Position numbers and translations under genes: made by a program
The notes under the pieces: model-generated
What the model was told of the DNA's origin: nothing
The model's database searches: none
The model's input: the letters and a program-made list of their open reading frames with translations, nothing else
Source: a virus
Length of the DNA stretch: 43,469 nucleotides
Direction: 5' to 3' (one strand)
IMG/VR virus record: IMGVR_UViG_3300044732_000656
Span: 1 to 43,469 of that record
Shown here: positions 1 through 43,469 of the stretch, piece after piece
Numbering within the stretch: position 1 is the first letter of the stretch
Layout of the letters: every line of letters begins with the position of its first letter

Positions 1-1
1 G

Positions 2-58
2 CTATCTGAGTTTTTAGATTCAATCAAGAATTATCGAAAAAATAACATCAACGAATAA
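2..58 (+). CDS. 3' end of an upstream gene (partial)
   Basis: The frame starting at base 2 is open to a TAA at 56-58. It gives an 18-residue C-terminus that ends in KNNINE. The stop overlaps the ATG of the next gene (TAATG), the junction style seen throughout this window, so a real upstream gene is likely. Too little remains to suggest a function. Confidence 0.6.
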   Translation, partial: LSEFLDSIKNYRKNNINE

Positions 59-1317
59 TGATACAATTACTTAATTTCGAGAACTTTAAAAAACTTCAAT
101 CTATTGAAGAAAGTTATTCTATTCCCTACGAAAAAACTTTCAACGAACTTCTAGAGGAAGCTCAGGATAATTGGGAGACCGAACATATTCTGAATGAATC
201 ATTTTCATCTTCTATTATGAAAACGATTTTTGATTCAGAACCTGACAAAACTAAATGGAGAGATAGTCTAGTTAAGGACTTCTACAAGAGATTCGGAGTT
301 GCCGTATCTGATATTCAAGATACAGACTTTCAATTATTAACCGAGCCGGGATTAGTTTTTCAACGCCCGATCAAGGGAGATGATAATAAGATTGCATTCC
401 TAATAAATGATGATACTACATTTAGAGATTCATGGACTGAATGGCAAAAGAAAAGAGCTCCGTTCCCTATCCTCATTGGAGTAGTTAGAGGTGGTGTTAA
501 CGTTTGGTACGGTTTCAATAAAGAACCTAAAGGATATGGTCGAACTAAACAGACCAAGTCTGATAGATATGGAGTATTATCGTTAGATTCTTATCCTAAA
601 CAAGATTATTTCGGTAGGTCTCCAGAAATTCTTGCTAATCCGACGGTTAAGGCCTATGTCCATTATTCAACTAAGGCGTATGTTCTAGATATTGCAGCGC
701 TTCAAGAAAAATACTCAACCGCTGAGTTAAAGAAGACCAGGGTGGAATCTCGTAAAGGAGCTATCGCTTTAATGAAAACTAAAGACATTAAAGCTGATAA
801 CATCGCTCGATACAAGAAGATTTTGTCTGAAAAGGTTGGACCTGAAGATACATTAAAGAAATTTCAATCTATTTGGAGTCGAGCATCCGCTGGCATATCT
901 GCATGGATATCTACTACGAAGCTAAATGACCTTGATATCGTTAAGGATTATGCATCATTCAATTTTGATGGATGGCAACGTAATGGAGTTGGCGATTCTC
1001 TACGTCGGCTATACGATGTCTATGGAAATTATATCAGAGATTATGTTGAAATGGCGAGATATCAACGAAAATCCGAAGATTTTGCTCAAGCAGCGGAAAC
1101 TGGTATCAATCCGGATACTAAAGAGAAAATGTCAGAAGAACAAATTCAATCAGCAGCTAGAATGGCAGAAATGTTCCTTCAAGGACTTAAATCATATCCT
1201 GTGAAGTTAGTAGAATACAATCAACAGTTTGATAGACTCGACAAAGAAATGACGGCTGGCATCGAAAGGCTAAATGCTTTGTTGGATGCAGATAAATCTA
1301 AGTTCAATCTCGACTAA
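58..1317 (+). CDS. Hypothetical phage protein, possibly structural
   Basis: A 419-residue protein that I do not recognise. The N-terminus (MIQLLNFENFKKLQSIEES) is a weak version of the F-x-x-F...E-S capsid-targeting tag seen on many later proteins, so it may be a packaged or head-associated protein. No membrane segment or signal peptide is visible. The C-terminal 150 residues are rich in Glu, Lys and Gln and look helical. It overlaps the upstream stop by one base and is followed 20 bases later by another long unknown gene. The neighbours suggest late expression, which is inference. Confidence 0.75.
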   Translation: MIQLLNFENFKKLQSIEESYSIPYEKTFNELLEEAQDNWETEHILNESFSSSIMKTIFDSEPDKTKWRDSLVKDFYKRFGVAVSDIQDTDFQLLTEPGLVFQRPIKGDDNKIAFLINDDTTFRDSWTEWQKKRAPFPILIGVVRGGVNVWYGFNKEPKGYGRTKQTKSDRYGVLSLDSYPKQDYFGRSPEILANPTVKAYVHYSTKAYVLDIAALQEKYSTAELKKTRVESRKGAIALMKTKDIKADNIARYKKILSEKVGPEDTLKKFQSIWSRASAGISAWISTTKLNDLDIVKDYASFNFDGWQRNGVGDSLRRLYDVYGNYIRDYVEMARYQRKSEDFAQAAETGINPDTKEKMSEEQIQSAARMAEMFLQGLKSYPVKLVEYNQQFDRLDKEMTAGIERLNALLDADKSKFNLD

Positions 1318-1337
1318 TCTTTTCAATCAAAAATTGA

Positions 1338-2564
1338 ATGGCAGAAATACTTTCATTGAGAGAGGTCTTCCGACGAGAAGGCATGCAATTTATCAATCGG
1401 CTGTTTGATGAATTTGTTATCATTACAGAAAAGCTTAATGCCACTCGGTTCTGTGTTGAACGGTTATCCGATGGATCTCTCGTTTTCTATAAGCGAGATG
1501 GTATAATTGGGCGAGTTGATCAAATTCTTTCTCGTTTGTACGAAAAACCAATTCAGTACTTTCAATCACTTCCTAAAGAGGTAACGGATAAGCTTCTCGT
1601 TGGATACCGATATGGATTTCGTTATTTTCATGATTCGAAGCCTGCAATGATTGTATATGATCAAATTCCGATCAACGGATTAGTTTTAACTGACATACGT
1701 AGATTAAGAGATGATAAATCAATAGATGATCTTTCGATATTGAATTCGATTGCAGATTTACTTCGAGTAGAATCACCTCCAGTTCTTTGGTATGGTCAAT
1801 TAGATGGATCTCAAAAAACTCGCCTTCTAGAGTATATGAGAACTCCAGAAGATCAACTAAAAAGAAAATTTCAAACTGAATCTTTTACTAAATATATCAT
1901 TTCAATACTTAATCCAAAACTAAAGAATTCAGTTCTTAAGAATGATTTAGAGAAGCCGATCGATTCTGTCATCTTCAAATTTCTAATTAACGATGGGAGA
2001 GAATCCGTTTTCGCTAAGGCCATAGATCCGATGATTAAACAAATCAATCGATCTATGGAAGCCGGCAGAGAGCCACAAGATCTTTTTGGTATCATTCTCT
2101 CTGATATAGTGGAATACCTCAAGATCAACGGATTAAGCAAATATGATACAGTAGGAGATACTCCGGATGAAAGATACGTTAATCTGATGTGTGTAATCTA
2201 CAACGATTACATGAAGAAGATGTCATATCGATATGAGGGTATCGAAATCAATCCTCTAGATTTTGCAAAATCTCCTCAATTTGAAATGGATACTGGATTG
2301 ATCTCGAATGTTACGACTCGAGATCTAATCACTCAATCATCTATCAATAAGCATATTTTCAAGATCTTGATGAGCACATTACGCAAGCCTAAAAGGAAGC
2401 CTACTGGAACCGTCACTCAATCTCTGATTGATGATGTAATAGAAATTGCAGACAAGATAGAAAAGAAAACGAAATTGATTCCTGAAATCAAAGAATCTGG
2501 ATTTCCAACATTTGAGGAATACTATCAACAAAAACTTGAATCTTCTTGGAAGATTCAAGATTGA
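1338..2564 (+). CDS. Conserved hypothetical phage protein
   Basis: A 408-residue protein. The first 130 residues (NATRFCVERLSDGS, then FYKRD and YRYGFRYF) resemble from memory a conserved protein of T4-like marine phages. The spacing of a lysine-containing strand and a later Y-x-x-G-F-x-Y-F strand faintly recalls nucleotidyltransferase folds, but no clear K-x-D-G motif is present, so I assign no activity. The C-terminal tail (PTFEEYY followed by KLES) again resembles the F-x-x-F...E-S tag, here at the wrong end. It is followed by a late-promoter motif before the next gene. Confidence 0.75.
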   Translation: MAEILSLREVFRREGMQFINRLFDEFVIITEKLNATRFCVERLSDGSLVFYKRDGIIGRVDQILSRLYEKPIQYFQSLPKEVTDKLLVGYRYGFRYFHDSKPAMIVYDQIPINGLVLTDIRRLRDDKSIDDLSILNSIADLLRVESPPVLWYGQLDGSQKTRLLEYMRTPEDQLKRKFQTESFTKYIISILNPKLKNSVLKNDLEKPIDSVIFKFLINDGRESVFAKAIDPMIKQINRSMEAGREPQDLFGIILSDIVEYLKINGLSKYDTVGDTPDERYVNLMCVIYNDYMKKMSYRYEGIEINPLDFAKSPQFEMDTGLISNVTTRDLITQSSINKHIFKILMSTLRKPKRKPTGTVTQSLIDDVIEIADKIEKKTKLIPEIKESGFPTFEEYYQQKLESSWKIQD

Positions 2565-2571
2565 TATATAG
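2563..2571 (+). promoter_or_regulatory. Late-promoter motif GATATATAG
   Basis: GATATATAG lies 16 bases before the ATG at 2588 and overlaps the stop of the previous gene. The same motif at a similar distance precedes structural genes elsewhere in the window. It resembles the T4 late element TATAAATA, and a gp55-like sigma factor is encoded at 21803. The assignment is inferred from recurrence. Confidence 0.6.
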
Positions 2572-2587
2572 AAAAAATCGATTAAAG

Positions 2588-3196
2588 ATGGAAGATATAA
2601 ACGAAGGCCGTCAGCAAATAAAAAGGAAGTACGGTGAATATGGAGCTATTCGAGTTAATGAAACCGCTCCTATCAGAAATGAAATTCTTCGTTTCGTTGA
2701 CCGTCGATTTGTGACTGAAGAAGAGATGAAAAATTTCTTGACTAAGATATCCGAAGATCGAGGAAAGGATTTAGATGCTCGTCAATGGTTTTCTCGAAAC
2801 GGCAGATACTTCGAAAAATTTGAAAATCGAGGTCAAGAGGTTTGGACTTTATCTAAATATGGCAAGCGAATTCTCGAATTTTTACGAAAAGAAACCGATT
2901 CAAATAAGCTAAACGAATCTATTGGATTGTTCAAAAGTAAAGAACAAATGAATGAATCAACAATCGAGTCTTTAGAAAACACTCTTTTTCTTGATGAAGC
3001 AACTCGTAAACCTGCAGCTCAGGTTAATCGAGAAGCCGAAATTCGACTTAAGGCTCAACTAGCCAATTACTCTAAAATGATGAAGGCTAATCCAAAGAAG
3101 GCAAATGTTTATAAAGCCAAGATAGATTTAGCGAATGCCAAATTGATCACTCTAACCGCGAAAAAGAAGCTCGATCAGATTACTGGTAGAAAATGA
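2588..3196 (+). CDS. Hypothetical protein, winged-helix-like N-terminal half
   Basis: I take the ATG at 2588 (MEDINEGRQQ) rather than the in-frame TTG at 2546, because the late-promoter motif 2563-2571 lies between them. The product is about 202 residues. Residues 35-100 (VTEEEMKNFLTKI, then WTLSKYGKRILEF) have the helix-helix-strand pattern of a winged-helix domain; this is inference. The C-terminal 80 residues are Lys/Ala-rich helix. Its stop overlaps the next ATG (ATGA), suggesting translational coupling to a tagged cargo gene. Confidence 0.65.
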   Translation: MEDINEGRQQIKRKYGEYGAIRVNETAPIRNEILRFVDRRFVTEEEMKNFLTKISEDRGKDLDARQWFSRNGRYFEKFENRGQEVWTLSKYGKRILEFLRKETDSNKLNESIGLFKSKEQMNESTIESLENTLFLDEATRKPAAQVNREAEIRLKAQLANYSKMMKANPKKANVYKAKIDLANAKLITLTAKKKLDQITGRK

Positions 3197-3537
3197 AATC
3201 CTTCAAGCACTTCAACGAATTTGTTAATGAATCTAAACTTCCTTTCGTCATCGAGCAAACAATTAAGTCTTCGAAAATAGAATGGAAAGAAGATAAAAGT
3301 CGAATAGACGAGTTGATGAAAGAGCAAGGAAATAGTATAACACACGCATACGTTTTTACCGGATCATCGAAAGAGATTAAAATCAACTATCTCATGAAGA
3401 CTTGGTTAAAGACTCCTAAATACGGAATCCAATTAGAAGAAAATGAAGCTGTTATCTTCTTTCAAGAATATGCAGAAGATGAAAAAAGGTACTTTGATCA
3501 AGATTGCGAGATAATTCTCGGATTCCTACCAAAATAA
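3193..3537 (+). CDS. Small protein with capsid-targeting tag (putative internal head protein)
   Basis: A 114-residue protein starting MKSFKHFNEFVNES. This start matches the T4 internal-protein capsid-targeting sequence (IPIII begins MKTYQEFIAEA). A gp21-type cut is predicted after VNE, before Ser14. The remaining ~100 residues are a mixed alpha/beta sequence that I do not recognise (ITHAYVFTGSS, AVIFFQEYAEDE). The ATGA overlap with the upstream gene fixes the start. Packaging in the capsid is inferred from the tag, not shown. Confidence 0.75.
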   Translation: MKSFKHFNEFVNESKLPFVIEQTIKSSKIEWKEDKSRIDELMKEQGNSITHAYVFTGSSKEIKINYLMKTWLKTPKYGIQLEENEAVIFFQEYAEDEKRYFDQDCEIILGFLPK

Positions 3538-3546
3538 GAAAAAACC

Positions 3547-3963
3547 GTGCCAGCAGTATCACAAGCACAACAAAGACTCATGGGTCAAGCCTACGCTCTC
3601 AAGAAAGGCGAAATCAAAGCCGCTGATCTTAATTCAGAATACCGTGAACAAATCGAAGATTTGGCTAAAGGTATGACGCTTAAACAACTAGAAGATTATG
3701 CAAAGACTTCTCATGAAAAGCTTCCGAAGAAGGTTAAAGAGTCGGTCACTCATATACCCACATTCGCAGAATTTGTTGGAGAATCTTCAATCGAACCAAT
3801 CAATGAATCCGGCGTAGTTATTACTGCAAATAACATTCATCAAGATTTATCTAATTTTCTTACTACTGTGGTTATTCCTAAATCTAGACGATATGTTAAT
3901 AACGAAAGAGATGCAGCTCTTCTTCTGATAGATATCATCAAACACCGATATAACGTAAAATAA
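3547..3963 (+). CDS. DUF3008-like protein with an internal capsid-targeting-like motif
   Basis: A 138-residue protein. The GTG start is supported because residues 1-70 (MPAVSQAQQRLMGQAYALKK, then DYAKTSHEKLPKKVKES) match the small DUF3008 family known from T4-like phages and bacteria, whose members begin MPA-S-x-A-Q-Q. Unusually, the tag motif HIPTFAEFVGES follows at about residues 74-85, and a second domain of ~50 residues comes after it. This looks like fusion of a DUF3008 protein to a tagged cargo. If the protease cuts after VGE, the two halves would separate. Function is unknown. Confidence 0.75.
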   Translation: MPAVSQAQQRLMGQAYALKKGEIKAADLNSEYREQIEDLAKGMTLKQLEDYAKTSHEKLPKKVKESVTHIPTFAEFVGESSIEPINESGVVITANNIHQDLSNFLTTVVIPKSRRYVNNERDAALLLIDIIKHRYNVK

Positions 3964-3973
3964 ATAACAAGAA

Positions 3974-4294
3974 ATGAAAAATTTACTATCATTTAGCGAA
4001 TTTCTGAACGAATCTGCCGGTGATCCTGCTTATTGGAAACAATACGAAGAAGGTCACCCTACATCTGAACCATGGATGAAGGAAGAAGCTAAAACCGAGG
4101 CTAAGGTTAAGGAATTAGTTAACCGAGTAATCGAATTTTGGGATGAAGGGAACGAAGATGGAGGTATTGTGACTAAGAAAGGCCATGAAACCATCACAAA
4201 ACAAGCTATGGATTATTTTCGCAAATTTCGATCTATCAATGGTCATGTGATTGATGCTATGGTAATGCAAACTCAGTATGTAGAGTACAAATAA
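3974..4294 (+). CDS. Small protein with capsid-targeting tag (putative internal head protein)
   Basis: A 106-residue protein starting MKNLLSFSEFLNES, a near-exact copy of the tag found on other small proteins here, with a predicted cut after LNE before Ser14. The rest is acidic and helical (KTEAKVKELVNRVIEFWDEG) with no family that I recognise. It ends in TAATG shared with the next ATG. Cargo status follows from the tag by analogy with T4 IPI-IPIII. Confidence 0.75.
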   Translation: MKNLLSFSEFLNESAGDPAYWKQYEEGHPTSEPWMKEEAKTEAKVKELVNRVIEFWDEGNEDGGIVTKKGHETITKQAMDYFRKFRSINGHVIDAMVMQTQYVEYK

Positions 4295-4539
4295 TGAAAT
4301 CTAAAATCAAAATATCGGAAAATTCTACTTCGGCTACTGTTTCATCAGTAAACGGAATGGGATCCGCTTCGATGCCAGGTGACCCAGGAACTCAACAAGG
4401 ATTTGATACACAAAAAGTCGGATCCGGAGATATACCTTATACGTTGTCTAAAGGACAACCAAGAAAAAAGAAGAAATCCTCCTTTAAGAAGTTTTCAGAC
4501 TTCATTAAAGGCAGTGAAGAACTACGATCTGCCTTTTAA
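4294..4539 (+). CDS. 81-residue mimic of the major capsid protein N-arm
   Basis: Residues 9-51 align without gaps to residues 43-85 of the major capsid protein at 31338-32957. By hand count 24 of 43 positions are identical, including VNGMG, the PGT pair, QGFDTQ and GSGD. Before this stretch is a short lysine-rich leader. After it come a basic linker (RKKKKSS) and a helix, FKKFSDFIKGS, that resembles the capsid-targeting tag at the C-terminal end. It could be a decoration, a pacing or plugging peptide that occupies N-arm sites, or a domesticated fragment of the capsid gene. The reading frame is clean and the start overlaps the previous stop. Confidence 0.75.
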   Translation: MKSKIKISENSTSATVSSVNGMGSASMPGDPGTQQGFDTQKVGSGDIPYTLSKGQPRKKKKSSFKKFSDFIKGSEELRSAF

Positions 4540-4592
4540 GGTTTGCGGATCAAATTAAATCAAACGGATGGACGGTGATAGTAAATCAACAA

Positions 4593-4799
4593 ATGAAAAG
4601 GCTCGATCTACACAAAAAGGCTCGTTTTGGAGCTTTAGTCTTGGCAACATTCTTCAATCCGCTAGGATTCGATGCTTTGTTTGCTCTTGTGATGAAATTG
4701 ACCGGATCTTATTGGGCTACCGATATCCTTTTTTATTGCATCTCTCTCCTATTTTTTGGATTATACTACTTGTTGGGCCTAAAGGAATCCGAGAAGTGA
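4593..4799 (+). CDS. Small two-helix membrane protein
   Basis: About 68 residues from the ATG at 4593 (MKRLDLHKKARFGA); an in-frame GTG at 4575 is also possible. Two hydrophobic segments are visible: GALVLATFFNPLGFDALFAL at about residues 14-33 and LFYCISLLFFGLYYLLGL at about residues 47-64. Basic residues precede the first. It probably sits in the host inner membrane. I do not recognise a specific family, though small proteins of this look occur in phages. A longer ORF in another frame (4568-4807) overlaps it; the membrane-protein pattern and the basic N-terminus favour this frame. Confidence 0.6.
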   Translation: MKRLDLHKKARFGALVLATFFNPLGFDALFALVMKLTGSYWATDILFYCISLLFFGLYYLLGLKESEK

Positions 4800-4814
4800 T
4801 TACCTAATTTGCAA

Positions 4815-4827
4815 GTACATATAATTT
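4815..4827 (+). promoter_or_regulatory. Promoter-like motif GTACATATAATTT
   Basis: GTACATATAAT ends about 15 bases before the dUTPase ATG. The same 11 bases occur before uvsX (11897) and before the clamp-loader gene (39128), and the core CATATAAT before the gene at 38892. The motif precedes replication genes rather than head genes, so it may be an early or middle promoter -10 region. No consistent -35 element is visible. Confidence 0.5.
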
Positions 4828-4840
4828 CTAAACATTGAAT

Positions 4841-5284
4841 ATGAAATTCTTGAAAATCCGAGACGTGAAGTCTCCAAATAGAGGAACTCCTCAATCTGCC
4901 GGAATCGATCTATACGTACCTGAAGATTTTACGAGTTCTTCTTTACAACCTGGTCAATCTATTCTCATTCCATCCGGACTTAAGGTGAATGTTCCTGCCA
5001 ATCACGTTCTCGTCGCCTTCAACAAATCTGGAGTTGCTACCAAAAAGAATCTACAAGTCGGCGCTTGTGTAATTGACGAGGATTATCAAGGAGAAATTCA
5101 CATCCATCTAATCAATGTTGGATGTGATCCAACTTCTATAGATCCAGGGGATAAGATCATTCAATTAGTTCTTCTTCCGACGGTTTATGAATCCGTCGAA
5201 ATTACAGAAACCGAAGAATCTCTCTGGAAAGGAAAGCTAACCGAAAGAGGTGGAGGTGGATTTGGCTCAACCGGAAACAAATAA
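4841..5284 (+). CDS. dut: dUTPase (dUTP pyrophosphatase, trimeric type)
   Basis: Hydrolyses dUTP to dUMP and pyrophosphate, keeping uracil out of phage DNA and supplying dUMP for dTTP. All five trimeric dUTPase motifs are visible in order: SAGIDLY, NKSGVA, GACVIDEDYQGEI, PGDKIIQLVL and the C-terminal RGGGGFGSTG. The length of 147 residues is typical. I use the ATG at 4841, two codons inside a possible TTG at 4835. It opens the nucleotide-metabolism and replication block, directly after a CATATAAT promoter-like motif. Confidence 0.95.
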   Translation: MKFLKIRDVKSPNRGTPQSAGIDLYVPEDFTSSSLQPGQSILIPSGLKVNVPANHVLVAFNKSGVATKKNLQVGACVIDEDYQGEIHIHLINVGCDPTSIDPGDKIIQLVLLPTVYESVEITETEESLWKGKLTERGGGGFGSTGNK

Positions 5285-5292
5285 TCATCAAA

Positions 5293-5523
5293 ATGAATCA
5301 ATCACTTAAAACTCCAGGCATAGACATTAATCAAACTAATGGTATCAAATGTGAAAAATGCGAATCCGACGTCTTTATTGAAGCATTTTTCCTTCGTCGA
5401 GCATCCAAACTATTAACAGGTAGTTCGCATGATACAATTATACCCATTCCGACGTTTCAATGCTCTATCTGCAAACATATAAATAAAGACTTCACTCCTA
5501 ATATCGAACAACATGATTCTTGA
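5293..5523 (+). CDS. Small zinc-ribbon protein
   Basis: A 76-residue protein with two Cys pairs, CEKCE near residues 20-24 and CSICK near residues 56-60, separated by about 32 residues. This is the layout of a zinc ribbon. Similar short proteins lie next to replication genes in T4-like cyanophages, from memory. Its stop (5521-5523) lies inside the start of the polymerase N-terminal gene, so the two are probably translationally coupled. Role unknown; nucleic-acid or protein binding is likely. Confidence 0.75.
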   Translation: MNQSLKTPGIDINQTNGIKCEKCESDVFIEAFFLRRASKLLTGSSHDTIIPIPTFQCSICKHINKDFTPNIEQHDS

Positions 5524-6892
5524 TATCGAAAACAACGGGTATTCTCTTCATATCTCATATTTCGATTCCGAAGGTAAAGTCAAAATCAAAAAATTCCCTA
5601 TATCAAATCCTCAAAATTGGACATTATGTTCAGCTAGCGATCCAAAAAGGTCGCTAGAGATTTCTAATTGGGATGGTAAATCTGTTAAGAAAGTTCAGGA
5701 GAAAGGCCTTAACAAATGGTCGATCTACGAATTTATTGATAACCTTCCACCAGAGGATCGAGATGAAATTACCGCATTGAATTTCCCTAAAGTTCAATCG
5801 GTTGACATTGAAACGGAAGTGATCGATTCGTTTCCGGACCCTTTAGTTGCTCGAGAAAGAATCACTACTATCGCTATATCGACAGAAAATAATTCTACTA
5901 TCGTTCTTGGATGGAAACCGATTGACAGACAACAAGAAAAAGCCATCTTCGATCAACACAGAGCCTATCTGAAAGATCATGGCGATTGGCAATTTAAGTA
6001 TATTTGTTTTGAAGATGAATATAACATGATGTTCACCTTCATCAATCGATTTCTTCCTAATTTCTCATTGATGATCGGTTGGAACTTTTTGAACTTTGAC
6101 TGGAAATACATATTCAATAGATGCAGTAAGTTAGGTATCGATCCATCAATGGCTTCTCCGTCCAAAAAACTACAAGGAAAGGAAAACTTTCCAATGCATA
6201 TTGGAATCGTCGATTATCTCGACATTTATCGGCGATGGGATCGAACCGTAGCCATCAAAGAAAACAACACTCTTGATTTCGTTTCGAATGCGGTATTAGG
6301 CGTGACTAAATTGAAATACGCAGGTACTCTTCAGGATCTATATGAAAAGGATTATGACAAATACATTCTTTACAATGCGATCGATTCTGCTCTTGTTTGT
6401 CTGATTCACAAAAAACTTAGAACTCTCGATTCAGTATTTTCTGTTTCTAATCTTTGCAATCTTTCTATATACAAAGCTTCTTCTGCAGTGAATCTAACAG
6501 AAGCGCTTCTTTGGAAAGGTTACTATTCAAGAAAACGAGTCATTGCCGATAGACGAATAGACATACAAAAAGGCGCATATGAAGGAGCGTACGTTAAAGA
6601 ACCAGAAAAAGGCATATTCCGAGCGGTTACTTGCTTCGATTATGCTTCTCTATATCCATCGATTATGCGTCAATACAATATTTCGCCTGAATCTTTCGTG
6701 ATGAAATCTACAAACGAATCGAAAACCGAAGAATATCGAAATAACAAAGATTACATTGCATCGGTTACCGGAGCTATATATGACAATCGAGAGGTTTCCG
6801 TTCTCAAAGAAATTTTGACGGATCTTTACACAAAACGAAAGCATTATAAGAGTCGACATCTAGAAATTGAAAGGCTGCTTGCAAAAAAATAA
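5513..6892 (+). CDS. 43: DNA polymerase B, N-terminal part (3'-5' exonuclease and palm motif A)
   Basis: A 459-residue protein that matches the front half of a family-B polymerase such as T4 gp43. Exonuclease motifs are intact: Exo I D98/E100 (VDIET), Exo II N191-D196 (GWNFLNFD), Exo III Y287-D291 (YNAID). The linker motif GAYEGAYVKEP follows at about 354-364 and palm motif A, DYASLYPSI, at 376-384 with catalytic Asp376. The chain stops in the fingers (ERLLAKK) before motif B. Motifs B and C are on the separate gene at 10695-11891, 3.8 kb away. It should proofread, but should need the second subunit for synthesis. No intein sequence is seen at its end. Confidence 0.93.
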   Translation: MILDIENNGYSLHISYFDSEGKVKIKKFPISNPQNWTLCSASDPKRSLEISNWDGKSVKKVQEKGLNKWSIYEFIDNLPPEDRDEITALNFPKVQSVDIETEVIDSFPDPLVARERITTIAISTENNSTIVLGWKPIDRQQEKAIFDQHRAYLKDHGDWQFKYICFEDEYNMMFTFINRFLPNFSLMIGWNFLNFDWKYIFNRCSKLGIDPSMASPSKKLQGKENFPMHIGIVDYLDIYRRWDRTVAIKENNTLDFVSNAVLGVTKLKYAGTLQDLYEKDYDKYILYNAIDSALVCLIHKKLRTLDSVFSVSNLCNLSIYKASSAVNLTEALLWKGYYSRKRVIADRRIDIQKGAYEGAYVKEPEKGIFRAVTCFDYASLYPSIMRQYNISPESFVMKSTNESKTEEYRNNKDYIASVTGAIYDNREVSVLKEILTDLYTKRKHYKSRHLEIERLLAKK

Positions 6893-6903
6893 GAAATCGA
6901 AAA

Positions 6904-7905
6904 ATGTCTAAGCTATTTACTGAAAGGATCGAATATAAACCGTTCGAATATCCTCAATACTACACAGAAGGCTGGCTTAAACAGGCTATGGCTTTCTGGC
7001 TTCATACGGAAATTCCAATGCAAGGAGATGTAAAGGATTGGAAAGAAAATCTACTTCCGCATGAGAAAAATATAGTCGGAAACATCCTTCTTGGATTTGC
7101 TCAAACCGAATGTGCAGTTTCTGATTATTGGACAGGATCTGTTACTAAATGGTTTCCTAAACATGAAATCAAACAAATGGCCATGATGTTTGGTTCTCAG
7201 GAAACTATACATGCGACTGCATATTCATATCTAAATGAGACTTTGGGTCTCGAGGATTTCTCGGCTTTTTTACATGAACCATCCATCGCAGAGAAATTCG
7301 AATTCTTATTAGCCACCGAATCAGATTACACACATGAAGATCTTCAAAAATCATCTAAAGCCAGGAAAGATGTTGCTCGCTCCATTGCCATTTTCTCTGC
7401 ATTCGCTGAAGGAGTTTCTCTTTATTCATCATTTGCTGTTCTTTATTCCTTTCCGATGAGAAACCTTCTAAAAGGTATCGGACAACAAATGAAATGGTCA
7501 GTAAGAGATGAATCTCTTCATTCGAAAATGGGATGTCAGCTATTTCGTCATATGTGCGAAGAATATCCAGAATTGAAGGATGAAGTTCGATACGAAGTTC
7601 AATATGCAGCTAAGCTCATGGTTGAAATGGAACATCGATTCATCGATAAGATGTTCGAAATGGGTGATCTAGAAAATCTAAGCGCATACGATCTAAAGAG
7701 CTTCATTTCTCGAAGAGCTAATGAAAAGCTAGCGGAATTAGGTTATCAACCGATATTTGAATATGATACCGATTCAGCTGATAAGTTAGAATGGTTTTAT
7801 CATCTTACTGGCGGCGTAACTCATACGGATTTTTTTGCTATTCGTTCAACTGATTATGCTAAAGCCGGAGAAGACGAAAATTGGGATGATTCTGAGATTT
7901 GGTAA
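6904..7905 (+). CDS. nrdB: Class I ribonucleotide reductase, beta subunit
   Basis: Makes the radical needed by NrdA for reduction of ribonucleotides to deoxyribonucleotides. Ferritin-like metal ligands are visible: E69 (QTEC), E100 and H103 (ETIH), E169 (FAEG), E203 and H206 (DESLH). A radical tyrosine candidate is Y107, four residues after H103. The first ligand is Glu where E. coli NrdB has Asp84. The acidic C-terminal tail ending DDSEIW is the usual NrdA-docking peptide. Length 333 is typical. It follows the polymerase N-half by 11 bases and precedes nrdA, the reverse of the common nrdA-nrdB order. Confidence 0.93.
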   Translation: MSKLFTERIEYKPFEYPQYYTEGWLKQAMAFWLHTEIPMQGDVKDWKENLLPHEKNIVGNILLGFAQTECAVSDYWTGSVTKWFPKHEIKQMAMMFGSQETIHATAYSYLNETLGLEDFSAFLHEPSIAEKFEFLLATESDYTHEDLQKSSKARKDVARSIAIFSAFAEGVSLYSSFAVLYSFPMRNLLKGIGQQMKWSVRDESLHSKMGCQLFRHMCEEYPELKDEVRYEVQYAAKLMVEMEHRFIDKMFEMGDLENLSAYDLKSFISRRANEKLAELGYQPIFEYDTDSADKLEWFYHLTGGVTHTDFFAIRSTDYAKAGEDENWDDSEIW

Positions 7906-7919
7906 AAAAAACTAAAAAG

Positions 7920-9722
7920 ATGACAGAAAGAGAAAGCGCAGATATTATAGCAAAAGAATTAGGTTGGGAACCTGGTGTAGATTATCCGATGTGGGGTCAC
8001 ACCGAGATTTATTTGAAGACTATCAGTAAAGGTTATTTACTTTCTGGAGAAAAACCTAAAGATGCATATTGGCGAGTGTGCACAACAATTGCCAAACGTC
8101 TAGGTAAACCGGAATTAGCTTCGAAATTTTTTGATTATGTTTTTAAGGGTTGGCTTAACCTCGCTACTCCTGTTCTTTCTAATACAGGAACCGAAAGAGG
8201 TTTACCTATCAGTTGTTTTGGTATTGATGTTGCTGATTCAATACATGATATAGGATCAAAGAATCTTGAAATGATGCTTCTCGCTAAACATGGTGGCGGT
8301 GTAGGTATTGGTATCAATATGATTCGACCGGCAGGCAGTGTGATCAAAGGAAATGGAACCTCTGATGGAATTGTTCCCTTCTGTAAAATATACGATTCAA
8401 CTATTCTTGCAACAAGTCAAGGATCTGTTCGACGAGGTGCGGCTTCAGTTAATATTGATATTGAGCATGGAGATTTCTGGGAGTGGTTAGAAATTCGAGA
8501 ACCAAAGGGTGATGTTAATCGCCAATCACTCAATCTTCATCAATGTGTTGTAGTTTCCGATGCTTTTATGCAAAAGGTTGAGCAGGGTGATAAGGATGCT
8601 AGATCTAAATGGACTGCAGTTATCCGTAAACGACGAGCTACTGGCGAACCTTATATTATGTTCAAAGGGAATGTCAATCGATCTAATCCAGAAGCGTATT
8701 CAAAGAATGGATTGAAGGTTTACATGACTAACATCTGTTCTGAGATTACTCTTCATACTGACGAATCTCACTCATTTGTTTGCTGTCTTTCTTCTATCAA
8801 TTTGGCTAAATATGATGAATGGAAAGATACCGATCTGATTTATACTGCAACATGGTTCTTGGACGGAGTTCTAGAAGAATTCATACAAAAAGCCAAGTAT
8901 ATGAGTGGGTTTGCTAATTCCGTTCGTTCGGCAGAAAAGGGCCGAGCTCTCGGCCTTGGAGTTCTCGGATGGCATACGTATTTACAAGATAAAGGAATTC
9001 CTTTTGAAGGTCTTCTTTCTCAATACGAGACTCGCAGAATATTCTCACAAATGAAAATGGAATGTGATCGAGCTAGTCGAGATATGTCTAGAGAATACGG
9101 CGAACCTCTTTGGTGTGTTGGTACCGGTATGAGAAACTCTCATACTCGAGCTATCGCTCCTACAGTCTCTAATTCTAAGTTATCCGGTAACATCTCGCCC
9201 GGAATTGAGCCTTGGGCTGCTAATGTATTTACTGAACAAACCGCAAAAGGGACATTTATTCGCAAAAATCCAACGTTAGAGAAATCTCTTAAGCGGATGA
9301 AAAGAAATACTCGAGAAATTTGGGATCAAATTTTGGCAGATGGAGGATCCGTTCAAGGCTTAGATTTCATAAACGATTGGTTCTTTTATGAAGGAACTTT
9401 GATTCATCGAGAAAAAATCGAAGAAGGAAAAATCTCGATAGATTTGTGTATTCCTTTTAAGGACGTCTTCAAGACCTTCAAAGAAATCAATCAATTAGAT
9501 CTAGTTAAACAAGCCGGATTGCGTCAACAATATATTGATCAAGCGGTTTCTTTGAATTTGGCTTTTCCAATGGAAGCAACTCCTAAATTCATCAATCAAG
9601 TTCACATGGAAGCTTATAAGCAAGGAATCAAAACACTTTACTATATGAGAACCGAATCTGTTCTTCGCGGTGATATTGCCGCAAAAGCTCTGGATGAAAA
9701 TTGTCTTAGCTGTGATGGGTAA
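7920..9722 (+). CDS. nrdA: Class I ribonucleotide reductase, alpha (catalytic) subunit, short form
   Basis: Reduces ribonucleoside diphosphates. Visible catalytic features: the first redox Cys in LPISCFG, the N-x-C-x-E radical triad in NICSEI, the partner Cys in FVCCLSS, the YY pair in LYYMRTES and a C-terminal CLSC pair for thioredoxin or glutaredoxin. At 600 residues it is shorter than the ~750 of E. coli NrdA and lacks an obvious N-terminal ATP-cone, so overall activity control by dATP is probably absent. I use the ATG at 7920 rather than the TTG at 7899, which would overlap nrdB. It sits between the two halves of the DNA polymerase. Confidence 0.93.
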   Translation: MTERESADIIAKELGWEPGVDYPMWGHTEIYLKTISKGYLLSGEKPKDAYWRVCTTIAKRLGKPELASKFFDYVFKGWLNLATPVLSNTGTERGLPISCFGIDVADSIHDIGSKNLEMMLLAKHGGGVGIGINMIRPAGSVIKGNGTSDGIVPFCKIYDSTILATSQGSVRRGAASVNIDIEHGDFWEWLEIREPKGDVNRQSLNLHQCVVVSDAFMQKVEQGDKDARSKWTAVIRKRRATGEPYIMFKGNVNRSNPEAYSKNGLKVYMTNICSEITLHTDESHSFVCCLSSINLAKYDEWKDTDLIYTATWFLDGVLEEFIQKAKYMSGFANSVRSAEKGRALGLGVLGWHTYLQDKGIPFEGLLSQYETRRIFSQMKMECDRASRDMSREYGEPLWCVGTGMRNSHTRAIAPTVSNSKLSGNISPGIEPWAANVFTEQTAKGTFIRKNPTLEKSLKRMKRNTREIWDQILADGGSVQGLDFINDWFFYEGTLIHREKIEEGKISIDLCIPFKDVFKTFKEINQLDLVKQAGLRQQYIDQAVSLNLAFPMEATPKFINQVHMEAYKQGIKTLYYMRTESVLRGDIAAKALDENCLSCDG

Positions 9723-9936
9723 CGTAATATATCGTTTAGATAAAACGAAAGGTCGTCAATATGTAGAATTCACTCCGGATTCAACTAATGATTGGTGGAT
9801 ATTAGTTCGTTGGATTGAGAAGAAATCTGGTAAGATCATAAGACAATACACCATCATACGAAAAGATATTCCTTCGTGGATTCAATATATGACAGGAGCA
9901 CTTCAATGGGAAATCAGCCAAATCAATAACTCATAA
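9715..9936 (+). CDS. Small hypothetical protein
   Basis: A 73-residue protein from the ATG at 9715, which overlaps the end of nrdA by eight bases. Upstream in-frame codons lie inside nrdA. It is basic and rich in Trp and Tyr (STNDWWILVRWIEKKSGKII), with a beta-strand look. No family recognised. Location between nrdA and the sliding clamp suggests early expression with the replication block. Confidence 0.65.
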   Translation: MGNVIYRLDKTKGRQYVEFTPDSTNDWWILVRWIEKKSGKIIRQYTIIRKDIPSWIQYMTGALQWEISQINNS

Positions 9937-9946
9937 AAAGTAAAAA

Positions 9947-10693
9947 ATGAAAATTACCGCTAAGAAAATATCCGTCCCTTATTTGTCAGCGATGCTCAAG
10001 AAGATGCTCCTAATGGATACATCTGTTTACTTGAACGTCGATCAAACTCGAGTCTTCTCTAACGTCTATACACCGACAAAGGATGTGGTTAAATCTTTCA
10101 CTCTGCCGATCGCTGATGTTTTTGAATTCGATGCTCCTTTAGATAAGACTATCAAAATGTCTTTCTTCTCAGGGGCTCGTCTTCTAAGTTGCATATCTTA
10201 CTTCGATCCACATAAGATACAAGCAGAAATTTCTTATTTTGAAGATCGAGATGAAGGTGTATTCTATGCAGAAAAAATCACATTTAAAGATCAAAAGCTT
10301 AAAATCGATGTGCTCTGTCAAGATATCTCTCTTGGATTTACCTCTATGTCGGATGAACAAACTGAACGAGCATTCTCTACTTCGGCCGAAGAATTCCGAT
10401 TCACAATTTCGCGAGAAGATCTCACTAAGGTTAATTCTCTTCTGACTATGGATAAAGGTGAACTTCTTCAAATCTATGGCGATTCATCTGGAATTCATTT
10501 CAAAACTGAAGCTTTTGATATGGTCGTCGACGATTCGGTTAAAATTGATGCAGAAGTAAAAAGCACATTCAAGACTTTCCTTGATCGAATCGATCGAGAA
10601 ACATATCAAATATCCGTTTGTTCTAACAAGATCGTTCTTTTCTCTCAAGAAACCTCGACTAACGCCGCTATTAACCTGGCAATAACTGAATAA
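9947..10693 (+). CDS. 45: Sliding clamp (DNA polymerase processivity factor, gp45-like)
   Basis: A 248-residue protein, close to T4 gp45 (228). There is no catalytic motif, as expected for a clamp. The sequence shows two similar halves of alternating strands with acidic surfaces: VYLNVDQTRVFSNVYTPTKD in the first, LLQIYGDSSGIHFKTEAFDM in the second. Position supports it: it directly precedes the polymerase C-terminal half (one base gap), whose last residues (VGSLF) look like a clamp-binding peptide. In T4, gp45 is also needed for late transcription with gp55, so it may link replication to late genes here. Confidence 0.8.
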   Translation: MKITAKKISVPYLSAMLKKMLLMDTSVYLNVDQTRVFSNVYTPTKDVVKSFTLPIADVFEFDAPLDKTIKMSFFSGARLLSCISYFDPHKIQAEISYFEDRDEGVFYAEKITFKDQKLKIDVLCQDISLGFTSMSDEQTERAFSTSAEEFRFTISREDLTKVNSLLTMDKGELLQIYGDSSGIHFKTEAFDMVVDDSVKIDAEVKSTFKTFLDRIDRETYQISVCSNKIVLFSQETSTNAAINLAITE

Positions 10694-10694
10694 A

Positions 10695-11891
10695 ATGATC
10701 GACGTTGAATCACTCACTCTCGATGATATCAAAAAACTTTCAAACACGTCTTTATCAGACGAAGATCAATCACTACTCCGCGATTACTCTCGTAAATGTT
10801 CGGCATATGAGCAAAGTATAAAGCTCATCATTAATTCCATCTACGGAGCTTTTGCCAATGAGTATTTTCACTTCTATAATATAGCTATTGCTGAAACGGT
10901 AACTCTTCAAGGACAAGATGCTATTAAGTTTACTGAAAAGATGGTCGAAAAGTACTTTCATGAGTATTTTCATCGAGATCGACCGCTTCTTCGAGAATTA
11001 GGTGTTCCTGATGAAGTCGAGGTTTCTCCTATCAAAGGAACGATTTGGAAATATACTGATACTGATTCTGGTTATCTCATCTTTGAAGAATGTATGGATG
11101 TTGTTAATTGGACAGGATCTGTTAAGGATTTCGTTCTTCGGTTGAATTCATTTCGTTTAGCTGATTTCTTGAAAAAAGTTCTTAATGATTATGCCAAAAG
11201 TTTCGATACGGAAAATTATTTAGATTTTGAATTAGAAACTATCGCAGAAAACGCTATTTGGGTAGCTAAAAAGAAATACGTTCAAAACATCGTTTGGAAG
11301 GATGGTAAAGATTATGATCCTCTAACATACATCAAAACCACCGGCCTAGAAATTATTCAATCGAGCACTCCTGCGTTTTGTCGCCAAAAGTTAATTGATG
11401 CAGTGAAGTATATCTTCTCAAAGAAGAAACTTTCTATCGATGATAATTCTGAGTTAGTAGCTCTTGTTAAAGAAATCAAGCGAGAATTTAAGCTATCTAA
11501 CATCGAAAAGATCTCGATGCCTAGAGGAATATCTGATTACAATAAATTCGTGATCAACGATACAAATGAATTCGTTCTCAATAAAGGATGTCCAATTCAC
11601 ATACGTGCCGGAGCATATCATAACTTTATTCTTAATCAAGACACTAGACTAAAAGGAAAATATCAGCTCATTCAAGGCGGAGATAAGATTCGATTCTATC
11701 ATTCTATTGATCCGATTTGCGACGTTTTTGGCTTTAAGCCAGGATCATATCCAACAGAATTCGCGCCGAAGATGAACATAGAAGCTCAATTTAGATCGAC
11801 GATTCTCGATCCACTAAATCGAATTATCGTTCCTGCAGGTCTACCACCACTATCACCGTCGCTAGCTTACACTGTAGGATCTCTTTTTTGA
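10695..11891 (+). CDS. 43: DNA polymerase B, C-terminal part (fingers, palm motifs B and C, thumb)
   Basis: A 398-residue protein holding the back half of a gp43-like polymerase. Motif B is KLIINSIYGA (K43 to G51), motif C YTDTDS with D122 and D124, and the K-K-K-Y motif follows at about residue 200 (AKKKYVQN). Later TTGLEIIQSSTP and GCPIHIRAG match T4 gp43 thumb-region motifs. The last residues, YTVGSLF, resemble the clamp-binding tail of T4 gp43 (LDFLFG). The first 40 residues complete the fingers helix begun by the gene ending at 6892. It has its own ATG one base after the clamp gene. It should work only with the other half. Confidence 0.93.
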   Translation: MIDVESLTLDDIKKLSNTSLSDEDQSLLRDYSRKCSAYEQSIKLIINSIYGAFANEYFHFYNIAIAETVTLQGQDAIKFTEKMVEKYFHEYFHRDRPLLRELGVPDEVEVSPIKGTIWKYTDTDSGYLIFEECMDVVNWTGSVKDFVLRLNSFRLADFLKKVLNDYAKSFDTENYLDFELETIAENAIWVAKKKYVQNIVWKDGKDYDPLTYIKTTGLEIIQSSTPAFCRQKLIDAVKYIFSKKKLSIDDNSELVALVKEIKREFKLSNIEKISMPRGISDYNKFVINDTNEFVLNKGCPIHIRAGAYHNFILNQDTRLKGKYQLIQGGDKIRFYHSIDPICDVFGFKPGSYPTEFAPKMNIEAQFRSTILDPLNRIIVPAGLPPLSPSLAYTVGSLF

Positions 11892-11896
11892 TTACC

Positions 11897-11912
11897 GTAC
11901 ATATAATTTTTA
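11897..11912 (+). promoter_or_regulatory. Promoter-like motif GTACATATAATTTTTA
   Basis: Identical in its first 13 bases to the motif before dUTPase. It lies 44 bases before the uvsX ATG in a 64-base gap, so it probably starts a transcript covering uvsX, the helicase and the gp47/46 genes. Confidence 0.5.
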
Positions 11913-11914
11913 AT

Positions 11915-11938
11915 AGGTTACTAATGAAGGTGACTAAT
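11915..11938 (+). repeat. Direct repeat in the uvsX leader
   Basis: AGGTTACTAAT (11915-11925) is repeated as AGGTGACTAAT (11928-11938), one mismatch, with a period of 13 bases. It lies between the promoter-like motif and the uvsX start, where an operator or translational control site would be expected. No protein partner can be named. Confidence 0.4.
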
Positions 11939-11955
11939 AAAATAAAAACGTAAAT

Positions 11956-13158
11956 ATGAGTAAAGAATTTTCAATAGGAGAAATACAAAAAGAGCTAAGA
12001 AGAATAAATCCATTTGGCGATGTCATTTCTAAATCAGAATTTTCAAAAATTACGGAATGGATCGACACCGGCAATTATCACCTTAATGCCGTTTTCAGCG
12101 GAGATATGTTTGGTGGTATTCCTAACAATCGAACCATATGTTTAGCCGGAGATTCAGGAACTGGAAAAACATTTTTGCTCCTTAATATATGTCGAGAAGC
12201 TCAAAAGAAAGGTTATTATGTGATCTATTACGACACTGAAGGTGCTGTGGATGTTGATAACATTCAAAACTTCGGGGTGGATCCAGATAAATTCGATCAT
12301 CAACCACTTTCAGATCTAGCTAAATTCCGTACTTCTATTACGACTCTTATCAAGAAGATGATGGAAGCTAAAGAGAAAGGTTACAAGACTCCTAAAATCA
12401 TGGTTTGTCTTGATTCTCTCGGAATGCTTGCTACCACAAAAGAGATTGATGATGCAATAAGCGGAAATACTGCCGCTGATATGACTCGTGCTAAGATGAT
12501 TCGTTCTCTTTTCCGAATCATCACATCAGATCTTACTGGATTAGGAATTCCATTTGTATTTACGAACCACACATATGCGTCGACTGGAATGTTCCCTACC
12601 GTTAATCTTTCTGGTGGAGGCGGTCTGATTTACTCGGCATCTGTTATTCTTGCGCTCTCTAAAGCACAAATCAAAGAAGGTACCGTACAGACTGGTATCA
12701 TCGTTTCAGTTAAGACTCTGAAAAATCGATTCGGAAAGCCAATTCCTATCAAATTCCATATTCGTTGGGATAAAGGAATGAATCGATTCATTGGTATGGA
12801 AGAATATATGTCATGGGAAAATTGCGGGATTCAACGAGGAAACATGTACGGAGCAAAGGAATTCGAGAAATGGACTGATGCGGTTAAGGCAACCGCTAAA
12901 CCTTTCACGAATCCTAAAGATGGTGAAACTTGGTACTTCGTTCCTAAAGAAACGGCTAGATACTACATCGTTAAGCATCTAGGAGAAGGAGTTACAGCTC
13001 AGGATCTATTCACTGAAAGAGTTTGGTCGCAGGAAGTTCTCGAACAAATCAACGAGAAATGCATCAAACCTAAATTCAGTTATGGTTCCGAAATCGAAGG
13101 GGATGCTATCGATGAATTCTTGATTGATAATGAATTGACTTCAACTGATGCTGAATAA
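11956..13158 (+). CDS. uvsX: UvsX, RecA-like recombinase
   Basis: Strand-exchange protein for recombination-dependent replication and repair. Walker A GDSGTGKT is at residues 65-72, and Walker B ends in D153 (IMVCLDS). The DNA-binding loop region (FTNHTYASTG, NLSGGGG) follows. Length 400 compares with 391 in T4 UvsX. The N-terminus KEFSIGEIQKELRRINPFG is typical of UvsX rather than bacterial RecA. It leads a recombination and replication cluster with the helicase and the gp47/46-like nuclease. The next gene starts inside its last codons. Confidence 0.93.
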   Translation: MSKEFSIGEIQKELRRINPFGDVISKSEFSKITEWIDTGNYHLNAVFSGDMFGGIPNNRTICLAGDSGTGKTFLLLNICREAQKKGYYVIYYDTEGAVDVDNIQNFGVDPDKFDHQPLSDLAKFRTSITTLIKKMMEAKEKGYKTPKIMVCLDSLGMLATTKEIDDAISGNTAADMTRAKMIRSLFRIITSDLTGLGIPFVFTNHTYASTGMFPTVNLSGGGGLIYSASVILALSKAQIKEGTVQTGIIVSVKTLKNRFGKPIPIKFHIRWDKGMNRFIGMEEYMSWENCGIQRGNMYGAKEFEKWTDAVKATAKPFTNPKDGETWYFVPKETARYYIVKHLGEGVTAQDLFTERVWSQEVLEQINEKCIKPKFSYGSEIEGDAIDEFLIDNELTSTDAE

Positions 13159-13474
13159 GGAAGATATTAAGATCAAATACATCATAGGAACTTTTAGAGA
13201 TGATCCAAATTATCCATCGGATGAGGATTTTCTTTACTTAATCGAGAATTGGTATTGGAACGAAGGCGGAAAGGCTTTCATTCATCAATATCGAGGTATT
13301 GATGAATCTAATGGTTTGATATTTGCTGATTCAATTCTTCGAGATAAACTGAATGGTGACGAGGAGGCTACTAAGAGCCTCCTCACATCACTTTTAGATA
13401 GAGGTGAGATAAAATTAAATAAGCGAACGAAGTTCACAAATTACTACGAAATCATAAAAAAGAAAAACGTATGA
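13148..13474 (+). CDS. Hypothetical protein between uvsX and helicase
   Basis: A 108-residue protein, ATG inside the end of uvsX and stop overlapping the helicase ATG (ATGA). It contains DPNYPSDEDFLYLIENWYWN near the start and a basic C-terminus (KLNKRTKFTNYYEIIKKKNV). I recognise no family. Its tight coupling to the helicase gene makes a replication-accessory role possible, such as helicase loading. However, it is half the size of T4 gp59 and shows no clear similarity. Confidence 0.75.
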   Translation: MLNKEDIKIKYIIGTFRDDPNYPSDEDFLYLIENWYWNEGGKAFIHQYRGIDESNGLIFADSILRDKLNGDEEATKSLLTSLLDRGEIKLNKRTKFTNYYEIIKKKNV

Positions 13475-14769
13475 TTGAATCAGCTGATTTCGAAAAGGTC
13501 TTTTATCTCTTCGTGAGAAACAATCCTGGATATATGCGAAATGTCAAGGATTCTTATTTTGATTCTAATGAGATAGGAACTCTCTATACTATCACCAAAC
13601 AGTTTCATGACCGATTTCAACAAATTCCATCTAAAGATCAATTAAAGCTCGTTGCCAAACAAGATAAATTTCGAGACAAGATCAACGAAAATCTCATCGA
13701 TATCATCTTTGATGAGCCTATCGAATCTTATGATCCTGAATGGGTGACTGAAACCTGTCAATCTTGGGTTCTTTGGAAATCTCTCGATCGATCTCTTATT
13801 GACACTCTTGAATATGTTAAGACGGTCAAGGTTACTCCTAATAATGTTAAAGAGATAATCAATAAGGTTAAAACATTAATCAATGAAAGAAACAACATTT
13901 CTTTCAATCAAGATCTTGGTAAAAATTTCTTTGATGCAAACAATCACATCCCGGAAGCAAATTCTAAGATCACTACTTGTCATAATTGGATAGATCATTT
14001 TACTGGAGGTTATCGAACAAAAGGTCTTATCGTTTATGCCGGAGAACAAAACATCGGTAAATCAATTTGGCTTGCTAATGATGCTGTTAATTATGTTCGA
14101 GCTGGCTATGATGTTGCCGTAATCACTGCTGAAATGGCAGATATTGATTTTATTCATCGTATCGGTTCAAATATGTTGAATGTTAAAGTCTCTGAATACG
14201 AAAAGCTTTCAAAACAGCCAGGATTCATTCATCAAAGATTATCACAAATCACAAACGGAGTAATTCCCTCGGGTAATCTATACGTCAAAGAATACCCGAC
14301 ATCTCAGGCTACTGTTCCTGAAATCGAATCTTATCTTCATGAGTTAGAAAAAGTTAATGGAATAAAGTTAAAAGTCGTAATCATTGATTATATCAACATT
14401 CTATCTAACTTCCGAAATCCAAACTCTGAAAACACATACATGAAGATCAAGCAAATTGCAGAAGATCTTCGAGCAATGGCAGTCAGAAACGAATGGGTCG
14501 TAATTAGTGCGACACAAATCAATCGAGGCGGCTATGATTCAACAGAACTTAATATGGGACATATCGCTGAATCTGCTGGACTATCACATACCGCTGACAT
14601 GATTTATGGAATCATTCAAGATTCTTCAATGCTAATGAATAACGAATATTGGCTAAAGATTCTCAAGGTCCGAAATGGAACAGGAAAAAATAGCCGATGC
14701 ATGTATCGAATCGATTACTCCTATATGAGATTGACCGAAAGTGATACTGTTATAAACACAACAAACTAA
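13471..14769 (+). CDS. 41: Replicative DNA helicase, DnaB family (gp41-like)
   Basis: A 432-residue hexameric 5'-3' helicase that unwinds ahead of the fork. Walker A is GEQNIGKS at residues 191-198, Walker B the VVIIDYINIL strand near 308-317. The downstream DnaB motif with VISATQINRGG and the arginine-bearing ILKVRNG follow. The N-terminal 140 residues form a helical domain as in T4 gp41 (475 residues). It overlaps the small gene before it and is two bases from the next. No separate primase is visible in the window. Confidence 0.92.
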   Translation: MIESADFEKVFYLFVRNNPGYMRNVKDSYFDSNEIGTLYTITKQFHDRFQQIPSKDQLKLVAKQDKFRDKINENLIDIIFDEPIESYDPEWVTETCQSWVLWKSLDRSLIDTLEYVKTVKVTPNNVKEIINKVKTLINERNNISFNQDLGKNFFDANNHIPEANSKITTCHNWIDHFTGGYRTKGLIVYAGEQNIGKSIWLANDAVNYVRAGYDVAVITAEMADIDFIHRIGSNMLNVKVSEYEKLSKQPGFIHQRLSQITNGVIPSGNLYVKEYPTSQATVPEIESYLHELEKVNGIKLKVVIIDYINILSNFRNPNSENTYMKIKQIAEDLRAMAVRNEWVVISATQINRGGYDSTELNMGHIAESAGLSHTADMIYGIIQDSSMLMNNEYWLKILKVRNGTGKNSRCMYRIDYSYMRLTESDTVINTTN

Positions 14770-14770
14770 C

Positions 14771-15250
14771 ATGATTGATGAAGAAAGATTAGAAGGTGAG
14801 GAGACTGAACCCGAACCAGAATTGGAATTAAATCGAGACAAGATATTTGGTAACGATTATGGATCATCGGATTTCGATCTTTCGACTACGAAATTTTCGA
14901 TAGAAGATTCGCATCGAGAGAAGAGGCTTGATGAGATAATAGACGAAACGGTTGCAAAAGATTTGGTTAGTTCATTGATACTTTTACACCCAAGGTTTCA
15001 TCGAATGACTTTACCGGTCGAAGACGGTGAATATCTGAAAGTTAATAAGAGTGAAATCAATGAAATCTACTCATATGTTGTAAGCAATCTACCGAACAAA
15101 CCAAAGATCGAGATATTTTCGACTCTAACGGATTTGTATGACATATCTCCAGAAAAATTCTATGAATCACTGTCAAATACTTTCAAAACAGAATTGATTA
15201 TAGAACTTAGAAATAGAGGATACCTGAAAAGACGAAATTTCCTATTCTGA
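14771..15250 (+). CDS. Acidic hypothetical protein with clamp-binding-like C-terminus
   Basis: A 159-residue protein. The first 25 residues are strongly acidic (EGEETEPEPELELN). The last ~50 residues are helical (FSTLTDLYDISPEKFYESLS), ending YLKRRNFLF. That last tetrapeptide resembles the hydrophobic clamp-binding tails of T4 gp43, gp33 and gp55 (DFLF/DFLL type). A gp33-like co-activator or another clamp client is a possibility that I cannot prove. It lies between helicase and gp47 and its stop overlaps the gp47 ATG. Confidence 0.75.
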   Translation: MIDEERLEGEETEPEPELELNRDKIFGNDYGSSDFDLSTTKFSIEDSHREKRLDEIIDETVAKDLVSSLILLHPRFHRMTLPVEDGEYLKVNKSEINEIYSYVVSNLPNKPKIEIFSTLTDLYDISPEKFYESLSNTFKTELIIELRNRGYLKRRNFLF

Positions 15251-16344
15251 TGAAAATAGAAGCAAAACGTGCGTTTATAGTTTCCGATACTCACTTTGGA
15301 GCTAGATCAAATTCGATTGAGTGGCTTGATATGATGAAGGATTGGTTCAACTCAGACTTCATTCCAAAGGTAAGAGAACACTATCAACCTGGAGATATAC
15401 TCATTCATTGCGGAGACGTCTTTGACAATCGACAATCCGTCAATCTTCTAGTCCTTCACGAAGGAATTCGTTTATTTGAAGAACTTTCTTCTATTTTTGT
15501 TGATGGAGTTTATGTCATCGCAGGTAATCATGATGTCATGAGAAAAACCAGTAATGAAGTTTCATCTTTAGATGTTCTGAAATATATTCCACGAGTGCAT
15601 ATCATCAAAGAGCCGATCGTTGCGGAATTTCCTAATACTAAGGCGCTTTTTATGCCATGGAGAAGCAATGATGAAGAAGAAAAGCTATGCATTAAAGAAA
15701 ATGAGACTCACTTATGTCATTACATGTTTTGTCACACCAATATCCGACATCTCAAATTTGATAATTCTCGAGATGTAGAAGAGGGATTAAATCTAGATGA
15801 TTTGATCAAGTTTAGAAGGGTTTATTCAGGACATATTCATTGGGGACAGAGCCGAGGAAATGTCACCATGATAGGTAATCCCTATCAAATGACTAGATCG
15901 GATGCTGGTAACAAAAAGGGATGGTATATTCTCGATCTGAATGATGGAAAAGAGCAATTCTTTGAAAACGAATACTCTCCGAAATTTATTCGAATTCATC
16001 TCAATCGATTCCTTAACTCCTCTCTTGGTGAATTAAAGGATATCTGTAAGAACAACCGAGTTGATCTTTATGTACCTTCTGATTATCTTCTTCGCTATCA
16101 AATTACGTCGATTATCGATGAGCTAAGTTCAATAACAAAAAAACTAGAGGTGATTCCGTTTGAGGAAGGAATTCATGAATCGATTGAGATTGGTGAAGAT
16201 GAATCTGAATCAACATTTAATATCTTTGGACTTTGTCGAAAATACGTAGATTCTATGAAAAGTCTAGATCATGGATCAAAAGAAAGAGTCATCAACAAAA
16301 TCAATCAACTATACGTTGACGTTGTTAAAGAAGAAAGACTATGA
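15250..16344 (+). CDS. 47: Recombination nuclease subunit, SbcD/Mre11-like (gp47-like)
   Basis: Metallophosphoesterase partner of the gp46 ATPase, resecting DNA ends to start recombination-dependent replication and degrade host DNA. Motifs in order: D13 and H15 (SDTHFG), D56 (GDVFD), N93-H94-D95 (GNHD), the H in CHTN and the GHIHWG pair near residue 196. Length 364 fits T4 gp47 (339). The C-terminal 100 residues would carry the gp46-binding helix. ATG overlaps the upstream TGA and the stop overlaps the gp46 start. Confidence 0.93.
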   Translation: MKIEAKRAFIVSDTHFGARSNSIEWLDMMKDWFNSDFIPKVREHYQPGDILIHCGDVFDNRQSVNLLVLHEGIRLFEELSSIFVDGVYVIAGNHDVMRKTSNEVSSLDVLKYIPRVHIIKEPIVAEFPNTKALFMPWRSNDEEEKLCIKENETHLCHYMFCHTNIRHLKFDNSRDVEEGLNLDDLIKFRRVYSGHIHWGQSRGNVTMIGNPYQMTRSDAGNKKGWYILDLNDGKEQFFENEYSPKFIRIHLNRFLNSSLGELKDICKNNRVDLYVPSDYLLRYQITSIIDELSSITKKLEVIPFEEGIHESIEIGEDESESTFNIFGLCRKYVDSMKSLDHGSKERVINKINQLYVDVVKEERL

Positions 16345-18011
16345 GGATACAATCAATCGAATGGAAAAATTTCAATTCATATGGTAACGTTATTCAGAGA
16401 ATTGATTTTGATTCCGACTTAGGCGAGCTTTATTTGTTAATGGGAGGAAATGGACATGGAAAAAGTACCATATCCGAAGTGATAACCTTTGCTCTTTATG
16501 GAAGAATCGAACGCAAGAACAAAGCGGATCTACCTAATCGAATCAACAAAAATCTTTGGTGTAGAATAGTCATTAGATCTAAAAATAGAACAGTAGAAAT
16601 CGTTCGAGGAATTTCTCCTGGTCTATTCGAAGTGATAATTGACGGAACTCCTTTCGACACTTCAGGAAACACTAATGTTCAGGATTATCTAGAGTTAGAG
16701 ATATTTGATATCCCGTATCAAGTGTTCAAAAATATCATCGTTCTATCAATCAATGATTTTCGATCATTTTTAACTATGTCTCCAGGTGATAAGAGAAACA
16801 TCGTAGATAGACTATTTGGATTTACCGTCATCAATCAGATGAAGGAATCTATTAGGAATGAGCGACGAACAATTAAAGAAAGTGTCAAAACTGTCACAGA
16901 TGAGCTAGGAGTTTTAGAAGAATCCATTCAATCAATTCAAGCTAAAATCTATAACCTAGAAAAAGACAAATCCGAAGATCGAATTAAATTAGCCAAAGAA
17001 TATAGAGAGAAAATTGTTGAACTTTTAGAATCAAAGAAAAAAATTGATGAGCTTCTAGAAAAACTACGACACAAAGATCAAGAAATCAAATCTAAATTCA
17101 CGGAAAGTCGTGAAAATTCAAGCGCGTTGAGTTATGAAATCAAAACAATTGATGAAAAACTCAAATTGTACGAAAATTCACAATGTCCGACTTGTGGATC
17201 ATCACTTGAAGGTGAATCTCATCAAAATATAAAGATTGATCTAGGTTCTCTGAGAAAAACAAAAGATGACGAATTAGTACAAATCAAATCTCAGATGATG
17301 GAAATTCAAAATAATCTAGATTTGATAGGATCTAAATTGAAAGATCTCAACGAAAATTCGATTCGATCAACTCTTAGAATCAATCAATATCGATCTGAGA
17401 TAGAGAATCTTCTCAAAGAAAACAAAGAGGCGGATGCTGGATATTTGTCTCAGTTGATTCAAGAAAATCAATCAAAGATATCTGATAAGAGAAGTTCACA
17501 AGACAAGTCTCGAAGCGAGGATTCATTTTTAGAGATTGTGGAATCAGTTCTTGGTGATGATGGTGTTAAGAATTTGGCTACCAAGACTATTTTGCCAACT
17601 CTTAATCAGTCTATCATCAATATGTCTAAGCAAATACATCTGCCCTATTCTATTCGCTTCAACGAGAAGTTTGATTGCATTGTGCAATCTCTCGGAGAGG
17701 AAATCAATCCTCGAAGTATGTCAACTGGTGAAAGAAAAAAAGCAGATTTCGTTATCATCATTGCACTTCTTAAACTATTAAAGATTCGATACCCTTCGTT
17801 GAATATACTTTTTCTGGATGAAATCTTCTCTTCTGTTGATTCTGCTGGCATCTACGAAATTATTAAGATTCTAAATGAAGTGTCTAAAGAGAATCAAATA
17901 AACACATGGGTTATCAATCATACTGAGCTACCTATGGAGCTTTTCGATAAACGAGTAGAAGCCGTAAGAGAAGGAGGATTCTCTAAGCTTATCATCGAGA
18001 AGATCTCTTAA
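16341..18011 (+). CDS. 46: Recombination nuclease subunit, SbcC/Rad50-like ATPase (gp46-like)
   Basis: ABC-type ATPase that forms the resection complex with gp47. Walker A GGNGHGKS is at residues 35-42. Two coiled-coil arms flank a zinc hook, CPTCG, near residue 285. The ABC signature STGERKKADF and Walker B LNILFLDEIFSS are near the C-terminus, followed by the H-loop INHTE. Length 556 matches T4 gp46 (560). It begins four bases before the end of gene 47 (ATGA). This ends the replication block; the tail gene follows after a promoter motif. Confidence 0.94.
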   Translation: MRIQSIEWKNFNSYGNVIQRIDFDSDLGELYLLMGGNGHGKSTISEVITFALYGRIERKNKADLPNRINKNLWCRIVIRSKNRTVEIVRGISPGLFEVIIDGTPFDTSGNTNVQDYLELEIFDIPYQVFKNIIVLSINDFRSFLTMSPGDKRNIVDRLFGFTVINQMKESIRNERRTIKESVKTVTDELGVLEESIQSIQAKIYNLEKDKSEDRIKLAKEYREKIVELLESKKKIDELLEKLRHKDQEIKSKFTESRENSSALSYEIKTIDEKLKLYENSQCPTCGSSLEGESHQNIKIDLGSLRKTKDDELVQIKSQMMEIQNNLDLIGSKLKDLNENSIRSTLRINQYRSEIENLLKENKEADAGYLSQLIQENQSKISDKRSSQDKSRSEDSFLEIVESVLGDDGVKNLATKTILPTLNQSIINMSKQIHLPYSIRFNEKFDCIVQSLGEEINPRSMSTGERKKADFVIIIALLKLLKIRYPSLNILFLDEIFSSVDSAGIYEIIKILNEVSKENQINTWVINHTELPMELFDKRVEAVREGGFSKLIIEKIS

Positions 18012-18015
18012 TAAG

Positions 18016-18024
18016 GATATATAA
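18016..18024 (+). promoter_or_regulatory. Late-promoter-like motif GATATATAA
   Basis: A variant of the GATATATAG late motif, 17 bases before the ATG of the gp15-like tail gene and just after the stop of gene 46. It marks the switch from replication to structural genes. Confidence 0.5.
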
Positions 18025-18041
18025 AAAAAGCTAATCGCTTA

Positions 18042-19031
18042 ATGTCAGTATATGATCTTCATTTTAATAAAGATGATGTTGCTATCCGAAACATCCTCAT
18101 AGGATTTTTAGCAACTCTTCATGATTCCATTCACTGGTATAATCAAGTAGGTTCCGATATCACTAATCGCCGATTAGTTAAGGTTCCGTTTTATTTCAGT
18201 ACTACTGGTACCGAGCGATATCTTCAAGACAACTTTTTGAACAATATTGACTTTGACCCTGAATCAACTAAAGCTGAAGCGTTTTACAATCAAATTCCTA
18301 GAGGGATATCAGATCTTCAGGGAATAACAATCGACGGGTCATCGATTGTCAATAAATATGTTCGAATGCAACATCAACGTCAAGAACAAGATGGAACTCT
18401 TAGAACATACTCATCTGAGGCTTTTATGGTTCCTATCACGTTTTCTATGGAATGTATCATCTATACTGATTCGATCGTTGATCAACTGAAATGTACGGAA
18501 TCTATTATCAAGACGTTCTTCAAAAACAAGGTTTTTGAGGTTGATATCGCTTACACGAGAATTCCTTGTCTGGCTGTTTTTTCGGATAATTATACTAACG
18601 AAAGAACCGTAGAATTCTCATTTACAGATAAGAGAGAATTCAAAACCACGTTCTCTATAGAGATTAAGTCACATATTCCTGTTTACAAAGAAGGTACTGA
18701 GATATTTGCAGGAACTACAATGGAATCTTTCGGCGGAGGACAATATCTCCCTCCTATCGTAATGGCTCCTGGTAGTAATATACTTAACACAAATACCGGA
18801 GCGCCACCTCCATCTGGATTTCCTGGAGGTGAATTTCCTTTTACTGGAGATGATGGTACACAAATCGACGGTTCCGGTGGTGCTGATTCTGGAGGTACTG
18901 GTTCTACCGGATTATATGGAACCGGGCTAATCCATTCTTATCAAGGCGGTGTGCCTAATGAACCTGCATGGCCAATAACTCGTCCATCATTACTTCCACC
19001 GGATGGAGGAGCTACCAGTTATATTCCATGA
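18042..19031 (+). CDS. 15: Tail sheath stabiliser / tail terminator (gp15-like)
   Basis: Residues 1-215 match the pattern of T4 gp15, which caps the tail tube and sheath and joins the tail to the head. I see RRLVKVPFYFSTTGTERYL, comparable to the gp15 stretch around IRVPITYASKEH, then MVPITFSMECIIYTDSIVDQ and a run of beta strands ending FSIEIKSHIPVY. The C-terminal ~110 residues are a Gly/Pro-rich low-complexity tail (PPPSGFPGGEFPFTGDDGTQ), also seen in gp15, where the end is Pro-rich. Length 329 versus 272 in T4. Hand alignment only. Confidence 0.65.
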   Translation: MSVYDLHFNKDDVAIRNILIGFLATLHDSIHWYNQVGSDITNRRLVKVPFYFSTTGTERYLQDNFLNNIDFDPESTKAEAFYNQIPRGISDLQGITIDGSSIVNKYVRMQHQRQEQDGTLRTYSSEAFMVPITFSMECIIYTDSIVDQLKCTESIIKTFFKNKVFEVDIAYTRIPCLAVFSDNYTNERTVEFSFTDKREFKTTFSIEIKSHIPVYKEGTEIFAGTTMESFGGGQYLPPIVMAPGSNILNTNTGAPPPSGFPGGEFPFTGDDGTQIDGSGGADSGGTGSTGLYGTGLIHSYQGGVPNEPAWPITRPSLLPPDGGATSYIP

Positions 19032-19035
19032 CCTT

Positions 19036-19044
19036 GATATATAG
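19036..19044 (+). promoter_or_regulatory. Late-promoter motif GATATATAG
   Basis: Sits 21 bases before the ATG at 19066, right after the stop of the gp15-like gene. It starts the series of tagged small genes. Confidence 0.6.
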
Positions 19045-19065
19045 AAAAAATACGAAAATCTCCAA

Positions 19066-19848
19066 ATGGGCCTAAAATCATACGAACAATTCTTGAGTGA
19101 GAATTTGATTGGTGCATATTCATATTATGGCCAAGGTTCTCTTTTCCCGATCGTTAGTAAATTAGCTAATGAAGGAAAGAACGCTCAACAAATATACTTA
19201 TATCTCACATCTCTTGGTATCGATGAAGAAAGAAAACGAAAAGTAATTTCACAAGTATTTCTAAATGAATCTATTGATATCAACTTTGACGAAATATCGG
19301 ATATCAACGAAGGTTTGTTTGAAGATGATGTTGAAGATTTAATTTCTGCGGATTCTAAGGATTTAGCTAAAGGGATTGACCCTAAAAAAGCTAAACCGGA
19401 TGATGATGTTAAGGCCGCTCTAGATAAACTCAAATCTGATGATGAGAGTGAAGATAAGAAAAAAGATGATGAATCGGCAGAGGGTGAGGATGATACTAAA
19501 ATACAAGCTCTTAAATCTGCCCTTAAAGACGCAGAGAAATTAGAGAAAATCAAAAAGATATTATCTGAAGCTCTAGAAATGGACATTGATGGAATAGAAG
19601 ATGAGATTCTTTCCGATGTTCTTGGATATCATTTAGAGGAAAAACTATCTCCGGCGGAAAGAGATAAATTGAAAGATTCTGATTTCATTTTCCCTAGTAA
19701 TCGATCATGGCCAATTCATGATAAAAAACACGCTACAACCGCGCTAGTTTGGGCTACTTGGCCTCAATATAAAGACCTTAAGAAACAGATAGTTGCTTCC
19801 GTTTTGAAGAAATATCCTGAGCTTAAAGGAGTTGGCGCTGCTAAATAA
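19066..19848 (+). CDS. Tagged head protein with DUF6582-like C-terminus
   Basis: A 260-residue protein starting MGLKSYEQFLSEN, a variant of the capsid-targeting tag. More gp21-type sites follow in FLNES (about residue 67) and INEGLF (about residue 82). Residues 95-150 are very acidic/lysine-rich (KKKDDESAEGEDDTK). The C-terminal 60 residues (FIFPSNRSWPIHDKKHA, then VASVLKKYPEL) match a small domain common in phage head-region proteins, probably DUF6582. It may be an internal or core protein that is trimmed at several sites. Preceded by a late promoter. Confidence 0.75.
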   Translation: MGLKSYEQFLSENLIGAYSYYGQGSLFPIVSKLANEGKNAQQIYLYLTSLGIDEERKRKVISQVFLNESIDINFDEISDINEGLFEDDVEDLISADSKDLAKGIDPKKAKPDDDVKAALDKLKSDDESEDKKKDDESAEGEDDTKIQALKSALKDAEKLEKIKKILSEALEMDIDGIEDEILSDVLGYHLEEKLSPAERDKLKDSDFIFPSNRSWPIHDKKHATTALVWATWPQYKDLKKQIVASVLKKYPELKGVGAAK

Positions 19849-19876
19849 GAGGAAAACCAAAAAACATCATATATCA

Positions 19877-21457
19877 ATGACAAATCTCAAAAAAATCATG
19901 GAATCTTCGGCTCTTAAGGAAAGATTCTCTAAGCTTCTTCAAAGCCTAGACAAAACTAATACTTCTAAAATGATCATTGAAAGGCATTACGCTAAAATCG
20001 CCTCTCTTGAACTAGCCGAAGGATCATCTGACATCTTTAATGAGCTTAAGAATATAGGAGTTGAGCAAAGCAAAGATCGCCACGCGATTCTATCAGCCTC
20101 TATCAATGAACAAAAGACTCGAGTAGCTGATCAATTTCTTCTTAAAAGAATTGAAATCCTAGAATCCGCTATCAAAGAATTGAATGCTTATTCATGGATG
20201 AATTCGATAGGCGCTTTCATTAAAGAGAGTGAAGATTTTCTTCGTCGAAATGAAACACTCATCTTGATCGAAAGAGTTATTTTTGATCTCGAGATGGACA
20301 AAAACAAATCTTATTTCTCTAAGGCTATTACTCAATTGAGAGAATGTTCAGAATCAGATAATCCAGTCATTTCGATTGTAGAAACCACTAGCGAATATAA
20401 ATGGATTCCTCTAGTAAAGAGACTTCATGAGTATGCATCTAAGCTGAAAGGCTCTATCGGAGGAGAAAATCCTAATTTCCAAGTTTCAAAAATCTACTCA
20501 CCAGTAGTTGCAATCGACGAAAATAAATTCGTTTTTGTTTCTTCCGGAAAGATCTTTGAATTAGATGGAACGTCTCTATCCGAGTCAGATCATCAATTGA
20601 ATGATTCTATTAAATCCCTTGTTACTATTGCAGAATCTGCAAAATTCACTAACAAAGGAATGCGAATTTATCCCAACACAAATTCCGTTCTTGATCTAGA
20701 ATTCGGTGAAAATGTAATCATCAAACTTAACAATAAGGTGGTTGAATCAAATCAAATAGAAAATCATTTGATGGCCGGTGGTTTTGTGAAAATGGGAGAA
20801 ACTGGAAAACTGGCTTTCATTTCTCAAGCAATCAACGAAGGATCGAAAATCAAAGAGATTGATTTTGGATATAGAATAACCTCATCTATTTTTGAAGGAC
20901 TTTCCGCGACAATCTTCAATATTGAAGATAAGATCTTCATACAGAAGGTTAATCGAGGAATGAAGGAAAATACTTTAATTGAGGCTCAAAGTGCAGAAGA
21001 TGCAGTAAAGATCGTGAAGGATTTTATGAATTATGACATCTCAAATTCGCTTACTCATCTTCTAGAAAATGAAAAAGCCGAAACTACTCGTAGAGAAAAA
21101 GAAGTTAATAAGATTGAATCAAGAATTAAGTTTTTGATGGAATCTCTTAGCGATCTAGAATCTATCGCAAAAATCAATGGATTACAAGATTCTGCACATA
21201 TCAAGAAGGCTAAATCACTCCTCGAAAATCAAATCGAAGATCAGAATCGAATGTTATCTAAATTCGATCTGATTAAAGAATCACATTGTGTTCCTGGAAA
21301 GGAGTACACCATCAACGATAAGCTTTACGTATATCAAGGAGAGACTGATGGAATTCATATCTTCAATACAAAAGAAGGTGATGAACCTATCGAAATGTCC
21401 GACGAAGAATACAATAAAGCCTGTGATGCAGGAAAGATTATCGCTTACAAGAAATAA
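19877..21457 (+). CDS. Large hypothetical head-region protein with a PGKEY domain
   Basis: About 526 residues from the ATG at 19877 (MTNLKKIMESS); the ORF is open from 19832 but that start lies inside the previous gene. The N-terminal 150 residues are helical with protease-like cut sites (LAEGSS, IMESS). The middle is beta-rich (VVAIDENKFVFVSSGKIFEL), and a coiled coil lies around residues 405-460. The last ~60 residues (VPGKEYTIND, then YQGETDGIHIFN) are paralogous to the tagged protein at 25380-25697. That link suggests a head or cargo role. No overall family recognised. A strong hairpin follows. Confidence 0.75.
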   Translation: MTNLKKIMESSALKERFSKLLQSLDKTNTSKMIIERHYAKIASLELAEGSSDIFNELKNIGVEQSKDRHAILSASINEQKTRVADQFLLKRIEILESAIKELNAYSWMNSIGAFIKESEDFLRRNETLILIERVIFDLEMDKNKSYFSKAITQLRECSESDNPVISIVETTSEYKWIPLVKRLHEYASKLKGSIGGENPNFQVSKIYSPVVAIDENKFVFVSSGKIFELDGTSLSESDHQLNDSIKSLVTIAESAKFTNKGMRIYPNTNSVLDLEFGENVIIKLNNKVVESNQIENHLMAGGFVKMGETGKLAFISQAINEGSKIKEIDFGYRITSSIFEGLSATIFNIEDKIFIQKVNRGMKENTLIEAQSAEDAVKIVKDFMNYDISNSLTHLLENEKAETTRREKEVNKIESRIKFLMESLSDLESIAKINGLQDSAHIKKAKSLLENQIEDQNRMLSKFDLIKESHCVPGKEYTINDKLYVYQGETDGIHIFNTKEGDEPIEMSDEEYNKACDAGKIIAYKK

Positions 21458-21468
21458 ATCAAGGATAA

Positions 21469-21504
21469 AAAGACAATGAACTCATTAAAGAGTTCATTGT
21501 CTTT
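21469..21504 (+). terminator. Perfect 15-bp hairpin, terminator-like
   Basis: The arms AAAGACAATGAACTC (21469-21483) and its exact reverse complement (21490-21504) enclose the loop ATTAAA. The stem has A-tracts on the left and T's on the right, so it could terminate on either strand. The following T-run is short, so RNA end protection is an alternative. Confidence 0.6.
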
Positions 21505-21521
21505 AATCAAAAAACTCAAAT

Positions 21522-21767
21522 ATGAAAACTCATATACCATCTTTCGATCAATTCATAAACGAATCAAATGAATCTATGAATGAAGCTAAAGAGGATTTCG
21601 TTTCTGCATCGATGATTAAACCGGATAAAGATCTTCGAAAAGGACAAATTGTAAAAGTTGATGCTCTTGAATATACGCAAAGCGGTGACAAAGATTTGGT
21701 TTCTATCATTAGACCTGATGGAAAAAAAGCCAAAACATTGAAAGGCAATTTGTCTGTTAAAATCTGA
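21522..21767 (+). CDS. Small tagged protein with SH3-like domain
   Basis: An 81-residue protein starting MKTHIPSFDQFINES, tag class MKTHIP, predicted cut after INE before Ser15. A second tag-like cut, MNEAK, lies near residue 22. The rest (LRKGQIVKVDALEYTQSGDK, then IIRPDGKKAKTL) reads as a five-strand SH3/KOW-like barrel, similar in style to parts of the proteins at 23814 and 30502. Such a barrel may bind nucleic acid or protein; this is inference. It follows the hairpin at 21469. Confidence 0.75.
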   Translation: MKTHIPSFDQFINESNESMNEAKEDFVSASMIKPDKDLRKGQIVKVDALEYTQSGDKDLVSIIRPDGKKAKTLKGNLSVKI

Positions 21768-21802
21768 TCTAATGAATGTTCATAAAAAGAAGAAATTCTT
21801 GA

Positions 21803-22162
21803 ATGTTATATGTTAAATCAAGAGAGCTATACGAAGAAATTTGCATATCTCTAGAAAAAAAGGAGTTAACTCCTAAAGCAATTACAATGCTAATTTTGAT
21901 TGCCGAGCGAGCTAATCAAAAATTGAAATACAATAATCCTCAAGATAAAGAAGATTGTATCGGTTTTGCGCTTCTAGACCTTTTTAAGTATTGGGATAGA
22001 TTCAATCCAGAGAAAACTACAAACGCCTTTGCTTATTATACACAATTAGCAAAGCATGGATACGCAAAAGGATGGAATAAACTTTATCCAGGCAAATACA
22101 AAGGAACTCTTTCATTAGAAGGGAGTCGAAGCTCGGATTCTGAAGGGATCTACTCTGTATAA
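21803..22162 (+). CDS. 55: Late transcription sigma factor (gp55-like)
   Basis: A 119-residue protein whose middle matches T4 gp55. ITMLILIAERANQKLKY parallels the gp55 stretch IGLAIMLIAEGLSKRF, and FNPEKTTNAFAYYTQLAKHG parallels [20 protein letters not shown]. gp55 directs host RNA polymerase to late promoters (TATAAATA in T4). Here it would recognise GATATATAG, which is found before head genes in this window. The protein is shorter than T4 gp55 (185), and the hydrophobic clamp-binding tail (LDFLYE in T4) is not visible. So clamp coupling may be absent or carried by another protein. It lies within the tagged cargo genes. Confidence 0.75.
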   Translation: MLYVKSRELYEEICISLEKKELTPKAITMLILIAERANQKLKYNNPQDKEDCIGFALLDLFKYWDRFNPEKTTNAFAYYTQLAKHGYAKGWNKLYPGKYKGTLSLEGSRSSDSEGIYSV

Positions 22163-22177
22163 TAAAAACGTCAATCT

Positions 22178-22507
22178 ATGAAAAACCTGTTCACATTTAG
22201 TCAATTCTTAAATGAAGCTCAAGCTCCTAAAATGTATTACACCGATCATGACAGAGGAATTGTGATTGCTTTATTCTTCGATCAATCAATGATGAAAAAT
22301 AATCAAAAGTCTCTATGGGATAAGGTTATTAAGATCATCGAAAATTCTGATTGTACGTTTGTAGACTACGGAGTAACACAAAACTCATGTGAAATGGTTT
22401 GTTATGGTAGTTCTCTGGATCCATCAGAACCTATTAAAATGATCAATGATGGATTGTCAAAGATTAAGAACACTTTCACGGCGTCTGAAGTTTATTTTAA
22501 CGGATAA
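22178..22507 (+). CDS. Small protein with capsid-targeting tag
   Basis: A 109-residue protein starting MKNLFTFSQFLNEA, predicted cut after LNE before Ala14. The mature part (MYYTDHDRGIVIALFFDQSM, then YGVTQNSCEMVCYGSS) is a compact alpha/beta sequence that I do not recognise; it might be a ferredoxin-like fold. It starts 15 bases after the sigma-factor stop. Confidence 0.75.
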   Translation: MKNLFTFSQFLNEAQAPKMYYTDHDRGIVIALFFDQSMMKNNQKSLWDKVIKIIENSDCTFVDYGVTQNSCEMVCYGSSLDPSEPIKMINDGLSKIKNTFTASEVYFNG

Positions 22508-22528
22508 ATATCAACAACAATTCATCGA

Positions 22529-23194
22529 TTGAAGAATCTCAAAACATATGCCGATTTTCTAAAGGAGAATGTGATGGCCATACAAAGGACATCTATTGAT
22601 AATCCAGAAGGAACTGTAACTCCTATAATAGGAGAAGAGGATGTTGATGAGTACATGTTCTTTCAAAATCTGAAAATGATTCAAGAATGCGTAAATTCTA
22701 TGCTTTCAATGGATCCAAAACGAGTTAATGCAATTTTAAGAGATGGTCACGCCTGGGCAACTGATCATATTTCTACGTCCAAAGACGATATTGAAGAGGT
22801 TGCTGGATTTCTGAAAGGTCGTGTTACAGAAAATCTCGACGAAGCAAAAATATCAAGCTTTAATCGAATTTTATCAATGTCACCTGAATGGTGGATTGCT
22901 TGGAAACAGGAGAATAAGAATAAAGGGTATGAATTCAAAAAGGATGCATTCTCTAAGACTTATGAAGTAAGTAAAGATGGAAAAATTCTTTTTGTTTTTG
23001 ATTATGGAAGGAATAAGATCTTCACTAACCAAGATCCTAGCACTTACATTCTAGATTCTCCTCTTACACAATCTGAATTGAATGATATTACGAAGAAGGC
23101 TGATAAAATGTATCAATCAAGCACAGATTCTAATGATTCTGAATCTGATCAAGATGAGGACGCTACGAAAAAATCAACTAGCGAAGAAGAATGA
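22529..23194 (+). CDS. Tagged protein with TTG start and several cut sites
   Basis: A 221-residue protein. The TTG at 22529 is chosen because the codons right after it spell KNLKTYADFLKEN, the conserved tag; the first downstream ATG (22573) would remove it. A second site, NLDEAK, lies near residue 103. After it comes a Trp-rich domain (SMSPEWWIAWKQENKNKGYE, then FVFDYGRNKIFTNQDP). The C-terminus is acidic and Ser-rich. Two domains may be released by the maturation protease. Function unknown. The stop overlaps the next ATG. Confidence 0.75.
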   Translation: MKNLKTYADFLKENVMAIQRTSIDNPEGTVTPIIGEEDVDEYMFFQNLKMIQECVNSMLSMDPKRVNAILRDGHAWATDHISTSKDDIEEVAGFLKGRVTENLDEAKISSFNRILSMSPEWWIAWKQENKNKGYEFKKDAFSKTYEVSKDGKILFVFDYGRNKIFTNQDPSTYILDSPLTQSELNDITKKADKMYQSSTDSNDSESDQDEDATKKSTSEEE

Positions 23195-23814
23195 AAACTC
23201 ACATACCTAAATTCGAAGAATTTATCAATGAAGCGATGAAATTTCAATTCGCTGATAAATCATTTCATACGATCAAAAAGGGAACTAAGCTTAGTCTTTC
23301 AGATGCTGCCAAAAGCGAATATGCATCTACAAAGCCGCATATGAAAAAAATCCTCGATGATCCTTTCACTTTTGATTCTATGGCCGGAGGTGCTCTTAGA
23401 GTCATTGGATCTGACAGAGATTCATATATCATAGATTCATCTCGTTTTATTGTTAATGAAAGTGAACTCTATGAAATGGACATAAATGATCCAATTCTCA
23501 TGGCTATTCGAGCTTCTAAAGAAGATAGAAAGAAAGCAGTAACAGCTCAGAAAGAGAGAATGAAAAAGAGAGTTTACGGAAAGAAGAGAGAAGCTTTAGA
23601 AGATCAACTATGGGACATATCACGAGATCTTAAAGACGCTTATGCTGAAAGAAGAAATATCTATGACGATATGGAAGCTGAAGCCGGAGAAAAGGGAAAT
23701 GCATGGTCAGATGACGATGCAAATCGTTATGGAAGTCGTCTTAATCTCGTCGATGACGAAATTGAAGGACTTCTAAAGAGAAGAAATGCAATTGAAATTA
23801 AACTAGCATACTAA
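23191..23814 (+). CDS. Tagged protein with basic coiled coil
   Basis: A 207-residue protein starting MKTHIPKFEEFINEA, predicted cut after INE before Ala15. Residues 20-95 are mixed alpha/beta (FADKSFHTIKKGTKLSLSDA). From about residue 105 it becomes a basic coiled coil (EDRKKAVTAQKERMKKRVYG, then AYAERRNIYDD). A basic, helical, packaged protein could bind DNA in the capsid as T4 internal proteins do; this is inference. ATGA overlap upstream and TAATG overlap downstream. Confidence 0.75.
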   Translation: MKTHIPKFEEFINEAMKFQFADKSFHTIKKGTKLSLSDAAKSEYASTKPHMKKILDDPFTFDSMAGGALRVIGSDRDSYIIDSSRFIVNESELYEMDINDPILMAIRASKEDRKKAVTAQKERMKKRVYGKKREALEDQLWDISRDLKDAYAERRNIYDDMEAEAGEKGNAWSDDDANRYGSRLNLVDDEIEGLLKRRNAIEIKLAY

Positions 23815-24704
23815 TGAGAAACCTGAGAACCTACGAACAATTCTTAGTAGAAGCAACTCCGAATTATACATTTGATGGATGTCAATTAAAAGTTGGTGAT
23901 TATGTAACATCTCTTGATGGTTACTCAGGAATGATAATTTCTAAAGAAACATCAAACGGAAAGGTTGTTTTTAGAGACAATAAAGGAGTTATGCATGTTT
24001 GCGAATCTCAATACATGGTTCTTCACGATGAAATGAATGAAGGTCTTCAATGGTGGGAAGTTACAAAAGGTGTTTTAGCTTCCGATATGATTAAAGCCGG
24101 AGATATATCCGGTGGAGGTGTTCGAATGGGTGGTTCAGTCTTCAGTAATTGGAGAAAAGGAATTTCATCTAAAATGAATGAATTCAAAAAGTCAGAAAGA
24201 TTCCTAGAATATAAGAAAGTGGCCGAGAAATTAGCTGACAAACTTAATTCTGATTCTGATCTTAAGTCTAAATTAGATGAACTTTCAAAATATCCAAGTT
24301 CATCTTCTATGATGCCTTTAGGAAAACGACAATCTAAAAATCTATCAAAGGGATTAACAGAAAGATCCAAATTGATGAGAGAGATTGCCAAGTATGTGAG
24401 AGGAAAGCTTGATGAGGATGAAGTTAGCTACATACAAGAAATCAATAAGATTCTTAAAGGTTCTCCTCTAGTTTCGGAAGAGACTGGAGATGTTCAAAAT
24501 CCTCTTGCACAAACCGCGGAAATTACACGAGATCCTCAAAACGTAAACGCAAAAAATACTTCACTTAACACAGACCCTAAGAGAACTTTGGGAACAGGAA
24601 CTTATACATCAACATGGCATGATGTAAGACCGGATGTTAAGGGAGCTTGGAATTCTACTGACTCTGCATCCGGAGGAACAGTTCCGGTTTACTCAGGAAA
24701 TTAA
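23814..24704 (+). CDS. Tagged protein with SH3-like domain and disordered C-terminus
   Basis: A 296-residue protein starting MRNLRTYEQFLVEA, predicted cut after LVE before Ala14. Residues 20-65 (KVGDYVTSLDGYSGMIISKE, then VVFRDNKGVMHV) look like an SH3/KOW-type barrel. A further cut site, MNEGLQ, is near residue 75. The middle is helical, and the last 70 residues are Thr/Ser/Asn-rich and probably disordered (GTGTYTSTWHD). No enzyme motif seen. Likely head cargo or core protein. Confidence 0.75.
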   Translation: MRNLRTYEQFLVEATPNYTFDGCQLKVGDYVTSLDGYSGMIISKETSNGKVVFRDNKGVMHVCESQYMVLHDEMNEGLQWWEVTKGVLASDMIKAGDISGGGVRMGGSVFSNWRKGISSKMNEFKKSERFLEYKKVAEKLADKLNSDSDLKSKLDELSKYPSSSSMMPLGKRQSKNLSKGLTERSKLMREIAKYVRGKLDEDEVSYIQEINKILKGSPLVSEETGDVQNPLAQTAEITRDPQNVNAKNTSLNTDPKRTLGTGTYTSTWHDVRPDVKGAWNSTDSASGGTVPVYSGN

Positions 24705-24716
24705 AAAAACAAAACA

Positions 24717-25061
24717 ATGAAAAAACTTAAAACATTTCAAGAATTCCTTAACGAAAACCTAAACGAGGCAAAACTTGATTGGTATACATTCGATGAGGAA
24801 TTTGACATTTATCCTTTCGTTCAATCTAAATTAGGCGATAAAATCGAAACGGTAGATGGAGATGAAGCAGATCAATCGACATTCAATCAAATCGTTCAAA
24901 AAATCAAAAAACTAGCGCCCGAACAAAAGAAAGTAAAGCATCCGAAAATCGGTGAAATTGGTTCTGTTTGGGAAATTCCAGGTGAATGGATAATGATTGA
25001 TTCTGGTGAATCTGGAGCGGCATATGAAGTTTACAAAAAAGACGGAATTAAAGATCTTTGA
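24717..25061 (+). CDS. Small protein with capsid-targeting tag
   Basis: A 114-residue protein starting MKKLKTFQEFLNEN with a second tandem site, LNEAK, so the cut probably falls before Ala19. The mature part is acidic at first (YTFDEEFDIYPFVQSK) and ends in a beta-rich stretch (IGSVWEIPGEWIMIDSGESG). No known family recognised. The A-rich leader has no Shine-Dalgarno sequence. The stop (25059-25061) is one base from the next ATG. Confidence 0.75.
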   Translation: MKKLKTFQEFLNENLNEAKLDWYTFDEEFDIYPFVQSKLGDKIETVDGDEADQSTFNQIVQKIKKLAPEQKKVKHPKIGEIGSVWEIPGEWIMIDSGESGAAYEVYKKDGIKDL

Positions 25062-25062
25062 T

Positions 25063-25338
25063 ATGTACTTCAAGACTTTTAGCGAATTTCTTAATGAGAG
25101 TTCTATTGATATATCATCTATTGATGAAAGTACTCAACAATTACACGATGATATCACAAAGGCTGCAATTAAAGCCGAAATCAAAGCTACTCAAATTCTT
25201 CCGGTTCGAAAAGGAAAAACTTTCGAAATTGAATTTGGATCTAATGTGAATTTGAAATCAGCTGAAGATCTAGCCGCAAATTTGAAAGGTATGGGTCATT
25301 CCGTGACGATGAAAGGAACTAAAATGATCGTAGAATAA
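25063..25338 (+). CDS. Small protein with capsid-targeting tag
   Basis: About 91 residues from the ATG at 25063 (MYFKTFSEFLNES). The frame is open further upstream, but that part lies inside the previous gene and lacks the tag. Predicted cut after LNE before Ser13, with a later IDES site. The mature part (FEIEFGSNVNLKSAEDLAAN, then GHSVTMKGTKMIVE) resembles a small alpha/beta fold. No family recognised. Confidence 0.75.
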   Translation: MYFKTFSEFLNESSIDISSIDESTQQLHDDITKAAIKAEIKATQILPVRKGKTFEIEFGSNVNLKSAEDLAANLKGMGHSVTMKGTKMIVE

Positions 25339-25379
25339 CGACACGATCAATTAAGATAAATAACAAAAATCAAACACAT

Positions 25380-25697
25380 ATGAAAAGTTTATTGACCTTT
25401 GAAGAGTTCGTTAACGAACATTACAAAGTAGAGGAGGCTACCGACGCTGAGGGATTCAATCCGACAACTGCTGATGAAGTAGAAGGCACAGAGGGAACTG
25501 TTAAGACTTTGGCAGATCTAATTCCCGGAAAGGAATATGAGATGACCGTCGACGGAAAAAAGAAATCGATGATCTTTCAAGGTGTTACTGATGGAGCTTA
25601 CATCTTCAATGCCGAAGATCAAGAAGAGACCATTCGATATACCGAAGAAGAAGCTGAGAAGCTAATTAGCGGAGGCGCTAAGGTATCTTCTATGTAA
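25380..25697 (+). CDS. Small tagged protein, PGKEY domain
   Basis: A 105-residue protein starting MKSLLTFEEFVNEH. The tag is clear, but the residue after the predicted VNE cut is His rather than Ala or Ser; an alternative cut is VEEA near residue 20. The C-terminal domain (IPGKEYEMTVDG, then FQGVTDGAYIFN and EEEAEKLISGG) is a paralogue of the last 60 residues of the protein at 19877-21457. This shows one module used both as cargo and as a domain of a larger protein. Function unknown. Confidence 0.78.
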   Translation: MKSLLTFEEFVNEHYKVEEATDAEGFNPTTADEVEGTEGTVKTLADLIPGKEYEMTVDGKKKSMIFQGVTDGAYIFNAEDQEETIRYTEEEAEKLISGGAKVSSM

Positions 25698-25705
25698 TTC
25701 TATGT

Positions 25706-26200
25706 ATGCATTCGATAAAGAATAATCGACCATCTAAGAAATCAGCATTCCGGCAAGGATATTTTCCTTTGAACGAATGCAGAAAATATCAAGGTGCCGG
25801 TCCTATCATTTATCGATCATCATGGGAACGTAAATTCTGTATCTACTGTGAACGAAATCCGGAGATCGAATGGTGGTCTTCGGAATCGTTGCGAATAAAG
25901 TATTTCAATGCTCTAGATAATAACTACCACAATTACTTTCCTGATTTTGTTGTTAGACTTAGAAGCGGTCAAACTATAATCGTTGAAGTTAAACCGAAAT
26001 CTCAGCTAATAAAGCCAGAAAAACCTAAGCAAATGACAAAGAGATCGATTGAATCCTTCAAGTGGTCATATGAAGCTTGGGTAACTAATACATGTAAAAG
26101 AGCAGCGGCTGAAGAATTTGCAAATGCCAAAGGGTGGAAATATCAAATTGTAACCGAAGACTTTTTCAAATCATTATCAGTGAATGAAGTTTCTGCTTGA
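25706..26200 (+). CDS. 4: Head completion protein / nuclease (gp4-like)
   Basis: A 164-residue protein matching T4 gp4 (gp50/4), which finishes filled heads before tail joining. Motifs: IIYRSSWERKFCIYCERNP, WWSSESLRI, NYFPDFVVRL and IIVEVKPKSQ. The E...PDF...E-x-K layout is that of a PD-(D/E)xK / TnsA-like nuclease core. Conserved Cys-x-x-Cys (CIYC) is also present in relatives. Position next to the portal is consistent. Its end overlaps the next gene by 17 bases. Confidence 0.85.
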   Translation: MHSIKNNRPSKKSAFRQGYFPLNECRKYQGAGPIIYRSSWERKFCIYCERNPEIEWWSSESLRIKYFNALDNNYHNYFPDFVVRLRSGQTIIVEVKPKSQLIKPEKPKQMTKRSIESFKWSYEAWVTNTCKRAAAEEFANAKGWKYQIVTEDFFKSLSVNEVSA

Positions 26201-26927
26201 CTTTTTTCGAGGAGTAATTGAACTCCTTCAAGTTCAATCAACTCAAGGAGAAAAAACTGAAGATAATTCAGATAAAGAGAAGGAGGTAGTTGAAGCGTAT
26301 AAATGGTTTCTAGAACAATTGAAGGATACTAGAAATCAAAGAGTTCAGATAAATACAGATCCTTGGCTTCAACCGGGTAAGATTTACATATTCAAGTACA
26401 TCGCTAAATACCGAGAAGTTCTCGATCCATGGGATAGACATCCGATCGTTCTTGCTCTGGGTAAAGTTAAGTTTCAGAATTCTATATGTAATGTTGGAAT
26501 AAACATTAGTTGGTATCCACCTAAAATACGTCAGGAGATTATCAATCGAATTCGAAAAATGTATGCTCCTAAGTATGAATCTGCAATTAAAAAGAAAGGT
26601 CAACTAGCGAATGATCAGGCTCCGATTCTTCTAGACATATATAATTTGAAGATGGCTCTTAATCCCTTAGGATTTTCTTGGGCAATTAGATACTATCTAC
26701 CGGAAGGTATCATTCAACCAAAAATATGTGTTTGTTATGAGGATTGGGATAAAGCAATTAGATTGGATCAATCAAAGATCTTCCCGGAAATCGAAGGTAA
26801 AACCAATTTGTTTACATTTTACAATCAATTTCGGCAATATGTCATCGAGTATAACGGAAAAGCCTCTGAGAACCGACGAAAGATTGAAGAATCTAAGAAA
26901 CAGAGAAAATATGTCTTCATAAAATGA
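26184..26927 (+). CDS. Conserved phage protein next to gp4 and portal
   Basis: A 247-residue protein. The motif PGKIYIFKYIAKYREVLDPW, then DRHPIVLALG and VGINISWYPPKIR, matches from memory a conserved T4-like phage family with the pattern 'Y-x-x-K...LPYWD-x-x-PLVLPL...GLNLHYLPP'. I cannot name its role; structural or DNA-end proteins are usual in this position. The C-terminus is basic (ENRRKIEESKKQRKYVFIK). The start overlaps the gp4-like gene; a late promoter follows. Confidence 0.75.
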   Translation: MKFLLDFFRGVIELLQVQSTQGEKTEDNSDKEKEVVEAYKWFLEQLKDTRNQRVQINTDPWLQPGKIYIFKYIAKYREVLDPWDRHPIVLALGKVKFQNSICNVGINISWYPPKIRQEIINRIRKMYAPKYESAIKKKGQLANDQAPILLDIYNLKMALNPLGFSWAIRYYLPEGIIQPKICVCYEDWDKAIRLDQSKIFPEIEGKTNLFTFYNQFRQYVIEYNGKASENRRKIEESKKQRKYVFIK

Positions 26928-26940
26928 AGAAGATAAGATA

Positions 26941-26949
26941 AATATATAG
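26941..26949 (+). promoter_or_regulatory. Late-promoter motif (AATATATAG)
   Basis: AATATATAGT, one base different from GATATATAG, 22 bases before the portal ATG. Same spacing as for the protease and other head genes. Confidence 0.55.
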
Positions 26950-26971
26950 TCTTCAAAATACCGAGAATAAT

Positions 26972-28585
26972 ATGGCTGGATTTGTAAATCGCGAAGAAAC
27001 TTATGCTGGACGCCCTACGGCCGAATCTCGAAATTTCGTATCTAAGGCGTTGAAATCTTTATCATCGTTTGGGATGATGTATGATGATATGGTTCTTAGA
27101 AATTCTAAGGCTATTGGTATCAACGAGGATCGATTTGGTTGGAGGCTCGATCCTCGAAATTCAGCCGGCGGAGAATACGACGATTACGCTCTTTTTGCTA
27201 ATTTGTCAATGACCGATATCAATCTTCGTAAATCTATCTCGATTTTTGATAAATCATATCCAAAGAAAAGAGAGGATCTTCGTAAATTTGCTATTCAAGA
27301 TGAAATAGAAGAGATTCTAGACACTTTATGTGATGAATGTGTTGTTTATGATGATAAGAACTACTTTTGTTCTCCCCTCGCCTTTGATGATGAAACTCTA
27401 GAACCAGGAACTCTAGAAGCTATCAAAATTGCTCTTGAAACTAACTTCAAGAGAGTCTATCAATACTTCGGTTTCAATAATGATATTGCTGCCTGGTCCT
27501 ATTTCCGAAAGTGGTTAGTTGATGGATATTTAGCTTTCGAAATTATCTACAACAAAGAACAAGATAGAATTATCGGTTTCAAAGAGCTAGATCCAATCAC
27601 TCTAGAACCCGGTCTCGATAAAGAAGGTAAGAAGATCTGGAAGCAATTTAAGAGCCAACCCGGGAAAGAAAGAGTTCTTTACGATTCTCAGCTCATATAC
27701 ATCTCATATGCTAACGTTAATACCTCATCAAGAGTGTCTTACGTTGAGCGACTAGTTAGATCATTTAATTTGCTCCGTATCATGGAGCATTCTCGAGTAA
27801 TTTGGGCTACTGTGAATGCCTCGTTCAAGACTAAATTCGTAATTCCGGTCGGAGGTAAATCTAAAACACGGGCTAGGCAATCTCTTGGTGTTATTATGCA
27901 AAATTACCGAGAGCAAATTGACTTTGATACAGAATCTGGCGAATTGAAAGTTAACGGAAAGGCTATGATGCCTTTCAACAAAGAATATTGGCTACCTTCC
28001 GGAGAAGCCGGAGAACCGACTATTGAAACTATCGGAAATGATGGGCCGGATCTTTCTGACACTGAGGCTCTTAAGTACTTTAGAGAAAAACTAATTAAGG
28101 TTTCTAAGATTCCTCTGTCGAGATTCGATATGGAATCTCCTCCTTCATGGGAAATGAATGCCGAAGGAATGACTCGTGACGAAATTAAATTTGGTCGATT
28201 CGTAACTCGACTTCGTTCAGTTTTTCAGGAGATTCTAGTTAAACCTTTATGGATTCAGATGTGTTTAGATTTCCCTCAATTGAAGGAAGATGATGCTTTC
28301 AAATCTCAAATAGGGGTTAAGTACAATAAGTACAATATATTTGAAGAAATGAAAGAAATTGAAATCCTTCAAAAGCGATTAGATTTCGTGACTTCTATGA
28401 AAGATGGATTGGTAGAAACCGATGCAAATATGAACGAAATCAAGTACTTTGCTTCTGAATTCCTCATTCAACGATTCCTTGGATTATCTTCTGAGGATCT
28501 TCGATTGAATAAGAAATTGAAGATCTCTGAAGACGAAGAAAAATTAGCTGCCGCTAAAAAAGCATCTGAAATAACCGGCATGTAA
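26972..28585 (+). CDS. 20: Portal protein (gp20-like)
   Basis: A 537-residue portal forming the dodecameric ring through which DNA enters and leaves the head. It matches T4 gp20 (524 residues) in layout: an early Asp-rich segment (RNSAGGEYDDYALFANLSMT), a middle wing with YFRKWLVDGYLAFEIIYN, the conserved RVSYVERLVRSFNLLRIMEH helix and the PIPLSRF-like stretch (KVSKIPLSRFDMES). The C-terminal helical crown is Lys/Glu-rich. It stands immediately before the prohead protease, as in T4. Confidence 0.93.
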   Translation: MAGFVNREETYAGRPTAESRNFVSKALKSLSSFGMMYDDMVLRNSKAIGINEDRFGWRLDPRNSAGGEYDDYALFANLSMTDINLRKSISIFDKSYPKKREDLRKFAIQDEIEEILDTLCDECVVYDDKNYFCSPLAFDDETLEPGTLEAIKIALETNFKRVYQYFGFNNDIAAWSYFRKWLVDGYLAFEIIYNKEQDRIIGFKELDPITLEPGLDKEGKKIWKQFKSQPGKERVLYDSQLIYISYANVNTSSRVSYVERLVRSFNLLRIMEHSRVIWATVNASFKTKFVIPVGGKSKTRARQSLGVIMQNYREQIDFDTESGELKVNGKAMMPFNKEYWLPSGEAGEPTIETIGNDGPDLSDTEALKYFREKLIKVSKIPLSRFDMESPPSWEMNAEGMTRDEIKFGRFVTRLRSVFQEILVKPLWIQMCLDFPQLKEDDAFKSQIGVKYNKYNIFEEMKEIEILQKRLDFVTSMKDGLVETDANMNEIKYFASEFLIQRFLGLSSEDLRLNKKLKISEDEEKLAAAKKASEITGM

Positions 28586-28603
28586 AACAAAATGTCGGAT
28601 CTT

Positions 28604-28612
28604 GATATATAG
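28604..28612 (+). promoter_or_regulatory. Late-promoter motif GATATATAG
   Basis: CTTGATATATAG lies 20 bases before the protease ATG and 18 bases after the portal stop. Its left flank (CTTGATATATAG) is identical to that of the motif at 19036. Confidence 0.65.
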
Positions 28613-28632
28613 TAAAAATCAGCTTTCACAAA

Positions 28633-30492
28633 ATGAATAATAAGTATCTTCTCGTAGTTGAGAGATCGGAAAGCCAACTCGCCGTCGCAAGAACAAACGA
28701 TAAGTATGTTCTTGAGGGAGTTTTCACCGAGATTGGAGTTAAAAACAACAATCAAAGGGTATACGATGAAAAAGAAGTAATCCCTCACGTAAACGAACTA
28801 CAAAAGCTTTGCGCAGGTAATAAACTTCTTGGAGAATTAGACCATCCTAAATCATTCGACATTTCTTTGAAGAACGCTTCTCATGTGATAGAAGAACTTC
28901 ATTACGATAAGGAGAAGAAACAGGTTATTGGACGAATTCGTCTTCTAAATACCGAAGCAGGTAAAAACGCTATGGCGTTGGTTGATGCAGGCGTCCCTCT
29001 ACATATTTCTAGTAGAGCCGCTGGAATCGTAGAAAGTAACGGTCACGTAAAAATCAAAAAGATGTTCACATATGACCTTGTTGCTACTCCTGGATTCTCA
29101 AACGCCGAGCTAAAAAGAGTTAATGAAAGTTTTGGATTAGCTGAAGATGACAATCTTCAGCTTTTCGAGGTTCCTTGGACCATCAAAGATACAGAATCGA
29201 ATAACGAAACCGAAATAAAAGAAAACAAAGAAATGGACAATTCCAAATACATTTCAATCGAGGATTTCAATCAATATACTAAACTCGTCAAGAACGAATT
29301 TGAGGCTATGAAATCAAAGATTCAAGAATCCGCTAAAAATCCTAATGAAGGAAAGAATGTTAACGAAGGTTTGATCAAATACACTGAAGCGGTCGCAAAG
29401 CAAGTTAATGCTTTACAGGAATCAATCGAAGGATTGATTTCTCATAATGATTACATCGTTGAAAATCTCGAACGAGTAAAAGATTACGCTGAGTTAGTTG
29501 GAGAGAAATCTAATCTAGGTATCAATTACTCAGAGAAGCTCGCAGAATCCGTTGATCATCTAATCGAATACACTAAGGTGGTTGCTGAAAAGACAGATCA
29601 ATCAATCGAATACACCAAGATGATTGCTGAAAAGACAGATCAATCAATCGAATATGGAAAATATGTAGCTAACGAATCGTCTAATCGTTGGAATTATCAA
29701 GAACATCTCAACGAGCAACTTGACAAAGTAATTTCTCATAATGATTATATAGTTGAAGGTGTTGATTCAGTAATTAAGTACATCGAATATGGTGTTAAAG
29801 AAACTGAAAAGCTTCAATCATTCGTTGATCATACGGTTAAAACCATCAATGAAAACGGGTTTGTAAATAGCGAAGAAAAGACTAATACCAAAGAGGTTAA
29901 ATTAGTTGAAAATCAGACCAAAGGAGTTACTAAGTCTATTAGCGAATCCATTAACGTCGATTCGGATGATGAATTCAAGAAAAACATTACGACTCAATTA
30001 AATGCTATTCTTGAATCCGCTAAAACTGAAAAAGAACAAACTATCAACAAAACTTATCATTTCTTGAATTTCTTAGGTGAAAGTCGAAGAAATCAATTCG
30101 ATTCTCTTACTCCAGAAATGAAGCAAACTGTAGTAGATAAGTTCTCTAGTACTTCTTATTTTGGATCTGCTGATGCAGAAAGAATTTTCGAATCGGTATT
30201 CATTCAACCAGTTGCTAAGCTAGATTGGTTGGCTAATATGCCTTCTAAATACGTTTCTTCATGGAACTCTCTTAACGAAAATCAGAAAACCGCAATCAAA
30301 GCTCAGGCTTCGATTCGTCGCCTAGAAACTCAATATCAAATCGATGATTTCTGGGCAAATCGCGAGCTTCGAACGGTTAAGATAGAAAACGAAAATCTAG
30401 AAAGACCTATCAACGAATCATCTGCTTACGAAACGAACAGTGAATATATGGATGCCGTTCGTGAAGGTTTCCGACGTCGATTCAAAAGATAA
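28633..30492 (+). CDS. 21: Prohead maturation protease fused to a coiled-coil scaffold
   Basis: Residues 1-165 match T4 gp21: GVFTEIGVKNNNQRVYD, then LLGELDHP with likely catalytic His71, and VPLHISSRAAG with likely nucleophile Ser127. T4 gp21 ends after about 210 residues, but here ~450 more follow. These include an extended coiled coil with 14-residue repeats (SIEYTKMIAEKTDQ) and duplicated ISHNDYIVE blocks, then a helical C-terminal domain ending in a basic helix (AVREGFRRRFKR). That tail resembles capsid-binding ends of scaffolds, so this gene may encode both protease and core (gp22-like) functions. It should cut the tagged proteins after [LIV]-x-E. Confidence 0.88.
   Translation: MNNKYLLVVERSESQLAVARTNDKYVLEGVFTEIGVKNNNQRVYDEKEVIPHVNELQKLCAGNKLLGELDHPKSFDISLKNASHVIEELHYDKEKKQVIGRIRLLNTEAGKNAMALVDAGVPLHISSRAAGIVESNGHVKIKKMFTYDLVATPGFSNAELKRVNESFGLAEDDNLQLFEVPWTIKDTESNNETEIKENKEMDNSKYISIEDFNQYTKLVKNEFEAMKSKIQESAKNPNEGKNVNEGLIKYTEAVAKQVNALQESIEGLISHNDYIVENLERVKDYAELVGEKSNLGINYSEKLAESVDHLIEYTKVVAEKTDQSIEYTKMIAEKTDQSIEYGKYVANESSNRWNYQEHLNEQLDKVISHNDYIVEGVDSVIKYIEYGVKETEKLQSFVDHTVKTINENGFVNSEEKTNTKEVKLVENQTKGVTKSISESINVDSDDEFKKNITTQLNAILESAKTEKEQTINKTYHFLNFLGESRRNQFDSLTPEMKQTVVDKFSSTSYFGSADAERIFESVFIQPVAKLDWLANMPSKYVSSWNSLNENQKTAIKAQASIRRLETQYQIDDFWANRELRTVKIENENLERPINESSAYETNSEYMDAVREGFRRRFKR
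29562..29645 (+). repeat. Two tandem 42-base repeats in the protease-scaffold gene
   Basis: Units 29562-29603 and 29604-29645 differ at only a few bases and encode SIEYTK[V/M][V/I]AEKTDQ; a third degenerate unit follows. Fourteen residues equals two heptads, so repeat number would set coiled-coil length. The nine-residue block ISHNDYIVE also occurs twice in the same gene, at about 29437 and 29731. Confidence 0.85.
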
Positions 30493-30501
30493 TCTTCTCT
30501 A

Positions 30502-30792
30502 ACGAAGCACATACCCACATTCGAGAGCTTTTTGAACGGATCGATCAGAGATTTAGGTATTCATGAATCTGAGGAAGTTAATGAAGCTGAAAAAATAGAG
30601 GTTGGTACTTTTGTTCGATATAAGAAAGATAAAGACTTTACGGGTGGTAAGATACTATCAATCAAAGGATCTAATGCCGAGATTCATAATTGGGACGGTT
30701 CAACCACTGAACTTCCTCTTAAAGATCTTGAATACGTAAAATCTTGGAATGAAAGCAATACCGTAAGTAAATTAAAAAAACAAAAGAAATGA
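30502..30792 (+). CDS. Small tagged protein with SH3-like domain, apparent ACG start
   Basis: An ATG- or TTG-based call would start at 30532 (TTG), but the in-frame codons just before it read KHIPTFESFLNGS. This is the MKTHIP-class tag, with ACG at 30502 where the Met codon should be. The frame is closed by the protease stop at 30490-30492. So translation probably starts at ACG, or the base is a recent mutation or sequencing error. After the tag come IHESEEVNEAE and a barrel-like domain (VGTFVRYKKDKDFTGGKILS, then HNWDGSTTELPL). The predicted cut LNG lacks the usual Glu; VNEA at about residue 30 could serve instead. Confidence 0.6.
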   Translation, partial: TKHIPTFESFLNGSIRDLGIHESEEVNEAEKIEVGTFVRYKKDKDFTGGKILSIKGSNAEIHNWDGSTTELPLKDLEYVKSWNESNTVSKLKKQKK

Positions 30793-31115
30793 AGAACCTA
30801 AAAACATTTGAAAGTTTTGTGAATGAAGCTTACGCCGAAAAGCAGGTGAACGATCTTCTTAATATGTATCCGATTAGCCTATCAATCAAACGAGATAAAA
30901 TCTCTGTTGTTTATTCAGGGTGGGATCTTGGATACGACGATGGTAAATACCACAAAATTACCTGGAACCCAGAGGATAAGAGCGTTGAATCCGGAGCTTA
31001 CAAAGATCGTCGCTGCACAAAATTTGTGACGGCTAGTAACTGGTCAGAGGATGTTACATCTTTAGAAGATTTTGCAGATATTGTCAATGGCAAGGCGAAA
31101 GGCGATTGGAACTAA
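30789..31115 (+). CDS. Small protein with capsid-targeting tag
   Basis: A 108-residue protein starting MKNLKTFESFVNEA, predicted cut after VNE before Ala14. The mature part (LLNMYPISLSIKRDKISVVY, then WDLGYDDGKYHKITWNPED) is beta-rich with several aromatic residues. Not recognised. ATGA overlap with the previous gene. It is the last gene before the 220-base region in front of the capsid gene. Confidence 0.75.
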   Translation: MKNLKTFESFVNEAYAEKQVNDLLNMYPISLSIKRDKISVVYSGWDLGYDDGKYHKITWNPEDKSVESGAYKDRRCTKFVTASNWSEDVTSLEDFADIVNGKAKGDWN

Positions 31116-31141
31116 AAAATCAAAAAATCATGACATGTTAG

Positions 31142-31217
31142 AAAAATCCCACTCGGAAACCGAGATTGAGTCATTCTTGCAAACATGATTTAATGAGAAG
31201 TGCGAGTGGTAATTTTT
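31142..31217 (+). ncRNA. Possible structured RNA upstream of the capsid gene
   Basis: CCACTCG (31149-31155) pairs with CGAGTGG (31203-31209), and the helix extends outward through AAAAAT/ATTTTT (31142-31147 with 31212-31217). Inside, CTCGG-AAA-CCGAG (31152-31164) forms an alternative hairpin that competes with the outer stem, and TCATT/AATGA could close an inner loop. There is no tRNA signature. It may be a leader switch, a small RNA or a poor terminator. It lies in the only gap longer than 200 bases. Confidence 0.35.
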
Positions 31218-31232
31218 GAATTTATTTAATCG

Positions 31233-31264
31233 GATGCCGCTTGAGTAAATAATCAAGCGGCATC
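31233..31264 (+). terminator. 12-bp GC-rich hairpin before the capsid promoter
   Basis: GATGCCGCTTGA (31233-31244) pairs perfectly with TCAAGCGGCATC (31253-31264) around the loop GTAAATAA. No T-run follows; instead the late promoter GATATATAG begins two bases later. It may terminate or pause upstream transcription or insulate the capsid promoter. Confidence 0.55.
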
Positions 31265-31265
31265 A

Positions 31266-31274
31266 GATATATAG
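31266..31274 (+). promoter_or_regulatory. Late-promoter motif GATATATAG (capsid gene)
   Basis: Follows the hairpin directly and lies 63 bases before the capsid ATG, a longer leader than the ~20 bases at the other late genes. The leader is rich in AAC/AAA and ends AAACAAATCCAACAAAAATG, unstructured and without a Shine-Dalgarno sequence. Confidence 0.65.
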
Positions 31275-31337
31275 TATGAACTCATCCGTTAAGAAGCAAA
31301 TAACGGAATTAACCAAAACAAAACAAATCCAACAAAA

Positions 31338-32957
31338 ATGTACTTGTTAAATGAACAAGAAATTTTCGGTAAATGGGCTCCTATTCTGGAGTCCGAAGTT
31401 GGAGTAACCGATCGTAATAGAGTCGAGTGGATGTCTAAGTACTGCCACTATCATGAACTTTACGAGAATAACTCCTTCGCTCAACTCGGTGCTGTTAATG
31501 GCATGGGTGGAACTCGTTTCCCTGATAGTCCTGGAACCCTTCAAGGTTTCGACACCCAGACGACAGGATCTGGTGATAAGGCTCACACTCTTCTTCCTCT
31601 CGCGATGCAGGTTGCTGCTCAGACCATTGGTCTTGATCTAGTTCCTGTTGTTCCGATGCCTGGACCTATGGGTGTTCTAACTTACCTTGATTTCGTATAC
31701 GCTGGTGGTAAGACTAGTGGAACCGGTGCTGATCTTCCTTTGTTGATCAAATTAAATTATGGTGCCAACCCAATCCCCAGTTACACAGTCGGCGGTTCAG
31801 GTGCTTCGGCTAATACTACCTTCCATGTGGTTGGTTCTTCTCGTCTTGATGGAATGCCTATCTTTAAAGTAACTACTACTTCATCTTCTCCGGTTCTTAC
31901 TGCATCATTAACAGGTTTAACTGTTGCTGGTGCTTCAGTTGGTACCGGTTATACCGTAGAGTTAGTTAAGGCGCTCGAAGATCACATCACTGGATTCTCC
32001 GGTGCTGCTCTGGCTAATGATGTCTATGCCGATACTGCTTCTGCATCAGTGAACGATCCTTACGGCCGTTCACAAGGTGAAGGCACCACGGATAACATCA
32101 TGAACTTGAGCCTCTTCAACAAATCGGTTGAAGCTAAGACTTTCCAAGTTGCTGCTGCAGTGACTCGTGAACAAGTACAAGACTTGAAGCAATTCGGCGT
32201 CGATGCCGTATCTCAGGTTGAATCAGTACTTATCAACGAAGTAACTCAGTCAATCAACAAGAACATTCTTAACCGTCTGTTCGCTCTTGGAGAAAGAAAC
32301 CATGCTGCTGTTATCACGACTCAAGGAACTAACTTCTTCGTTAACCTTGGTTCAACTGCAGTAACGGTCGCTGCCTCCGCTACACAGAACACTGCTACCG
32401 CTTTTGGTAACTACATCATCACTACGGCTCTCCGTGGTGCAACTATGCAGCCTACCGAAGTAACTAACTCTGCTTCTGAGAATCTCCACACTCGTCAGCG
32501 TAAGATTATGTCAAAGATCCTCGCGATCGCTAACCTAATCGCTATCCGCGGTCGTCGTGGTCCTGCTACATTCGTAGTAACTAATGGTCAAGTTTGCTCA
32601 GCTCTACAAGATGTTGCTGGTTTCATACCCGCACCGATGGCTAACACCATCAATCAAATGAGCGGATCACTTTATCCGATTGGTACTCTCGCAGGTCTTG
32701 CAGTGTACAATGATCCTAACATGTCTTGGCAGGATACTCGTTTCTGCGTAGGTCGTAAGGGTGATGGTAACTCTCCTGGTCTTGTGTTCATGCCTTATCT
32801 CATGGCTGAATCCGTACAGACTATCGCTGAAGGTACTATGGCTCCTAAAGTTGCGGTTAAATCTCGTTACGCTTTGGTTGAAGCTGGTTTCCATCCCGAA
32901 ACTATGTACCTCACATCTGGAGTTTACATCCACTCAAACTTCGGTTCTCTCGTTTAA
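31338..32957 (+). CDS. 23: Major capsid protein (gp23-like)
   Basis: A 539-residue capsid subunit. The N-terminus EIFGKWAPILES parallels ELLNKWKPLLEG of T4 gp23, and VEAKTFQVAAAVTREQVQDL parallels the gp23 stretch IEAKSRQLKAAYSIELAQDL. The E-loop and HK97-fold P-domain order is consistent. The N-terminal propeptide should be removed by the gp21-like protease; ILE before Ser19 or LYE before Asn44 are candidate cuts. Residues 43-85 are copied in the small protein at 4294-4539. Arg codons are almost all CGT/CGC, whereas neighbours favour CGA/AGA, suggesting selection for very high expression. A strong terminator follows. Confidence 0.93.
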   Translation: MYLLNEQEIFGKWAPILESEVGVTDRNRVEWMSKYCHYHELYENNSFAQLGAVNGMGGTRFPDSPGTLQGFDTQTTGSGDKAHTLLPLAMQVAAQTIGLDLVPVVPMPGPMGVLTYLDFVYAGGKTSGTGADLPLLIKLNYGANPIPSYTVGGSGASANTTFHVVGSSRLDGMPIFKVTTTSSSPVLTASLTGLTVAGASVGTGYTVELVKALEDHITGFSGAALANDVYADTASASVNDPYGRSQGEGTTDNIMNLSLFNKSVEAKTFQVAAAVTREQVQDLKQFGVDAVSQVESVLINEVTQSINKNILNRLFALGERNHAAVITTQGTNFFVNLGSTAVTVAASATQNTATAFGNYIITTALRGATMQPTEVTNSASENLHTRQRKIMSKILAIANLIAIRGRRGPATFVVTNGQVCSALQDVAGFIPAPMANTINQMSGSLYPIGTLAGLAVYNDPNMSWQDTRFCVGRKGDGNSPGLVFMPYLMAESVQTIAEGTMAPKVAVKSRYALVEAGFHPETMYLTSGVYIHSNFGSLV

Positions 32958-32974
32958 TCGAGATTCGCTACAAA

Positions 32975-33004
32975 GAAAAGAGCTTCCTTCGGGAAGCTCT
33001 TTTC
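32975..33004 (+). terminator. Strong terminator after the capsid gene
   Basis: A 13-bp perfect stem, GAAAAGAGCTTCC (32975-32987) with its complement at 32992-33004, closed by a TTCG tetraloop. The right arm carries CTTTTC and T-rich sequence follows. A classic intrinsic terminator 17 bases after the capsid stop. Confidence 0.88.
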
Positions 33005-33020
33005 ATTTGTATTTCTTTGA

Positions 33021-33029
33021 GATATATAG
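33021..33029 (+). promoter_or_regulatory. Late-promoter motif GATATATAG
   Basis: Lies 22 bases before the ATG at 33052, just after the capsid terminator, giving the downstream genes their own late transcript. Confidence 0.6.
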
Positions 33030-33051
33030 ATAAAATGATCATATAAGAATA

Positions 33052-33570
33052 ATGAAGCTCATAGATCTATCAACATACTCGTATTTAAGAGACGAATTGA
33101 ACGAATACGTCATTCTTTGTAATCAATACCGATATCAACCTACGCCTGAGGATTTTGATGATTGTGTTAAATTTCTTCTTCTTTATCAATCCGGCACATC
33201 TACATTAACTGAATCGAATCTCGCATCAAAACTATATGAAGAATTTTCTTCTTCTATAACAGAAACTTCGTACGATCCTGAAAAGGATTGGGATGCTGTA
33301 ACCGGTTTGGTTGGTGGTGTAGCTAAAGGCGCCGCGGCCTTATTGGCCGGAGGCGTTGCGTTGAGCGTTCTAGGAGCTTATAAAGTAGGAGACTGGATCA
33401 AACATCTTTGGAAAAAAGGGAAAGTTATCAAAGCGGTTAAGGCTGAAATCGATGCGGAAATGAAAAAAATCGATGATTATGCCGAACTAAATAAGCTTCT
33501 TTCTAAAAGAGCTGAGCTAGAAGGAGAGGTTGATTGGAAGTCTGAACTTCCTAGTATATCCAGAATATGA
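33052..33570 (+). CDS. Hypothetical protein with Gly/Ala-rich membrane-active-like segment
   Basis: A 172-residue protein. Residues 80-110 hold a Gly/Ala/Val stretch (VTGLVGGVAKGAAALLAGGV, then ALSVLGAYKVGDW) flanked by basic residues. It could insert in a membrane or form a glycine-zipper helix. An upstream LTES sequence at about residue 55 fits the gp21 cleavage rule, so the hydrophobic part may be exposed by head maturation and act during DNA ejection; this is inference. Preceded by a late promoter. No known family recognised. Confidence 0.7.
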   Translation: MKLIDLSTYSYLRDELNEYVILCNQYRYQPTPEDFDDCVKFLLLYQSGTSTLTESNLASKLYEEFSSSITETSYDPEKDWDAVTGLVGGVAKGAAALLAGGVALSVLGAYKVGDWIKHLWKKGKVIKAVKAEIDAEMKKIDDYAELNKLLSKRAELEGEVDWKSELPSISRI

Positions 33571-33589
33571 TCAAAATAATAGACCTCGT

Positions 33590-35341
33590 ATGAATTCGTT
33601 TAGACCATCAATTAAAACTGCATTAGATTATGCAATTCTAGAAGAATATACAAGAATCAAGATTCTTCAAGAGTATCAACATGCAGTGAATGAGATTGAA
33701 TTATTGAATCTTTTCCTAGAAGGAATTTCTGATGAATATGAAATAGATGCAGAGAAAGATATTACTTTGAATGATCTTAAAAAATCGATTGATGAATCTG
33801 AGCATTCCGACGAGATAAAGAGTAATTTCTTTTACTCTTTGGTTTTTGAAGAAGTCTCTACCGACAAAGTCAAAGATAAGGTTAGAAAGATAGCTCAGGT
33901 TAGAAAAAAGATTAGAGCAGAAATCCAAGACCTCGAAAAGAATAAATCCGAATTACCTCCAGAAAAAAAGACTAAGAAGATGGAGATAAATTCTGAGATA
34001 TTCTCTAAGAAGGCTGAATCTGGAGATTTAATGATTCAATCTAAAGAGATAAGAGGGAAGGATCCACAGAAGGAGAAGAAAAGAACGTCGAAGTGGAAAA
34101 AAGCTTCCAGTTTGGCAAAGGAAATTGTTTCTGTTAATACGAAAATATCAGATCTGAATAAAAAGCTCAAAGATGTAAAAGAGGCGGATGATGAAAAGAC
34201 TAAAGATGAAATCAAATCTGAAATAGATGATCTAAAGAGCAAAAGAGTAGATCTACAGAGTGAATTACGATCAACCATCACCGGAATAAAGAAGAAAGAG
34301 GATTCACAGAAACCGGAAGATAAAAAGGAAGAACCGACAAAAGATCCTGCAGAAGATCCAGAAGAACCAGAAGAACCAGAAGAACCGACAGAAGATCCTT
34401 CAGAAGATCCAGAAGACACAGAGGAGCCTTCAGAAGAACCGACAAAAGATCCAGAAGAACCAGAAGACACAGAGGAGCCAGAAGACAAAAAAGAAGAACC
34501 TGAAGACGTTGAAGATTCTGATGTAAAGAAAGAGGAAATTGAGAAATTGAATAAAGCGATAGATGATCTTCGTAATAAAATAGACAAATCTCAAGGCATA
34601 TGGGATGATCAATTAAGTAATCTTCGAACACTAACCGATGAATTAGCTAATATGGATTCCCTGAAGGAGGTTGTCAGAATAGAGAGATTGAAAGGGATGG
34701 CTCAATTTAATAATAGATTACTTTCTATTATAGAAAACCCGGAACAGAAGAAAGAGATAAAAGATAAAGAAGCTGCGCTTAAAGCAGCCGCAACTAAATT
34801 TCAGAAGACTTTAGATACCGCAGAGAAAGAGGCTGATAAGAAAAATGAAGATAACGAAGGATATCAAAAAGCAAAATCTTCAGCGATCAAAGCCGAGGAT
34901 AAAATAGAGAAAGAAAAACAAGATGATGTTAATTACTCTTTAGGTGAAGATCCTGGAGATAAATCTACTGAACCGAAATCAACCGATTCAGAAGATTCAA
35001 CCGATACTAAATCGGAGCCTGCTGAAACCTCCGCAGTTACTAAATCAAAAAGTCCGGAAGAAAAAGAAGAGGAATCTGTAGACATTAAAATCGAAAATCT
35101 AACCAAGAAATTGGAAGACGCGCAAAAGAATATTGAGATCAAAAAAGAAAAAGGAGAAGACACTAAATCAATTGAAGATAACGTTGAGGCTATCAAAAAA
35201 GGATTAGATGATCTAAAAAAGGATAAATCTGAAATTGGTGAATCTACAAACGATACTGATGCTAGAATATGGGCTCTTGAATGGACGGTAGAAGATCTTA
35301 TCTACCGAACAAACAATCAATTATACTCTTTGAATGATTGA
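33590..35341 (+). CDS. Long acidic coiled-coil protein (possible head core or scaffold)
   Basis: About 583 residues from the ATG at 33590 (MNSFRPSIKT); the TTG at 33530 would overlap the previous gene by 40 bases. Helical at the N-terminus, then coiled coils (KKIRAEIQDLEKNKSELPPE), then a run of imperfect EEPxDPE repeats at about residues 245-310, then further coiled coils, and a short C-terminal domain (ARIWALEWTVEDLIYRTNNQ). The strongly acidic, helical composition and position after the capsid gene fit a core or scaffold role, which the protease C-terminus could share. No enzymatic motif. Confidence 0.7.
   Translation: MNSFRPSIKTALDYAILEEYTRIKILQEYQHAVNEIELLNLFLEGISDEYEIDAEKDITLNDLKKSIDESEHSDEIKSNFFYSLVFEEVSTDKVKDKVRKIAQVRKKIRAEIQDLEKNKSELPPEKKTKKMEINSEIFSKKAESGDLMIQSKEIRGKDPQKEKKRTSKWKKASSLAKEIVSVNTKISDLNKKLKDVKEADDEKTKDEIKSEIDDLKSKRVDLQSELRSTITGIKKKEDSQKPEDKKEEPTKDPAEDPEEPEEPEEPTEDPSEDPEDTEEPSEEPTKDPEEPEDTEEPEDKKEEPEDVEDSDVKKEEIEKLNKAIDDLRNKIDKSQGIWDDQLSNLRTLTDELANMDSLKEVVRIERLKGMAQFNNRLLSIIENPEQKKEIKDKEAALKAAATKFQKTLDTAEKEADKKNEDNEGYQKAKSSAIKAEDKIEKEKQDDVNYSLGEDPGDKSTEPKSTDSEDSTDTKSEPAETSAVTKSKSPEEKEEESVDIKIENLTKKLEDAQKNIEIKKEKGEDTKSIEDNVEAIKKGLDDLKKDKSEIGESTNDTDARIWALEWTVEDLIYRTNNQLYSLND
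34330..34510 (+). repeat. Imperfect GAAGAACCA-type repeats (EEP/DPE)
   Basis: Short units of GAAGAACCAGAAGA type encode runs of Glu-Glu-Pro and Glu-Asp-Pro. This low-complexity stretch probably forms an extended acidic spacer. It also creates a long spurious antisense reading frame (34036-34587). Confidence 0.8.
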
Positions 35342-35825
35342 AATACGTCGACAAAAAAGAGGAAGAGCAAGAACTCGTTTTGAGATCTTGCTTTCTTCGC
35401 TTAAACCCAGATATCGGCGAGTGCTTCTAGACAATCCTATCATAGAAAGAAATTCTCGAGATGATAGGTTTTTGCAATGTCTATTCTTGATAGAAGATTC
35501 ACGAATATCAGTTTCTCATCTTAGACGTCCACATATAAACAGAAAAGAAAAGAAAATACTTTCTTACTTTGATCTTCGACGATCTCTGAAGTATATCAAT
35601 TGGGAATGTGCTTATTGTAAAATCGTCATAAAATCAGAGATACATAATTACAAACCAGAGAATTTCACTTGCAAGAAGTGCTTTGATTATTATGTCCGAA
35701 ATTCAAAAATCATCAATCAACGATTGATTGATGAATCTCTTCGATTCACAGACCATTTGAAACGATCAATCAAAGAAGAACAAACTAAGTTCCTTAAATA
35801 TATCAAAAGAAATGATGAATCTTAA
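35334..35825 (+). CDS. Basic zinc-finger protein
   Basis: A 163-residue basic protein. CAYC near residues 92-95 and CKKC near residues 113-116 form a four-Cys zinc site about 20 residues apart. The N-terminus is Arg-rich (RRQKRGRARTRFEI, then PRYRRVLLD), suggesting nucleic-acid binding. The ATG overlaps the end of the acidic coiled-coil gene and the stop overlaps the ATP-grasp gene, so all three are probably co-translated. Family unknown. Confidence 0.75.
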   Translation: MIEIRRQKRGRARTRFEILLSSLKPRYRRVLLDNPIIERNSRDDRFLQCLFLIEDSRISVSHLRRPHINRKEKKILSYFDLRRSLKYINWECAYCKIVIKSEIHNYKPENFTCKKCFDYYVRNSKIINQRLIDESLRFTDHLKRSIKEEQTKFLKYIKRNDES

Positions 35826-37527
35826 ATACTTTCATGACTTTGTTAATGAAGCAAAAGAATCAACAAAGCGAAAGGAAAAAATTAAAGTTGTTCTTCTCTC
35901 CAACGTCAGTGAAGAGTCACATACCGTTCCAGCAATGGAGGCGGCATTTACAAAAAGAGGTATCTCGTTTAGAATTATTGATATAAACACGTGTAATCTA
36001 ATCTCTACATCAAATGGATCAGGTGATCTTATGATCAGCGATTCTAAAAGCAAGTCGTTCAAGATAAATTCTGATAATACGGCAATTCTAACTCGTCGAG
36101 GTGTTGTTAGATCAACTTTCACTAGAGACATTATATCTAAATTAGAAGATAATAACTTCTTTGTAGTCAATACTCTTGAATCGATACTGGCGTGTGAAAA
36201 CAAATATGTCACATCAAAGATTCTGATGGATGCAGGGATTCCAGTTCCAAAAATGGCAATCATTGAAGGCGAAGAATCGATTGAGAGTGCAATCAAACAA
36301 ATAGGAGGACGGTTTCCGGTAGTCCTGAAAATGCTATCTGGATCACATGGGATTGGAGTTTCTATTATTGAATCGGTTGCATCTCTAAAGTCAGTCCTTC
36401 AGACATTTTGGAAGATTGATCCAAAAATCGAAGTTCTTATTCAAGAAAAGATCGATTCCGAATATGATCTTCGTATTCATGTGCTAACAAAAAGATTCAA
36501 TTCACCTACGCCTTCGGATACTGATTCTGTTCTTCTAGGATATATGAGAAGAAACCGAATCAAGAAGGATTTTCGAACTAATTATTCATTAGGAGGAACT
36601 GTAGAAAAAACAAAGGTTACTCCGGAACAACAAAGAATTTCGATTGATGCCGCTAAAGCAGTAGGTTGCAATTGGTGTGGAGTAGATTTGATTGTTGATA
36701 AGAAGACAGGTAAGAATTATGTACTAGAAGTCAATTCATCTCCAGGAACTCAAGGTTTGAAGAAGGCCACTGGAGTAGATGTAATTGCCGATATTGTAGA
36801 TTTCATAGAAGATAAACAAAATTGGATTCGTTCTCGAAGACATGTCGGATTCCGCGAAATGATTCAGATTCCAGGAATCGGTGAAATTGTAGCTAAATTT
36901 GATACCGGTAACGGTGCAATGTCTTGTTCGATGACTTATGATGAAATGGAAATAGATCATAAAAATAAACAAGTAAAATGGAAGATAGGAGACCGAGAAT
37001 TCTCTAACAAGATTATTGATTATTCTAACGCAGAGGTCGGAGATGACGTTCACGAAAGGCCAATAATTGAAATCGATATCATGTTCGCCGGTAAAACTTA
37101 CAGAAAGGTTCATGTTTCTCTTGTTGATAGAAAGGATAAAAGTACTAAATTCTTAGTGAATCGAAATTTTATGGAAAGAATAGGATGTTCAGTTAATCCA
37201 ATGAAGACTTTTGTAGTAACTTCGGCCCCGGATGGATACTCTGCCGGAGATGCTAAAGGAAAACCTCATTTAGGAATCATATTTGAATCTACCAAAGATT
37301 CTATTAAAGGTGGCAAAGGCGATAAAAAATCAGATAATGACTTCGATCCTAACGAGTTAGAAATCGGATCTATGATTGAATTAGAGCACACAAAGAATAA
37401 AATCTCGGCTAAAGAGATTGCTAGAGATCATCTAACCGAAGATCCGAAATACTATTCTAAATTGATTAAATCTGGTCTAGTAGATGAACCAGAAGCTCTA
37501 AAAAGAGCCAAAGAATTGGGATGGTAA
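35812..37527 (+). CDS. Tagged RimK-like ATP-grasp ligase fused to a retropepsin-like domain
   Basis: A 571-residue protein in four parts. Residues 1-14 are the capsid-targeting tag (MMNLKYFHDFVNEA; an ATG one codon later is equally good). Residues ~25-335 are an ATP-grasp domain of the RimK type: FPVVLKMLSGSHGIGV nucleotide loop, IQEKIDSEYDLRIHVL, and the metal site LEVNSSPGTQGL. Residues ~345-470 resemble the RimB / 'ATP-dependent zinc protease' family (GFREMIQIPGIG, AKFDTGNGAMS with Asp364, LVNRNFMERIG). The last ~55 residues carry EHT...AKEIARDHLTEDPKYY, probably DUF5661. RimK adds glutamates to ribosomal protein S6. The tag suggests that this enzyme is packaged and injected, or acts in the head. 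Confidence 0.85.
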   Translation: MMNLKYFHDFVNEAKESTKRKEKIKVVLLSNVSEESHTVPAMEAAFTKRGISFRIIDINTCNLISTSNGSGDLMISDSKSKSFKINSDNTAILTRRGVVRSTFTRDIISKLEDNNFFVVNTLESILACENKYVTSKILMDAGIPVPKMAIIEGEESIESAIKQIGGRFPVVLKMLSGSHGIGVSIIESVASLKSVLQTFWKIDPKIEVLIQEKIDSEYDLRIHVLTKRFNSPTPSDTDSVLLGYMRRNRIKKDFRTNYSLGGTVEKTKVTPEQQRISIDAAKAVGCNWCGVDLIVDKKTGKNYVLEVNSSPGTQGLKKATGVDVIADIVDFIEDKQNWIRSRRHVGFREMIQIPGIGEIVAKFDTGNGAMSCSMTYDEMEIDHKNKQVKWKIGDREFSNKIIDYSNAEVGDDVHERPIIEIDIMFAGKTYRKVHVSLVDRKDKSTKFLVNRNFMERIGCSVNPMKTFVVTSAPDGYSAGDAKGKPHLGIIFESTKDSIKGGKGDKKSDNDFDPNELEIGSMIELEHTKNKISAKEIARDHLTEDPKYYSKLIKSGLVDEPEALKRAKELGW

Positions 37528-37532
37528 ATACA

Positions 37533-37556
37533 AAACAAACAAACAAACAAACAAAC
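37533..37556 (+). repeat. Six tandem AAAC units before a start codon
   Basis: Exactly six AAAC copies end directly at the ATG at 37557. If translation began at the upstream ATG (37521), a change in copy number would shift the frame. If it begins at 37557, the tract is an unstructured leader whose length can vary. Confidence 0.9.
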
Positions 37557-37943
37557 ATGATTAACATTCCTTTATTTGAAGATTTCGTCAATAGATTAAA
37601 TGAAGCGTCGGATGCGTGGATATCTCTACCGACCGGAGATTGGAGAACTGAATATGATATCCCAACTAAAATCCAAAAGGAATTAACTTTAGTTGTTCAG
37701 GATAAGTTGAAAACTAAGAACATTAAAATCACTAAAGAGAATGCTGAGAAAGATCCGAAAGTGATGGAGGAAGTCAAAAAGATGTTCTTTGATCATATTT
37801 ATAGCTACACGACAAAAAGAGAATCTACCGTAATCAAAGCTTGGCAATTATCGGATGGTTCAATTGCGGTTGCCTCATATCCAGCATGGGGTAATGAATT
37901 GGAAGATAGCGATTGTATGATTTGGGTTGTTGATAAAGCCTAA
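37557..37943 (+). CDS. Small protein with capsid-targeting tag
   Basis: A 128-residue protein from the ATG at 37557 (MINIPLFEDFVNRLNEA), a tag with three extra residues before LNEA; predicted cut before Ala17. The in-frame ATG at 37521 would place 12 low-complexity residues ahead of the tag and overlap the ATP-grasp stop, so I prefer 37557. The mature part contains DAWISLPTGDWRTEYDIPTK and a beta hairpin (KAWQLSDGSIAVASYPAWGN). Not recognised. It is the last late gene before a terminator. Confidence 0.75.
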   Translation: MINIPLFEDFVNRLNEASDAWISLPTGDWRTEYDIPTKIQKELTLVVQDKLKTKNIKITKENAEKDPKVMEEVKKMFFDHIYSYTTKRESTVIKAWQLSDGSIAVASYPAWGNELEDSDCMIWVVDKA

Positions 37944-37963
37944 ACAATGTTAATAACTTTAAG

Positions 37964-37991
37964 ACCTCGAATGTAAATTCGAGGTTTTTTT
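37964..37991 (+). terminator. Rho-independent terminator
   Basis: ACCTCGAAT (37964-37972) pairs with ATTCGAGGT (37977-37985) around the loop GTAA and is followed by a run of seven T's. It ends the late structural cluster; the next genes are replication-related or unknown. Confidence 0.88.
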
Positions 37992-37995
37992 GTTT

Positions 37996-38007
37996 TATAT
38001 TAGTATC
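37996..38007 (+). promoter_or_regulatory. Promoter-like TATATTAGTATC
   Basis: TATATTAGTA occurs here, directly after the terminator and about 19 bases before the next ATG, and again at 41004. TATATTAG differs by one base from the Bacteroidota -7 box TAnnTTTG, so these may be host-polymerase (early) promoters. No clear upstream box. Confidence 0.4.
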
Positions 38008-38025
38008 GTAATAAAACTAACCATA

Positions 38026-38445
38026 ATGACCAATTCAATCATCGATTCTCTGATTTACCAAGAACATCTCAATCGATACAAGACCAACCTTCTTCGATAC
38101 CAACCCGGTATTCAATGGTATTTCGGTAATTTCGAAAAAGGCTTAGATTTTCGAGGAAATTCGATGACTGAGGATAAAATGAAAGAAACGGCTGATTCCG
38201 TTTCTCCAATCGGACCTTCAGTTTCAATCGACGAGGTTGTTGATATTACTCCTACATGGGAATGGCTTTGTGAACAATTTCCTGATCGATTCGGTTATGA
38301 CGAATCGAAATTTCAAGAATGGATTTCTGAACAATCCGACGCTTTCTTTTACGGTCGAGAAAAAACTTCTTTCTTCGTTTCCGAAGCATTCGAAATTGCC
38401 GCAAATCTTGGATATCGTAAAGTGATTCTCGAAAATCTTTCTTAA
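38026..38445 (+). CDS. Hypothetical early protein
   Basis: A 139-residue acidic protein from the ATG at 38026 (MTNSIIDSLIYQEHLNRYKT), chosen because the promoter-like motif lies between it and the earlier in-frame codon. It contains GIQWYFGNFEKGLDFRG and ITPTWEWLCEQFPDRFGYDE; Trp-rich and helical. No family recognised. First gene after the terminator, with a separate promoter, so early expression is plausible. Confidence 0.7.
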   Translation: MTNSIIDSLIYQEHLNRYKTNLLRYQPGIQWYFGNFEKGLDFRGNSMTEDKMKETADSVSPIGPSVSIDEVVDITPTWEWLCEQFPDRFGYDESKFQEWISEQSDAFFYGREKTSFFVSEAFEIAANLGYRKVILENLS

Positions 38446-38465
38446 ACTTTCTTAAAACAAACGTC

Positions 38466-38858
38466 ATGAACAGACTCTTCGTTTATCTTCGCAGATTCAA
38501 ACAGCACTTTAAAGAGGCGGTTGATCAACCGCCTAAGCTCAATGAAGTTCAATTGATGGCAATTAAGACTTGCAGGAAAATGATCTGCAATCCTAATGCC
38601 GAACTAATCTACGCTCCGCTCACACAAACCTACTATGTAGAATCTGATCGATACTACATTCGTATGTTCGAGGATTCGGTTACTATCACCAACGGAAAAT
38701 TCTCTTATTATGTCTGGATTCCTGGTCGAGTTATGTTCGATTTGAAATCACTCTTCAATCGAATCTCTCAAGCCAAATCCAATCGCCTCGAATCTCGATA
38801 CGATAAATCAACTCTTCAAAATCTGAAAGAGATTTGTGATTCTGTCGATAATTCGTAA
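38466..38858 (+). CDS. Hypothetical early protein
   Basis: A 130-residue protein beginning with a basic helix (MNRLFVYLRRFKQHFKEAVD). The middle is beta-rich (LIYAPLTQTYYVESDRYYIR, then VTITNGKFSYYVWIPG), and the C-terminus helical. The Lys/Arg-rich start could bind membrane or nucleic acid. No family recognised. It follows the previous gene by 20 bases, probably on the same transcript. Confidence 0.7.
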   Translation: MNRLFVYLRRFKQHFKEAVDQPPKLNEVQLMAIKTCRKMICNPNAELIYAPLTQTYYVESDRYYIRMFEDSVTITNGKFSYYVWIPGRVMFDLKSLFNRISQAKSNRLESRYDKSTLQNLKEICDSVDNS

Positions 38859-38871
38859 TGAATTGATGGAT

Positions 38872-38879
38872 CATATAAT
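38872..38879 (+). promoter_or_regulatory. Promoter-like CATATAAT core
   Basis: TCATATAATAATC lies 12 bases before the ATG at 38892. It shares CATATAAT with the motifs before dUTPase, uvsX and the clamp loader, but lacks the GTA prefix. Confidence 0.35.
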
Positions 38880-38891
38880 AATCAAATCCGC

Positions 38892-39125
38892 ATGTCAAAA
38901 TTGAAATATACTAAAAGCCAGGCGATCGCAGATCATGTCGCGGAAATCAATCAATTGCATTGCAAAAAAAACGAAGCCAAAGAGCTCGAAGGTAGATTCG
39001 GCGAAAAGCCAATCACAGTTTCGGTAGATGGATTCGATGTTCCAATTGATCACGCTATTCTTTATTGGGAATCTCGATTGGCTTTGATTCGATCGGATAT
39101 CCATCCTCAACTTTTCTTTTACTGA
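38892..39125 (+). CDS. Small hypothetical protein
   Basis: A 77-residue protein (MSKLKYTKSQAIADHVAEIN) with one Cys and a helix-strand-helix look (KPITVSVDGFDVPIDHAILY). No family recognised. It sits directly upstream of the clamp loader, and the clamp-loader promoter-like motif starts just after its stop. Confidence 0.65.
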   Translation: MSKLKYTKSQAIADHVAEINQLHCKKNEAKELEGRFGEKPITVSVDGFDVPIDHAILYWESRLALIRSDIHPQLFFY

Positions 39126-39127
39126 CT

Positions 39128-39138
39128 GTACATATAAT
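39128..39138 (+). promoter_or_regulatory. Promoter-like motif GTACATATAAT
   Basis: Identical 11 bases to the motifs at 4815 and 11897; it lies only four bases before the clamp-loader ATG. That would make a nearly leaderless transcript or mean that the motif has another role. Confidence 0.45.
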
Positions 39139-39142
39139 AATA

Positions 39143-40096
39143 ATGAACGTAAAGAAATCTCTTTGGACTGAAAAATATCGTCCTACCACTCTTGATGAGC
39201 TGATTGTTCCGGATCGAGTTCACAACAAGCTAAAAACCGGAGTTTATCAGAATTTGCTTTTTTATGGCGGACCGGGAAGTGGAAAAACCTCATCCGCCAA
39301 GATCTTAGCTAAAGATCATCCTAGTATGTACATCAACTGTTCTTCGGAAACGGGAGTTGATGTAGTTCGAACCAAAATCTCAGAATTTTGTTCGACTCTT
39401 TCAGTTATCGACGGAGAAAGAAAACTTAAGGTTGTTATTCTCGACGAGTTCGATGGAGTGTCTGATCAATATATGAAAGCTCTTCGAGGAACGATTGAAC
39501 AATTTCATCAGACCGCTCGATTTATCGCTACTTGCAATTACTTCAATAAGATTCCTGATAACATTCAATCTCGATTTGAATGTATCAATTTTGATTTTTC
39601 TGACATCGAAGAGAGAGAAATCGAAAAGAAATACTTCAAGCGAATATATGAGATCATCAAAAATGAAGGTATGGAAATCGAAAAGGATGCTCTCGTCGAG
39701 CTAGTCCGTCGAAAGTTTCCTGATCTTCGATCTACTATCTCTGTTCTTCAAGGATATCATGCCGAAGGGCGAACTCGAATTACGACTGATGATGTTCGAA
39801 AATTTCATGGAGTTTTCCGAGATCTTTACGAACATATCTTCGCACCATCAAACGATGAAGTGAAAAATTATCAATTTTTGGTATCCAACTATTCATCTCG
39901 AGTCGACGATGTAATCAAAGCGCTAGGCACAGATTTCATTGAATATATTCAAATAGAAAAACCACAACTGATGCGTAAAGCGGGTGAAATTTGTTATGAA
40001 GTCAATCGACATTCGTATGAATCTCGATTTGTCATTGATCCGGTAATCACTATGCTTTCTCTTGTTTATAAAATCGAAACCATCATTCGTTCATAA
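39143..40096 (+). CDS. 44: Clamp loader ATPase subunit (gp44-like)
   Basis: AAA+ ATPase that opens and loads the sliding clamp. Walker A GGPGSGKT is at residues 42-49, Walker B ILDEFD with D101/E102, sensor 1 ATCNYF near 129-134 and the arginine finger in SRFE (R144). The start SLWTEKYRPTTLDELIVPD is typical of gp44 (T4: 319 residues; here 317). I use the ATG at 39143; an earlier in-frame start lies inside the preceding gene. The partner gp62 is not identified in the window. Confidence 0.93.
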   Translation: MNVKKSLWTEKYRPTTLDELIVPDRVHNKLKTGVYQNLLFYGGPGSGKTSSAKILAKDHPSMYINCSSETGVDVVRTKISEFCSTLSVIDGERKLKVVILDEFDGVSDQYMKALRGTIEQFHQTARFIATCNYFNKIPDNIQSRFECINFDFSDIEEREIEKKYFKRIYEIIKNEGMEIEKDALVELVRRKFPDLRSTISVLQGYHAEGRTRITTDDVRKFHGVFRDLYEHIFAPSNDEVKNYQFLVSNYSSRVDDVIKALGTDFIEYIQIEKPQLMRKAGEICYEVNRHSYESRFVIDPVITMLSLVYKIETIIRS

Positions 40097-40120
40097 TCAA
40101 TAATTAAGTCGGTAGAAAAA

Positions 40121-40531
40121 ATGAAAGTTCATAAGCCTTCGGATACGGTATACATCACTAAGAAATTCATTCGAGATGAGGAATTCTCGGAGATAGATTT
40201 TGAATTTCAAGATGAATTCAATATCAAAGAAGATCAAGATTATGCCATTATTGAATTAGGTCGATCTCACTTAGATCCTTGCGCTCGACCAATCCGTATC
40301 GAACTCTTAATCGAGGCTCTTAAAGAGATGAAAATGGCAGGTGCTACTCATATTGAAATGGATTATCATGAGGATCATATCGGGTATGAGATTTCTGCAT
40401 TTAAGTATTATTCCTCAAAACCGGATGAAATCCTCATTTACGAACAAGAGTTATCTGAAGAGGATCAACATAATCGATCGATTCGTCGAGCCGATCTTCA
40501 ACGTCAACTTAATGACCTAGATAATGAGTAA
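40121..40531 (+). CDS. Acidic hypothetical protein
   Basis: A 136-residue acidic protein with an alternating strand-helix pattern (EDQDYAIIELGRSHLDP, then HIEMDYHEDHIGYEI) and a polar helical C-terminus (RRADLQRQLNDLDNE). I recognise no family. It lies 24 bases after the clamp loader and probably shares its transcript. Confidence 0.7.
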   Translation: MKVHKPSDTVYITKKFIRDEEFSEIDFEFQDEFNIKEDQDYAIIELGRSHLDPCARPIRIELLIEALKEMKMAGATHIEMDYHEDHIGYEISAFKYYSSKPDEILIYEQELSEEDQHNRSIRRADLQRQLNDLDNE

Positions 40532-40551
40532 AATTCACTTCGAACCGGAAA

Positions 40552-40965
40552 ATGGAAACTGAGTTAATTGTCACAAAGATCCTTCGATGCGGAGTTCCGA
40601 TCGGACCGCTAAAGAGAATTTATCCAAGAAGTGAAGTCATTCGCGCAATGGATAAATATCTTGCAGAAAAGAACCGATTCGGAAAAATCGGATTTGATGA
40701 TGTAATAAATCCATCTATTCGAGATTACACACATCGTGTCGAGAATCTTTCGCTAGATGCAGATGGATTCCTCGTAGCCACCATCAAGTTTTTGATGACT
40801 CCGATCGGACAGGAGGCTAAGAAATTATATGAAAATGGAATTCTTCATTTCCGCACAGCCTCTTACGGCGATGTTGAAGATGGTGACATTATAGAAAATG
40901 GCGTAGTGAACAATCTTCGGTTTTGGATGATATGTCTAGTAGATGATCCAACTACCATCGAATAA
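40552..40965 (+). CDS. Prohead-protease-like fold protein, catalytic residues apparently lost
   Basis: A 137-residue protein that follows the protease at 28633 along its length. R-x-YPRSEVI matches R-x-YDEKEVI. A short spacer leads to FGKIGFDD, where the protease has LGELDHP. Then come ATIKFLMTPIGQEAKKL (protease GRIRLLNTEAGKNAMAL) and HFRTASYGDV (protease HISSRAAGIV). The catalytic His71 position is Phe48 and Ser127 aligns with Thr102, so it is probably not an active protease. It sits among replication genes. It could be a pseudo-protease inhibitor or assembly factor, or a separate use of the fold. Hand alignment. Confidence 0.7.
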   Translation: METELIVTKILRCGVPIGPLKRIYPRSEVIRAMDKYLAEKNRFGKIGFDDVINPSIRDYTHRVENLSLDADGFLVATIKFLMTPIGQEAKKLYENGILHFRTASYGDVEDGDIIENGVVNNLRFWMICLVDDPTTIE

Positions 40966-41003
40966 TTTTTTGACATGAGATACAACTTTATGTTTTTTGT
41001 ATT

Positions 41004-41018
41004 ATATTAGTACTATAC
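41004..41018 (+). promoter_or_regulatory. Promoter-like TATATTAGTACTATA
   Basis: Shares TATATTAGTA with the site at 37996 and lies in the 67-base gap before the ATG at 41033. A TTGACA at 40970 is too far away to be a -35 partner. Confidence 0.4.
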
Positions 41019-41032
41019 AAAAACAATCAATC

Positions 41033-41194
41033 ATGATGATAATGATGCTATCGACGATCGAGTATCTGGCTAAAATCAATCCAGAATTCACTACTCGGTT
41101 TTTAGCAGATATGCCAAAAAATCGAACTCGAGAAGGAATCTCATATGTTATTCTAGAAGAACCCGAATCATATAAAGAAAAACAACAATCCTAA
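41033..41194 (+). CDS. Small hypothetical protein
   Basis: A 53-residue protein from the ATG at 41033; ATGs at 41036 and 41042 are also in frame. Content: LSTIEYLAKINPEFTTRFLA, then KNRTREGISYVILEEPE. Its stop is shared with the next ATG (TAATG), which supports that it is translated. No family recognised. Confidence 0.55.
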   Translation: MMIMMLSTIEYLAKINPEFTTRFLADMPKNRTREGISYVILEEPESYKEKQQS

Positions 41195-42450
41195 TGACCG
41201 GGAAATATACACTTATCTTCGATGGAAACTTTTGGTTACACAAAACTTTCTTTATTGGTCAAAAGATCAAACAAGGCAAACCTTTCAATTTTATCGACGA
41301 ACCGGATGCGGATAGAAATCTACTCCTTTGGAAGCTTTCCGTCGATTTTGCTGCGGAAATCAAACGATTTGAAGGTGTAGTTAATCGAATTGTCTATACT
41401 ATCGATTCTTCTTCTTGGCGAAAAAAGCTTCTTGATCAAGAGTACAAGGCGAATCGAAAGAAATCTGCCGATATCAATTGGAACGAAATCTACAATGTAC
41501 ATAACGAATTCGTCAAATCGCTCGAAGGTCTTGGTGTAATCGTATCTCGAGTTTCTAATGCAGAAGCCGATGATCTCATTTTTGCTTGGTCTTCATACCT
41601 CAATCAAAATGGCCAAAATTCAATGATCATTTCTGGCGATAATGATTTGCTGCAATTAGTTAATCATGATAAATCTTCCGGAGCCAACACTCTATACTAC
41701 AATAAATTCGATAAAGATCTTCACGTATTCCCTGGATTTGACACATGGCTAAATCAAGAAGATTATGCTACAACTCAAGATATCTTCGATATGCCAATCG
41801 ATCTTATGTCGAATTCTAAGCAACATCTTCGAGATATCGTAAAGTCTAATCGAATGGAAACTCATGAAGTCAATATCAACGAATTCATCTTCCGCAAAAT
41901 TCTCGTTGGCGATGCTGGCGATAACGTATCGCCACTCGATACTAAAATCAAGGAATCTAAAAATGGTCCTCGAGTATATCGAGTAACTGATAAACATGCA
42001 TCTGAGGTTCTATCTGAATTCAAACGAGACAAGATATTTGTTAATCAATCTCATCTCTTTAATGAAGATCAAATTACGCAAATTTGTGACATTGCAAAGC
42101 GAGTAATCAAGATTGATCGAACCGTCGAGGAAATTACATCAAAGTGGAAACTTAACCGAGATCTAGTATTCCTTCATAAATTCTGCATCCCTTCGGATGT
42201 ATATTGCGCTATGTTCGATTTAGTCGAAACTTCGTGGAATAGAACTCTTTCCGCATCGAACGTTCATTCCATTATGGATAAAGAAATTATCCTAAAAGGA
42301 ACCACATATACAAAAGAAAAGAAGGATTCCTTTTCAGAATCCGGGATCTTTACCGCATTGAAGAATGAAGAAACTAAATCTGAAGTAACCGTAACAAAAG
42401 AAACAGAATCGAACTTTAATAACGATTTCTGGAATAATATCATCAGTTAA
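41194..42450 (+). CDS. rnh: 5'-3' exonuclease / RNase H, FEN-like
   Basis: A flap/5' nuclease that removes RNA primers, like T4 Rnh (305 residues). Motifs: IFDGNFWLHK with D10, the basic YKANRKK gateway, NAEADDLIF, ISGDNDLLQL and LVGDAGDNV, the acidic clusters that bind two metals. At 418 residues it is longer than T4 Rnh; the extra part lies in a middle insertion and in an extended C-terminal tail rich in Thr/Glu (SEVTVTKETESNFNNDF). It overlaps the small gene before it by one base and is directly followed by the next ATG. Confidence 0.92.
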   Translation: MTGKYTLIFDGNFWLHKTFFIGQKIKQGKPFNFIDEPDADRNLLLWKLSVDFAAEIKRFEGVVNRIVYTIDSSSWRKKLLDQEYKANRKKSADINWNEIYNVHNEFVKSLEGLGVIVSRVSNAEADDLIFAWSSYLNQNGQNSMIISGDNDLLQLVNHDKSSGANTLYYNKFDKDLHVFPGFDTWLNQEDYATTQDIFDMPIDLMSNSKQHLRDIVKSNRMETHEVNINEFIFRKILVGDAGDNVSPLDTKIKESKNGPRVYRVTDKHASEVLSEFKRDKIFVNQSHLFNEDQITQICDIAKRVIKIDRTVEEITSKWKLNRDLVFLHKFCIPSDVYCAMFDLVETSWNRTLSASNVHSIMDKEIILKGTTYTKEKKDSFSESGIFTALKNEETKSEVTVTKETESNFNNDFWNNIIS

Positions 42451-42672
42451 ATGGAAGACTTTGCTAAAACTCGACGAGGGGCTGAATTTTTCGATTACAA
42501 TCTACCAAAGATTGCGGGTCAACTAGAACGAATCGCAAACGCAATGGAAAGAAAAAATGCAATCGAAGAAAAGCGACTAGTATTAGAACAAAAACAATAC
42601 AAAAAAGATAATGCCAGAGCTACCGGAAGTAGTGAGGACGGTCCTCAGCTTGAATCATCGACTCAAGGATAA
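42451..42672 (+). CDS. Small helical hypothetical protein
   Basis: A 73-residue charged helical protein (LPKIAGQLERIANAMERKNA, then EEKRLVLEQKQYKKDN) that starts at the base after the RNase H stop. Its last 62 bases overlap the Fpg-like gene in another frame. The immediate start and coiled-coil-like pattern support it; the function is unknown. Confidence 0.6.
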   Translation: MEDFAKTRRGAEFFDYNLPKIAGQLERIANAMERKNAIEEKRLVLEQKQYKKDNARATGSSEDGPQLESSTQG

Positions 42673-43426
42673 GTGGTTAACTGGTATACAAATTCACTCA
42701 GGTCGATATTCTCGACATGGACCTCCGGCTAAAATGTCAGAGGTTCTGTCTCATTTGCCATTGAGAATTGAATCGATTGATTTCTTTGGTAAGCTTCTCA
42801 TCTTCAAACTAATCTCAAAAGAGAAGACGTGGTGGATGAGAAATACTTTGGGTATGTCAGGCGGCTGGAAATCTACCTCATCTAAACACGGACATGTTGA
42901 GCTGATTACGGACGAAGGATCCGTTTTCTTTACAGATGCTCGGAACTTTGGGACTATTGCTTTCACTGATAATGAAGATGAGATTCTTCGAAAAATTAGA
43001 TCTATTGGGCCAAATCATCTACGAGATGAAATATCCGATGATTTATTTCAAGAAAGACTTTGCCGATTACCTAATGTGGAAATTTGTTCGGCGTTGATGA
43101 ATCAATCATTAATCGGTGGAATTGGCAACTACATCAAAGCTGAAATTCTTTATCGATCTGGAATATCGCCAAAACGTCTGGTTAAAGATTTGACCACCGA
43201 TGAGTTTTCTCGTCTTAACAAATCCACATTAGAGGTTGTTCGAGGTTCATTCATAAACGGAGGAGCTAGCATTAGAACTTATAGCGGAATGGATTGGGAG
43301 CGAGGTGATTATCCATTCTTCTTTCAAATTTATGGTCGAAGTGTTTGCCATCAAGGATATCGAGTCGTGACTGAAACGACATCTGATGGTCGAACGACGC
43401 ATTGGGTTCCAGAATTACAAAAGTAA
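42611..43426 (+). CDS. mutM: Formamidopyrimidine-DNA glycosylase (Fpg/Nei family)
   Basis: Base-excision repair enzyme removing oxidised purines and nicking the site. The N-terminus MPELPEV carries catalytic Pro2 and Glu3, which fixes the start. Lys61 lies in FFGKLLIF, and the helix-two-turn-helix is NQSLIGGIGNYIKAEI. The C-terminal finger is degenerate: one Cys (SVCHQGYRVV) is left, and where the second Cys pair should be the sequence reads HWVPELQK, so it is probably a zincless finger. Length 271 is normal. The start lies within the previous small gene. Confidence 0.9.
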   Translation: MPELPEVVRTVLSLNHRLKDKWLTGIQIHSGRYSRHGPPAKMSEVLSHLPLRIESIDFFGKLLIFKLISKEKTWWMRNTLGMSGGWKSTSSKHGHVELITDEGSVFFTDARNFGTIAFTDNEDEILRKIRSIGPNHLRDEISDDLFQERLCRLPNVEICSALMNQSLIGGIGNYIKAEILYRSGISPKRLVKDLTTDEFSRLNKSTLEVVRGSFINGGASIRTYSGMDWERGDYPFFFQIYGRSVCHQGYRVVTETTSDGRTTHWVPELQK

Positions 43427-43438
43427 CATATAAAGAAC

Positions 43439-43469
43439 ATGGAACTTTTCGAATTAGTCAAAATTATGT
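43439..43469 (+). CDS. 5' end of a downstream gene (partial)
   Basis: ATG at 43439 opens MELFELVKIM and runs off the window end. CATATAA lies just upstream, at a distance seen with other starts here. Too short for a function call. Confidence 0.5.
   Translation, partial: MELFELVKIM

Follow-up and report, generated by a model that had tools for sequence, protein, structure and literature searches.

The window, a viral DNA stretch of 43,469 bases, carries a family B DNA polymerase in two pieces on the plus strand. The upstream gene, polN (5513..6892; 459 aa; PF03104, PF00136 16-137, phrog_2062), encodes the N-terminal half with the exonuclease, motif A and the first fingers helix, and the downstream gene, polC (10695..11891; 398 aa; PF00136 155-352, phrog_1918), encodes the C-terminal half with the second fingers helix, motifs B and C and the thumb. 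Between them lies a gap of 3,802 bases (6893-10694). This division, with the exonuclease and motif A on one gene and motifs B and C plus the thumb on another, had been proposed in the initial annotation, whose coordinates proved exact and with which Pfam and alignments to gp43 agree. In PHROGs, phrog_2062 and phrog_1918 are separate families of half-length polymerases, and both halves also match the full-length phrog_262. Because the alignment of polN to T4/RB69-type gp43 chains stops at residues 485-492 and that of polC starts at 521-528, the break is at the tip of the fingers, presumably in a loop that is distant from the active site. Our junction alignment places it between the two fingers helices, as in Aeromonas phages 44RR and 25, with short helix-like tails at the end of polN and the start of polC. 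All the catalytic motifs can be found: DIET (aa 98), NFDW (aa 194), YNAID (aa 287), DYASLYPS (aa 376) and TKRKHYK (aa 440) in polN, and KLIINSIYG (aa 43), YTDTDS (aa 120) and KKKY (aa 192) in polC. Acidic residues of the exonuclease and motif A are invariant in 19 polN homologues, as are the motif B lysine and motif C acidic residues in 16 polC homologues, which bears out the claim that all catalytic residues are present. The hallmarks of a T4 gp43-type family B enzyme (Exo I-III acidic residues and motifs A, B and C) are thus all there, spread over two genes. For polC by itself, AlphaFold gave a low-confidence model (pLDDT 51), which counts neither way for a heterodimer and was not used.

Four genes occupy the gap, all on the plus strand and with the identities first given to them. 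nrdB (6904..7905; PF00268, E 9.7e-59) and nrdA (7899..9722; PF02867, E 1e-88; NCBIfam alpha subunit) encode the small and large subunits of a class I ribonucleotide reductase (RNR), and overlap by 7 bases if the TTG start of nrdA is used. They are followed by a small conserved ORF (9715..9936), for which the ATG at 9715 (73 aa) is a better start than that of the mechanical listing (9670-9936), and whose counterparts, 29-39% identical, lie upstream of the clamp in several relatives. The last gene, encoding a sliding clamp of the PCNA/gp45 type (9947..10693; 248 aa), stops 1 base short of polC. The clamp ORF has no Pfam or PHROG match, and a sequence-only comparison of its alignment with the PDB gave one clamp chain at a non-significant E of 1.8. 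Its identity was then settled by fold, since the 50 best of the 477 PDB chains that Foldseek matched to its AlphaFold model (pLDDT 89.5) at E<=0.001 are clamps or clamp-like rings. On the same strand, a dUTPase gene (4835..5284; PF00692) lies before polN, as it does in the gene order of the close relatives of the window, and polC has as its downstream neighbour the uvsX recombinase gene (11956..13158; PF00154, phrog_97). Further on are a DnaB-type replicative helicase gene of the gp41 type (13471..14769; PF03796) and gp47-like (15250-16344) and gp46-like (16341-18011) recombination nuclease genes, so named because phmmer matched them to the genes annotated as gp47 and gp46 in Aeromonas phage 44RR.

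This fingertip split is the norm in a large group of mostly uncultivated phages, including Lak and other huge phages. In each of the 40 sequence clusters, from IMG/VR or the window, whose locus contains both halves, polN, RNR, clamp and polC follow one another in this order on one strand. This identical arrangement rules out an assembly rearrangement as the cause of the split, and the intervening cassette, which had seemed unusual, turns out to be the rule in the lineage. The clamp lies between the halves in each of these local clusters, and upstream of polC in 30/30 polC-only loci with enough sequence. The split is also found in Sphingomonas phage PAU, Chryseobacterium phages MA9V-1/2, Tenacibaculum phage PTm1, Lak megaphages and metagenomic phages of 462-735 kb; in Lak-A2, LR756504, LR756502, LR745206 and LR756501, the halves are at least 100 kb apart on opposite strands. 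Separate N and C matches are present in 16/21, 6/6 and 23/40 whole records of three record sets, the others being the unsplit outgroups L022, L023 and MaF61, phage RM378 and 18 fragments that have a single match. Split polymerases are over-represented relative to unsplit ones in this sample, because the proteins and profiles used to gather the IMG/VR loci came from split polymerases, and of 441 and of 568 relatives only the best 80 each were retained. A separate scan of bacterial and archaeal genome contigs found three relatives, one of them in a Bacteroidetes MAG, which is a weak hint, and about hosts only.

Within this arrangement, the RNR is exchanged as a cassette while the polymerase stays. 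Two class I and two class II kinds of RNR occur in the slot, and in one phage pair the RNR is swapped exactly between stop codons. PAU, MA9V-1 and PTm1 have a split polymerase with a clamp-like gene between the halves and no RNR in the slot, so an RNR there does not define the split.

Phylogenetic analysis bears on whether the gene broke once or several times. The Aeromonas pair groups with T4 (100/100) and the window belongs to a different clade, of 36 rows (100/100); the break in Aeromonas phages 44RR and 25 is an independent event at the same fingertip, and the tree shows no common descent of the two splits. polN and polC cluster with PAU, Lak and huge phages, apart from T4, S-ShM2, L022 and L023, in a split clade inside which the unsplit MaF61 and L196 also fall. 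In a first tree with MaF61 and without L196 (nine rows left out, mostly near-duplicates), the split rows formed one group with an SH-aLRT of 79. Adding the unsplit L196 (twenty rows left out of this tree and of the AU test) broke up that group, with three changes in the best tree, although a single clade of all split rows was not rejected (p-AU 0.238). Since the addition of L196 had this effect, we do not claim a single origin of the split.

How the split arose can be viewed in two ways. The gene may have been broken by a homing endonuclease that invaded the fingertip and was later lost, other genes filling the gap, a plausible though tentative scenario. In LR756500, the fingertip end of polN borders immediately on an endonuclease-like gene of the DUF7487 type, and genes of this type also lie shortly after polN in Lak-A2 and Lak-C1, immediately before polC in PTm1, and before polC on the opposite strand in L198. 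Moreover, polC is preceded by TnpB in MA9V-2 and by an I-TevI-like gene in L015, and an annotated homing endonuclease gene lies between 43A and 43B in Aeromonas phage 25. However, PAU, MA9V-1 and the examined sides of LR756501, LR756502 and LR756504 have no such gene, and DUF7487-type genes are abundant (19 matches in LR756500, 15 each in Lak-A2 and Lak-C1). Because they are so numerous and homing genes have been described as clustering around replication genes (PMC10448857), this adjacency may be later colonisation; with such genes frequent in three records, we keep it as a suggestion and not as proof of origin. Alternatively, though this seems rather unlikely, the N-half was relocated, or a stretch including the clamp was duplicated and each polymerase copy then lost the half that the other kept, turning clamp-polB-uvsX into polN-clamp-polC. 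The clamp is upstream of gene 43 in T4 and 44RR, polB is directly followed by uvsX in the unsplit L196 and cyanophage S-ShM2, as polC is here, and the clamp is between the halves even in relatives without an RNR there. Yet the slot of 40 loci holds no leftover of polN or polC at E<0.1, and the 300 bases upstream of polC hold no leftover of polN in 82 loci, where between 1 and 3 shuffles in 100 equalled the best scores, in line with chance over 82 tests. A PF00136 match that extends upstream of polC in G031 was rejected as noise, as it runs through stop codons and this region has no likeness to polN (L129 scored at shuffle level).

We next consider what the halves do. Both polN and polC are under strong purifying selection, with dN/dS of 0.018-0.086 across 12 close pairs (in 2 of them dS is saturated for polC). 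Their distances are correlated (r=0.94, 946 pairs of 44 taxa), as are, similarly, those of the clamp, dnaB and gp46, while the nrdA distances, computed only for taxa whose large subunit had the nrdA of the window as best match, are out of step (r=0.32, 465 pairs); pairs are not independent in either case. A complete second polymerase, named beforehand as the finding that would contradict a two-subunit enzyme, did not emerge from PolB, PolA and DnaE searches of the window and its long relatives. The 43,469-base record has two PF00136 matches only; no second PolB was found in it (G000) or in the whole records of relatives that were searched, and none of the 15 records searched for PolA and DnaE, among them the window record and ten long relatives from IMG/VR, had a match. 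The window record, at 43 kb, is a fragment of a genome whose remainder could hold more, for which the long relatives were taken as stand-ins, and a very divergent second polymerase would escape these Pfam searches. Selection on both halves, their evolution in step and their being the sole polymerase found in long relatives make a two-subunit enzyme by far the likeliest reading, as the initial annotation had argued. Judged by these comparisons, polN and polC are very probably two subunits of one replicative family B polymerase, with heterodimer and activity predicted from sequence. Each half would be translated separately and associate with the other without a peptide bond, polN contributing the 3'-5' exonuclease, one of the two fingers helices and the aspartate of motif A, and polC the thumb, the second fingers helix, on which the lysine of motif B lies, and the aspartates of motif C. 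At the fingers-tip loop a break would be tolerated, as is known for T4-type polymerase. Together with the two halves, the clamp and RNR genes make up a conserved gene block for replication and dNTP supply. There is a biochemical precedent in Aeromonas phage 25, whose split 43A and 43B products are reported to co-purify and to possess polymerase activity (PMC2988022).

A bolder version of the two-subunit reading, which we regard as improbable, is that the phages retain the split for an advantage it brings. The active site would form only with both subunits, and polN, RNR, clamp and polC would physically assemble into a single complex for replication and dNTP supply, which could accept either class I or B12-dependent class II RNRs between the halves, depending on host and environment. 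On this view the fingertip split would be an adaptive architecture that defines a large phage group as a clade, and evolution would have arrived at it two or more times. It is very unlikely that the halves no longer cooperate, with polN as a separate exonuclease, polC in a new role and a host polymerase copying the phage. Exonuclease and polymerase parts can exist on separate genes, as in RM378, but here motif A and a fingers helix are on polN and motifs B and C on polC, invariant across both families, a sharing out that makes sense only within one active site; the phage also retains clamp, clamp loader, helicase and UvsX. Protein trans-splicing by a split intein is extremely unlikely. In PTm1, LR756500 and Lak-A2, polC does have a further break at motif C, caused by split inteins that come with free-standing endonucleases, and so does the RNR of LR756500 have an intein break, but in agreement with the initial reading no intein model matches polN or polC of the window, nor polN of LR756500, PAU, PTm1 or Lak at the fingertip junction, in a scan that does detect the motif C pieces, including those of Lak polC; the helix-like tails also speak against it. 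Joining at the RNA level, by trans-splicing or a giant intron, is likewise extremely unlikely despite the group I intron in gene 43B of Aeromonas phage 25, as the window has no Rfam family at the gathering threshold, complete genes with their own starts and stops stand between the halves, and in the five phages with halves on opposite strands, at least 100 kb apart, joining in cis is excluded.

These results have several implications. First, a replicative polymerase that is interrupted inside the catalytic domain is the norm, and not a curiosity, in a large phage group, and would offer a natural heterodimeric family B enzyme for study and engineering. Second, with this one there are two independent cases of a break at the same fingertip. 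Third, surveys may count two polymerases where each half alone is annotated as DNA polymerase. Lastly, the slot between the halves shows different RNR classes replacing each other in place.

Comparison with known systems highlights both similarities and differences. A split PolB exists in Methanothermobacter. In Rhodothermus phage RM378, exonuclease and polymerase are on separate genes, as the initial annotation had it, but the cut is between these two domains, whereas the window is broken in the fingers, with motif A on polN. Unlike fractured genes with a split intein, the broken ends in the window have no N-intein or C-intein, while positive controls matched. Group 2.2 jumbo phages split a minimal DNA polymerase III alpha into two distant genes, which is another polymerase family; a split PolB is not mentioned in the parts of that article consulted (Iyer et al. 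2021, PMC7824862). DNA polymerase B is reported in two ORFs in the jumbo Pseudomonas phage MIJ3 (PMC6892783). PAU (gp105/gp110), MA9V-1/2 and PTm1 share with the window the fingertip split and a clamp-like gene between the halves; GenBank labels both halves as DNA polymerase, and one PTm1 piece as a split precursor; a table in the MA9V-1 paper has both ORFs without calling them split (PMC10537231). These halves are 25-32% identical to those in the window, the slot is without RNR, and in PTm1 a split intein causes a further break in polC, at motif C. The precedent cited at the outset, gp43A/gp43B of Aeromonas phages 44RR2.8t and 25, annotated as a split gene for the replisome polymerase, holds at the level of the junction alignment: PolB is cut at the same fingertip (498 and 391 aa in 44RR). 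Nevertheless, the Aeromonas halves are 49 bases apart (44RR) or have a homing endonuclease gene between them (phage 25), whereas those in the window are separated by 3,802 bases with an RNR and a clamp.

The window, a 43,469-base virus record, has recognisable T4-like genes for the portal, the major head protein, the head protease, head closure, the end protector, and the clamp loader. Its replication region, all on the plus strand, has the order dUTPase, small ORF, polN (5513-6892), nrdB, nrdA, small ORF, sliding clamp, polC (10695-11891), uvsX, small ORF, and DnaB-type helicase, gp47-like and gp46-like genes lying farther along. The gp21-type head protease ORF (28633-30492) encodes 619 aa, with a family match limited to the first 267. 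The initial annotation, which proposed a DNA polymerase B split in the fingers with its catalytic residues complete, is borne out by our analysis. Pfam DNA_pol_B is shared out over the two genes (positions 16-137 on polN, 155-352 on polC), all catalytic motifs are present, and the key residues are invariant among homologues. Since polN ends at about residue 492 and polC starts at about residue 528 when aligned to T4/RB69-type gp43, the break falls at the tip of the fingers. Judged by these alignments, polN and polC are parts of one family B polymerase. The fourth gene in the gap, previously named as the clamp, has no family match yet is predicted by modeling to adopt a sliding-clamp fold.

Four IMG/VR scans (window proteins and alignments) and public phage records yielded 193 polymerase loci (L-numbers below), which form 111 clusters when those with a 300-base word in common are merged. 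The 89 clusters from IMG/VR and the window comprise 40 with both halves in one locus ("local"), 6 with the halves in different loci, 24 with polC only and 17 with polN only (locus or contig ends), and 2 that are unsplit. Comparing gene order in relatives, as had been suggested, revealed that ribonucleotide reductase (RNR) and clamp genes separate same-strand halves in 40/40 local clusters, in a slot of 2,649 to 9,229 bases (median 4,074). Where there was enough sequence, RNR lies at most 400 bases downstream of polN in all 14 polN-only loci, and the clamp lies upstream of polC in all 30 polC-only loci; in 12 additional records the two matches are some 14 to 17 kb apart. The same break occurs in phages PAU, MA9V-1, MA9V-2, PTm1, and LR756500, and also in LR756504, LR756502, LR745206, LR756501, and Lak-A2, in which the halves are at least 100 kb apart on opposite strands. 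Relatives with an unsplit polymerase are T4, S-ShM2, MaF61, L022, L023 (7307-11071; a 1,255-aa protein whose motif B contains an intein-like insert in frame), and L196 (146-2683). The latter, on a bacterial MAG contig with uvsX directly 3', is the closest intact counterpart found, at no more than 40% identity to split forms.

A careful tree (42 rows, 859 columns) places the window in a clade made up of 34 split rows with MaF61 and L196, which is separated with 100/100 support from T4, S-ShM2, L022, L023, and two split Aeromonas phages. Because the Aeromonas pair groups with T4 (support 100/100), apart from the window's clade, the fingertip has been broken at least twice, independently. The best tree has three changes of split label, the base of the window's clade being weakly ordered with long branches involved, and a tree that unites every split row in one clade is not rejected (p-AU 0.238). 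The unsplit forms of MaF61 and L196 are either ancestral or re-fused. As the polC-uvsX neighborhood mirrors polB-uvsX of L196 and S-ShM2, polC has probably retained the original polymerase position.

DUF7487-type genes occur at fingertip ends in LR756500, Lak-A2, Lak-C1, PTm1, and L198, GIY-YIG or I-TevI-like genes are found within the slots of L009, L015, L058, and L144, and a TnpB gene directly precedes polC in MA9V-2 (L037 9693-10859) and is missing there in MA9V-1. Moreover, polC is broken again at motif C by the same element class with split inteins in PTm1, LR756500, and Lak-A2, and L111 was counted likewise, by position. Together, these genes and motif C breaks suggest, without proving, that the fingertip break was made or exploited by homing elements, none of which is present in the window itself. 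In LR756500 (L025 11360-15531) a split intein also breaks the class II RNR, whose pieces flank an endonuclease-like gene, and in L111 (1975-14907) polC, uvsX, dnaB, and gp46, four fractured replication genes on one contig, are each interrupted by genes like the PTm1 Vsr-type endonuclease.

The RNR in the slot is class I in 32/40 local clusters; among these, L005 and L019 have a second kind of nrdB-nrdA pair, with 32% and 38% identity to that of the window. Seven clusters have a B12-dependent RTPR-like enzyme and one an NrdJ-like class II enzyme; LR756500 also has NrdJ, and L012, the window's nearest tree neighbor, has an RTPR-type RNR. Mapped on an earlier tree rather than the 42-row one, with 34 rows labelled, these three classes require a minimum of four changes. 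Different class I gene pairs are swapped between the close phages L004 (5316-8152) and L005 (5154-7789), whose DNA is 94% identical up to the polN stop and 94% again right after the nrdA stop, the RNR genes sharing at most one 193-base stretch at 68% identity, which shows that the replacement was a clean exchange. The slot of L063 holds two additional genes (10323-12403; 353 and 339 aa) that by eye resemble central-metabolism enzymes.

Both halves are under strong constraint, with dN/dS of 0.018 to 0.086 in 12 close pairs, bar two pairs with saturated polC dS. Distances for polN and polC correlate (r 0.94), those for clamp and helicase likewise rise in step, and those for nrdA barely track (r 0.32), these values being descriptive only because pairs are not independent. 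A complete second polymerase would have undermined the earlier proposal, and we found no PolA or DnaE match in any of 15 records, namely the window, ten long IMG/VR relatives (the longest 294 kb), and four named phages. Constraint, co-rising distances, and the lack of such matches argue that the polN and polC proteins must supply the phage polymerase. Joining of the halves via an intein or intron was unsupported by our searches, and joining in cis is impossible in those phages where they lie on opposite strands. Most simply, polN and polC would form a putative non-covalent heterodimer.

The split as a clade-wide feature was not found described in the open-access literature searched. It is not wholly new in kind, since PHROGs already places the halves in separate families, several GenBank records annotate them, and a T4-type polymerase in two parts is known. 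The primary paper on one such enzyme, 43A-43B of an Aeromonas phage, is reportedly Petrov 2010. As described in PMC2988022, this 43A-43B enzyme is the closest experimental precedent.

What the first reader, a model, noticed from the sequence alone, without database searches (positions are those of the whole stretch)
35812..37527. RimK-like ligase plus retropepsin-like domain carrying a packaging tag
The protein combines the tag, an ATP-grasp domain with RimK-type motifs, a RimB-like DTG aspartic-protease domain and an EHT...DHL tail. In bacteria RimK glutamylates ribosomal protein S6, and RimB-like proteins are its partners. A packaged fusion could modify host ribosomes at the moment of infection, or modify capsid or cargo proteins. 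I know of no described phage effector of this design.
Basis: partly seen in the sequence, partly recalled or inferred. Interest (0 to 1): 0.8.

Follow-up and report, generated by a model that had tools for sequence, protein, structure and literature searches.

The report
Capsid-tagged phage RimK–RimB fusion enzyme
A very large T4-like phage encodes an enzyme that joins a glutamate-adding module to a glutamate-chain-cutting module behind an address tag for the inside of its own head, and hundreds of other, mostly marine, phages carry the same tagged enzyme, so they probably inject it to alter a host protein (perhaps the ribosome) as infection starts.

Summary
ORF 35812-37527 (571 aa) has an N-terminal capsid-targeting-type tag, a RimK-family ATP-grasp domain with all ATP/metal ligands, a RimB-type retropepsin domain (FDTGN) and a DUF5661 tail. 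Tag, ligase and protease are conserved together in hundreds of viral contigs (480 confirmed stretches, truncated list). In 27 aligned members the ATP-grasp ligands and catalytic Asp are invariant. Three residues matching poly-glutamate contacts of the RimB-like protease RloA are conserved (two invariant). A T4-gp21-type processing site follows the tag in most members. The homologue in Yersinia phage YerA41 is annotated 'structural protein' and carries YerA41's own N-terminal motif, shared with other particle proteins. DUF5661 occurs only in this copy. Prior art: Monier et al. 2008 already reported marine-phage RimK with C-terminal DUF785 (now RimB) and proposed S6 modification, so the fusion is not new. 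The conserved packaging tag, the assignment of DUF785 to the 2020-2025 RimB/Rlo poly-Glu retropepsins, and a split form with two tagged genes were not found described. Best reading: a virion-packaged, injected RimK-RimB enzyme setting poly-glutamylation of a host protein, S6 the leading but unproven target.

The parts
35812..37527 (+). Whole gene: tag + RimK ATP-grasp + RimB-like retropepsin + DUF5661 (571 aa)
   Evidence: ORF and translation; domains; relatives; AF2 model pLDDT 78.3
35812..35856 (+). N-terminal capsid-targeting-type tag MMNLKYFHDFVNEAK, predicted prohead-protease cleavage VNE|A after residue 13
   Evidence: Pattern shared with other window proteins and with nearly all relatives; low-confidence residues 1-20 in the model; T4 CTS and gp21 L/I-x-E rule from PMC9026906
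35881..36807 (+). RimK-family pre-ATP-grasp + ATP-grasp domain (about aa 24-332); K131, K173, R221, R247, R255, N257, D292, E306, N308 invariant in 27 sequences
   Evidence: PF08443/PF18030; TIGR00768; alignment; Foldseek RimK 7qys TMt 0.89
36841..37221 (+). RimB/Rlo-type retropepsin domain (aa 344-470), catalytic FDTGN at aa 363-367; K362/R416/R440 match poly-Glu-contacting K46/R114/R137 of RloA
   Evidence: PF05618; PDB profile hits 9g59, 9g58, 2pma; conservation; RloA residues from PMC12239564
37324..37524 (+). DUF5661 tail (aa 505-571), accessory to this copy
   Evidence: PF18905 8.7e-8; absent from relatives; similar stretches in LR756500 (65.5% id), LR756501/3, S-SRM01, VPs20
35334..35825 (+). 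Upstream 163-aa putative zinc-ribbon protein, 14-nt overlap with the fusion gene; same neighbour in 15 loci of the window clade
   Evidence: function unknown
28633..30492 (+). gp21-type prohead protease (Peptidase_S77), the enzyme expected to clip the tag
   Evidence: PF03420 E=5.1e-11
31338..32957 (+). gp23-type major capsid protein; nearest named records LR756500 (462 kb) and Lak phages
   Evidence: PF07068
37521..37943 (+). Next gene downstream, with a longer form of the same tag (MINIPLFEDFVNRLNEA)

Best explanation
The protein is a bifunctional RimK-RimB type enzyme ('RimKB') sorted into the phage head. Step 1 (inferred; strong pattern support): the N-terminal tag binds it into the prohead core during assembly, and the gp21-type protease clips after VNE, leaving the mature enzyme in the capsid. 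Step 2 (inferred by analogy with T4 Alt and the internal proteins): it enters the host with the DNA. Step 3 (catalytic residues shown, activity inferred): the ATP-grasp domain ligates glutamate to a C-terminal carboxylate and builds poly-alpha-glutamate, while the retropepsin domain trims the chain and stimulates the ligase, so one molecule sets a defined chain length. Step 4 (least certain): the first target is a host protein, most likely ribosomal protein S6, so that translation is retuned before phage genes are expressed. Rough probabilities: RimK-type ligase plus poly-Glu protease 0.85; packaged in virions 0.8; acts in the host after injection 0.65; target is S6 0.4. The overall confidence below is for steps 1-3 with a host protein as target, S6 not required.
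For: Domains and folds. All catalytic residues invariant across 27 divergent relatives. Poly-Glu-contacting residues retained: K362 at 90% or more, R416 and R440 invariant. At least 480 viral stretches encode relatives, and nearly all of the 80 kept matches span both domains to about residue 471. Tag with a gp21-type site conserved at the N-terminus and nowhere inside. Window encodes gp20, gp21 and gp23. YerA41_066 is annotated 'structural protein' in a phage whose particles were analysed by LC-MS/MS and carries an LLNKFEAADE N-terminus like other particle proteins 059, 205c, 208c and 209c. Split form in L039: a tagged RimK with a degraded retropepsin next to a second tagged gene with an intact FDTGN retropepsin. 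Biochemistry of RimB and of the bacterial RimBK hybrid: PMC11957791.
Against: No experiment on any phage member. The bacterial RimBK hybrid cleaved poly-Glu-RpsF but showed no glutamylation of RpsF (PMC11957791), so a fusion may have another substrate. The S6-specific NCBIfam cut-off is not met. YerA41's virion table (Table S2) could not be read here; 'structural protein' is the GenBank wording. The YerA41 motif was noticed partly by looking at particle proteins, so its match with that label is partly circular. Tag function is inferred from T4. In the marine clade few other proteins carry the tag (Mosig: one clear case, the fusion itself). The host of the window phage is unknown.
Confidence: 0.6

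Rival explanations
1. It acts during assembly: it is taken into the prohead and glutamylates, or trims Glu chains on, phage head or core proteins, with no role in the host.
For: The tag brings it into the prohead; in the window clade the gene lies in the head module behind gp23 and an E-rich 603-aa protein; RimB can cleave internal poly-Glu (PMC11957791).
Against: In the marine clade the gene sits in the regA-gp43 replication cluster, not the head module. The window's E-rich protein has no run of four or more Glu. RloA authors argue that encoded acidic stretches are not the natural substrates (PMC12239564). ATP is needed for ligation and its supply in a closed head is doubtful (inference).
Confidence: 0.15
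2. It is injected but targets something other than S6: another translation or defence protein, or free glutamate turned into poly-alpha-glutamate. (A sub-case of the best explanation, differing in its last step.)
For: S6-specific cut-off not met; the bacterial RimBK hybrid did not glutamylate RpsF; RimB stimulates free poly-Glu synthesis by RimK (PMC11957791); T4 internal protein IPI is an anti-restriction factor and IPIII is needed in some hosts (PMC9391042).
Against: No specific alternative target is indicated by gene context; the closest solved fold is S6-modifying RimK.
Confidence: 0.3
3. It is an ordinary auxiliary gene expressed during infection, and the N-terminal 'tag' is not a packaging signal in most relatives.
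For: Cyanophage S-RIM8 and S-RIM12 carry an untagged RimK without protease domain; in Mosig few other proteins are tagged.
Against: The tag is conserved with its cleavage site across divergent clades, is shared by 13 or more window proteins, and the YerA41 homologue is annotated as particle protein with that phage's own motif.
Confidence: 0.15

Closest known systems
Putative marine phage RimK with C-terminal DUF785 (Monier et al. 2008, PMC2530865)
   Same: Same domain order (RimK then DUF785 = PF05618), same neighbourhood next to regA, more than a hundred marine contigs with RimK (several with DUF785), S6 modification proposed
   Different: No packaging tag or injection found mentioned; DUF785 function was then unknown; freshwater/huge-phage clade, YerA41 and the split form not covered
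Bacterial RimBK hybrid (Desulfotalea psychrophila DP2392; PMC11957791) and separate RimB + RimK of Pseudomonas
   Same: Domains for the same two activities, DTG catalytic motif
   Different: RimB is N-terminal to RimK in the bacterial hybrid; no capsid tag
RloA retropepsins of Pseudomonas aeruginosa (PMC12239564; NCBIfam retropep_RloA2)
   Same: Retropepsin fold, K46/R114/R137 equivalents
   Different: Secreted, separate from the ligase, no phage context
T4 Alt and internal proteins IPI-III
   Same: N-terminal capsid-targeting sequence cleaved by gp21 after L/I-x-E, injection into the host
   Different: Different activity (ADP-ribosylation, anti-restriction)
Cyanophage S-RIM8/S-RIM12 RimK
   Same: Phage-encoded RimK-family ligase
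   Different: No tag, no protease domain, separate branch in the tree

Membership tests
RimK-family alpha-L-glutamate ligase | TIGR00768 above curated cut-off and PF08443 | tested here: met
   159.5 vs 143.4 bits; PF08443 122.5 vs 21; all 27 members match TIGR00768 at E<=0.001
RimK-family alpha-L-glutamate ligase | ATP-grasp lysines and metal ligands (D, E, N) | tested here: met
   K131, K173, D292, E306, N308 invariant in 27
Ribosomal protein S6--L-glutamate ligase (RimK sensu stricto) | NF007764 equivalog cut-off 331 bits | tested here: not met
   94 bits
Ribosomal protein S6--L-glutamate ligase (RimK sensu stricto) | Glutamylation of S6 C-terminus | not testable with these tools
   needs enzyme assay
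RimB/Rlo retropepsin (PF05618) | Pfam gathering score 27 | tested here: inconclusive
   window copy 21.4 (below); Mosig 28.0, YerA41 29.0, L033 36.9, L039 second gene 30.2 (above)
RimB/Rlo retropepsin (PF05618) | DTG catalytic Asp and poly-Glu contact residues | tested here: met
   D364, G366 invariant, T365 in 26 of 27 (S in L030); K362 at 90% or more, R416 and R440 invariant
T4-type capsid-targeted internal protein | Short N-terminal CTS with gp21-type site and gp21 homologue in the same phage | tested here: met
   VNE|A in window; sites in relatives; Peptidase_S77 at 28633-30492
T4-type capsid-targeted internal protein | Present in purified virions | tested here: inconclusive
   Only for YerA41 homologue by GenBank annotation and the phage's LC-MS/MS study; table not readable here
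T4-type capsid-targeted internal protein | Ejected into host | not testable with these tools
   needs experiment

The most novel reading that the evidence does not exclude
A widespread class of phages packages and injects a self-contained writer-eraser of protein poly-glutamylation that reprograms host ribosomes (S6) before the first phage gene is read, and at least two phage groups with unrelated packaging tags have each put their own tag on it.
Probability: 0.3. Interest if true: 0.85.

Novelty: new variant of a known kind. Interest (0 to 1): 0.62.

Why it matters
Phage RimK-DUF785 proteins have been on record since 2008 with no known role. The conserved packaging tag says where to look: in the virion, acting at the moment of injection. 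If right, it adds poly-glutamylation to the short list of injected phage protein modifications and makes a marine-phage mystery testable with existing isolates (Mosig, YerA41).

Tried and rejected
A T4-type late promoter (TATAAATA) near the gene: 2 matches in the window, fewer than expected, neither ahead of the gene. The idea that ligase-then-protease order is phage-only: the genome scan found such fusions only in short, mostly phage-like MAG contigs, but the 2008 paper reports the same order in Haloarchaea, so it was dropped. Poly-Glu runs or tails in window proteins as substrates: no run of four or more Glu found; one tagged protein (22529-23194) ends SEEE. DUF5661 as part of the functional unit: absent from relatives. 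Host S6 C-termini: S6 genes were located in five MAGs, but these are doubtful hosts and were not used. A literature search for DUF5661 found nothing.

Full report
WHAT IS THERE. The window is a 43,469-base virus record with T4-type head genes: gp20 portal (26972-28585), gp21-type prohead protease (28633-30492) and gp23 capsid protein (31338-32957). The capsid protein is closest to a 462-kb uncultured phage (53%) and to Lak phages (40%), and close relatives of the window sit on contigs up to 294 kb, so it is probably a fragment of a very large T4-like phage. The ORF at 35812-37527 overlaps the preceding gene by 14 nt.

DOMAINS. Residues 1-14, MMNLKYFHDFVNEA, match the tag that begins at least 12 other window proteins, with a longer variant at 37521. 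Residues about 24-332 are a RimK-family ATP-grasp ligase: PF08443 2e-35; TIGR00768 159.5 bits against a cut-off of 143.4. The AlphaFold2 model built on 27 sequences (mean pLDDT 78) matches solved RimK structures with TM 0.89, including the RimK-RpsF complex entry. Residues 344-470 are a RimB/Rlo-type retropepsin: weak in this copy (PF05618 2.5e-4) but clear by profile against PDB entries 9g59, 9g58 and 2pma. The tail is DUF5661.

CATALYTIC RESIDUES. In 27 aligned sequences (relatives 33-74% identical to the window protein), K131, K173, R221, R247, R255, N257, D292, E306 and N308 are invariant, as are D364, G366 and N367 of the FDTGN motif; T365 is Ser in one. The RloA paper (PMC12239564) names K46, R114 and R137 as pseudosymmetric poly-glutamate contacts conserved in RimB. 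In the 9g58 alignment residues 26, 94 and 117 fit these numbers with a constant offset of 20 and align with phage K362, R416 and R440; the last two are invariant. The offset mapping is my inference. It suggests that poly-Glu specificity is kept.

THE TAG. Of 38 distinct N-termini among relatives, 27 carry the strict tag with an [LIVM]xE[AGS] site, against 27 of 346 other ORFs of the same loci (many of them visibly tagged proteins) and 0 of 835 internal windows. Most remaining members carry looser forms. T4's capsid-targeting sequence is about 10 residues and is cut by gp21 after L/I-x-E (PMC9026906). The Melnitz phages have a tagged RimK without the protease domain; cyanophage RimKs have neither tag nor protease and branch apart.

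VIRION EVIDENCE. YerA41_066 and its GN1 twin are annotated 'structural protein'. YerA41 particles were analysed by LC-MS/MS, with 63 phage proteins reported (PMC7354516). YerA41_066 lacks the T4-like tag but starts with MNTLNQSPARRLLNKFEAADE, resembling the [ILM]NxKFE motif of 059, 205c, 208c and 209c, all annotated 'structural protein'; the motif is rare elsewhere. I first saw most of these in the particle list, so this is suggestive, not an independent test. The supplementary table could not be opened.

SPLIT FORM. In L039 the RimK gene (tag MNYYNKGYMPLNES) has a decayed protease domain (FDSDK), and a second gene about 240 bases downstream encodes a tagged intact FDTGN retropepsin fused to a GNAT-like domain. 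Keeping the protease by a second tagged gene argues that both activities are needed in the same place.

SPREAD. 480 viral stretches encode relatives (list truncated). Two neighbourhoods dominate: the window clade (gp23 ... 163-aa putative zinc-ribbon gene - fusion - gp44) and the marine clade (gp44 ... regA - fusion - DNA polymerase). In bacterial and archaeal genomes the fusion appeared only on five short MAG contigs, of which L100 and L101 are plainly phage; cellular hits were RimK alone. In a quick tree all fusions plus Melnitz form one starred group, but long branches make it provisional.

WHAT WAS KNOWN. Monier et al. 2008 (PMC2530865) reported phage-like marine RimK, several with C-terminal DUF785, next to regA, and proposed modification of S6 by analogy with the T7 kinase. 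RimB was shown in 2020-2025 to be a poly-Glu retropepsin, and a bacterial RimBK hybrid in the reverse order is proteolytically active but did not glutamylate RpsF (PMC7343187, PMC11957791). I found no paper on the tag or on packaging of this protein, within an open-access library only.

VERDICT. The best reading is a packaged, injected RimK-RimB enzyme. Domain chemistry is well supported, packaging is supported by pattern and one annotated homologue, and the S6 target remains a hypothesis.

Noticed in passing
window 3193, 3974, 19066, 21522, 22178, 22529, 23191, 23814, 24717, 25024, 25380, 30789: A dozen further window proteins, mostly small and without Pfam match where tested, start with the same tag; they form a candidate set of injected proteins, clustered at 21.5-25.7 kb.
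   Followed up: partly
L091-L093 (YerA41 record 23860, 140082, 142959, 143442 and 29211): YerA41 shows its own N-terminal motif [ILM]NxKFE(A/S) on several proteins annotated 'structural protein': a possible second type of phage packaging tag.
   Followed up: partly
L039 5962-8922: Split form: tagged RimK with dead retropepsin followed by a tagged intact retropepsin fused to a GNAT-like domain.
   Followed up: partly
L098 (minus strand 683, 3914, 4608): Several ORFs share a longer N-terminus KKFSEFI(T/A)EGMWGSALRRSN, which looks like an extended tag.
   Followed up: no
window 35334-35825: 163-aa protein with a putative four-Cys zinc ribbon, conserved directly upstream of the fusion in the window clade.
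   Followed up: partly
window 37324-37524; LR756500, LR756501, S-SRM01, VPs20: DUF5661 tail recurs in other phage records, once inside a DUF2213 protein; it looks like a mobile C-terminal module.
   Followed up: partly
window 33530-35341: 603-aa Glu/Lys-rich low-complexity protein behind gp23, length-variable in relatives (825 aa in L004); possibly a scaffold or core protein.
   Followed up: no
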